The notes under the pieces: generated by a model
What the model was told of the DNA's origin: nothing
The model's input: only the letters and a program-made list of their open reading frames with translations
The model's database searches: none
Shown: one piece after another, positions 1 to 34,897 of the stretch
How positions within the stretch are numbered: position 1 is the stretch's first letter
Layout of the letters: each line of letters opens with the position of its first letter
Assembly (NCBI GenBank): GCA_028866945.1
Contig: JAGWHE010000010.1
Location: forward strand, 1-34,897
DNA: 34,897 nt
DNA from: Nitrososphaerota archaeon
Lineage (GTDB): Archaea; Thermoproteota; Nitrososphaeria; Nitrososphaerales; Gagatemarchaeaceae
Direction of reading: 5' to 3'
Position numbers and translations under genes: made by a program

Positions 1-199
1 ATTTGGTGTCCCAGGACAGCAGGTTCGCGTACTCTTCGAAGCATTTGGGGAAGTTCTTCTCCGAGAAGCGCTCGAAGACGGAGGAATCTCTGACGTTCGC
101 CTGCGTTTTGAAGCTGTCAGGGGGCTGAATCAGCGGCTCCTCCTTCCAGTGGACCGCAATCTGGGCTTCAGAGATATCGGCCTGTGGGTCGGCCGCCAT
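1..199 (-). CDS. acs: Acetyl-CoA synthetase (AMP-forming), N-terminal fragment
   Basis: Partial gene running off the left edge; only the first 66 codons are present, starting at the ATG at 199. The fragment reads as the N-terminal helical cap of acetyl-CoA synthetases: an acidic start, then a PP-x-x-F-x-x-QANV-x-D motif followed by a segment ending LLSWDTK, matching the family pattern of QANV, a short helix and the LxW stretch. The full enzyme would convert acetate, ATP and CoA to acetyl-CoA in the cytoplasm. A TATA element sits about 31 bp upstream. The adenylation and catalytic domains are outside the window, so a related acyl-CoA synthetase (for example propionyl-CoA) cannot be excluded. 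Confidence 0.75.
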   Translation of the reverse strand, partial: MAADPQADISEAQIAVHWKEEPLIQPPDSFKTQANVRDSSVFERFSEKNFPKCFEEYANLLSWDTK

Positions 200-225
200 T
201 CCTCGGGGCTAAAATAGCCGGGCCG

Positions 226-235
226 ATTATTTAAG
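226..235 (-). promoter_or_regulatory. TATA box for the acetyl-CoA synthetase gene
   Basis: On the minus strand this reads CTTAAATAAT, centred about 31 bp before the ATG at 199. This predicts an mRNA with almost no leader. Confidence 0.6.
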
Positions 236-348
236 AGTGGCTAACGGTGCGTCGCCAGCGCCTGTTGCGAGGAGGGGCCCTCGGCGTTTGCTCGTGCAGC
301 GGGAGTCTCGCGTGCAGAGCCCGCAGGCCCGCGCTTAGTGGGCAGGAG

Positions 349-448
349 TGCGGGGGATGGGATTCGAACCCACGAACCCCTAAGGGATGGGATCTCCCGG
401 GCCGCCCGCTTAAGTCCCACGCTTTTAGCCAAGCTTAGCTACCCCCGC
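349..448 (-). tRNA. tRNA-Leu(UAA), intron-containing
   Basis: Acceptor stem GCGGGGG pairs with CCCCCGC, followed by discriminator A73; no CCA is encoded. The D arm, the T arm (loop TTCGAAT) and a long variable arm with a CCC/GGG stem identify a class II tRNA. Anticodon stem TGGGA pairs with TCCCA, the loop is CTTAAG plus A, and anticodon UAA lies at 412-410. A 15-nt intron (394-408) interrupts the loop after position 37, the canonical archaeal site. The mature length of 85 nt is normal for tRNA-Leu. A TATA box at 472-479 places the transcript start close to the mature 5' end. Confidence 0.95.
394..408 (-). other. tRNA-Leu intron (position 37/38)
   Basis: Fifteen extra bases, CGGGCGGCCCGGGAG on the minus strand, lie between G37 and A38 of tRNA-Leu. 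Removing them restores a 7-base anticodon loop and the 5-bp stem. It would be cut by the archaeal splicing endonuclease. Confidence 0.85.
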
Positions 449-471
449 GAACGCCGCGACACAGCTTTCAG

Positions 472-479
472 TTATTAAC
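472..479 (-). promoter_or_regulatory. TATA box for tRNA-Leu
   Basis: Minus strand GTTAATAA, about 27 bp upstream of the mature tRNA 5' end at 448. Confidence 0.6.
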
Positions 480-488
480 ATTGGAGCC

Positions 489-2177
489 TCAGGCGACCAG
501 CTTCAAGAGCGACTTCAGGCTCCTGGCGTTAGCGACGTCCTCCGCTTCAAGCCACGCCCTTCTCGCCACCGTCGCCCCGTAGCTGATGTTGTCCAAGTCG
601 CCCACGGAGTGAGCGTCTGAATCCACCACCATGGGCACCCCTTCCTCCATCGCCTTCCTCGCCCAGACCTCGTCCAGGTCCAGCCTGTTGGGCTGCCCGT
701 CGATTTCGAGCATCTTGCCGTTGTCCTTGGCAGCCCTGATCACCTTCGCAAGGTCGATCGGGTTCCCCTCCCTCCTGCCGATGAGCCTGTTGGTCGGATG
801 GCAGATGTAGTCGACCGACGGGTGGGCGAGGGCCTTCAGGATCCTCTCGGTGAGCTTCTCAGGGTCCTGCCTGAAGTTCTGGTGCAGCGACGCCCCCACT
901 ACGTCGAACTCGTCCAGGAAGCTCTGTTCAAAGTCGAGGGAGCCGTCGGTCCTGATCTCGACCTCCACCCCTCTGAGAATCCTGAATGGCGAAAGCTGGT
1001 CGTTGAGCCTCTCTATCTCCTTCCACTGCTTCCTGAAGCGCTCTTCGGTGAGGCCGTTGGCCACCCTGACAGACTTGGAGTGGTCCGTTACGCCGATGTA
1101 TTCGTATCCGCGCCTCATGGCCGCCCCGGCCATCTCCCCGAGCTCGACGGTGCCGTCGCTCCAGGTTGTGTGCATCTGCAGGTCCCCCTTGAAGTCATCG
1201 AGCTCGACGAGGCGGGGGAGGGTGCCCCCGAGGGCGGCTTCGATCTCTCCCTTGTTCTCGCGGATCTCGGGCGGTACGTGCTGCATCCCGAGCTTCCCGT
1301 AGACTCCCTCCTCTGTCTCCCCGGACAGGCGGGTCCCAAACTTGTCGAAGAGACCGTACTCGTTCAGCTTCCACCCCTTCCCGATGGCGAGGTTCCGAAG
1401 AGCGATGTTGTGGTCCTTTGACCCCGTGAAGTAGACCAGCGCAGCCCCGTACTCTTCCGGGGCGAAAAATCTGACGTCGACCTGCACGCCGTCATCGAGC
1501 TTGACGCTCGACCTTTTCGGCCCGCTTTCGAGGACCTGGACGACGCCCGGGCACCCTAGGATGGCGTCCACTACTTTGGGGTCGGTGGAGAGGAGGTCTA
1601 GGTCGCCTACGGTGCTCTTCCCCCTACGCAGGCTCCCTGCCATCCCCACCGCGATGCCGAGGGCGCCGAAGTACGATTCCATCTTCTGGAACTCGCCCTC
1701 CGCCTCCGGAAGCAGGAGCCGCCTCTCGAAGCTCTGCATCTTCTCTATCCCCAGGCGGAAGGCCTCCCTGACCGTCGGCCCGAACTCTCCGTCGAGTCTG
1801 CCCTCCTCCAGCGCGGCCTTGAGCTCCTCTACGCCGGCGATCCCCATGTCGTGAGCGAGGTGATACGCCGTCCTCGGGCCGATCCCCTGCACCCTCATCA
1901 GGAGCGGGACGCCGGCTGGAGTCTTCTCCCTCAGGGTCTCCAGCAGCCTCAGCCTCCCAGTCCGGAGATATTCGTCGATCTTCTTCGCGATCCCCTCTCC
2001 GACGTACTTGATCTCCTCCAGCCGCTTCTCCTTCCAGACCAGTTCGACGTCCTCGTCAAGGTTCCTGACGCTGGTGGCCGCCCTGTGGTAGGCGATTACC
2101 TTGAACCAATCCTCCCCGTTCGCCTCCACCAGCCCGCCCAACTCGTCCAGCAGCTGGGCCACCTTGCTGTTCCTCAA
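489..2177 (-). CDS. polX: DNA polymerase X family (Pol-beta type with PHP domain)
   Basis: A 562-residue protein with the bacterial/archaeal PolX layout. It has an N-terminal helix-hairpin-helix 8-kDa-like domain (YVGEGIAKKI near 58-67), a second HhH (VQGIGPRTA near 96-104), the nucleotidyltransferase motif GSLRRGKSTVGDLDLL with metal ligands D192 and D194, the third carboxylate D234 in VDVRF, and a C-terminal PHP phosphoesterase domain (about 330-562; DLQMHTTWSDG, VTDHS, CHPTNR, DSDAHS). The role is gap filling in base-excision or break repair, with the PHP domain probably giving 3' exonuclease or phosphatase activity. The first PHP histidine is Gln (DLQMH), a variant I recall in other PolX proteins. 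The start is TTG at 2177, 29 bp from a TATA box shared with the RAM-domain gene on the other strand. Confidence 0.93.
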   Translation of the reverse strand: MRNSKVAQLLDELGGLVEANGEDWFKVIAYHRAATSVRNLDEDVELVWKEKRLEEIKYVGEGIAKKIDEYLRTGRLRLLETLREKTPAGVPLLMRVQGIGPRTAYHLAHDMGIAGVEELKAALEEGRLDGEFGPTVREAFRLGIEKMQSFERRLLLPEAEGEFQKMESYFGALGIAVGMAGSLRRGKSTVGDLDLLSTDPKVVDAILGCPGVVQVLESGPKRSSVKLDDGVQVDVRFFAPEEYGAALVYFTGSKDHNIALRNLAIGKGWKLNEYGLFDKFGTRLSGETEEGVYGKLGMQHVPPEIRENKGEIEAALGGTLPRLVELDDFKGDLQMHTTWSDGTVELGEMAGAAMRRGYEYIGVTDHSKSVRVANGLTEERFRKQWKEIERLNDQLSPFRILRGVEVEIRTDGSLDFEQSFLDEFDVVGASLHQNFRQDPEKLTERILKALAHPSVDYICHPTNRLIGRREGNPIDLAKVIRAAKDNGKMLEIDGQPNRLDLDEVWARKAMEEGVPMVVDSDAHSVGDLDNISYGATVARRAWLEAEDVANARSLKSLLKLVA

Positions 2178-2202
2178 TCCATTCGTTTCAGGGGCTAAGA
2201 GG

Positions 2203-2209
2203 TTTTAAA
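2203..2209. promoter_or_regulatory. Shared bidirectional TATA element (polX / RAM-domain gene)
   Basis: TTTTAAA reads as a TATA core on both strands. Its centre at 2206 is 28 bp from the TTG start at 2234 and 29 bp from the TTG start at 2177. No second TATA-like sequence is visible in the 56-bp gap, so one element probably drives two leaderless transcripts in opposite directions. Confidence 0.65.
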
Positions 2210-2233
2210 GCAGTCCGAGCTGCCCAACCGCAG

Positions 2234-2503
2234 TTGCCAGTATTTCAGAAGGCGTTCGTCCTCATCAAGGTGGCGCCGGGGCATACCGAGGACGTGGTCG
2301 ACGCGCTCATGAAGATACCCGAAGTCACCGAAGCCCACATCGTCCCTGGGGATTGGGATGTCATCGCCGTGATCAGTGCACAGAAGCAGATCGTGGTCCC
2401 GAGCGACGAGAAGGTCTACAGGCTCGTACTGGACAAGGTCGTGAAGATCAAGCACGTGCAGGACACCAGCACCATGGTGTCGCAGTTCTCCAAGACGAAG
2501 TAG
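2234..2503 (+). CDS. Stand-alone Lrp/AsnC C-terminal (RAM) domain protein
   Basis: An 89-residue protein corresponding to the alpha-beta sandwich ligand-binding half of Lrp/AsnC regulators (VLIKVAPGHTEDVV, then PEVTEAHIVPGDWDVIAVI). The N-terminal DNA-binding helix-turn-helix is absent, so it should bind small molecules such as amino acids, or assemble with full-length Lrp proteins, rather than bind DNA itself. Single-domain RAM proteins of this size are known in archaea. TTG at 2234 is chosen because it lies 28 bp from the TATA core and no earlier in-frame start exists. It is convergent with the M24 peptidase: the two stop codons abut exactly (TAG at 2501-2503, then CTA). Confidence 0.85.
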   Translation: MPVFQKAFVLIKVAPGHTEDVVDALMKIPEVTEAHIVPGDWDVIAVISAQKQIVVPSDEKVYRLVLDKVVKIKHVQDTSTMVSQFSKTK

Positions 2504-3604
2504 CTACTTCCACCAGCCGAGGTCTTTCGGGGTGTCGGTGATTGCGACCCCTTTCTTTCCTTCGATCAGCACGTCGTCCTCTATCCTGACCCCGAGTTTC
2601 CCTCTGAAATATGCCCCCGGCTCCACGGTGAAGCACATGTTCGCCCCCAGCTTCTCCGTGCCTCCCTCAATTATGTACGGTGCTTCGTGCACTTCGAGAC
2701 CCAGCCCGTGCCCGGTCCTGTGGAAGAAGTTCCCGCCCATTCCCACCTCCTTCAGGACCTCCCTGGCAGCGGAATCGACCGACCCCACCCTCACCCCGGC
2801 CCCGGCCGCCGCCACCGCGGCCTCCTCGGCTTCAAGCACCCTGGCATAGACCCGCTCGAACTCCGCGGAGGGTCCGATACAGAACGTCCGTGTGACGTCG
2901 GCGTAATATCCCCGGTATGTCGCCCCGACGTCAATCACCACGCTCTCCCCTCGCGCAATCTTCCTTGGAGAAGGGAGGTGATGGGGGTCGGCTGCCATGG
3001 CGCCGGACTGCACGAGCATGTCGTCGACCTTCGTGGCCCCCTTCTCGTATATCATATCGGCTGCGGCCCTTGCCACCTCGAGCTCCGACGCCCCCTCTCT
3101 GATGAGCCCCGGGAACCCCTCGAACGCCCTGCTCAGGATGGCGCCAGCCTCCTTCAGGAACCCCACTTCGGCTTCATCCTTGGTCTCGCGCAGGCCCTGG
3201 AGGACGGCCTCGGCCTCGACCGCCTTCGCAGCAGCGCCCTTCATCAGCCTGTCGAGATACAGGAAAGGCACCTTCCCCTCAAATCCCCACTTCCCTTTCA
3301 CCCCTGCCCCCTTGGCGGCAGACGAAATCGCCCTTCCTGGGCCTTCAAAGTCGGTCCACTCATGCACCTTAATCGGTGTTGGCGAGTCTCTGTATGGACC
3401 TGACTCGAGGGTCGGCGCCACCAGGTGGACGTCCCCCTCGCTCGGAATCAGAAGCATGAACGGCCTCTCGAGCATGAGCGAATCGACTCCGGTGAAGTAC
3501 CTCATGTTCGGCCCGGGTACGATGGTGACACCGGACAGCCCTGCAGCCAGGAGCCCCTTCCTCAGCTTGCGGAGGCGCCTCCCGTAGTCGACTTCTGTCC
3601 TCAT
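2504..3604 (-). CDS. M24 family metallopeptidase (Xaa-Pro peptidase type)
   Basis: A 366-residue pita-bread-fold peptidase. The N-terminal creatinase-like domain (about 1-135) is followed by the catalytic domain with all five dinuclear-metal ligands: D225 and D236 (VIDVGATYRGYYADVTR), H299 (HRTGHGLGLEVHE), E328 (TVEPG) and E342 (RIEDD). This fits aminopeptidase P or prolidase, which cleave the bond before proline in peptides. Cytoplasmic, no signal peptide. The start is ATG at 3604, about 30 bp from a TATA element shared with the divergent proline dehydrogenase gene. That partnership suggests linked release and oxidation of proline. Prolidase and aminopeptidase P cannot be separated by reading alone. 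Confidence 0.9.
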   Translation of the reverse strand: MRTEVDYGRRLRKLRKGLLAAGLSGVTIVPGPNMRYFTGVDSLMLERPFMLLIPSEGDVHLVAPTLESGPYRDSPTPIKVHEWTDFEGPGRAISSAAKGAGVKGKWGFEGKVPFLYLDRLMKGAAAKAVEAEAVLQGLRETKDEAEVGFLKEAGAILSRAFEGFPGLIREGASELEVARAAADMIYEKGATKVDDMLVQSGAMAADPHHLPSPRKIARGESVVIDVGATYRGYYADVTRTFCIGPSAEFERVYARVLEAEEAAVAAAGAGVRVGSVDSAAREVLKEVGMGGNFFHRTGHGLGLEVHEAPYIIEGGTEKLGANMCFTVEPGAYFRGKLGVRIEDDVLIEGKKGVAITDTPKDLGWWK

Positions 3605-3631
3605 TCTCGCCTCTGGGTATCACATGCATCG

Positions 3632-3638
3632 TTAATAT
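3632..3638. promoter_or_regulatory. Shared bidirectional TATA element (M24 peptidase / proline dehydrogenase)
   Basis: TTAATAT on plus, ATATTAA on minus, centred at 3635. It lies 31 bp from the ATG at 3604 (minus) and 29 bp from an in-frame TTG at 3664 (plus). This geometry is the main reason for choosing TTG 3664 as the proline dehydrogenase start. Confidence 0.55.
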
Positions 3639-3663
3639 GTGGTGTCGCCGCCAGCGGCCTGCT

Positions 3664-4509
3664 TTGGGCCTGAAGGAGTGGGTCGTGTTGCCGCTGGCGA
3701 AGAAATGGATCGCCGGGGCGGAGCTGGATGCGGCGGTGCAGGACGCCAAGAGGGCAAACTCGAAGGGCGTGGGGGTCGTTGTCAACTTCCTGGGCGAAGA
3801 GATCAGAGACCCCGCGGCAGCCGACGCCTCGGCGGAGGAGTACTTGCGTCTGCAGCAGGCTCTCTCCGACAACCGGATCGACGGCTATGTCTCAGTGAAG
3901 CTCACTCAGCTCGGGCTCGGGGCTGACGACGAGGGGATGCTCTCCCGCCTCCGGAAGATCGCCTCCAACGCGGAGCGCCTCTCGCAGCTCCTCTGGATCG
4001 ACATGGAGGGTTCTGCCTTCATCGATAGGACCTTGGAGACGTACATGGCCCTCCTGAAGGAGCACCGGGGCGTCGGGGTTGCCCTCCAGTCGTACACTAG
4101 GCGGAGCTGGGCTGACCTCAACAGGATACTCGACGCGGGAGGGAAGGTGCGGCTCGTCAAGGGTGCCTACAAGGAGAGCCCCGAGGTAGTATACGCCACG
4201 AAGGCCGAAGTGCGCGCCAGCTTCGAGAAGCTCATGGAGGAGCTCTTCCGAAGGGGAGACGGGTTCGCCATAGCGACGCACGACGGCTCCCTCGTGGACC
4301 GTGCGAACGCGCTCTCGCAGAACAGCAAGGCGCAGTACCACTTCGAGCTCCTCAAGGGGATCAGGGATGACCTGAAGCTTGAGCTCACAAAGTCGGGTCA
4401 CAAGGTCTACGAGTATCTTCCCTACGGTGACAGATGGTGGGCGTACTCCAAGAGGAGGATAAGCGAGCACCCGAGCAACATCTGGCTCCTCCTGAGGTCG
4501 CTGGTCTGA
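3664..4509 (+). CDS. Proline dehydrogenase (monofunctional ProDH)
   Basis: A TIM-barrel FAD enzyme of about 281 residues that oxidises L-proline to pyrroline-5-carboxylate and passes electrons to the respiratory chain. Family motifs in order: LAKKWIAG at the N-terminus, VSVKLTQLG, LWIDMEGS, RLVKGAYKE, ATHD, HFELLKGIRDDL, and the C-terminal substrate-binding stretch YLPYGDRWWAYSKRRI. Length is typical of archaeal and Gram-positive monofunctional ProDH. Start choice: TTG 3664 fits the leaderless spacing; ATG 3637 overlaps the TATA box and is unlikely; GTG 3685, preceded by a GGAG at 3674, is an alternative. No P5C dehydrogenase gene is visible in the window. Confidence 0.88.
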   Translation: MGLKEWVVLPLAKKWIAGAELDAAVQDAKRANSKGVGVVVNFLGEEIRDPAAADASAEEYLRLQQALSDNRIDGYVSVKLTQLGLGADDEGMLSRLRKIASNAERLSQLLWIDMEGSAFIDRTLETYMALLKEHRGVGVALQSYTRRSWADLNRILDAGGKVRLVKGAYKESPEVVYATKAEVRASFEKLMEELFRRGDGFAIATHDGSLVDRANALSQNSKAQYHFELLKGIRDDLKLELTKSGHKVYEYLPYGDRWWAYSKRRISEHPSNIWLLLRSLV

Positions 4510-4527
4510 GCGGCTACGGGTAGCCGC
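4510..4527 (+). other. Hairpin directly after the proline dehydrogenase stop codon
   Basis: GCGGCTA, loop CGGG, TAGCCGC: a perfect 7-bp stem starting one base after the TGA. No T-tract follows, so it is a possible mRNA 3'-end structure rather than a clear terminator. The rest of the gap up to 4605 shows no further gene; an AAAATA at about 4566-4571 may be the TATA of the next small gene. Confidence 0.4.
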
Positions 4528-4605
4528 CATTGATTACTAAATCAACTAACATAGACTCCACTCGCAAAATACCGGCCGGGCAGTGTAAGGACACAGGTCT
4601 AACAC

Positions 4606-4782
4606 ATGCCCGAATATCAGAAAGGGCAAGTCTGGGGAGCCCTACGCAAGGCCTGGAAGGGCTACCGCATAGCCAAAGTCCAGGGCGACAACGCCCGAAT
4701 GAGAGAGTATGCCACGCGCATAAAGACTCTCCAGGGGCAGCTTGGCGTTCCTCAGGCAAGCTTTCCGAACATAGGAATGTAG
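4606..4782 (+). CDS. Small conserved-looking protein, 58 residues, unknown function
   Basis: An ATG-initiated ORF (MPEYQKGQVWGALRKAW...) ending at TAG 4780-4782. It is rich in Lys, Arg and Gln, contains two Trp, and looks like one or two amphipathic helices (KGQVWGALRKAWKGYRIAK, then a second helix ending TRIKTLQGQLG). Three things favour a real gene: coding-like composition with no rare codons, an otherwise empty gap between two genes, and a strong hairpin with T-tract exactly at its stop. I recall similar short basic proteins in thaumarchaeal genomes but can name no function. A nucleic-acid or ribosome-associated role would be a guess. Confidence 0.6.
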   Translation: MPEYQKGQVWGALRKAWKGYRIAKVQGDNARMREYATRIKTLQGQLGVPQASFPNIGM

Positions 4783-4809
4783 AGGAGCACGGCTCCTCTT
4801 TCCCTTTTT
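4781..4809 (+). terminator. Intrinsic-type terminator after the small gene
   Basis: AGAGGAGC, loop ACG, GCTCCTCT forms a perfect 8-bp stem followed by TTCCCTTTTT. It begins inside the stop codon of the 58-residue ORF and ends in the stop codon of the convergent regulator gene. Confidence 0.65.
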
Positions 4810-5476
4810 AGTCCGAACCGCCCAGTTCTCGTTCTATTTCCTCGACGATATCCCCGACTACCTGCTTCTGGACGCCCAGGGATGAGCATATACTCCCTAG
4901 GTCGTCCCCTTCCTCCCGCATGAGATAGCGGAGGACTCTCCTCCTGTCCATGGCCGGGAGCGACGTGGTGATCCGCGCAGCCTCGCGGAGCGCAAGGCTG
5001 CGGATATAGAGCAACACAGCCCTCTCCTCTTCCATCTCTGTCAGCTTCTTGTCCACTTCGGCCACCACCCTCGTGAGCGGTCTGATCCTCGAGGCGCCGT
5101 CCGGATACCTCGGGACCTCGCTGATCTGGGTCATCATCTGTGCGTGCTCGTCTGACTCTTCCACTCCGGGAAGGGCTCCGAAAGAGAAGATGCGGGCCCT
5201 GAACAGGTTCGGCGCCAGGTCCACTGTGACGGAGAAGCTGTTCTTCAAAAGATACTCCTTCCTCTGCGGGCCCCTCGGGCTGTCCTGCGAGACGCTGCTT
5301 ACGAGCCCTGCCCTCTCCATGGTGAACAGGTGCTTCGCCACGAGCTGCTGGCTGATCTTCAGATCCTTCGAAAGCTGCAGCTGGTAGTTCGGCTCCTCGC
5401 TTATCTTCGAAATGATCCTGCGTCTGATGGGGTTCTCGACGGTCCCCAGCACGGCGTCAAGTTCAGATTGGCTCAT
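4808..5476 (-). CDS. ArsR-like winged-helix transcription regulator
   Basis: A protein of about 222 residues. The N-terminal winged helix-turn-helix (LDAVLGTVENPIRRRIIS, then LSKDLKISQQLVAKHLFTMERAGLV) is ArsR-type, followed by a wing (SPRGPQRKEYLLK). A central region with a predicted coiled coil (VAEVDKKLTEMEEERAVLLY) probably dimerises the protein, and a second small helical domain (RRRVLRYLMREEGDDLGSICSSLGVQKQVV) resembles another helix-turn-helix. The ligand is not evident; there is no Cys metal site. A TATA box at 5509-5516 predicts a transcript start near 5486, so ATG 5476 is preferred over ATG 5497 or the longer frame from 5566. It may regulate itself or the divergent gamma-glutamyltransferase gene. 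Confidence 0.8.
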   Translation of the reverse strand: MSQSELDAVLGTVENPIRRRIISKISEEPNYQLQLSKDLKISQQLVAKHLFTMERAGLVSSVSQDSPRGPQRKEYLLKNSFSVTVDLAPNLFRARIFSFGALPGVEESDEHAQMMTQISEVPRYPDGASRIRPLTRVVAEVDKKLTEMEEERAVLLYIRSLALREAARITTSLPAMDRRRVLRYLMREEGDDLGSICSSLGVQKQVVGDIVEEIERELGGSD

Positions 5477-5508
5477 CTGCTGTGGACTCTTATTCATTCG
5501 CTCCGATG

Positions 5509-5516
5509 TATAAATA
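5509..5516 (-). promoter_or_regulatory. TATA box for the ArsR-like regulator
   Basis: TATTTATA on the minus strand, a near-consensus archaeal TATA box, about 36 bp before ATG 5476, giving a leader of about 10 nt. Confidence 0.65.
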
Positions 5517-5579
5517 GGTTCCCAGCGGGGAAAACCCGTCAAGGGCACCCATTTCGCCATCTGCATCTAGGTTCGCGAA

Positions 5580-5587
5580 TTTTTAAG
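5580..5587 (+). promoter_or_regulatory. TATA box for the gamma-glutamyltransferase gene
   Basis: TTTTTAAG centred about 29 bp before ATG 5613, consistent with a leaderless mRNA. Confidence 0.6.
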
Positions 5588-5612
5588 AACGGCACCCGGT
5601 CGAGGGACTACG

Positions 5613-7121
5613 ATGGGGCTCGGCCGGACGCTCATCGGACGGCACGCAGCCGTCGCCAGCGAGCAGCCTCTTGCCTCCCTCTCAGGTTACGACGTCCTGA
5701 GGAAGGGGGGGAACGCTTTCGATGCGGCCGTGGCCGTCAGCTATTCGCTTGCTGTGACCTTCCACCCCGCAGGAGGGCTGGGCGGGGACTTCTTCGGCAT
5801 GTTCTACGAGGCGAAGACCGGCAAGGTCCACTGCCTCAACGCCAGCGGGTGGTCGCCTTCGGGGCTGACCCTCGACCTTGTCCGGGAGAAGGCCGGAGGC
5901 AAGATCCCGACTTTCGGTCCGCTCACCTGCGTCATCCCTGGCTTCGTAGCCGGAGTCTCGGACATGCACAAGAGGCTCGGGAGCCTCGAATTCAAGGACC
6001 TCCTCAGGCCCGCATTGGAGTACGCGGCTGGAGGCTTCCCTGCGGGCGAGGGGATCTGCAGGTCAGTGGCAGGAGCGTTCCAGGAACTTCCAAGGGAGGC
6101 AAAGGGCGTCTTCGCGCCGAGCGGAAAGCCGACGGTGCCCGGAGAGACGATCCGGCAGGAGAGGCTAGCGGAGGTCATCTCGGACGTCGCCGAAGGAGGG
6201 CAGCGGGCATTCTACGCCGGCTGGCCCGGAGAGAGGATCGCTTCAGCGCTGGATTCGCTCGGGGTGCCATGCCGGCCGGAGGACTTCAGCGAATACAAAC
6301 CCGAGTGGGTCCAGCCGCTTACCCTCGACTACCGCGGGACGACGGTGTATGAAGTCCCCCCCAACAGCATGGGGGCCACCAGCCTTCTGATACTCAAACT
6401 TCTTTCCGGGGCGAACCTCGCCGCCATGGGCCCGCTCTCGGGAGGAAGGATAGAGGCGACAATGAGAGCCGTCTTTGCAGCCTACCTCCGCCGAGACCAG
6501 ATGCTGGGGGATCCGCGCTTCGGCAAGATCGACCTCGATCTCTTCATGTCTCCCGAGGTCTCAGACTCCATGCCCCGGAGTACCATCAGGTCCGGGGACA
6601 CCACGGCCTTCTCCGTCGCTGACGGCGAGGGGAACATGGTTTCAGGAATACAGAGCCTGTTCAACCACTTCGGCTCCAGGGTCTTCGTTCCCGAGTGTGG
6701 GATTGCGCTGAACAACAGGGCTTCGGGGTTCAGCACCGCGGGGCCCAACATGGTGGAGCCGAGGAAGCGCCCGCTGCACACCCTCTCATCGATCATCCTT
6801 GAAAGAGCAGGGCGTCCCTATCTCGCCATCGGCGCGAGCGGGGGAGACTACAGGCCGCTACAGCACGCCCTCTTCGTCACCAATTCGGTCGACTATTCGA
6901 TGCCCGCGGAGCAGAACGTTTCACACCCAAGGTTCCTCTGGGGCGGCGGGAAGACTCTGCTCGTCGAGCACGGGTATGAGCTTCCGAAGGGCGCCGGCTA
7001 CGAGGTCCAGGACCTCCCAATGCCAGGGAGGACGGGAGTCTGCCAGGCCGTGGAAGTGGCAGACGGTTACAAGAAAGCGGTCTGCGACGTCCGAGGGGAC
7101 GGCGTGCCCGCAGGGTTCTAG
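5613..7121 (+). CDS. ggt: Gamma-glutamyltransferase family protein (Ntn hydrolase)
   Basis: 502 residues, normal for an unexported GGT. The N-terminal part carries GGNAFDAAVAV and HPAGGLGGDFF; the autoprocessing site is SGDTTAFSVADGEGN, where T330 aligns with the catalytic nucleophile that becomes the new N-terminus. A downstream GASGG (about 407-411) occupies the oxyanion-loop position of the classical GSPGG. Two differences from classical GGT stand out: the TTH motif is TTA, and the loop serine pair is altered. Substrate could therefore be a gamma-glutamyl compound or another amide rather than glutathione. No signal peptide, so probably cytoplasmic. The start is ATG 5613, leaderless. A CCGG/CCGG hairpin follows the stop without a plus-strand T-tract. 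Confidence 0.88.
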   Translation: MGLGRTLIGRHAAVASEQPLASLSGYDVLRKGGNAFDAAVAVSYSLAVTFHPAGGLGGDFFGMFYEAKTGKVHCLNASGWSPSGLTLDLVREKAGGKIPTFGPLTCVIPGFVAGVSDMHKRLGSLEFKDLLRPALEYAAGGFPAGEGICRSVAGAFQELPREAKGVFAPSGKPTVPGETIRQERLAEVISDVAEGGQRAFYAGWPGERIASALDSLGVPCRPEDFSEYKPEWVQPLTLDYRGTTVYEVPPNSMGATSLLILKLLSGANLAAMGPLSGGRIEATMRAVFAAYLRRDQMLGDPRFGKIDLDLFMSPEVSDSMPRSTIRSGDTTAFSVADGEGNMVSGIQSLFNHFGSRVFVPECGIALNNRASGFSTAGPNMVEPRKRPLHTLSSIILERAGRPYLAIGASGGDYRPLQHALFVTNSVDYSMPAEQNVSHPRFLWGGGKTLLVEHGYELPKGAGYEVQDLPMPGRTGVCQAVEVADGYKKAVCDVRGDGVPAGF

Positions 7122-7141
7122 CCGGAAACCGCCGGCATTGC

Positions 7142-7173
7142 AAAAAAGGGGATCCGAGGGTCTAGCGACCCTC
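7142..7173 (-). terminator. Intrinsic-type terminator for the DUF4382-like gene
   Basis: On the minus strand, just after the TAG of the secreted-protein gene: GAGGGTC, loop GCTA, GACCCTC (perfect 7 bp), then GGATCCCC and TTTTTT. Confidence 0.6.
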
Positions 7174-7177
7174 TGAC

Positions 7178-7921
7178 CTAGGTCGAGCTCTGGCTCGACG
7201 AGCTGCTCGATGTAGTGCTGGACGCTGAACTCGACGCCGCGGAGGACGTGAGGGTCTCGGTGCTTGTCGTAGCACTGCGAGTCACACTCACGAGCAGTAC
7301 CGGCCTCAGCACGTCGCCCTGGCTTACATGAACCGACGACGGGGTGATGCTCATGTTCATGTTCGCAGTGTCGCCAGATCCAATAGTGAACTGGACGTTC
7401 ACCATCAGCTTCCCGTTGGCGACTACCTTGAGCTGAGTCGACGTGCCGTCGGTCCAGAACGCCCTCGCACCGGAGATGTTCAGGACTATGCCGGTGACGT
7501 TCCCGATGGGCACTTTGGGCGACCCGAGCAGAAGAGGGCTCCCCTGATACTTCGTCAGGTTGACGTTCGTCCCCACACTCGACGAGACGTTGTAGACGAA
7601 CCTGTTCACGGAGCTGTTCAGCGTGGTCGTGGTCTCAATTGACGAAGTAGCTGATGTGGTGCTGCTCCCCGTACTACTCGACGAGCTTGTAGTAGATGAC
7701 TCGGTCACGTTGGAGGAGTACCTGAGCGTCACGCTCGTCACGTTGACTAGCAGGTACTTCAGGGTGTGATTCGACGGAGGCGGGTCTGCGAGGTAGATGT
7801 TGAGAGTCCCGCTGCCTGGTGCCGCGGTCGCAAGGCTCGGGAGATACACCGCGTAGGCATACGCTGAGAACCCGATCGTTCCCAGCAACACGAGCAACGA
7901 TAGCGCTAATGCCTTTGCCAT
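7178..7921 (-). CDS. Secreted Ser/Thr-rich DUF4382-like protein
   Basis: A 247-residue protein with a clear signal peptide (MAKALALSLLVLLGTIGFSAYAYA). The mature part starts with a DUF4382-like beta-sandwich signature (GTLNIYLADPP, YLLVNVTSVTLRYS, later VPIGNVTGIVLNISGARAF). Two low-complexity Ser/Thr tracts follow, one internal (about 75-100) and one at the C-terminus (about 215-247). Nine N-x-S/T sequons are present, so heavy N- and possibly O-glycosylation at the cell surface is likely. There is no C-terminal membrane anchor, implying release or non-covalent attachment to the envelope. Function unknown. A leaderless ATG and its own terminator show a monocistronic gene. Confidence 0.75.
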   Translation of the reverse strand: MAKALALSLLVLLGTIGFSAYAYAVYLPSLATAAPGSGTLNIYLADPPPSNHTLKYLLVNVTSVTLRYSSNVTESSTTSSSSSTGSSTTSATSSIETTTTLNSSVNRFVYNVSSSVGTNVNLTKYQGSPLLLGSPKVPIGNVTGIVLNISGARAFWTDGTSTQLKVVANGKLMVNVQFTIGSGDTANMNMSITPSSVHVSQGDVLRPVLLVSVTRSATTSTETLTSSAASSSASSTTSSSSSSQSST

Positions 7922-7947
7922 TTTCGCGGTTGTCGAGGCCAGCGTGG

Positions 7948-7954
7948 TCTTAAT
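7948..7954 (-). promoter_or_regulatory. TATA box for the DUF4382-like gene
   Basis: ATTAAGA on the minus strand, centred 30 bp before ATG 7921. Confidence 0.5.
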
Positions 7955-7978
7955 CCAACTGTATTGAACAGGCTTTCA

Positions 7979-9295
7979 TCAGCGTTGCACGCTCGGCCAG
8001 GGCGGAACCTCGGGCTGGTCAGGCTGTCTGCGCCTCAGGCGGCCATAGGCGAACCCCAGGACCGCCACGGGGACGCTGGCCAGCAGCAGGCTGCCAATGA
8101 ACGGAAGTATGACGACCGAGATGACGAGAGACACCCAAGGTAAGACGTTCAATGCCCCCCTCCCCTTGAGGAGTTTCACTCCCGCCGCTGAACCTGCGAC
8201 GTAGGTGAGGACCGCGGCACCGCTGGTGGCCAGGAAGGCAGACTGGACGTCCACCCCGGCTACGTAGTAGACGACCAGGCCGACCATGACTAGGACGTAG
8301 AGGGCGACGAGCGCCCTCCGAGGGACCCCTGACTTCTGGTCCACCCTGGCAAGGAACCTCGGGAGGTTGCCGTCTTTGGCGGCAGCGTAGACGACCCTCC
8401 CTATCCCCGCAGTGTACGCGTTCACGGTCGAGAAGATGATCACGACCGCCAGGATGGAGACAATAGCGCCGCCGTAGGCTCCAAAGGCACTAGACATCAT
8501 CTCGGCGAAGGGGGTGACTCCGGCGCCAGTCGCGTATGACCAGGTACCCACGACCGTCGTGGCCACGGCCATGTACAGGGCCCCGATCAGCACCACGCTG
8601 ATGGTGACGCTTTTCGCGAAGTCGCGCTTCGGGTCCCTGAACTCTGCGGCGATGTTCGAGACGTTCTCGTATCCAAGGAATGACCACACGATCAGGGCGG
8701 ACGCGACCCCCACCGACGCCAAGCCTCGCGGGAGAAATGGCGTGAAGTTACCCGGCTTTATCCCTGGGCTCGATGCGACCACCCCGAGCATCAGCATCCC
8801 GAGCATGACGGCCACAACTGCGAGCTGCACCCTGCCGCTGAGCTTGATCCCTCTGAGGTTGATCCCATAGGCCAGGGAGAGGATGAGGGCGGCCACAACG
8901 AACACCCCCGGACCGGAGATAGGGAAGGCATACGCCAGGTAGGTCCCTGCGGCGAGCGTGATCGCAGGCGCGCCCAGTACCACCCAGGCCACGAAGAGCC
9001 AAGCAGTCATCGTGCTGATTCCGTGCCCAAAGGCCTCCTTGGTGAACGAATAGATCCCGCCTGACTCGGGCTTCCGCGCCGAAAGGCGTGAGAAGGTGTA
9101 GGCGAAAGGGTAGCTCCCCAAGGCAAGGAACGCCCAGGCAATCAGCGACGCTGGCCCTGCGGTCCTCGCGGCCAAGCCGGGGATGACTAGCACCCCTGCC
9201 CCAAGGACCGAGCTGACGTAGATGGCGACGGCGTGCCTGACAGTTATGACTTTGCGGAGGGAGCCTGACTCGGTGCTCCCCTCATTGGAGGCCAA
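7979..9295 (-). CDS. APC superfamily amino-acid permease
   Basis: A membrane protein of about 438 residues with roughly twelve hydrophobic segments. The first carries the APC signature (VSSVLGAGVLVIPG, the helix-1 unwound GAGV motif), followed by SGGIYSFTKEAFG at the loop after helix 2, and LIVWSFLGYENVSNIAAEF in the helix 6 region. Family role: amino-acid/proton or amino-acid exchange transport across the cytoplasmic membrane. The open frame extends upstream to 9421, into the tRNA-Arg gene, but the TATA box at 9319-9325 points to the leaderless TTG at 9295. Substrate unknown. The neighbouring peptidase-type genes fit amino-acid uptake, though that is only context. Confidence 0.9.
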   Translation of the reverse strand: MASNEGSTESGSLRKVITVRHAVAIYVSSVLGAGVLVIPGLAARTAGPASLIAWAFLALGSYPFAYTFSRLSARKPESGGIYSFTKEAFGHGISTMTAWLFVAWVVLGAPAITLAAGTYLAYAFPISGPGVFVVAALILSLAYGINLRGIKLSGRVQLAVVAVMLGMLMLGVVASSPGIKPGNFTPFLPRGLASVGVASALIVWSFLGYENVSNIAAEFRDPKRDFAKSVTISVVLIGALYMAVATTVVGTWSYATGAGVTPFAEMMSSAFGAYGGAIVSILAVVIIFSTVNAYTAGIGRVVYAAAKDGNLPRFLARVDQKSGVPRRALVALYVLVMVGLVVYYVAGVDVQSAFLATSGAAVLTYVAGSAAGVKLLKGRGALNVLPWVSLVISVVILPFIGSLLLASVPVAVLGFAYGRLRRRQPDQPEVPPWPSVQR

Positions 9296-9318
9296 TAGTG
9301 TCCGTCCCCGAGACTTCG

Positions 9319-9325
9319 ATTTAAG
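9319..9325 (-). promoter_or_regulatory. TATA box for the APC permease gene
   Basis: CTTAAAT on the minus strand, 27 bp before the TTG at 9295. It decides the start, because the frame itself is open much further upstream. Confidence 0.6.
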
Positions 9326-9432
9326 ATGGGACTGGGCGGCGAGAAAGGGAATCCGACCGGTCTCGGGAGCATGTCTCGAATGCCCCATGAGAGAAGCGGG
9401 CCCGGTGCGATTTGAACGCACGACCTACAGCT

Positions 9433-9448
9433 CTCCCCACGCGTCGCG
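9433..9448 (-). other. tRNA-Arg canonical intron (position 37/38)
   Basis: Sixteen nt, CGCGACGCGTGGGGAG, between A37 and A38. Removal restores a 7-nt anticodon loop closed by GCAGC/GCTGT. Confidence 0.8.
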
Positions 9449-9471
9449 TAGGAGGCTGCCGCGCTGTCCGT

Positions 9472-9490
9472 ATTTCGCTCCCTCACAGAT
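9472..9490 (-). other. tRNA-Arg second intron, in the D loop
   Basis: About 19 extra nt (ATCTGTGAGGGAGCGAAAT) between G15 and the following A. A relaxed bulge-helix-bulge can be drawn: bulge AGA, 4-bp helix TCTG/CGGA, bulge ATA. Exact ends could shift by one or two bases. Confidence 0.65.
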
Positions 9491-9530
9491 CTGCGCTACG
9501 GGCCCAGCCACGGCCGGAAAAGAACTAGGA

Positions 9531-9538
9531 TATTATCT
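9531..9538 (-). promoter_or_regulatory. TATA box for tRNA-Arg
   Basis: AGATAATA on the minus strand, about 29 bp upstream of the tRNA 5' end. Confidence 0.6.
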
Positions 9539-9546
9539 GTTCCCGC

Positions 9547-9999
9547 TCACGCCTCAAGGTCGAACTCGATTTCCAGCTCTCTCTTCGAGTTCCTGAACCT
9601 CGGCTTTCCCAGCCTGATCCTCCCTATCTCGGCGGTGTTGTCGACGTGCCTCTCGTTGCAGCAGTTGATGTTCCAGTCGGGGATTCGGACGATCTTGAGG
9701 AGGGTCACTTCGCCCGGGACCGGGAAAAGGTCGTACATCGCGTCTCCGAAGTGGCCTTCTGCCTCCTGCCGCTCCATCTCGAACTCCAGGACCTCGGCCC
9801 CCTCGGAAACCTTCCGGTTGGCCTCCTGCTCTATGCTGGCGAGCTCTTGGTCCGTGGGCCTGCGGTCGTACTGTACTGTCAGCCGCCCGTGGCTCCCGGA
9901 CGCATGCACCGACGCAGTCCACTTCGAACCCAGCACCTTCTGGGCTGCTCCCTTCACCACGTGCACCGCAGAATGGGTCCGAACTTCTTCGTCGCTCAA
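9547..9999 (-). CDS. alaX: AlaX-type alanyl-tRNA editing domain protein
   Basis: A 150-residue free-standing homologue of the AlaRS editing domain, which hydrolyses Ser (or Gly) mischarged on tRNA-Ala. The zinc-binding residues are visible: H9 and H13 in RTHSAVHVV, and C114 and H118 in CCNERHVD. The ending TAEIGRIRLGKPRF is typical of this fold, and the size fits the short AlaX type that lacks the N-terminal Gly-rich and synthetase domains. TTG at 9999 follows the upstream stop TAG (10002-10000) with no gap, with GAGG a few bases earlier in the flavoprotein gene, so the two genes are co-transcribed and translationally coupled. Confidence 0.88.
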   Translation of the reverse strand: MSDEEVRTHSAVHVVKGAAQKVLGSKWTASVHASGSHGRLTVQYDRRPTDQELASIEQEANRKVSEGAEVLEFEMERQEAEGHFGDAMYDLFPVPGEVTLLKIVRIPDWNINCCNERHVDNTAEIGRIRLGKPRFRNSKRELEIEFDLEA

Positions 10000-11010
10000 C
10001 TAGAGCCTCGTCACGATCTTGTAGAAGTCGCCCAGCCTCGTCTGAAGGCCGTAGCGCTTCTCGTTTCCCCGCATGTACAAGAAGATCGACAGCAGGGTCG
10101 GGAGCATCCTCGTCAGGCTGAACCTGTCCTCCACCTTGGCCTTGATGAACTCGTAGACCTTGGCGTAGACCGCGAATTGGTCCAGGACCGCGCGCCTGTA
10201 TCCTTCGTTGTCGCCAAGGTGGTCGACATAGAGGTTGACGCACTGCATGCTCGGGATAATCCCCTCGCCGAGCATGGGGTACACCGTGCCGATGGACTCG
10301 CCCACGCCGGTCACCTTCCCATCGAAGAACGGCTCCATGAACTTCGGAGGAGTGACCCTTACCGGCCTCCCAATCCGCTTGACGACCTCGCAGTGGTATT
10401 TCTTCGCGAACGCGTCGAGCTCATAGCGATACCTCCCGCGGAGGTCGCCCGCGCCCACGTGCGCCATGCCGTCGCCCAGGGGGAAGTACCACCAGTACCC
10501 TGTGAGACCTGGGTAGGGTTTGATCACGAAGTCGTCGTAGGGGAGCTCCTTGGACTTCACCTGATATTCGAGCGAAGGGATCAGGAGGTCCTCGCTTACC
10601 TTCGGGAGGAGCGACCGGTGCATCCCAGTCGCGTCAACGACGGCGTCGAAGTCCTTGAAGTTCCCGTCGGCCTCCTTGATTTGGGCGCCCCAGTGGATCT
10701 TCTTCCCCTTCAGCATGTCCTCGGTGAGCCTGTGCTTGTCGTAGGTGACGAGACCTCTGAGCGGGATGCTGATCTCCTCGTCGCCCAGGTCCACGACCAT
10801 GTTCTTCCCCTTGTGCAGGACGTAGTCGTCGAAGTTGAAACCAGCCTCCTTGACCAGGTCGGAGATGAAAGGCTGACTCGTCCCCCAGGCGCAGACCGTG
10901 TACCAATTCTTCTCTGTCTTCGCTTCGAAGGCCTCCGCCTCGACGCCGGAGGGAAGGCGGTTCAGCAGGTAGGCACCCGCCACCCCTGTCCCAACCACCG
11001 CTATCTTCAC
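10000..11010 (-). CDS. Geranylgeranyl reductase family FAD-dependent oxidoreductase
   Basis: A 336-residue flavoprotein with an N-terminal Rossmann dinucleotide motif (VVGTGVAGAYLLNRL), a VVDATGMHRSLLP segment in the FAD-binding core, the catalytic-region motif GYWWYFPLGDGMAHVGAGD, and the second FAD contact VTGVGESIGTVYPMLGEGI. These are hallmarks of geranylgeranyl/digeranylgeranylglycerophospholipid reductases, which saturate isoprenoid chains of archaeal lipids. It is shorter than the other family member in this window (18468-19940), so it may act on a different isoprenoid, such as a quinone side chain or a carotenoid. GTG start at 11010, with a TATA box about 40 bp upstream. First gene of a two-gene unit with alaX. 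Confidence 0.82.
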   Translation of the reverse strand: MKIAVVGTGVAGAYLLNRLPSGVEAEAFEAKTEKNWYTVCAWGTSQPFISDLVKEAGFNFDDYVLHKGKNMVVDLGDEEISIPLRGLVTYDKHRLTEDMLKGKKIHWGAQIKEADGNFKDFDAVVDATGMHRSLLPKVSEDLLIPSLEYQVKSKELPYDDFVIKPYPGLTGYWWYFPLGDGMAHVGAGDLRGRYRYELDAFAKKYHCEVVKRIGRPVRVTPPKFMEPFFDGKVTGVGESIGTVYPMLGEGIIPSMQCVNLYVDHLGDNEGYRRAVLDQFAVYAKVYEFIKAKVEDRFSLTRMLPTLLSIFLYMRGNEKRYGLQTRLGDFYKIVTRL

Positions 11011-11046
11011 CGCTCTTCAGCCCCCATTGTTCCCTGACTTTCGCCC

Positions 11047-11054
11047 TCTTTTTA
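11047..11054 (-). promoter_or_regulatory. TATA-like element for the flavoprotein-alaX unit
   Basis: TAAAAAGA on the minus strand, centred about 40 bp before GTG 11010, implying a short leader of about 13 nt. Confidence 0.45.
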
Positions 11055-11098
11055 CCTGTCGCCCTAACCATCTTCCTTTCATGAGGGCGAAGGCAACC

Positions 11099-11108
11099 CT
11101 AATATACG
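11099..11108 (+). promoter_or_regulatory. TATA box for the citrate synthase gene
   Basis: CTAATATACG, centred 29 bp before ATG 11133. It supports the start that includes the N-terminal extension. Confidence 0.6.
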
Positions 11109-11132
11109 GAGGCTATTGAATATAATGCACCG

Positions 11133-12380
11133 ATGCCCAGACCGCAGAACCCCGACGTCGACTTCACCACCGTCAAGCTATCGAAGGAAACCCAAGCGAA
11201 GCTCGCCGCCCTCGGCAAGTATGGAGAGACCATGGACCAGATCATCCAGCACCTCACCACCCAGACGAAAGGCCTCGAGGACGTGGTCGCCGGCAAGAGC
11301 TCCATCTGCTACATAGACGGCCACGAGGGCCGCCTCCTTTACCGCGGGTACGACATCGCAGACCTTGCCGCCCACTCGACGTACGAGGAGACGACATACC
11401 TCCTTTGGAACGGGCGACTCCCGACCTCCCTCGAGCTCAAGGCGTTCACGGAGGAGCTGGGTTCGAAGCGCCCCATCCCCCGCGAGGTAGTGTCCATCCT
11501 CACCACCCTTCCACAGAACTGTGACACCATGGACGCCCTCAGAGTCGGGGTGTCGGCGCTTGGAGTCTTCGACGACCCGATGTACTCCCAGCAGGAGAAG
11601 GCGATGTCAATCGCGTCCAAGATCGGTACGGTCGTGGCGGCCATCCACAGGCACAAGCACGACCAGGACGTTATCCCACCCAGGGAGGATCTGTCATTCG
11701 CGTCCAACTTCCTTTACATGGTGACAGGGAAGGTGCCCTCAGAAGCTGACGCCAGGCTGATGAACGTCCTGCTTATCCTGCACGCCGACCACGAATTCAA
11801 CGCCTCGACCTTCACCGCGAGGGTCATCGCTTCCACCCTCTCAGACATGTACTCCGCGATAACCGGAGCCGTCGGAGCCCTCAAGGGTCCGCTCCACGGC
11901 GGGGCCAACGAGAAGGTGGTGGAGATGACCAACGAGATCGGGACTCCGGACAGGGTGGACGCCTATGTCAGGGCCAAGCTGGCGAGCAAGGCGAAGATCA
12001 ACGGGTTCGGCCACAGGGTCTACAGGACGATGGACCCGAGGGCAAGGATCCTCAAAGACATGGCCGAGCACTTCGTCCGGACGGAGAAGGAGAAGCAGTC
12101 GCTCGAAGTGATCGACCGAATCGAGGCGATCCTGCTCAAGGAGAAGAACCTCCACCCCAACGTCGACCTATTCTCAGGGCTCGCGTTGAACCACATCGGG
12201 GTGCCCAGCTATCTCTTCACCCCCGTCTTCGCTGTCGGGCGCACGCCCGGCTGGCTCGCTCACGTCCTAGAGCAGTACGCAGACAACAGGATAATCAGGC
12301 CTATTTCGGACTACGTCGGTCCGCAGCTGACCGCATACGTCCCCATCGAAAGGCGTTCGTCGTCGGGGGTGAGGCCTTGA
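11133..12380 (+). CDS. gltA: Citrate synthase with an N-terminal RHH-like extension
   Basis: A 415-residue enzyme condensing acetyl-CoA with oxaloacetate. Catalytic residues are intact: H255 (LHGGANE), H294 (GFGHRVYR) and D345 (NVDLFSG), plus LHADHEFNAST at 216-226. Residues 1-45 are not part of the usual fold. The stretch TTVKLSKETQAKLAALGKYG followed by ETMDQIIQHL looks like the strand-helix-helix of small archaeal ribbon-helix-helix/VapB-like proteins. The canonical enzyme begins near residue 49 (DVVAGKSSICYIDG). The TATA box places the start at 11133, so the extension is probably translated. The gene overlaps the downstream CBS-domain gene by 4 bp. Confidence 0.93.
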   Translation: MPRPQNPDVDFTTVKLSKETQAKLAALGKYGETMDQIIQHLTTQTKGLEDVVAGKSSICYIDGHEGRLLYRGYDIADLAAHSTYEETTYLLWNGRLPTSLELKAFTEELGSKRPIPREVVSILTTLPQNCDTMDALRVGVSALGVFDDPMYSQQEKAMSIASKIGTVVAAIHRHKHDQDVIPPREDLSFASNFLYMVTGKVPSEADARLMNVLLILHADHEFNASTFTARVIASTLSDMYSAITGAVGALKGPLHGGANEKVVEMTNEIGTPDRVDAYVRAKLASKAKINGFGHRVYRTMDPRARILKDMAEHFVRTEKEKQSLEVIDRIEAILLKEKNLHPNVDLFSGLALNHIGVPSYLFTPVFAVGRTPGWLAHVLEQYADNRIIRPISDYVGPQLTAYVPIERRSSSGVRP

Positions 12381-12802
12381 GGGTCGAGGCCCTGATCAAG
12401 CGCAGCCCGGTGACCATCAGCCCAGGAGCCACCATCCGTCAGGCAGCCGAGGTGTTCGCCCGCGAGAAGATAGGGCTCCTCGTGGTCGCGTCGTCCGTCA
12501 CTCCGGTCAAGGCCCAGGCAGTAATCTCCGAGAGGGACGTCGTCAGGGCGGTGGCGAAGGGAACCCCTCTGACCGCCCAGCTCGAGGTCGTCGCGTCCAA
12601 GAAGCTCATCAGCGTCAAGCGGTCTGACAGGCCGTCCAAGGCCGTCCGCCTGATGATGGACAACGGGATACGCCACCTGATCGTGGAGAACGACGACGGC
12701 ACGCTGTTCGGGGTCATATCGATACGCGACTTCTTCCGCGAAGCCAAACTCCTACAGTCATTCCTCAGAGACGAGTCTGAAGACGTCCACGGAGTCGACT
12801 AA
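12377..12802 (+). CDS. Tandem CBS-domain protein
   Basis: A 141-residue protein made of one Bateman pair. CBS1 (about 1-62) contains ISPGATIRQAAEVFAREKIG and AVISERDVVRAVA; CBS2 (about 65-130) contains VKRSDRPSKAVRLMMDNGIRHLIV and GVISIRDFF. Such pairs usually bind adenine nucleotides and report energy or redox state. TTG at 12377 overlaps the citrate synthase stop (TTGA), with a strong GGTGAGG ribosome site at 12368-12374, so translation is coupled. An allosteric or sensing role linked to citrate synthase is inference from this arrangement. No DNA-binding or enzymatic domain is attached. Confidence 0.88.
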   Translation: MRVEALIKRSPVTISPGATIRQAAEVFAREKIGLLVVASSVTPVKAQAVISERDVVRAVAKGTPLTAQLEVVASKKLISVKRSDRPSKAVRLMMDNGIRHLIVENDDGTLFGVISIRDFFREAKLLQSFLRDESEDVHGVD

Positions 12803-12811
12803 CCCCACCAA

Positions 12812-12820
12812 TCTTAAATA
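12812..12820 (+). promoter_or_regulatory. TATA box for nuoABCD
   Basis: TCTTAAATA, centred about 29 bp before ATG 12846. It gives the nuo genes a promoter separate from citrate synthase-CBS. Confidence 0.65.
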
Positions 12821-12845
12821 GCGTGAGACGGTCGCGAATTCGAAG

Positions 12846-13217
12846 ATGGCTCTTTTCGGGGATATCGGGACCGTCTTCGTGATGGGCCTGGTCGGAATGA
12901 TGTTCACGCTCCCCGTGGTGATACTCCCGCGGCTCTTCGCGCCGAGGCGCCCCAACCCCATCAAGAACGCACCCTTCGAGTGCGGCCAGGTCCCCCAGGG
13001 GGCTGGCAAGATGCACTTCATGATGCAGTACTACGCCTATCTTCTCATGTTCATTGTCTTCGACGTCCTCGCCATGTTCCTGTACGCCTGGGCCGCGGCA
13101 TACGAGCCCCTGGGCCTCGGCCTGTCGTCTGACTGGATGGTCACCCTGTTCATGGGTCTCCTGTTCATCCCCATGGCGTTCGCCCTCGTCCTCGCAGGGA
13201 AGCGGGAGCTATGGTAG
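12846..13217 (+). CDS. nuoA: NADH-quinone oxidoreductase subunit A
   Basis: A 123-residue membrane subunit with three hydrophobic segments (about 8-28, 60-82, 95-116). The conserved loop [16 protein letters not shown] after helix 1 matches the PYECG-type loop containing the Cys near the quinone site in complex I. It anchors the hydrophilic arm in the membrane. First gene of nuoABCD, with its own TATA box and a leaderless ATG. It overlaps nuoB by 7 bp. Confidence 0.93.
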
Positions 13218-13738
13218 TGGCGCAGCAGCAGAAGAGCGGCGCCTTCCAGGTCCTTGTTGGGAAGATCGATGATGTCCTGCAGTACGCCATCGGCGACCCC
13301 ATGCGCTACCTGGCCAACTGGGGGCGCCTCTACTCCCTCTGGCCGGTCCACTTGGAGACCGCTTGCTGCTCGGTGGAGATCGGGGCTGCCGCCGGCTCGC
13401 GTTTTGACATGGAAAGGTTCGGCGCACTGGAGGCGTTCGGGTCACTCAGGCAGTGCGACCTCCTTATCGTCATGGGCACCGTGACCCGCAAGCTCGCGCC
13501 CAGGCTCAAGCTCGTCTACGACCAGATGGCAGAGCCCAAGTGGGTCATTGCCATGGGTGCGTGCAGCATAACCGGAGGGCTATACTTCGATTCCTACAAC
13601 GTCCTCAGGGGGATCGACGACATCATACCCGTAGACGTCTATGTGCCAGGGTGCCCTCCGAGGGCAGAGGCTTTCCTCCAGGGCCTCGTCCTGCTCCAAG
13701 AGAAGATCCGCAGAGCCCCGTCCCTAAGCGGCCGGTGA
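13211..13738 (+). CDS. nuoB: NADH-quinone oxidoreductase subunit B
   Basis: A 175-residue subunit carrying the terminal 4Fe-4S cluster N2. The ligands are visible as C52 and C53 (ETACCSVE), C118 (GACSITGG) and C148 (PGCPPR). [19 protein letters not shown] at the N-terminus is typical of the family. It passes electrons to quinone at the interface with NuoD and NuoA. The start is ATG 13211 inside the nuoA end; GTG 13217, with better spacing from GGGAG at 13204-13208, is an alternative giving a protein two residues shorter. Confidence 0.95.
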
Positions 13739-13745
13739 CGGCCAG

Positions 13746-14303
13746 ATGAGCAAGGCACCAGTCCCCGCTCCTCAGGCGCCCAGGCCTGCCGCTTCGGCGG
13801 CACCTGCGCCTCCCCCGGTCCCTCCCGCAGCCAAGCCCGAGCCGATCCGAGCGAAGGCGTTGGCCGCTCAGCTGACCGCGAAGTTCCCCGAAGTCAAGGT
13901 AGACTGGATGAAGGAGAGGCGCCTGAAGGTCTCCACCAGCGCGATGCACGTCAAGGAGGTCGGACTGTTCGCCAGGAGCACCCTGGGTTTCGACCACATC
14001 AGCACTGTAAGTGGCGTCGACTGGATCGCGAAGAACGAGCTAGAGGTCGTGTACTTCGTCGGCTCCACAACCCCTGGACAGGAGGACTTCATCCTGGCCA
14101 TCTCCGAGCGCATCGCCCGGGACAACCCCGTCGTCCCCACCATGGTGGAGGTGTGGAAGGGTGCGGAATACCACGAGAGGGAGACCCACGAGATGTTCGG
14201 AATCAACTTCCAGGGGCACCCAGACCAGAGCCACCTCTTCCTGCCGGAGGACTGGAACGAGCTCCCGCCGCTTCGCAAGGACTACGTCTCGCCGGGGAGA
14301 TGA
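13746..14303 (+). CDS. nuoC: NADH-quinone oxidoreductase subunit C
   Basis: A 185-residue peripheral subunit (30-kDa type). Residues 1-38 form a Pro/Ala-rich low-complexity tail not found in most NuoC; the conserved domain follows, ending with ERETHEMFGINFQGHPD and LPEDW, the family signature. It packs against NuoD in the hydrophilic arm. Ribosome site GGTGA at 13733-13737 overlaps the nuoB stop. The disordered tail could reach neighbouring subunits; its role is unknown. Confidence 0.93.
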   Translation: MSKAPVPAPQAPRPAASAAPAPPPVPPAAKPEPIRAKALAAQLTAKFPEVKVDWMKERRLKVSTSAMHVKEVGLFARSTLGFDHISTVSGVDWIAKNELEVVYFVGSTTPGQEDFILAISERIARDNPVVPTMVEVWKGAEYHERETHEMFGINFQGHPDQSHLFLPEDWNELPPLRKDYVSPGR

Positions 14304-14307
14304 CGGC

Positions 14308-15426
14308 ATGACCCTGGAAGCAGAATACTCTCCCGACGCCGACAGGATCATGTCCGTGTCGCTTGGCCCCCAGCACCCGGGCGCAGGCCACTTCCGGATC
14401 AAGCTCTGGCTCGACGGGGACTACGTGGTGCGGTCAGAGCCGGACGCAGGGTACGTGCACCGCGGCGAGGAGAAGATGAGCGAATACAGGAACTACATCC
14501 AGAACGTCCCGCACCTCGAAAGGCCGGTCATACTCGACAGCTCGAACATACTCTTCGCGTACGCCCTCGGCGTAGACGAGCTCATGAACAACAAGGTGCC
14601 CCAGCGGGCGCAGTACCTTCGTGTGATAATGTCCGAGGCCAACCGCATCATCTCCCACATGTACTTCCTTGCGATCCAGGGCCTCTTCCTGGGCCACACC
14701 ACCATGATCACCTGGTGCATGGGGGACCGCGACTTCTGGATTGACCTGGCCGAGCGCATAGGCGGCGCCCGGGTCACCTTCGCCTACATCATCCCCGGGG
14801 GCGTAAGGAACGACATCCCGCCCTCTGCGATTGAGAAGGGGCTCAACACCTGCGACTGGTTCGACAAGAGGATGGACGAGTACGAGAAAATATTCTTCCG
14901 AAACCCCATGGTCCACCAGCGCTCCGACGGGATAGGGGTATTGAGCAGGGAGGACGCGATAGCTTACGGAGCGACCGGGACCGTGGCAAGGGCGTCGGGG
15001 GTTTCCGTGGACGTCAGAAAGGACGAGCCCTACAGCGCCTACGAGGACTTTGAGTTCAAGACCCCTGTGATGACCCAGGGGGACGTCTACGCCAGGGCCT
15101 ACGTGGCTCTCCTGGACATGAGGGAGTCTGTCAAGATCATCAGGCAGGCGCTGAAGAAGCTCCCACAGGGTCCGGTCCGCCTCAAGCTTGGCCCTCAGCC
15201 CAGGGTCCCGGCGGGCGAGGTGTACTCGCGCACCGAGGCGGCCAGGGGTGAGATGTCATACTACATTATCAGCGACGGCTCCCCGAGGCCCTACAGGTTG
15301 AAGATCGGGGTCCCATCTGCCAAGAACCTCAGGGTACTGCCACTCTTGCTCAGGAACGTGCACGTGGCCGACATACCCCCGATATACTGGGGGCTCAACT
15401 ACTGGCCTGTCGAAGCAGACAGATAG
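14308..15426 (+). CDS. nuoD: NADH-quinone oxidoreductase subunit D
   Basis: A 372-residue 49-kDa-type subunit related to NiFe-hydrogenase large subunits. It lines the quinone pocket with NuoB. Motifs: SLGPQHPGAGHFRIKLW (the quinone-site beta-hairpin loop, spaced slightly differently from the bacterial HPxxH form), YVHRGEEKMSEYRNY, and a C-terminal RIKAPS-like segment (RLKIGVPSAKNL). ATG 14308 follows a GGGGAGATGA ribosome site. The open frame extends to 14161 inside nuoC, but that part is not conserved-looking. The nuo cluster stops here: no nuoH, I, J, K, L, M or N follows in the window. Confidence 0.95.
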   Translation: MTLEAEYSPDADRIMSVSLGPQHPGAGHFRIKLWLDGDYVVRSEPDAGYVHRGEEKMSEYRNYIQNVPHLERPVILDSSNILFAYALGVDELMNNKVPQRAQYLRVIMSEANRIISHMYFLAIQGLFLGHTTMITWCMGDRDFWIDLAERIGGARVTFAYIIPGGVRNDIPPSAIEKGLNTCDWFDKRMDEYEKIFFRNPMVHQRSDGIGVLSREDAIAYGATGTVARASGVSVDVRKDEPYSAYEDFEFKTPVMTQGDVYARAYVALLDMRESVKIIRQALKKLPQGPVRLKLGPQPRVPAGEVYSRTEAARGEMSYYIISDGSPRPYRLKIGVPSAKNLRVLPLLLRNVHVADIPPIYWGLNYWPVEADR

Positions 15427-15508
15427 CCGTCTCTTTCCGCGTTGAAGCGCGGCCCGGACCAGAGCCCTCCCCCACGAGGGTTAATCGTGCCCGTCCAAGC
15501 CACGTCGG

Positions 15509-16423
15509 TCATTCGGCGCCCCCGGTCGGCGGCGCGAACGGCTCTGCTTCGGGGAGCCTCTCTCCCCTATGGAAGACGTAGATACCAGCGACAATCATTC
15601 CCCCTCCCAGCAGCTGGGCCGACGTGATCTGCTCTCCGAGGAACAGGAGGGCGAAGATGGCCCCGAAGATTGTCGAGCTCGACCAGACCAGCAGCATCCG
15701 TATGGCGCCCAGGCGCTTGACGGCCGCGATGAAGAGGTATGTCCCTCCAGCCACAGCCAGGGCGAGCATCCCCATGGCCGCGAGGTCCGCGCCGCTGAAC
15801 CTCAGTGGGACCAGGGCGGCGACGAATATGACTGTCAGAACGCCTCCCCCGACGAGGTTCCTGAATTTGCCGAGGAGGGATGGGTCGAGACGCTTCGACA
15901 CGACGGCCATCACGTTGTTCTCCACCGCCCACAGCACGGTGGCTCCCAAGACGAGCATGTTCCCAGTGAGGCCCTGGAAGAAGGCTAGGTTCGACAGGTC
16001 CAGGTTGGTCGAGACGACGACCAGGCCGGCGACTATGAGCAGGGCTCGGGCAGCCATCCCCCTGCTGAGCCTCTCCTTGAACGCCGTGTAGGCGATGACA
16101 GTCGTGAACAACACCTCTCCATTTGCCAGCAGCGAGGCGTTTACCACGGTGGTCCTGCTCAACCCCTCGTAGTACATCAGGGGCGCCAAACCGGCACCCA
16201 CCAACCCGAAGAAGACCAGATACCACAACGAGCCCGGACCGGGCTTCCTCTTTGGCTGGTATGTCAGGAGCACAAGGCCAGAAAGGAGTATCGACAGCCC
16301 CGTGACCACGATCGGGGAGTTGTCATTCATGGAGTACTTCGCGAGAGTAGAGACCGACCCGGCGCAGACGGAGCCGGCGACGGCGAGGATGTACCCCTTC
16401 GTTGTCTCGGACCTGGCGGTCAC
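15509..16423 (-). CDS. DMT superfamily (EamA-type) transporter
   Basis: A 304-residue protein with about ten hydrophobic helices arranged as two EamA repeats (about 8-140 and 155-290). The first helix starts GYILAVAGSVCAGSVSTLAKY, and the end of each repeat shows the typical FLGEQITSAQLLGGGMIVAGIYV pattern. Probably a metabolite or amino-acid exporter of the cytoplasmic membrane; substrate not predictable. GTG start at 16423, about 35 bp from a TATA element shared with mscL. The 82-bp gap to nuoD holds only weak hairpins (for example CCGCG/CGCGG at 15437-15452). Confidence 0.87.
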   Translation of the reverse strand: MTARSETTKGYILAVAGSVCAGSVSTLAKYSMNDNSPIVVTGLSILLSGLVLLTYQPKRKPGPGSLWYLVFFGLVGAGLAPLMYYEGLSRTTVVNASLLANGEVLFTTVIAYTAFKERLSRGMAARALLIVAGLVVVSTNLDLSNLAFFQGLTGNMLVLGATVLWAVENNVMAVVSKRLDPSLLGKFRNLVGGGVLTVIFVAALVPLRFSGADLAAMGMLALAVAGGTYLFIAAVKRLGAIRMLLVWSSSTIFGAIFALLFLGEQITSAQLLGGGMIVAGIYVFHRGERLPEAEPFAPPTGGAE

Positions 16424-16454
16424 TGGTGAACCCTTACCGGTATGGAGTCGAAGT

Positions 16455-16461
16455 CTTAAAT
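16455..16461. promoter_or_regulatory. Shared TATA element (mscL / DMT transporter)
   Basis: CTTAAAT on plus, ATTTAAG on minus. It is 26 bp from ATG 16484 (leaderless) and about 35 bp from GTG 16423 (leader about 8 nt). No other TATA-like element is visible in this 60-bp gap. Confidence 0.55.
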
Positions 16462-16483
16462 CAGGTCGCGTCTCCCGGGGCGT

Positions 16484-16873
16484 ATGTCCGCCAACGCGGA
16501 GATGTTGGACGAACTACGAAAAATTAGAGAGCTCCTCACGCCCAAGCCAGCGCCGCCCGCCGCCCCTGAACCGAAGGGGTTGTCAGCGGAATTCAAAGCT
16601 TTCCTGAAGAACTACAAGGTTCTGGGACTAGCAGTGGCGTTCATCCTAGGTGTCTACCTAGGCGCGCTAGTGCAGGCGCTTGTCAAGGACCTGGTCCTCC
16701 CGCTCATCGGCATCCCGCTCAGCGGCCTCGGCGACTTCAGCACTTACTACTACACCTTCGCGGCACAGAAGTTCATGATCGGCGACTTCATGGCCGCGGT
16801 GATCACTTTCATCATCGTCGCATTCATCATCTTCCTCATCGTCAAGCTCGCCAAGCGCTACAAGATCGACTAA
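16484..16873 (+). CDS. mscL: Large-conductance mechanosensitive channel MscL
   Basis: A 129-residue membrane protein with the MscL layout: an amphipathic N-terminal part, helix 1 (about 46-75; VLGLAVAFILGVYLGALVQA then LVLPLIG), a loop with paired Tyr residues, and helix 2 (about 98-122) ending in a basic cytoplasmic tail KLAKRYKID. Acts as a pressure-relief channel during osmotic downshock. Unlike many MscL, about 40 hydrophilic Pro/Ala-rich residues precede helix 1. It is followed by a hairpin with T-tract, so it is monocistronic. Confidence 0.85.
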   Translation: MSANAEMLDELRKIRELLTPKPAPPAAPEPKGLSAEFKAFLKNYKVLGLAVAFILGVYLGALVQALVKDLVLPLIGIPLSGLGDFSTYYYTFAAQKFMIGDFMAAVITFIIVAFIIFLIVKLAKRYKID

Positions 16874-16892
16874 GGGGCTCTCACCCTTTTTT
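16872..16892 (+). terminator. Terminator after mscL
   Basis: AAGGG, 7-nt loop, CCCTT, then TTTT, starting in the mscL stop codon. A short stem, but the T-run is clear. Confidence 0.5.
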
Positions 16893-16914
16893 CACGCCCG
16901 TATCAAGTGAAAAC

Positions 16915-16921
16915 CATTAAG
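16915..16921 (+). promoter_or_regulatory. Probable TATA element for the CdvB-like gene
   Basis: CATTAAG predicts a transcript start near 16945. This lies after the possible TTG at 16939 and therefore favours ATG 16990 as the start. Confidence 0.4.
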
Positions 16922-16989
16922 CAGACTGTCAACGCTAATTGCCTCAGTCGGTATTCTCTGATTCCGCCGGTATCGACACGGACATCACG

Positions 16990-17631
16990 ATGAGCAGCAA
17001 GTTCGAGAAGGGATGGAAGACCCAGGAGACGGAGCCTTTCGGAAAGATGGTCCGCGACACCGTTCGCGGCCCACAGCCGATGCGCCCCCAAATCCAGAAG
17101 GCCACCCAGCAACTGACTGGGGAGATCAACCGGCTGGACCAGGCGATGAACCGGCTGAAGCAACGAGAGAACTCCATCTTCAAGAAGACTGTGACTGCCG
17201 TCCAAGCACACGACCAGGAATCCAGCAAGGCGTACTCCAACGAGCTGGCCGAAGTCCGCAAGATGGAGAAGATCGTCACCCAGTCGAAGATCGCCCTAGA
17301 GCAGATCACGACCAGGCTTCAGACGGTCACTGACATCGGCGACTTCGCGTCCACAATCGCCCCGGCCATCGGGGTGATCAAGAACGTACGCGCTACCCTT
17401 GGCGAGGCAATGCCCGATGCCCAGGGAGCACTCGGTGAGATCGGCGCCCAGCTCAACTCGATCATGGTGGACGTCGGCCAGATAACTGGCACGACCTTCT
17501 ACCAGGCCGAGAACAGCGAGGAGGCCAACAAGATCCTGGCGGAGGCGTCAGCCATCGCGGAGAAGCGCATGGCAGAGACCCTCCCCGAAGTGCCGAACAC
17601 AGCGGGTCAGTCCATCTTCACCAGCGAATAG
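16990..17631 (+). CDS. cdvB: ESCRT-III/Snf7-like cell-division protein (CdvB family)
   Basis: A helical protein of about 213 residues with the ESCRT-III core: basic, long first helices (QKATQQLTGEINRLDQAMNR, then RENSIFKKTVTAVQAHDQES), a third helix ELAEVRKMEKIVTQSKIALE, a TVTDIGDF turn, and an acidic C-terminal half. It should polymerise at the membrane in division or vesicle formation. No C-terminal winged helix is present, and no clear Pro-rich MIM2 motif for the CdvC ATPase was seen, although PEVPNTAGQ near the end could serve. cdvA and cdvC are not adjacent. A longer reading from TTG 16939 adds 17 residues. Own promoter and terminator. Confidence 0.85.
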   Translation: MSSKFEKGWKTQETEPFGKMVRDTVRGPQPMRPQIQKATQQLTGEINRLDQAMNRLKQRENSIFKKTVTAVQAHDQESSKAYSNELAEVRKMEKIVTQSKIALEQITTRLQTVTDIGDFASTIAPAIGVIKNVRATLGEAMPDAQGALGEIGAQLNSIMVDVGQITGTTFYQAENSEEANKILAEASAIAEKRMAETLPEVPNTAGQSIFTSE

Positions 17632-17644
17632 AAACCCCCGGGCA

Positions 17645-17677
17645 GCTCGGCCCAAAGCCGAGCGGCCTTTCTTTCTG
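17645..17677 (+). terminator. Terminator after the CdvB-like gene
   Basis: GCTCGGC, loop CCAAA, GCCGAGC (perfect 7 bp) followed by TTTCTTTCT. Confidence 0.65.
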
Positions 17678-17712
17678 TCTCAGGCGCCAGGAGCGGAGGC
17701 CAGGCACCCACG

Positions 17713-18414
17713 CTATCCGGCTGGGGAAGAGGTGCTCCAGAGCAGCTCGAGGAATTCCTTCAAGTGGTTCGCCACAGCTGGGCTGTCTACCCAGCCGCAC
17801 GCCGAGTGGTCGGGGAGCCCGATGAGTGCGACGCTGTCGTCCACCAGGAGATCGAACGCCACGTGGTTTCCAGTCCTAATCTCGACCCCTGGCGGAAGAA
17901 GCCCAATCCCCTCGTCGTCGCAGATGGCCCTCACCCCCACCCCCCTCGCAACCGACTCGGCGAGGAGTTCCATTATCTTAGCATCCTCGAATCCCATGCT
18001 TGGCGCAACCACGATCACGCCCTGCTTCGCACCCCTGAGCATCTCATACACCTTGTCAAGCACCTTGCCCCTTCCGCGGAGGGTATAGACGAGCTCGGCC
18101 TCCTCGGTCGGCTCCGACTTGTAAATCATCTCCAGTTCCTTGAATGTATCCTCGATCCTCGATGAGACCATCGCCCTGACGCTCGCCGGCTCCTTGGCGC
18201 GGTAGGTGACCGGCTTCTTCACCACCTGCTCGACCCACCCCTTCGAAGCCAGGGTCCTCAGGGCTGTGTACGCGCTGGGGTAAGGGATCTGGGACTCGCT
18301 GGCCACCCTCTTGGGCTCCGACGGCCCCAGCCCCGCCAGGGCGACGTAGGCCTTGGCCTCGTAGCTGGTCAGCCCGACGACCTTCAGCTGCTCAACTACG
18401 TCAGCCCGGTTCAT
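17713..18414 (-). CDS. TrmB-family transcription regulator
   Basis: About 233 residues. The N-terminal TrmB-type winged helix (about 1-75) contains VVGLTSYEAKAYVALAGLG, the family opening, then SQIPYPSAYTALRTLASKGWV as recognition helix and wing. A linker helix and a phospholipase-D-like effector-binding domain follow (GVIVVAPSMGFEDAKIMELL, FDLLVDDSVALIGLP). TrmB proteins usually respond to sugars, but this family also contains regulators of other metabolism. The start is ATG 18414, 26 bp from a TATA element shared with the divergent geranylgeranyl reductase gene; longer frames to 18447 cross the TATA box. Control of that reductase is a reasonable inference. Confidence 0.85.
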   Translation of the reverse strand: MNRADVVEQLKVVGLTSYEAKAYVALAGLGPSEPKRVASESQIPYPSAYTALRTLASKGWVEQVVKKPVTYRAKEPASVRAMVSSRIEDTFKELEMIYKSEPTEEAELVYTLRGRGKVLDKVYEMLRGAKQGVIVVAPSMGFEDAKIMELLAESVARGVGVRAICDDEGIGLLPPGVEIRTGNHVAFDLLVDDSVALIGLPDHSACGWVDSPAVANHLKEFLELLWSTSSPAG

Positions 18415-18435
18415 AATCACGCGATTGCCAAAGCA

Positions 18436-18444
18436 CTTATATAG
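18436..18444. promoter_or_regulatory. Shared bidirectional TATA element (TrmB regulator / geranylgeranyl reductase)
   Basis: CTTATATAG, near-palindromic around TATATA, centred at 18440. It is 26 bp from ATG 18414 on minus and 28 bp from ATG 18468 on plus. The 53-bp gap holds no second TATA box, so regulator and target may compete for one TBP site. Confidence 0.7.
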
Positions 18445-18467
18445 CATTTTCGTAGCGTTCGCAATAA

Positions 18468-19940
18468 ATGCCCGGACCTGACTACGACGTCGTCATCGCA
18501 GGGGGAGGTATGGCAGGTCTCATCACGGCTGCCTCCATCGGGCACCATTCGAAGGGGAAGGCTCGGGTTCTCATCGTCGACAGGAACAAGGAGACCGAAC
18601 CCGGACGGAAGACTAACAACGGCTGGACCTGCGGCGACGCCACCAGCAAGAGGTCCCTGGACTATCTCGCGGAGCACATCGGCATCAGGTACGGCTCCCC
18701 CGAATTAGAGCACCCGGTCAGCGGGGTCTACGTCTATTCTCCAGACAGGAAGAGCAAGGTGCTGTTCGAAGGGGAGGGGTACCTCTTCAACCGCAAGCTC
18801 GCGCCCAGGCGCCAGGTCAGCGACGCCAGGAAGTCCGGCGCAGAGCTCATGTTCGGAGCCACCGCCGAGAGGCTCCTCTCCGAAGACGGGAAGATTACCG
18901 GTGTGACCGGCAGAAAGTCTGACGGCACCCCCTTCAGCGTCACTGCCAAGATTGTCATCGACGCCACGGGCTCGTCTTCCACCCTCAGGCGGTTCCTCCC
19001 CATCGCCTCCTTGATCGAGAAGGAGATCGACCCCGATGACGTGGTCGGGACGGGGAGGTACATCCTCGACTTCGAGCCTGCAAAGGAGGACCCGTCGTTC
19101 TTCTCCCCCGACTACTGCATCATCCACCTGGACCAGTTCCTGGCCCCTGCTGGATACGCCTGGGTCTTCCCCAAGGGGAAGAAGAAGGTGAACATCGGCC
19201 TCGGCGTCTCCCACTCTGGCCTCGCCCGCAGAAACAGGCGGTTCGGGCTCAACGATAGCCTCCAGAGCCTCATCGACAAGTATCTGGCGGACAACCCTGT
19301 GATCAAGAACTACTCCCAGCCCGGAGACGACGCCAACTCCGGGAACACGAAGGGCAACTGGCAGGTGCCCGTGCGGCGCCACAACGACTGCATGGTGGCC
19401 AACGGCTTCGCTGTCGTCGGAGACTCCGCCTGGATGCCCAGGCCCATCGACGCAGGAGGGATCAGCCCCTCCATCTACGGCGGGACCATCCTGGGGAAGG
19501 TGGTCGCCGAGGCCCTCGAGGCGGGGGACACCAGCGAGGCTGGACTCTGGAAGTACAACGTGGAGTACATGAACACCCACGGCTATCCCATGGCGAGCTT
19601 CGAGGTCCTGCGCCGATACCTGCAGACCGTCAACAACGACCAGATCAATTACGGGATGAAGTACTTCCTGTCTGAGGATGACGTCGCGGCAATAACCGAG
19701 CGCAAGCACCCAGAATTCAACCAGGCGCGCTTCATGAACCCCGCCATGTGGTTCAGAGTGCTGGGGCAGCTCCCCCTGGCAAGAGGTCTGAGATCCACGG
19801 TGAAGAAGAGCGCCGCCCTCGTCGACATCAACCTGAGTTACCCCGAGTCCCCATCCGGGTTCGGCGAGTGGCAGAAGCGGCTGGGAAGGGAGCTCTCCGA
19901 GACGGTGGCGAAGTTCAAGCCGCTCGACGCAGCGAACTAA
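18468..19940 (+). CDS. Geranylgeranyl reductase family protein
   Basis: A 490-residue FAD enzyme. N-terminal dinucleotide motif VVIAGGGMAGLITAASIG (G12-G14, G17), an ATGSSSTLRRFLP segment, the substrate/flavin motif YAWVFPKGKKKVNIGLGV, and the FAD-contact VVGDSAWMPRPIDAGGI followed by SIYGG. These are the diagnostic elements of archaeal geranylgeranyl reductases, which hydrogenate the unsaturated chains of archaeol-type lipids. At 490 residues it is longer than the classical digeranylgeranylglycerophospholipid reductase (about 400), with extra sequence at the C-terminus. Leaderless ATG, divergent from a TrmB-type regulator. Confidence 0.9.
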   Translation: MPGPDYDVVIAGGGMAGLITAASIGHHSKGKARVLIVDRNKETEPGRKTNNGWTCGDATSKRSLDYLAEHIGIRYGSPELEHPVSGVYVYSPDRKSKVLFEGEGYLFNRKLAPRRQVSDARKSGAELMFGATAERLLSEDGKITGVTGRKSDGTPFSVTAKIVIDATGSSSTLRRFLPIASLIEKEIDPDDVVGTGRYILDFEPAKEDPSFFSPDYCIIHLDQFLAPAGYAWVFPKGKKKVNIGLGVSHSGLARRNRRFGLNDSLQSLIDKYLADNPVIKNYSQPGDDANSGNTKGNWQVPVRRHNDCMVANGFAVVGDSAWMPRPIDAGGISPSIYGGTILGKVVAEALEAGDTSEAGLWKYNVEYMNTHGYPMASFEVLRRYLQTVNNDQINYGMKYFLSEDDVAAITERKHPEFNQARFMNPAMWFRVLGQLPLARGLRSTVKKSAALVDINLSYPESPSGFGEWQKRLGRELSETVAKFKPLDAAN

Positions 19941-19945
19941 AAATA
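19938..19945 (+). promoter_or_regulatory. TATA box for the DUF885-like peptidase gene
   Basis: TAAAAATA overlaps the stop codon of the reductase gene and lies about 29 bp before GTG 19971. Confidence 0.5.
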
Positions 19946-19970
19946 CCAGGCAGGTTCAGGCGCGACGGCC

Positions 19971-21632
19971 GTGGCCCCAGACCCGTTGGACGCCGAGATC
20001 ATGGACCTGATTAAGGAAATCAACCCCTCCGGGGCTTATCTTGGGGGGTTCAACGAGTACGCTGGGAAGCTCTTCATCGCCTCGCAGGCAAACGTGAACT
20101 CGGCCCTGAGGAAGGTGCGCAGCCTAAGGGCGAAGGCGAAGACAGAACTGCAGAAGAAGCTGCTCGACTCGGTGGAAGCTGGGCTGCTATTCGACGAGCC
20201 CCAGCCCGTGCTCGACGACATAGTGGGGACAATATTCGCCCACCTCGTCAAGGAAGGGATAAACGACGCGCACATGCTGACGTTGCTTGGCAACGCGGCG
20301 GAAGACATCGACGCCTGCAGCAGGCGGTTCTCGGGGAGAGACATCCCCGTCGCCGTGAAGGCCCTGACGCTCTACCGGCTCGGAGGCGCATTGCAGATTC
20401 TGGACACCGTGAAGGGAGAGAGCAAGAGTACCGAGGTCAGGAAGGCATGCGACGACCTGAAGTCCAAGGTGGCCAACTACGTCAAACTCTTCGAGCTCGA
20501 GGGGTGGGGGCACGGGGAGTTCCCCAACGCGGAGAGGATATTCAAGGAGAAGGGCTCCGATCTTCGTAGGCAGAAGTTCTACCCCATCGCCCTGAAAAAG
20601 GGGTTCGACTACGACGAGTCCCCGGAAGAGCTCGAAAGGGTCGCGCTCGGCTGGATCGACGAGGAGCTCCCGAAGTTCAAGCGGGTGTCGGAGATCCTCG
20701 CGAAGCAGCTCGGGTGCAAGCCGACCCCGGAGGAGGTGGAGGCGAAGATTAACGAAAAGGACAAGCTCGACCCCAAGGAGCTGGTCAGGGTCACCCTGAA
20801 GGTTAGGCGCGTCGTGCAGAGCCTCGTCAACGAAGACCTGTGCATGATCAACCCCAGGTACAACACCAAGGTCATCGAGACCCCTCCGTACCTTACCGGG
20901 ACGATCCCCACCGGCGCCGCGCAGTTCTTCGACACCTACACCAAGAGGCCGTTCCAATACTTCTTCCAGACCACCGACCCCAAGAGAGACCCCGACAAGT
21001 CGGTGGCGGCCCTCGTCTCCCTCCTCGTGCACGAGGAGTACGGGCACTGCGTCCACCACTCCAACAGCTCTCTAGAGTTCGTCGGCAAGCTCCCGACGCT
21101 GCAGAAGATGCCCGGGGCTCCGACCGGTGCGCCAATAACCGAGGGGCTCTCATTCAACAGGGAGCTGGAGTTCCTTGATGTCTCCAAGGGGCTCGAGTCG
21201 AAGAAGAGGCTGACCAAGACTGAGAGGGCCTATGTGAAGCTCCTGGAGAAGCACGGCGGGCTCAAGCAGTTCAACCGCGAGCTGGAATTCATGACGAGGC
21301 GGATGAGGATCATCAGGTTCCTCAGGGTCCTGGGCGACGTCTGGGTGAACACCGGGAAGAAGACGCTCCTGGAGTTCCTGGACTGGGGGTATGGGCACAC
21401 CGGGGTGCAGCGAAGCAGCATCTACTTCCAGCTCTTCCCTGCCCACGAAGGAATCTTCCCAGGCTACGCCACCACCTACGCGGTCGCGGGGCAGGAGATC
21501 AGGAGCATAGAGAAGAGGATAGGGGACCCGCGAAAGCGGGTGAAGTTCTCGACCTATCTCTGCAGCGTCGGCTTCCCTCCCAAGAGCATCTACATGAGGA
21601 TGCTGCGGGAATACGCCGCGAAATTGAAGTAG
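19971..21632 (+). CDS. DUF885-like metallopeptidase candidate
   Basis: A 553-residue, mostly helical cytoplasmic protein. A metal-site-like motif HEEYGHCVHH (H354, E355, H359) is followed 32 residues later by ITEGLSFNRELEF (E391, E398). This mirrors the HExxPGHH and EGWxxYxE pair of DUF885 proteins, and the length (550-600) also fits. The Pro of HExYPGHH is missing here, giving HExxGH with one residue fewer, so the fold and zinc site need confirmation. If active it is probably a carboxypeptidase or oligopeptidase. GTG start at 19971 is leaderless by TATA spacing. It is followed after 5 bp by the PPOX-fold gene. Confidence 0.6.
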   Translation: MAPDPLDAEIMDLIKEINPSGAYLGGFNEYAGKLFIASQANVNSALRKVRSLRAKAKTELQKKLLDSVEAGLLFDEPQPVLDDIVGTIFAHLVKEGINDAHMLTLLGNAAEDIDACSRRFSGRDIPVAVKALTLYRLGGALQILDTVKGESKSTEVRKACDDLKSKVANYVKLFELEGWGHGEFPNAERIFKEKGSDLRRQKFYPIALKKGFDYDESPEELERVALGWIDEELPKFKRVSEILAKQLGCKPTPEEVEAKINEKDKLDPKELVRVTLKVRRVVQSLVNEDLCMINPRYNTKVIETPPYLTGTIPTGAAQFFDTYTKRPFQYFFQTTDPKRDPDKSVAALVSLLVHEEYGHCVHHSNSSLEFVGKLPTLQKMPGAPTGAPITEGLSFNRELEFLDVSKGLESKKRLTKTERAYVKLLEKHGGLKQFNRELEFMTRRMRIIRFLRVLGDVWVNTGKKTLLEFLDWGYGHTGVQRSSIYFQLFPAHEGIFPGYATTYAVAGQEIRSIEKRIGDPRKRVKFSTYLCSVGFPPKSIYMRMLREYAAKLK

Positions 21633-21637
21633 AGGCG

Positions 21638-22051
21638 GTGGGACCAAGGGACATGGTGTCGTTCGACCCAAAGGCCAAGGAATTCCTCAACGGGGTCCAC
21701 TTCGCCAAGCTCGCCACGATCAGGAAAGGCGGTTCCCCCCACCTGACACCGATCTGGTACATGTTCGTCGACGGGAAGATCATCGTGAACACCACACCTG
21801 GGAGGGTGAAGTACCACAACGTGAAACGTGACCCGAGGGTGGCGCTCCTGGTCGACGACGGCTACCCCTACATCGTGGTCGAGGGGAAGGCTAGGGTCGC
21901 CTCCGAGCGGGACGCGAAGAAGGACATCGAGACCTTGGCGATAAGGTACACCGGCGAGGAGAACGGGCGGAAGGCGGTCAGAGAGAGGTACTGGAAGACC
22001 GAACGGGTGTCCCTTGAGATAGTGCCGGAGCGCATCATCCAGGCGCTCTGA
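21638..22051 (+). CDS. PPOX/FDOR-type split-barrel flavin or F420 enzyme
   Basis: A 137-residue protein with the pyridoxamine-phosphate-oxidase-like split barrel: FAKLATIRKGGSPHLTPIWY, then GKIIVNTTPGRVKYHNVKRDPRVALLV and YIVVEGKARV. This order is typical of F420- or flavin-dependent reductases of the FDOR family (TIGR-type PPOX class F420 enzymes). The likely role is redox of a small organic molecule with F420 or FMN; the substrate is unknown. It forms an operon with the upstream peptidase-like gene (5-bp gap). Start GTG 21638 has a GAGG just upstream; ATG 21653 is an equally possible start. Confidence 0.82.
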   Translation: MGPRDMVSFDPKAKEFLNGVHFAKLATIRKGGSPHLTPIWYMFVDGKIIVNTTPGRVKYHNVKRDPRVALLVDDGYPYIVVEGKARVASERDAKKDIETLAIRYTGEENGRKAVRERYWKTERVSLEIVPERIIQAL

Positions 22052-22056
22052 CCGGG

Positions 22057-22641
22057 CTACTTCATCGCCCTGAAGAAGAAGTCGGCGACGAAACGGCTGT
22101 ACGACTCTCTGTCCGAGCTCTTGGCGAAATGGATGTGCTGGAAGATCACCCTGTTGAGCATCCCCAGCAGGCAGTCGACGGCGAGGTTCGCCTCTGTCCT
22201 GCGGAAGAGCCCCTTCGAGATCGCCTTTGTCACGAGGCCCTCCGCGATCCCTGAGATCTTCTCCAGATCGTCTGACACCCTCTGCGCACTGTGCTTGTCG
22301 AGGGACGCCGAGTCCCTCATGTAGAGTCCGATGTCGAACGCATGCTCCGGAAAGGTGGAGAGGTACGTGGAGATGAACGACTCTAGCCCCTTCCTGGGGT
22401 CCGCGTTCTTCGAGGCCGACGCCAGGTTCGCGATGAAGGCGGACATCGAGATCTGCTTCCGGGCAACGGCGTCGAAGAGCCCCTTCTTGCTCCCGAAGTA
22501 GTAGTAGATGACAGGAGCCGTTGTCGCCGTCTCCTTGCAGATGTCCCTCACGGAGACGTTGGCGAACCCTCTCTCGGCGAACATCTTTGAGGCTACCTGA
22601 AGTATCCTCTCGGCGGTTGCCCGCTGCTCCTGTGACTGCAT
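22057..22641 (-). CDS. TetR/AcrR family transcription regulator
   Basis: A 194-residue repressor. The N-terminal helix-turn-helix (about 10-55; ERILQVASKMFAERGFANVS, then ICKETATTAPVIYYYFGSKKGLFDAV) is textbook TetR, with the YYYFGSK recognition helix. The C-terminal all-helical domain binds an unknown inducer. A leaderless ATG at 22641 lies 28 bp from a TATA core that sits in the middle of a perfect 10-bp palindrome, so self-repression is very likely. TetR regulators are much commoner in bacteria, so an old transfer is possible. It lies downstream of the cyclase gene on the same strand. Confidence 0.9.
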   Translation of the reverse strand: MQSQEQRATAERILQVASKMFAERGFANVSVRDICKETATTAPVIYYYFGSKKGLFDAVARKQISMSAFIANLASASKNADPRKGLESFISTYLSTFPEHAFDIGLYMRDSASLDKHSAQRVSDDLEKISGIAEGLVTKAISKGLFRRTEANLAVDCLLGMLNRVIFQHIHFAKSSDRESYSRFVADFFFRAMK

Positions 22642-22657
22642 CCCTTGGAAAATCTGC

Positions 22658-22682
22658 CTTCAAGCGTATTTAACGCTTGAAG
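22658..22682 (-). promoter_or_regulatory. Palindromic operator overlapping the TetR-gene TATA box
   Basis: CTTCAAGCGT, spacer ATTTA, ACGCTTGAAG: a perfect 10-bp inverted repeat. The TATA core (TTAAATA on minus) lies across the centre, so a bound TetR dimer would exclude TBP. The repeat ends one base before the stop codon of the cyclase gene (22684). Confidence 0.8.
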
Positions 22683-22683
22683 C

Positions 22684-24627
22684 CTAGGGGAACTTCATGG
22701 AGTTCATCATGCTGGAGAACTTGGCATCCTTCCGAAGCCAATCGAACCTCGGCTCAACGTTGCACCAGACGAGCCAACTCGACCGCTCCACGAACGCTTT
22801 CTGGAGCCACGTGAGCGTCTGGTCTCTGTCTCTGAAACCGTTGTAGATCACCGCGATCCAGTATGAGGGGACGTACTTCGCCTTGGACCGTTCGAGCAGC
22901 CTGTCCAGCACCCCCAGGGCCTGGTCCCTCTTCCCGGCGGCCGCCAGCCCGTGCCCGAGCATCGCCAGGGCAAGGGTGCCGTCCCCGGAGAGCCTCACTG
23001 CCGTCTCAAGCTCTCCGATCGCCTCGGAGAACATCCCCTTCTCCAGGTACGGCCTGCCGAACCAGATGTGGGTGAGCGTGAACGTCGGGTCCAGTTCGAC
23101 GGCCCTCCGATACTGTTCGATGGCACGGTCGTATTGGCGCGAAAGGTAGAGCACGTGCCCCTCACCCGTGTTGATGGCGAGGTTGAGGGGGTCGAGCTCC
23201 TTGGCCCTGGCTATCTCAGAGAGTGCTTCGTCGAACCGCCCCATGGCCTTTAGGAAGTCGGCGAAGAAGTGGTGCGCCGGGGCGTAGCTCGGGTTGATTC
23301 CGATAGCCTCGCGGAACTCTTCCTCGGCTCCCTTCCAGTCCCAGTCGTACTGGAACCTGATGAGCCCCAGCGAAGTGTGGGCTTCGGCCAGCTTGGGGTC
23401 CAAGGAAAGCGCCCTCCCCACGGCCTCCTTTGCCCTGGGGAAGACTTCGTTGGGCGGTGCGAACTCGAGCAGGGCAAGGGTGGAATAACTGTCGGCGAGC
23501 CCACTGTACGCCTTCGCGTATCTGTCGTCCGCTGCAAGCGCCTTCTCGAAGAACACTGTCGCCTGCCTGAGGCCCTCTTCGGTCCTGCGGCTCCAGCTCT
23601 GCCTCCCTCTCAGGTAGTCCGTGTATGCTTCGAAGTTGGCTGCAGGCCGCTGACCTCCCGCGCCGAGGACCTGCAGCTTGAGTTCGCCGGCCACCCGCTG
23701 GGCAATGTCCGACTGGATGGAGAACAGGTCGCTCACCTCCCTGTCGTACTGCTGCGACCACCTCGACTCCTGGGTTGAGGCGTCAACCAGCTGGACCGTG
23801 ATACGCACCCTCCCGCCAGCCTTCCTAACGCTCCCTTCAAGCACGTTCCCGACTCCGAGCTCGCGGCCGATCTCCGAGACCGGTTTGGAGGTCCCCTTGT
23901 ACTTCATCACGGACGTCCGGGCGATGACCTTGAGCCCCTGAGTCCTAGAAACCGAGGAGATCAGCTCCTCCGTCAGCCCGTCCGCGAAGTACTCTTCCTT
24001 GTCGTCGGCCGATATGTTCCTAAGCGGGAGCACTGCGATCCTCCCTGCCTGCTCCGCCTTCGGGGTGTCCGCCGCTGGGGATATCCTCTCGCCAAAGCCG
24101 GCGATCTGGTAGACCTCCACGGGGGCGCTCACGTTCTTCAGAAGCGGCCGCCCGATGGACTCGAACTTGAAGTCGGCCTTGTTGAGCACACTGTCGCGGA
24201 CCTGGCCTGTGACGCATATGCCTCCAGGCGGCGCCAGGGGCTCTATCCTCGACGCCACGTTCACGGCGTCCCCGGCGACGTCGCCGCCCGAGTGGATCAC
24301 GTCGCCCAGGTGGATGCCGATTCTCATCTTCATCCTGCCACCCCTCGCCCCGTTCGGGTCCGTCCCTCTCATCGCAGCCTGAATCTCCCCCGCGCACCGG
24401 ACCGCATCCAGGGCGCTCACGAACTCGACCAGGAACGCATCTCCCATGGTCTTGACCTCCCTGCCGCTGTGCCTAGCAAGTATGGGTCTGACGATCCTGC
24501 GCTGCTCCTCGAGCATGTCTATCGCCCTCGCCTCATCCTCCTGGGTCATGGCCGTGAAGCCAACCGTGTCGGTGAACATTATGGCCGCAAGCCTGCGCTG
24601 GCCTCCCACCTGGCCCGAGCCCGACAT
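22684..24627 (-). CDS. Class III nucleotide cyclase-TolB-like-TPR protein
   Basis: A 647-residue three-part protein. First, a class III cyclase domain (about 10-180) with a complete active site: metal Asp D20 (FTDTVGF) and D63 (KTMGDAF), base-selecting K59 and D120, transition-state N123 and R127 (GDAVNVASR). The Lys/Asp pair predicts ATP as substrate, giving cAMP. Second, a TolB/FlgO-like domain (about 195-325; IAVLPLRNIS, YFADGLTEELISSVSR, LEGSVRKAGGRVRITVQLVD). Third, at least seven tetratricopeptide repeats to the C-terminus. No signal peptide or membrane helix. This architecture is common in bacteria such as rhizobia, so transfer into archaea is likely. Upstream DNA has only a weak A-rich TATA. 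Confidence 0.9.
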   Translation of the reverse strand: MSGSGQVGGQRRLAAIMFTDTVGFTAMTQEDEARAIDMLEEQRRIVRPILARHSGREVKTMGDAFLVEFVSALDAVRCAGEIQAAMRGTDPNGARGGRMKMRIGIHLGDVIHSGGDVAGDAVNVASRIEPLAPPGGICVTGQVRDSVLNKADFKFESIGRPLLKNVSAPVEVYQIAGFGERISPAADTPKAEQAGRIAVLPLRNISADDKEEYFADGLTEELISSVSRTQGLKVIARTSVMKYKGTSKPVSEIGRELGVGNVLEGSVRKAGGRVRITVQLVDASTQESRWSQQYDREVSDLFSIQSDIAQRVAGELKLQVLGAGGQRPAANFEAYTDYLRGRQSWSRRTEEGLRQATVFFEKALAADDRYAKAYSGLADSYSTLALLEFAPPNEVFPRAKEAVGRALSLDPKLAEAHTSLGLIRFQYDWDWKGAEEEFREAIGINPSYAPAHHFFADFLKAMGRFDEALSEIARAKELDPLNLAINTGEGHVLYLSRQYDRAIEQYRRAVELDPTFTLTHIWFGRPYLEKGMFSEAIGELETAVRLSGDGTLALAMLGHGLAAAGKRDQALGVLDRLLERSKAKYVPSYWIAVIYNGFRDRDQTLTWLQKAFVERSSWLVWCNVEPRFDWLRKDAKFSSMMNSMKFP

Positions 24628-24674
24628 GGGCCGCCCTAAGAGAGGGGTGCTCTTTTTCTGTTTAGCTTTGACGC

Positions 24675-26348
24675 CTAGTCGAATTCTCCGCCGCCTTCGC
24701 CGCCCATGCCGCCCGCGCCTCCAGGCGGACCGGCCGGTGCCTTCGACTTGCCGGCGGCGATGACGTCGTCGATTCGGAGGATCATCGATGCGGCCTCGGT
24801 GGCCGACCTGATGATCTGGACCTTCACGGCGAGAGGCTCAAAGACCTGGCGCTGGTACATGTCCTTTACCTTCCCGTCGGACGCCTCGATGCCGAACCAC
24901 TTGCCGTCCTCGTTGGCGTGCTTTGCCCTAAACTCGACCTGCGCGTCGATGGGGTCCATCCCGGCGTTGAGGGCGAGGGCGATCGGGATTGACTCGAGCG
25001 CTTCGGCGAACTTCTGCGCCGCCAGCTGCTCTCTCCCTGAAAGCTTGTCCGCCCAGCTCAGGACCCGGGCCGCTGCTTCTGCCTCGGCTGCGCCTCCCCC
25101 TGCGACAATCGCAGGCTTCTCGATGACGTCTTTGGTGACCATCAGTGCGTCGTGCAGGGACCTCTCCCCCTCATCCACGATGCGCTGGGTGCCGCCTCGG
25201 ACGAGGATGGTGACGGCCTTCGGGTTCTTGCATCCCTCGACGAAGACCCACTTGTCCTCCTCCACCTTCCGCTCTTCGACGCGGGCGGCGTATCCCAGGT
25301 CGGATGGGGACAGGTCCTCGAAGTTGTTGACCACCCGGCCACCTGTGGCCTTCGCTAGCTTGGTCATATCGGACTCCTTGGCGCGCCTCACCGCCAGGAC
25401 CCCGGCCTTGGCCAGGTAGTGCTGGGCGATGTCGTCTATGCCCTTCTGGCATACGACCACGTTGGCGCCGACGTCGACCACCTTGTCGACCATCCCCTTC
25501 AGCATCTTCGTCTCCTCGTCAAGGAACTTCTTCATCATGGACGGGTCGTTGATGTTGAGCTTTGCGTCGAACTCGGTCTTCTCGATCTCGAAGGGGGCGC
25601 TCACCAGCGCGATCTTGGCCTTCTCGGCCACCTTGGGCATCCCGGAGTGGACCACTTCCTTGTCGAGGACTATGCCCTGGATCAGTTTGGTGTCCTTGAG
25701 CGACCCTCCCGGCTTCTTCTCAACCTTCACGTTCTCGATGTCTACCCTGAACCCCTTGTCGGCCTTCTCGGCCACGGCGAGGATGGCGTCGACCACCAGC
25801 TCGGCAAGCTCCCCTGCCTCCTTGAAGACCAGCTTCGTCTGCATGCTGGTCCGAGCCACCTTGACCAGCCATCCGCGGTCATCGGGGGTGACCTTTTCTG
25901 CGGCGTCCTCGAGCGCCTCGATGGCCCTCTTCGCGGCCTTCGAGTAGCCGTCCACGATGACTGTCGGGTGGACGTCCTTGTCGAGGAGCTCCTCCGCCTT
26001 CTCCAGAAGGGCTCCCGCGAGCACCACCGCTGACGTCGTCCCGTCGCCGACTTCGTTGTCGGTGGTCTTGGCGACCTCCACGAGCATCTTGGCTGCCGGA
26101 TGCTGGACGTCTATCTCCTTCAGCATGGTCGCGCCGTCGTTGGTTATCGTCACGTCTCCGAGCGAGTCGACGAGCATCTTGTCCATCCCCCGCGGGCCGA
26201 TCGAGGTCTTCACGACCTCAGAAATCAGCTTGGCGGCGGCGATGTTGTTCCTCTGGGCCTCCTTGCCCCTGCTCTGGTTCGACCCTTCCTTGAGAATCAG
26301 GACGGGCTGTCCGGACGAAGTCATGGCTGGAATCGCGGTTGTCGACAT
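24675..26348 (-). CDS. ths: Thermosome subunit (group II chaperonin)
   Basis: A 557-residue ATP-dependent folding chaperone that assembles into a double ring with a built-in lid. Visible signatures: SIGPRGMDKMLVD and TITNDGATMLKEI in the N-terminal equatorial domain, the ATP motif VGDGTTSAVVLAGALL, GGGAAEAEAA in the second equatorial half, NAGMDPID, and a C-terminal GGAGGMGGEGG tail facing the cavity. Length is standard. The TATA-like CTAATAAA lies about 37 bp from ATG 26348, leaving a short leader with a GTGAT ribosome site just before the ATG, unlike the leaderless genes around it. Probably one of several paralogues in the genome. Confidence 0.97.
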   Translation of the reverse strand: MSTTAIPAMTSSGQPVLILKEGSNQSRGKEAQRNNIAAAKLISEVVKTSIGPRGMDKMLVDSLGDVTITNDGATMLKEIDVQHPAAKMLVEVAKTTDNEVGDGTTSAVVLAGALLEKAEELLDKDVHPTVIVDGYSKAAKRAIEALEDAAEKVTPDDRGWLVKVARTSMQTKLVFKEAGELAELVVDAILAVAEKADKGFRVDIENVKVEKKPGGSLKDTKLIQGIVLDKEVVHSGMPKVAEKAKIALVSAPFEIEKTEFDAKLNINDPSMMKKFLDEETKMLKGMVDKVVDVGANVVVCQKGIDDIAQHYLAKAGVLAVRRAKESDMTKLAKATGGRVVNNFEDLSPSDLGYAARVEERKVEEDKWVFVEGCKNPKAVTILVRGGTQRIVDEGERSLHDALMVTKDVIEKPAIVAGGGAAEAEAAARVLSWADKLSGREQLAAQKFAEALESIPIALALNAGMDPIDAQVEFRAKHANEDGKWFGIEASDGKVKDMYQRQVFEPLAVKVQIIRSATEAASMILRIDDVIAAGKSKAPAGPPGGAGGMGGEGGGEFD

Positions 26349-26380
26349 GATATCACTTGTCGGTATACAACCAATTGGGG

Positions 26381-26390
26381 TTTATTAGCG
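26381..26390 (-). promoter_or_regulatory. TATA-like element for the thermosome gene
   Basis: CGCTAATAAA on the minus strand; it would start the mRNA about 10 nt before the ATG. A second AT-rich site (TTGTATACCG at 26361-26370) is too close to be the TATA box. Confidence 0.45.
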
Positions 26391-26409
26391 TTACGCGGGG
26401 ATACCGCCT

Positions 26410-26721
26410 CTAGCGAGGGGACGGTGCCCGCCGCCCCTTCCCAAGGCAGCGCTCGATCCTCTCCGCCAGGCCGAAGTCCCATTCGGTCACCCCGCCCTCT
26501 GAGTGGGTCTGGAGAGACAGTTTCACGGCAGTGTACCTGACGTTGATGTCCGGGTGGTGCTCCTCCTTCTCGGCAATCTTGGCGACCGAGTCGACGAAGG
26601 CTATCCCGTCCATGAACTTCTTGAACTCGAAGGTCTTCACGATGAACTTCCCCTCTTTCCTCCATCCGCCAAGGTGCTTCAACCTGGCGGCCACCGCGGC
26701 GTCGCTGAGAAGCGCTGGCAT
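26410..26721 (-). CDS. Pterin-4a-carbinolamine dehydratase
   Basis: A 103-residue protein with the complete family core: a helix ending IAEKEEHHPDINVRYTAVKL, then THSEGGVTEWDFGLAERIE, where the HH, the later His and the GGVT-x-x-D turn form the active site. The enzyme dehydrates 4a-hydroxytetrahydropterins; in organisms without aromatic amino-acid hydroxylases it may serve pterin or molybdopterin metabolism. The frame is open back to 27129, but the TATA box at 26744-26752 sits 28 bp before ATG 26721, and the upstream part is antisense to another gene, so the short form is the gene. Confidence 0.92.
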   Translation of the reverse strand: MPALLSDAAVAARLKHLGGWRKEGKFIVKTFEFKKFMDGIAFVDSVAKIAEKEEHHPDINVRYTAVKLSLQTHSEGGVTEWDFGLAERIERCLGKGRRAPSPR

Positions 26722-26743
26722 CAGGCCGGACGACGCCCGGTTT

Positions 26744-26752
26744 CGTATATAA
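26744..26752 (-). promoter_or_regulatory. TATA box for the dehydratase gene
   Basis: TTATATACG on the minus strand, 27-28 bp before ATG 26721. It may also serve the plus-strand gene at 26803, with a leader of about 25 nt. Confidence 0.65.
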
Positions 26753-26802
26753 TTTAGTGAAAGGGCAACTGCAATTGACCGGGGGCGTTTACCGGCGGAA
26801 AT

Positions 26803-27144
26803 GTGGAGAGAGCGCGGGCGTTGCAGGAAAAGAAGATTCTCTATAGCGTCGCTGGCTCTCTCGCCAGGGTCGCAGAAGCGAAGTCCAGCGTGGCCGCGAG
26901 CGTCGACACCGCCGGACTGAGGCCTCACATGAGGGCACTCTCGAAGCCGGGCTCGCCGAGTTCTGCCATGAGGAAGGCGGGGGTCGCGCTCATAGTCGGG
27001 ACTCCTGACCCCATAACTGCCGTCCCTGGGGTGGCGCTGCTCGCAGCCTCCTTCGCATCCAAACGGAAGGACCCGGCGAAGCTCGACGACTTGGCCGCCG
27101 AAACCAGAAAGATACTTCGCGACATACAAGGCTTGAGCCTTTAA
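26803..27144 (+). CDS. Conserved-looking hypothetical protein, 113 residues
   Basis: No recognised domain. A basic N-terminal helix (ERARALQEKKILYSVAGSLA) is followed by AMRKAGVALIVGTPDPITAVPGVALLAASF, a hydrophobic Gly/Pro-rich stretch that could be one or two short membrane-associated helices, and then a charged C-terminal helix (PAKLDDLAAETRKILRDI). The pattern feels like a conserved thaumarchaeal small membrane-associated protein, but this is from memory. GTG start at 26803; no strong ribosome site. The downstream gene has its own TATA box overlapping this gene's end. Confidence 0.6.
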   Translation: MERARALQEKKILYSVAGSLARVAEAKSSVAASVDTAGLRPHMRALSKPGSPSSAMRKAGVALIVGTPDPITAVPGVALLAASFASKRKDPAKLDDLAAETRKILRDIQGLSL

Positions 27145-27147
27145 GTA
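27140..27147 (+). promoter_or_regulatory. TATA box for the 97-residue hypothetical gene
   Basis: TTTAAGTA, centred 28-29 bp before ATG 27172. It overlaps the stop codon of the preceding gene. Confidence 0.6.
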
Positions 27148-27171
27148 TCCGGCGACGCTGCTCGTCCCTCG

Positions 27172-27465
27172 ATGGACCTCAAGCCTGCGAAAGGGATCAA
27201 GGTGAAGGTCAACGCATCGCGCGAAGCGATCTTCGGCGACGAGTCAGTCGGCGTGCAGAGAGTCACCCTCAACGACGGGGCAAGGTCGGGGGTGATGACC
27301 GGGCGGACCTTGGTCGGTTTCTGCGAAGTCGAGATGCCCAAGCTTGACGGGCACAACCACTGGTACCCCGTCGAGGACCTCGCCGGCGAGCACGGCGAGA
27401 AGATTGTAGAGGAAGAGATTCCGATAGAGTTGGACGAAGACGAGGGCCCCGAAGAGGACTCCTAG
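27172..27465 (+). CDS. Hypothetical acidic protein, 97 residues
   Basis: Beta-rich small protein (GIKVKVNASREAIFGDESVGVQRVTL, then SGVMTGRTLVGFCEVEMPKL) with a very acidic tail (KIVEEEIPIELDEDEGPEEDS). No signal peptide or membrane helix. The first part could be a small barrel; the acidic tail suggests contact with a basic partner or nucleic-acid mimicry. Not recognised. Leaderless ATG with a good TATA box, so very likely expressed, and followed 28 bp later by another small gene in the same direction. Confidence 0.65.
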   Translation: MDLKPAKGIKVKVNASREAIFGDESVGVQRVTLNDGARSGVMTGRTLVGFCEVEMPKLDGHNHWYPVEDLAGEHGEKIVEEEIPIELDEDEGPEEDS

Positions 27466-27493
27466 CGAGGCGTCGGCCCCGTCGGCCGAGATC

Positions 27494-27799
27494 GTGTTCG
27501 TCATCGACGTTTCTGCCCTCACCAAGGAAGGGTTCGTGGGAAGCTCCACCTATGAAGGGAAGCGGGTCGACCTTGGGTTCGACGACTCTGGCGAAGGGGT
27601 CTTTCTGACCCCTGAGATGGCGGCGCGCCTTCATGTCAGGAAGGGTTCCAGGGTGTCCCTGGTCCTGGAGGGTGAATCGACCCGGGTCGTCGACCTTGCC
27701 GTCGGCGGCGTGGGAAAGCGTCCCAGAATCTCTGACCCGAAGGCCTACTACGCCGTGGGCCGCGAGGGTGGGGCGGTCGTGCGCCTCCGCAGGGCCTAG
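27494..27799 (+). CDS. Hypothetical beta-rich protein, 101 residues
   Basis: Begins with hydrophobic FVIDVSALTKEGFVG, then a series of predicted strands (KRVDLGFDDSGEGVFLTPEMAARLHVRKGSRVSLVLEGES), resembling a small AbrB-like or double-psi barrel, although no motif proves it. GTG start at 27494 without a clear ribosome site or TATA box; it probably follows the 97-residue gene as a second cistron. Its stop codon TAG overlaps the stop of the convergent nucleotidyltransferase gene in the palindrome CTAG (27796-27799). Confidence 0.55.
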   Translation: MFVIDVSALTKEGFVGSSTYEGKRVDLGFDDSGEGVFLTPEMAARLHVRKGSRVSLVLEGESTRVVDLAVGGVGKRPRISDPKAYYAVGREGGAVVRLRRA

Positions 27800-28560
27800 C
27801 GGAGCATGGCGTCGCCGTCGGAGTTGGGGAGCTCGTACCACCTGCTCTTCTCCCCCACCCTGGCCCTCATCTTCCAACCGAACGACTTCGGTGCCGATTC
27901 CATCATCGACTTCAGCGCCTGGACCCTCAGGAGAACCACCTCCTTCCCAGGGACCTCGCGCTCCCTGCACCAGGACTCGAGGGCCTCGAGGCTCTTCCAG
28001 AAGGTGGTGTAGACCCCCCAATCCTTCGAGCAGAGGTCAGAGATCTCGTCCCCCCTTATCCCGCCACCACCGTCGGTCACTTCGAAGTCATGGAAGGCCA
28101 CCACGAGGTCCTTGTACTCCTTCTCGGTCTTCTCCACCACCTGCAGCTTGGTCATGAGGAGCTGCGTCATCGGGAGGGTGTAAGTCCCTGCCAGGATGCT
28201 CTCCTTGAAGTTGAACTTGTGGCACATGATGAACTCGTCGAGGAACAGGTCCACCCTGCGGCTGTTCTCCATGTCATAGTAGATCAGGCGCTGGCCCATG
28301 TTGAGCTTGTTGAACAGCTCTCTTGGCTTGTAACCGAGCGTTTCCATGATTTTCATGATGGTTCGTGAATCCTGCCTCTTCCCCATGAGGTCGATGTCCT
28401 TGTTCTCCCTGAAGTACCGCGGGTCCATCGAACTCGGGCAGAGCTTCTTGAACGCCAGCCCCCCGAAGAGTCGGAGCCTCACTCCCTTCGACTCGGCCGT
28501 GTCTATGATTTGAGTGGCGGCATCAAGCGCGTTAGCAGGCAGCAAGACGAGGCTCTCCAA
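27796..28560 (-). CDS. Nucleotidyltransferase-fold protein (AbiEii/MNT-like)
   Basis: A 254-residue protein with a Pol-beta-type nucleotidyltransferase core: LRLFGGLAFKKLCP (the GG motif), KDIDLMG (metal Asp pair), and RRVDLFLDEF with the third Asp. The helical segment MTQLLMTKLQVVEKTEKEYKDL matches the K-x-x-D region of AbiEii-like toxins and related nucleotidyltransferases. The C-terminal 100 residues are unassigned. Possible roles include RNA or nucleotide modification; no antitoxin-like partner is adjacent on the same strand, so a toxin call is not made. TTG start at 28560, leaderless. Confidence 0.7.
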   Translation of the reverse strand: MESLVLLPANALDAATQIIDTAESKGVRLRLFGGLAFKKLCPSSMDPRYFRENKDIDLMGKRQDSRTIMKIMETLGYKPRELFNKLNMGQRLIYYDMENSRRVDLFLDEFIMCHKFNFKESILAGTYTLPMTQLLMTKLQVVEKTEKEYKDLVVAFHDFEVTDGGGGIRGDEISDLCSKDWGVYTTFWKSLEALESWCREREVPGKEVVLLRVQALKSMMESAPKSFGWKMRARVGEKSRWYELPNSDGDAMLR

Positions 28561-28586
28561 GCGACCCCGGACGCACTTGCTTTTGG

Positions 28587-28593
28587 ATTTAAG
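28587..28593 (-). promoter_or_regulatory. TATA box for the nucleotidyltransferase-fold gene
   Basis: CTTAAAT on the minus strand, about 30 bp before TTG 28560. The sequence from here to 28662 holds no convincing gene. Confidence 0.6.
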
Positions 28594-28662
28594 ACGTGTT
28601 TAGCATCGACGTGTTGAACGGCAGGGTAACTGCAAAACCAGCGCCCTGTCGGCCGTTTCTTA

Positions 28663-28968
28663 TCACCTGCGCTTTCGGGACCGCTCCAGGACCCAGCGCG
28701 GCTTCTCCCAGAGCTCCTCGAACCCGGCGGAGTTCCTTATGAGCACCCGGTCGCCGTCGTCATCCAGCAGTTCCACCGCGGGGACCTCGGCCCTGAACCG
28801 GGCATACTCCGCGTCGGTCATGGCCGCCTTCTTCTTTCCCCCAATCGAGGCATGCCAGTCGGCGCTCGTCCCGTCGAGCGAGAAAAGGACGGACGTCGGA
28901 CCTGCCTGGAAATAGAGCCTGGCGTACCTCACCCTTCTGGGGAGCTTGTGTTCGAGTAGGAACTTCAT
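28663..28968 (-). CDS. Hypothetical protein, 101 residues
   Basis: Starts MKFLLEHKLPRRVRYARLYFQ; contains SVLFSLDGTSADWHASIGGKK, a beta-rich middle, then an acidic stretch (VPAVELLDDDGDRVLI) and a basic C-terminal helix (EELWEKPRWVLERSRKRR). No domain recognised. Start at ATG 28968 is supported by a TATA-like CTTATT 27-31 bp upstream. The frame is open back to 29088, but that section overlaps the NurA promoter and reads as non-coding. Located just upstream of nurA on the opposite strand. Confidence 0.6.
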   Translation of the reverse strand: MKFLLEHKLPRRVRYARLYFQAGPTSVLFSLDGTSADWHASIGGKKKAAMTDAEYARFRAEVPAVELLDDDGDRVLIRNSAGFEELWEKPRWVLERSRKRR

Positions 28969-28993
28969 CGCGGGCACAAACCCCGCTTTCCCC

Positions 28994-28999
28994 AATAAG
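28994..28999 (-). promoter_or_regulatory. TATA-like element for the 101-residue hypothetical gene
   Basis: CTTATT on the minus strand, about 28 bp before ATG 28968. Confidence 0.4.
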
Positions 29000-29054
29000 C
29001 GTTCCCTCGAACACTTTCGCGGACGCCCATTCCTCCCTCGCACACACCCTCCAA

Positions 29055-29064
29055 AGTTTAAACT
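29055..29064 (+). promoter_or_regulatory. TATA element for nurA-herA
   Basis: AGTTTAAACT, a perfect 10-bp palindrome, centred 28 bp before TTG 29088. No minus-strand start lies at the matching distance, so here the symmetric element seems to serve one direction. Confidence 0.6.
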
Positions 29065-29087
29065 CCTAACGCACTCCACTCCATACA

Positions 29088-30905
29088 TTGTCAGACGCCG
29101 ATACCTCGCCGGAGTCCCGCACCATAGCGGAGGTACAGGCGTCCACTCGCTTTCTCTTGAGCTCCTTCAAGGCGAAGATGGGCGCTCTCAAGGAGTGCGG
29201 CCCCGACATCAGGAATCTGCTCAGGTTCGGGGTCGACGTCCATTCCGCAGCGGCCACAGCCAAGCGCTTCTTCGGCACGGACAGCGTTGAGTACATCGCG
29301 ATTGACGGCACCAACTCGGTGGACCAGCAGCTCGACCTGATCGTGTTCTATGTCGGGGCATTCGCTTACTCCGGGAGCGTCACCTTCGGCCCCTCGCGGG
29401 TCGAAGTCGGGGCCCCCAAGGCGGCAGACCTGGGCATGGCTGCTTCGGCCGCCATCCCCCTCTCTGAGGAAGACGCCGCCCAGGTCTTCGGGCAGAAACG
29501 CGAGTTCGGGGTGGAGGTCGACCCGGAGCGCCTCCCCAACGCCCTGATGCATGTCGCAGAGTACTACTTGGCCTACACCGGCGCCGAGGCGAACCCTTCG
29601 CGCAGGATCATCCTCCTTGACAGGACGCTCGCCGGGGACGTCGCGCACCTGGTGTGGAGCACACGTGATTTCATCAGGGAAGGTCGCTGCGTCCTAGAGG
29701 GGATTGACACCCCTTACGGCAGAGTCACCTCCTTCGACCTCGAGCTGGCGCGCATGCTTCTCCAGAACGGCGACCTGGCGATCCCCGCCCCCCGGAGCCA
29801 GCTCCTGAAATTCGCGGCCATCTCCTCTCTCTTCGGAGGAGACTCCCTCACCTCCGAGGAGCTGGTGGCTCATCTGGGGGCGGACCCGAAGTGGAGTGAG
29901 AGGCTGAACGACGACCTGGAGGAGCTCGACAGGCGCTTCAGCGCGTTTGAGCAGACGGGCCCGTCATTCCGGCTCAAGCCCGGTGCGCGGGACTACTGGG
30001 ACCGCGTCCTGCACGCGACTCTCGCCGTCTCGAGGCATGTCTTCAGCCCTGAAGGGGGGCACCCGCTGCGGATCAAGAAGGCCGCCTCTGAGCGCTGGGT
30101 GACAGCCGACGACCTTGACTTCATGGTCCTGGTCCTGGTGCGGGCTCTCACAAGGAAGGCATGGTCTGATGGGGTGCTCCCGATTGGCTTGATCAAAGAC
30201 ACCAACGCCTTCGAGCTCGTCAACTCTGTGGTGCCCCTGCTCGCCAGCGCCCACCTCCTGACGTCCCCCCCAAATTTCCCGAACTTCAACAGCGACAAGA
30301 TGCTCCTGCAGACCAACAGCGTGGTAAACGCGGCAGGCACCCCTACGCCCTGGCACACGCCAGAGATCGACGCCGCGTTCAGGACCATGGCCCCGCAGCC
30401 TGACCCCGCGCTCGGCGCGGGCGAAGCGCGCGTCAACGGAGCCTTCGAGAACGTGATCTATCCGGAGCGGGTCTATCTGAAGACCTACTTCCAGCTCTGG
30501 AGCAGCGAATCCAACCCCTCAGTCAGGAGCCACGTGTTCACCTACGACCGCCCCGCGTACCCAGGCTTCGACCACTGGGACGAGATTACCCTCTTCAACA
30601 GGGACGGCCCTGCCGACGTCAGGATCCACCCGGTGCTCCACTTCGTGCGCGGCTCCGACCTCACGAACATGGTCATGGCCATGCTCGCCGAGATGGGAAA
30701 GGAAGTGATTCCCGAAGCCCTGGGACACAACTATCCCCTCTTCCTGGCGGACAAGAAGGCGAAGTCTGTCCTTGAGGAGACCCGACAGGCGTACCTGGGT
30801 GCCGTGGCGATAGAGATGGCGAAGTCAGACCTCGACCAGCAGGTCCTCTTCTCCCGAAGGTTCAGGGACTACCGCAGCCAAATAGAGGGCAAGCGGAGGG
30901 GCTGA
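29088..30905 (+). CDS. nurA: NurA-domain nuclease (enlarged)
   Basis: A 605-residue protein, well above the usual 300-450 for NurA. The first catalytic motif YIAIDGTNSVD (D73) and the second IILLDRTLAGD (D178) match NurA metal ligands, and the C-terminal GHNYPLFLADKKAKSVLEE matches the closing NurA motif. Between them, about 235-300 looks like an inserted helix-turn-helix-like segment (LLKFAAISSLFGGDSLTSEELVAHLGADP). With HerA it resects DNA double-strand breaks to make 3' overhangs. TTG start at 29088 is leaderless; the stop is two bases before the herA start. Confidence 0.88.
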   Translation: MSDADTSPESRTIAEVQASTRFLLSSFKAKMGALKECGPDIRNLLRFGVDVHSAAATAKRFFGTDSVEYIAIDGTNSVDQQLDLIVFYVGAFAYSGSVTFGPSRVEVGAPKAADLGMAASAAIPLSEEDAAQVFGQKREFGVEVDPERLPNALMHVAEYYLAYTGAEANPSRRIILLDRTLAGDVAHLVWSTRDFIREGRCVLEGIDTPYGRVTSFDLELARMLLQNGDLAIPAPRSQLLKFAAISSLFGGDSLTSEELVAHLGADPKWSERLNDDLEELDRRFSAFEQTGPSFRLKPGARDYWDRVLHATLAVSRHVFSPEGGHPLRIKKAASERWVTADDLDFMVLVLVRALTRKAWSDGVLPIGLIKDTNAFELVNSVVPLLASAHLLTSPPNFPNFNSDKMLLQTNSVVNAAGTPTPWHTPEIDAAFRTMAPQPDPALGAGEARVNGAFENVIYPERVYLKTYFQLWSSESNPSVRSHVFTYDRPAYPGFDHWDEITLFNRDGPADVRIHPVLHFVRGSDLTNMVMAMLAEMGKEVIPEALGHNYPLFLADKKAKSVLEETRQAYLGAVAIEMAKSDLDQQVLFSRRFRDYRSQIEGKRRG

Positions 30906-30907
30906 AG

Positions 30908-32707
30908 TTGCAGCCATTCGACGACATCGGGGGGGAGTTCAAGGCACGGCTACGGGAGATCGCCACCACCACCCGTTCGACCGTGGACAACTCCACCGTC
31001 ACGTTCAGGACCGCCAGGATTGACTGCGAGTACACACCCAGGGTGATCAAAGGCCTCGCCATGGGGCAGCTCGTGGCCATCCCCAACGTCCAGGCGCTCG
31101 GCAGCAACAACTCCTACTCGCTTTACGAGATCGCCGACGTCTACCCCATGCACTACTCCATGCTCACCCTCGACCGCTCCCAGCCCGCTGCCATCAGGAC
31201 CGAGTTCATGGACCTGATCCAGAAGGAGTGGGAGAAGGGCTCCAAGAGCACTTGGATCGAGGTAGTGGCCGCCCCCATAGGCTATGTGATGAAGACCGCC
31301 GATGAGGAGATTACGTACGAGCGCAGAGCGATGGCGCCCCTCACCGGGAGCCCGGTCAGACTCCTGAGCAGGGAGTCCATCGAGAAGCTGATCTGCTTCA
31401 AGCCCGCCGACGGGAAGACGGACGACTACTCCCTGGGCAAGCTCATGGGCTTTACCGACGGTTCCATCCCGTTCTCGGTCAACCTGGAGCAACTCATCCA
31501 CTACATGAGCGGGACCTTCGCCTTCACCGGGAGCGGCAAGTCCAACCTCACGGCCACCGTCATCCGCAAGGCGATGCGCGCCATACCTGACCTCAAGGTG
31601 GTCATCTTCGACGTCTCGGCCGAATACGGCATCCACATCCTCGACGTCCTAAACCAGCTCCCAAGCCGCGTGCTCTTCACAGATTCGTTCAAGGACAGCA
31701 AGGACCCAGAGGCGGAGTACTTCAAACGTCACGCCACCCCGGAGGCGCTCGCGGACAGGGAGGCGGACTTCCGCTCCAAGATATCCGAGCTCTTCGCGGC
31801 CGGCAAGGTCGAGTTCCTCCAGACCCGCATGGCGGGGGAAGAAGACGCCGCCCGATTCAGCACCTACGAAGGCCTCATGGAGGTCCTCTCCAACACCCTC
31901 AACGAGAAGTTCGGTGCGGTCCAGCAGAAGATCCTCGTCCCCCAGGTCATCGAGATCATCAAGCACTTCCTCCGCGAAAACAGACTCGACATCGAGGCCA
32001 GGTTCGACACCAAGACGTTGGGGCTCATCGCCAAGATCCAGCCACTCCTCACAGACCTCCCGAGCAACAGCGCGCTGAAGAAGACCTTCGACAGCATCGC
32101 CAAGATTGTCGACACCATCCCGGAGACAGCGAGGAGCGAAGAAGGGTACAGCTGGAACAAGTTGGCGGACGAGATCCTCTCCACCGGCAAGGACTCCCCC
32201 AGGGTCTTCGTCATCAACCTCCCCGAAGCAGAAGACGCAAGGCTCGAGACGGCCAATGTCATCAACGAGGTGTTCAGGAAGCGCAAGAGGAGCTTCACAC
32301 TTTCGCCTAGGGTCCTCTTCATTATCGATGAGGCCCAGGAGTTCATCCCTCAGAACACCAGGAAGGAGGACGGTACGGACCAGTCGAGCAGGGCGCTCGA
32401 GCGCCTCCTCAGGCACGGCCGGAAGTATCACCTCAACTGCTGGGTGAGCACGCAGAGGGTGGCGCACCTCAACACCAACGCCCTCCAGCAGCTCCACAGC
32501 TACTTCGTCTCCACCATGCCGCGGCCCTACGACCGCCAGCTGATCTCCGACACCTTCGCCATCGACGACGCTTTCATGGAGCGGACCCTCGCCTTCCAGA
32601 ACGGCGACTGGCTCCTTACGAGCTTCAAGGCGACAGCGACACAGAACATCCCAGTGTTCTTCCACGCCGATAACAACGAAGAAATCCTAGACGCCTACCT
32701 GAAGTGA
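30908..32707 (+). CDS. herA: HerA helicase/translocase
   Basis: A 599-residue hexameric DNA translocase of the HerA-FtsK group. An N-terminal HAS-barrel-like region (about 25-150) is followed by Walker A FAFTGSGKSNL (G208-S212), VVIFDVSAEYG, Walker B VLFIIDEAQEF (D474, E475), and the sensor/arginine region RLLRHGRKYHLNCWVSTQR. It drives NurA during end resection. TTG at 30908 lies two bases after the nurA stop, with ribosome site GGAGGGG at 30895-30901, so the two proteins are made from one mRNA. Mre11 and Rad50, often adjacent in other archaea, are not in this window. Confidence 0.95.
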   Translation: MQPFDDIGGEFKARLREIATTTRSTVDNSTVTFRTARIDCEYTPRVIKGLAMGQLVAIPNVQALGSNNSYSLYEIADVYPMHYSMLTLDRSQPAAIRTEFMDLIQKEWEKGSKSTWIEVVAAPIGYVMKTADEEITYERRAMAPLTGSPVRLLSRESIEKLICFKPADGKTDDYSLGKLMGFTDGSIPFSVNLEQLIHYMSGTFAFTGSGKSNLTATVIRKAMRAIPDLKVVIFDVSAEYGIHILDVLNQLPSRVLFTDSFKDSKDPEAEYFKRHATPEALADREADFRSKISELFAAGKVEFLQTRMAGEEDAARFSTYEGLMEVLSNTLNEKFGAVQQKILVPQVIEIIKHFLRENRLDIEARFDTKTLGLIAKIQPLLTDLPSNSALKKTFDSIAKIVDTIPETARSEEGYSWNKLADEILSTGKDSPRVFVINLPEAEDARLETANVINEVFRKRKRSFTLSPRVLFIIDEAQEFIPQNTRKEDGTDQSSRALERLLRHGRKYHLNCWVSTQRVAHLNTNALQQLHSYFVSTMPRPYDRQLISDTFAIDDAFMERTLAFQNGDWLLTSFKATATQNIPVFFHADNNEEILDAYLK

Positions 32708-32725
32708 CGGAGGAACCGCCCTGGG

Positions 32726-34177
32726 TCAGTCGGCCAGGGGGACCGCGAATGCTCCGTGCTCGCCTTTCCGCTTCTTCGTCATGTATGCTGGCACGGCCGC
32801 GAACAGGCTGATGAACCCCATTATCAGGAAGAGCCCGTGAATCGACCCCACGAACTTCTCCTCAAGAAGCGGGCCAATCCCGCCTGACGCCCCGGAGAAT
32901 ATTGCTTGCAGCACTGTGTCGGGCACGCTGGCGGCCATGACGGCGAACGCGAGTCCCAGGCTCAACAGGAACCCCGTGTTCACCAAAGTCGACGACATCC
33001 CCGATGCGATCCCCCTCCTGGGCGCCGGGGTGGCGTTCATTATCGACGCGATGTTCGGCGCGACGAACAGCCCTCCCCCCGCGCCGGCCAGCGCCATGGG
33101 GACCAGAAGCATCGCGTAATTGATGTTGCTCAGTGGGAGCGGGAGGAGCCCGAACCAGAACAGGGCCACTGCCGTCACCAGCAGTCCGGCGGTTGCCAGC
33201 CCCCTCGACCCGATCTTGTCTGAATAGTGCCCGCTGAGAGGACCGAACGTGACGAACGCGACAGAGAACGGGATGAGCCACAGACCCGCCGTGTAGGCGT
33301 CGAGCAGGAGCACCCCCTGGAAGTAGAAGACCAGCACGAGCGACAACCCGCCCCTGGCAACGGAGGCCAGCAGGTTGCTGGCCATCCCCGTCGCGAACGC
33401 CCGAATCCTGAACAGCGAAAGGTCCATCATGGGGAACCTCACTTTGGTCTCCACGTAGCCGAACGCACCTATCATGGCCAGCCCTGCGGCCATGAGCCCC
33501 AGATACGCCAGGTCCCAGCCTATGAGCGCACCCAGCATCAGCCCTACAAGAAAGACCGTGAGCCCCCCGGAGAACAACAGGTTGCCGAGGGGGTCCAGTC
33601 TATCCCCCTTGCGCCGCTCCCCTGTCTCCTTGAGCTTGAAGTACGCCCACCCCGTTGCGAAGACCCCCACCGGGATGTTGATCCAGAATATGGACCTCCA
33701 GCCGAGGAAAGACCCTGCGAGCACCCCCCCGAGGGCCAGTCCCAGCACCGACCCCACTGTGCCCGCGACCTGATTGAGCCCGAGGGCTCTCCCTCTCTCG
33801 GTCGCCGGGAACACGTCGGTGAGGAGCGCCGCCGCGTTGGAAAAGATCAGGGCCCCGCCCGACCCCTGGACCAGCCGGAACAGGACCAGCGAGGAGCCGT
33901 TGGGGGCGACGCTGCAGAGTGCCGAGCCTATGGTGAACAGCGCGAACCCCACATTATAGAGCCTGACCCTTCCGAAGATGTCCGAGAGTCTCCCGAAGCT
34001 CATCAACAGCGAAGCCGTGACGAGAATGTACCCCATGATGATCCAGACGGCCTCGAAGGGGGTGGCGTGAAGGTCAGAGACAATGGTCGGCAGGGCGATC
34101 AGCACGATGTTGGAGTCGAGGATCGCCATGAAGGCGCCTATGGTGGTGTTAGTGAGCACCACGTACTTGTACTGCAA
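32726..34177 (-). CDS. MFS drug/metabolite transporter (DHA2/EmrB-QacA type)
   Basis: 483 residues with about fourteen hydrophobic helices, the DHA2 number. Motifs: LDSNIVLIALPTI in helix 1 (family form LDxTIVNVALP), the loop motif GRLSDIFGRVRLYNVG, LFRLVQGSGGALIF, and GRALGLNQVAGTVGSVLGLALGG (antiporter motif C region). Likely a proton-coupled exporter of drugs or metabolites. TTG start at 34177; the TATA-like TTTTATCC about 40 bp upstream implies a leader of about 13 nt containing GGGGAA. Convergent with herA after an 18-bp gap. Confidence 0.92.
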   Translation of the reverse strand: MQYKYVVLTNTTIGAFMAILDSNIVLIALPTIVSDLHATPFEAVWIIMGYILVTASLLMSFGRLSDIFGRVRLYNVGFALFTIGSALCSVAPNGSSLVLFRLVQGSGGALIFSNAAALLTDVFPATERGRALGLNQVAGTVGSVLGLALGGVLAGSFLGWRSIFWINIPVGVFATGWAYFKLKETGERRKGDRLDPLGNLLFSGGLTVFLVGLMLGALIGWDLAYLGLMAAGLAMIGAFGYVETKVRFPMMDLSLFRIRAFATGMASNLLASVARGGLSLVLVFYFQGVLLLDAYTAGLWLIPFSVAFVTFGPLSGHYSDKIGSRGLATAGLLVTAVALFWFGLLPLPLSNINYAMLLVPMALAGAGGGLFVAPNIASIMNATPAPRRGIASGMSSTLVNTGFLLSLGLAFAVMAASVPDTVLQAIFSGASGGIGPLLEEKFVGSIHGLFLIMGFISLFAAVPAYMTKKRKGEHGAFAVPLAD

Positions 34178-34213
34178 TTGGGGGTATTCCCCAGGGCACC
34201 CAAGGCGGTTGCG

Positions 34214-34222
34214 GATAAAATT
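34214..34222 (-). promoter_or_regulatory. TATA-like element for the MFS transporter gene
   Basis: AATTTTATC on the minus strand, about 40 bp before TTG 34177. Confidence 0.45.
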
Positions 34223-34257
34223 TCGTCCGGGCCCCTTTCAGGGCGCTGCTGGGCTCC

Positions 34258-34692
34258 CTACCTGATCCCGGCGAGCCTGTGCACTACCCTCATGCACCGG
34301 TCCATCACGAAGTCGACCTTCGCCGTCGAGAGGATCTCCTTCGCCTCTTCGTTCTCCAGGCCCAGCTGCCCCCAGAACACGAAGGGCCTCCCGGTCTTCG
34401 CCTTCATTTCAGCCACCTGCTTCGCCACCTGTGGGAACTCCTCCGACGGCCTGAAGACGTCGACGACCTCGACTTTGCTCGCCAACTCCCCGGGGATATC
34501 GGCGAGCGATGGGTATGCCTTCACGCCGTTCACATAGTCTGCGGTCGGGTTCACCGGGATGATCGTGTAACCCTGCCTCTGGAGGTAGGCTGGGACTGTG
34601 TTGGCGTCCTTCTCAGGGTTCTTCGACGCTCCCACGACTGCGATCACCTTGTATTTTCTCATCACTTCAGCAGGCTCAACGGTGAACTTCAT
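34258..34692 (-). CDS. CoA-binding domain protein (YccU-like)
   Basis: A 144-residue single Rossmann domain. VIAVVGASKNPEKDANTVPAYL is the nucleotide-binding loop, then IIPVNPTADYVNGVKAYPSL, VEVVDVFRPSEEFPQVA and a C-terminal VDFVMDRCMRVVH. This is the stand-alone CoA-binding fold related to the N-terminus of succinyl-CoA/acyl-CoA synthetases; the family binds CoA or acyl-CoA, but its physiological role is not settled. Leaderless ATG at 34692 with TATA box GTATTAACC. Divergent from a membrane protein gene with its own TATA box. Confidence 0.9.
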   Translation of the reverse strand: MKFTVEPAEVMRKYKVIAVVGASKNPEKDANTVPAYLQRQGYTIIPVNPTADYVNGVKAYPSLADIPGELASKVEVVDVFRPSEEFPQVAKQVAEMKAKTGRPFVFWGQLGLENEEAKEILSTAKVDFVMDRCMRVVHRLAGIR

Positions 34693-34713
34693 GCCTGCAT
34701 CTGAGCGGAATCC

Positions 34714-34722
34714 GGTTAATAC
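34714..34722 (-). promoter_or_regulatory. TATA box for the CoA-binding protein gene
   Basis: GTATTAACC on the minus strand, centred about 26 bp before ATG 34692. Confidence 0.55.
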
Positions 34723-34740
34723 AGCTGTCGGGCGAAGGCT

Positions 34741-34747
34741 CTAAAAG
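34741..34747 (+). promoter_or_regulatory. TATA box for the partial membrane-protein gene
   Basis: CTAAAAG, about 31 bp before ATG 34775; the gap between the two divergent TATA boxes is about 20 bp. Confidence 0.5.
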
Positions 34748-34774
34748 CGGATTCCGCGGGCGGGAACGACAGTC

Positions 34775-34897
34775 ATGTTCGCCGGATTCCTCTCGAACGT
34801 CCCCATCGGGACCGCCAACCTTTTGGCGTACTCCATGATGGTTCTCGTCGCCATCTTCCTCACCTTCGGCCCCACGGTCTACTACTTCTACTGGAGG
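34775..34897 (+). CDS. Membrane protein, N-terminal fragment, function unknown
   Basis: Forty-one codons up to the right edge. One strong hydrophobic segment (LLAYSMMVLVAIFLTFGPTV) is followed by an aromatic YYFYWR. It could be a membrane subunit of a respiratory or transport complex, but too little is present to choose. The leaderless ATG is supported by TATA spacing. Confidence 0.55.
   Translation, partial: MFAGFLSNVPIGTANLLAYSMMVLVAIFLTFGPTVYYFYWR

Follow-up and report, generated by a model that had tools for sequence, protein, structure and literature searches.

The citrate synthase (CS) gene in the window, by which we mean the whole stretch of DNA that was analysed (34,897 nucleotides), encodes an enzyme preceded by an extension that resembles ribbon-helix-helix (RHH) proteins of the VapB antitoxin type, and the genes with this extension carry a tandem series of 9-bp boxes that read GTWWACCNN in most lineages and run from the TATA box to the start codon. 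Judged from the sequences, structure models and analogy with known systems, the extension probably functions as an RHH domain that binds DNA and represses the CS gene of which it is a part, which would make the protein an autogenous regulator of the PutA kind. The features of the locus are the following.

11133..12380, plus strand: RHH-citrate synthase fusion gene, 415 aa plus stop, supported by the open reading frame and by evidence of selection
11133..11165, plus strand: variable N-terminal tail, residues 1-11 (pN/pS 0.61)
11166..11264, plus strand: RHH-like segment, residues 12-44, with a predicted strand (12-17), helix A (18-28), the turn KYGE and helix B (34-44)
11262..11294, plus strand: low-confidence linker between RHH and enzyme in the AlphaFold2 (AF2) model, residues 44-54
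11268..12356, plus strand: CS body, residues 46-408, from Pfam/NCBIfam models, catalytic-type residues and a structure match
11100-11107, plus strand: TATA-box-like element TAATATAC, identified by sequence, with the same or close variants in most relatives
12377..12802, plus strand: CBS-domain protein, overlapping the CS stop by a few bases
10000-11010, minus strand: divergent geranylgeranyl-reductase-like (GGR-like) gene (weak PF22578), sharing a 120-bp intergenic region with CS family-wide

The product of the open reading frame begins MPRPQNPDVDFTTVKLSKETQAKLAALGKYGETMDQIIQHLTTQTKGLEDVV. The CS models of Pfam and NCBIfam (TIGR01800) begin at residue 46-47, so about 45 residues lie ahead of the canonical enzyme, as an earlier note on this DNA had claimed. 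The CS body behind them is complete, exceeding both cut-offs (PF00285, 452.9 bits; TIGR01800, 478 bits vs a cut-off of 421), and contains the catalytic-type residues His255, His294 and Asp345, the first being invariant and the other two nearly so in an alignment of 40 CS sequences. The whole-protein model matches archaeal CS structures with 45-46% identity; Metallosphaera Msed_1522 (6aby) and Pyrococcus 1aj8 share its body fold and catalytic-type residues, but these enzymes are only about 370 residues long and lack any unit of this kind at the N-terminus. Type II (E. coli-type) CS enzymes also bear an extension at the N-terminus, one that is beta-rich and linked with hexamers and NADH control, whereas the extension in the window is helical and RHH-like.

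Sequence comparison shows residues 1-45 to be both translated and conserved. The TATA-like element lies about 25-30 nt 5' of the ATG at 11133, a spacing that would be compatible with a leaderless start at or just before this position. Met34, the one plausible alternative start, is unlikely for two reasons: purifying selection acts on codons 12-33, which precede it (pS 0.44-0.87 vs pN 0.02-0.35, relatives compared with the window), and L100, L105 and L106 have Leu in its place. The alignment of related CS proteins shows the extension conserved without a downstream start. Tail residues 1-11 are missing from the shortest relatives, which begin MSKVVKVS, the shortest form of the extension being MSKVVKVSEETHSKLASMAKWGESMDQVIHRMTLQT (L102). 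One relative, L103 (minus strand, 550-1803), has no ATG ahead of the RHH segment, and its start is probably a TTG directly after the box array.

The extension was found in 21 distinct CS sequences, including that of the window, all from one family (Gagatemarchaeaceae, group I.1c). When 400 genomes of the class were searched with a profile built on residues 1-99, matches covering the extension were confined to this family, where they spanned at least four genera; stricter criteria applied to 151 phylum genomes, a sample overlapping the 400, recovered the window alone. CS orthologues lacking the extension occur in two genera of Gagatemarchaeaceae, one of them Gagatemarchaeum, which belongs to the acidic-soil Thaumarchaeota of group I.1c (PMC10640624). 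Candidatus Gagatemarchaeum belongs to the family, and the contig of the unfused L022 recurs in the same-family genome L109. Since the unfused CS sequences form one side of a branch in the CS tree (80/76), a single gain or loss explains the pattern. Apart from the orthologues, the genome of the window encodes an unfused second CS paralogue, L002 (G000:C70:2711-3760, minus strand), about 38% identical, and most genomes of the same genus likewise give a second, weaker CS match. Two genomes, MAS5.bin16 (L011/L016) and YP3.bin16 (L024/L017), each contain two fused CS genes differing in RHH and promoter type; these may reflect mixed bins and not true paralogues, one genome having an estimated contamination of 8%.

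The resemblance of the extension to RHH and VapB proteins, proposed in the earlier note, was upheld by profile comparisons. DUF7557 (PF24434) matched 20 of the 21 extensions, all weakly (E up to 1), and VAPB_antitox (PF02697) matched four, also weakly (best E 0.0047). When the extension profile was aligned by hhalign with standalone archaeal VapB antitoxins of the same family, selected as passing the VAPB_antitox cut-off, the probability reached 91% over 34 columns (P = 9.4e-7). The shared feature is the strand-helix-helix sequence pattern; the extension differs from VapB-type antitoxins in being fused to CS, which follows directly where they have a toxin-binding tail, in having no toxin gene, and in falling below both Pfam cut-offs in the window (20.1 bits vs a curated cut-off of 25 bits for DUF7557). 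Sequence searches of the PDB with the extension gave the MazE7 antitoxin as the sole sensible match (E 0.05-0.3), and MazE7 was also the best match of the extension profile, over the strand and helix A (E 0.05). The VapB antitoxin profile found the SeqA N-terminal domain first in the PDB, with TraM among the weak matches, both of which we take to be of RHH type. No second convincing copy of the extension was found as a standalone gene in the genome of the window.

At the sequence level the RHH pattern consists of a predicted strand with Lys15, invariant in 21 of 21 extensions, two helices and an intervening turn of the form K-[YW]-x-[ED], in addition to the VapB profile match. AF2 placed the helices at residues 18-28 and 34-44, apart from the CS body and loosely joined to it, which is not the arrangement of an ordinary N-terminal CS helix. 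The two helices of the earlier note are present in the model, while the strand it had described (TTVKLS, residues 12-17) is predicted from the sequence and does not form in the monomer models. Confidence in the segment was low (pLDDT about 61-71), which is to be expected when an obligate dimer is modelled as a single chain. A Foldseek search with this low-confidence model returned four matches, including VapB, HicB and RelB antitoxin entries, none of them significant (E 4-10).

The 9-bp period of the promoter array was first spotted by eye in upstream regions set side by side and then tested by self-identity of the 48 bp 5' of the start against shuffles. In the 21 fused upstream regions, self-identity at lag 9 was 0.449 vs 0.263 ± 0.015 in shuffles (z 12.2); lag 18 was also raised, and none of the other lags from 2 to 17 came near. 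The signal persisted in 11 diverged upstream regions (z 9.8) and in six mutually unlike ones with less than 55% identity (0.479, z 8.1). Examples are L104 (GTTTACCGA GTAAACCAA GTATACC ATG), L100 (TAAACCCCG TATACCGAG TAACCTCGG TAAACG) and L019 (TAAACCACG TAAACCCAG TAGACCAGC). In the window the family-level array is degenerate, the promoter alone giving P = 0.13 at lag 9, and its boxes are placed as follows.

11103..11111, plus strand: box 1, TATACGGAG, overlapping the TATA element
11112..11120, plus strand: box 2, GCTATTGAA
11121..11129, plus strand: box 3, TATAATGCA, ending 3 nt before the ATG

Five unfused CS upstream regions, in contrast, gave no signal at lag 9 (0.267, z 0.65). Four of the five (L021, L022, L025 and L108) share both the locus and the divergent GGR-like neighbour of the fused genes and for this reason serve as a matched control. 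The fusion and the array may each have a single origin, in which case their association would amount to about one or two independent events.

Sequence searches of whole genomes indicate that the array is essentially unique to the CS gene. The pattern GTWWACC-N2 repeated three times, with up to three mismatches, gave 16 hits in eight places across 12 fused genomes; six of these places, with 13 hits, were CS promoters and the other two fell inside other ORFs, while the reversed pattern used as a control gave eight scattered hits. In six of the eight genomes searched, the box string of the window lineage had exactly one occurrence, which was at CS; the reversed string gave no hits. The patterns were derived from CS promoters, so the informative part of these searches is the absence of other sites, which makes the CS gene itself the apparent target. 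The two places inside ORFs, both named by eye, were rejected as further targets: the one in an Lrp/AsnC-like small ORF (L116) and the one in a large RNA-polymerase-like ORF (L117) are attributed to chance, given the eight hits of the control. The upstream regions of the standalone VapB-like genes, read by eye, showed no clear array of similar boxes.

A further link between domain and boxes came from L016, which represents three MAGs with the same protein. For its upstream genes, CS body, CBS gene and Nuo genes, identity to L006, L007 and L014 is mostly 83-90%, while its 317-bp intergenic region has no match and its RHH codons show only weak similarity, the closest being to other lineages. The jump in identity falls at about codon 46, that is, at the domain boundary. 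The replaced piece combines a GTWWACC-type array with the matching KMVKVSEETH-type RHH, both of the type of other lineages. The intergenic region and RHH codons were exchanged as one piece (2651-3096) between conserved neighbours, and the intergenic region exceeds that of the siblings by about 200 bp. By sequence, domain and boxes appear to have moved or changed together as one cassette whose end marks the domain boundary, though simple linkage alone could also yield such a joint replacement.

Dimers of RHH proteins insert an antiparallel pair of strands into the major groove, and in AmrZ the strand residues Lys18, Val20 and Arg22 read DNA bases (PMC3325190). In a hand alignment, strand positions 13 and 15 of the extension correspond to AmrZ Val20 and Arg22 and are on this ground the predicted base readers. 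Residue 13 is Val, Leu or Met where the boxes are GTWWACC-like, and Thr in the lineage whose boxes 2-3 have changed to TATTGA/TATA types. We therefore envisage that the RHH segments, paired through their own strands and through the CS dimer, would bind the tandem 9-bp boxes that cover the TATA box and the start of transcription in their own gene. Because the array overlies these two elements, bound protein should block the basal factors, and CS in excess would repress its own gene; repression seems the likelier outcome than activation, and control may come through enzyme level or ligand state. A bolder version, possible yet doubtful, is that CS acts as its own transcription factor and flux sensor, with oxaloacetate/acetyl-CoA or the oligomer state respacing the RHH arms and so setting transcription of cs and CBS. 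The CBS gene adjoins CS in the fused loci that reach far enough, as well as in one unfused locus (L108); it is probably co-transcribed with CS, and its product is a possible co-regulated partner.

The earlier note had left open whether the extension adds a dimer contact, binds DNA or binds a toxin-like partner, and the operator-like array favours DNA. The strongest competitor, itself unlikely, holds that the extension is an RHH-like oligomerisation module, comparable to the SeqA N-terminal domain, that provides a dimer or higher-order contact for CS and binds no DNA, the array belonging to some other regulator. The related VapB-like profile does lead to SeqA before any other PDB entry, and PDB titles describe CS dimers, hexamers and larger assemblies. 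Against this, the invariant Lys occupies a predicted DNA-reading strand position, and the array accompanies the fused genes and is almost confined to the CS gene, whereas a general regulator would be expected to own other sites. It is more improbable still that the array belongs to promoters or RNA leaders in general and has nothing to do with the RHH segment. Box 1 overlaps the TATA element and the boxes are degenerate in the window lineage, as such a feature would allow, but the promoters of unfused CS genes at the same locus lack the array, the upstream regions of other ORFs show no comparable peak at lag 9 (average 0.281, vs 0.254 at lag 8 and 0.252 at lag 10), and the array is near-unique genome-wide; a leader role is further opposed by the TATA element lying about 27 nt before the ATG, which puts most of the array 5' of the transcript. 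There is very little to commend an antitoxin-like part, fossil or active, that binds a toxin such as VapC: the nearest families are indeed VapB-type antitoxins, yet their toxin-binding tail follows helix B, exactly where CS begins here, the adjacent genes are of the GGR-like, tRNA_SAD, CBS and NADH dehydrogenase types and include no PIN/VapC gene, and the operator-like array would be left unexplained. Hardly credible, finally, is a mis-annotated start with the enzyme beginning at Met34 and the codons ahead serving as a leader, which would leave the 12-residue lead typical of short CS proteins but conflicts with the selection on those codons, the Leu at position 34 in three relatives and the position of the promoter.

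For the preferred reading, DNA binding and autorepression, the closest parallel is trifunctional PutA, a metabolic enzyme that carries an RHH domain of about 50 residues at its N-terminus and acts as repressor of its own regulon (PMC5293562). The likeness is one of principle only: the enzyme part here is CS and not proline dehydrogenase/P5C dehydrogenase, the domain of life and the box layout are different, and PutA, a flavoenzyme, undergoes a switch to the membrane. In box layout the array recalls that of MetJ, whose tandem met boxes are 8-bp palindromes read by RHH dimers (title of a reference cited in PMC3274233); the CS array differs in its 9-bp period and in having CS as its apparently sole target.

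Some bacterial CS-like proteins bear a helix-turn-helix domain. In the open-access literature we found no described RHH-CS or HTH-CS fusion, and by title and abstract none of the open papers containing both 'citrate synthase' and 'ribbon-helix-helix' dealt with such a fusion. Metabolic enzymes with a DNA-binding domain controlling their own gene are rare, PutA being the textbook RHH case, and the RHH-CS fusion would be a new example of this known principle of enzyme plus RHH autoregulator, at an enzyme of citric-acid-cycle entry and in an archaeal host. The system is small, comprising a 46-residue domain and a 30-bp array, and several natural variants of both exist, including the joint natural replacement in L016. 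If the flux-sensor reading were true, a dedicated array of 9-bp boxes, present nowhere else in the genome, would let the flux entering the citric-acid cycle directly set how strongly the cs-CBS operon is transcribed.
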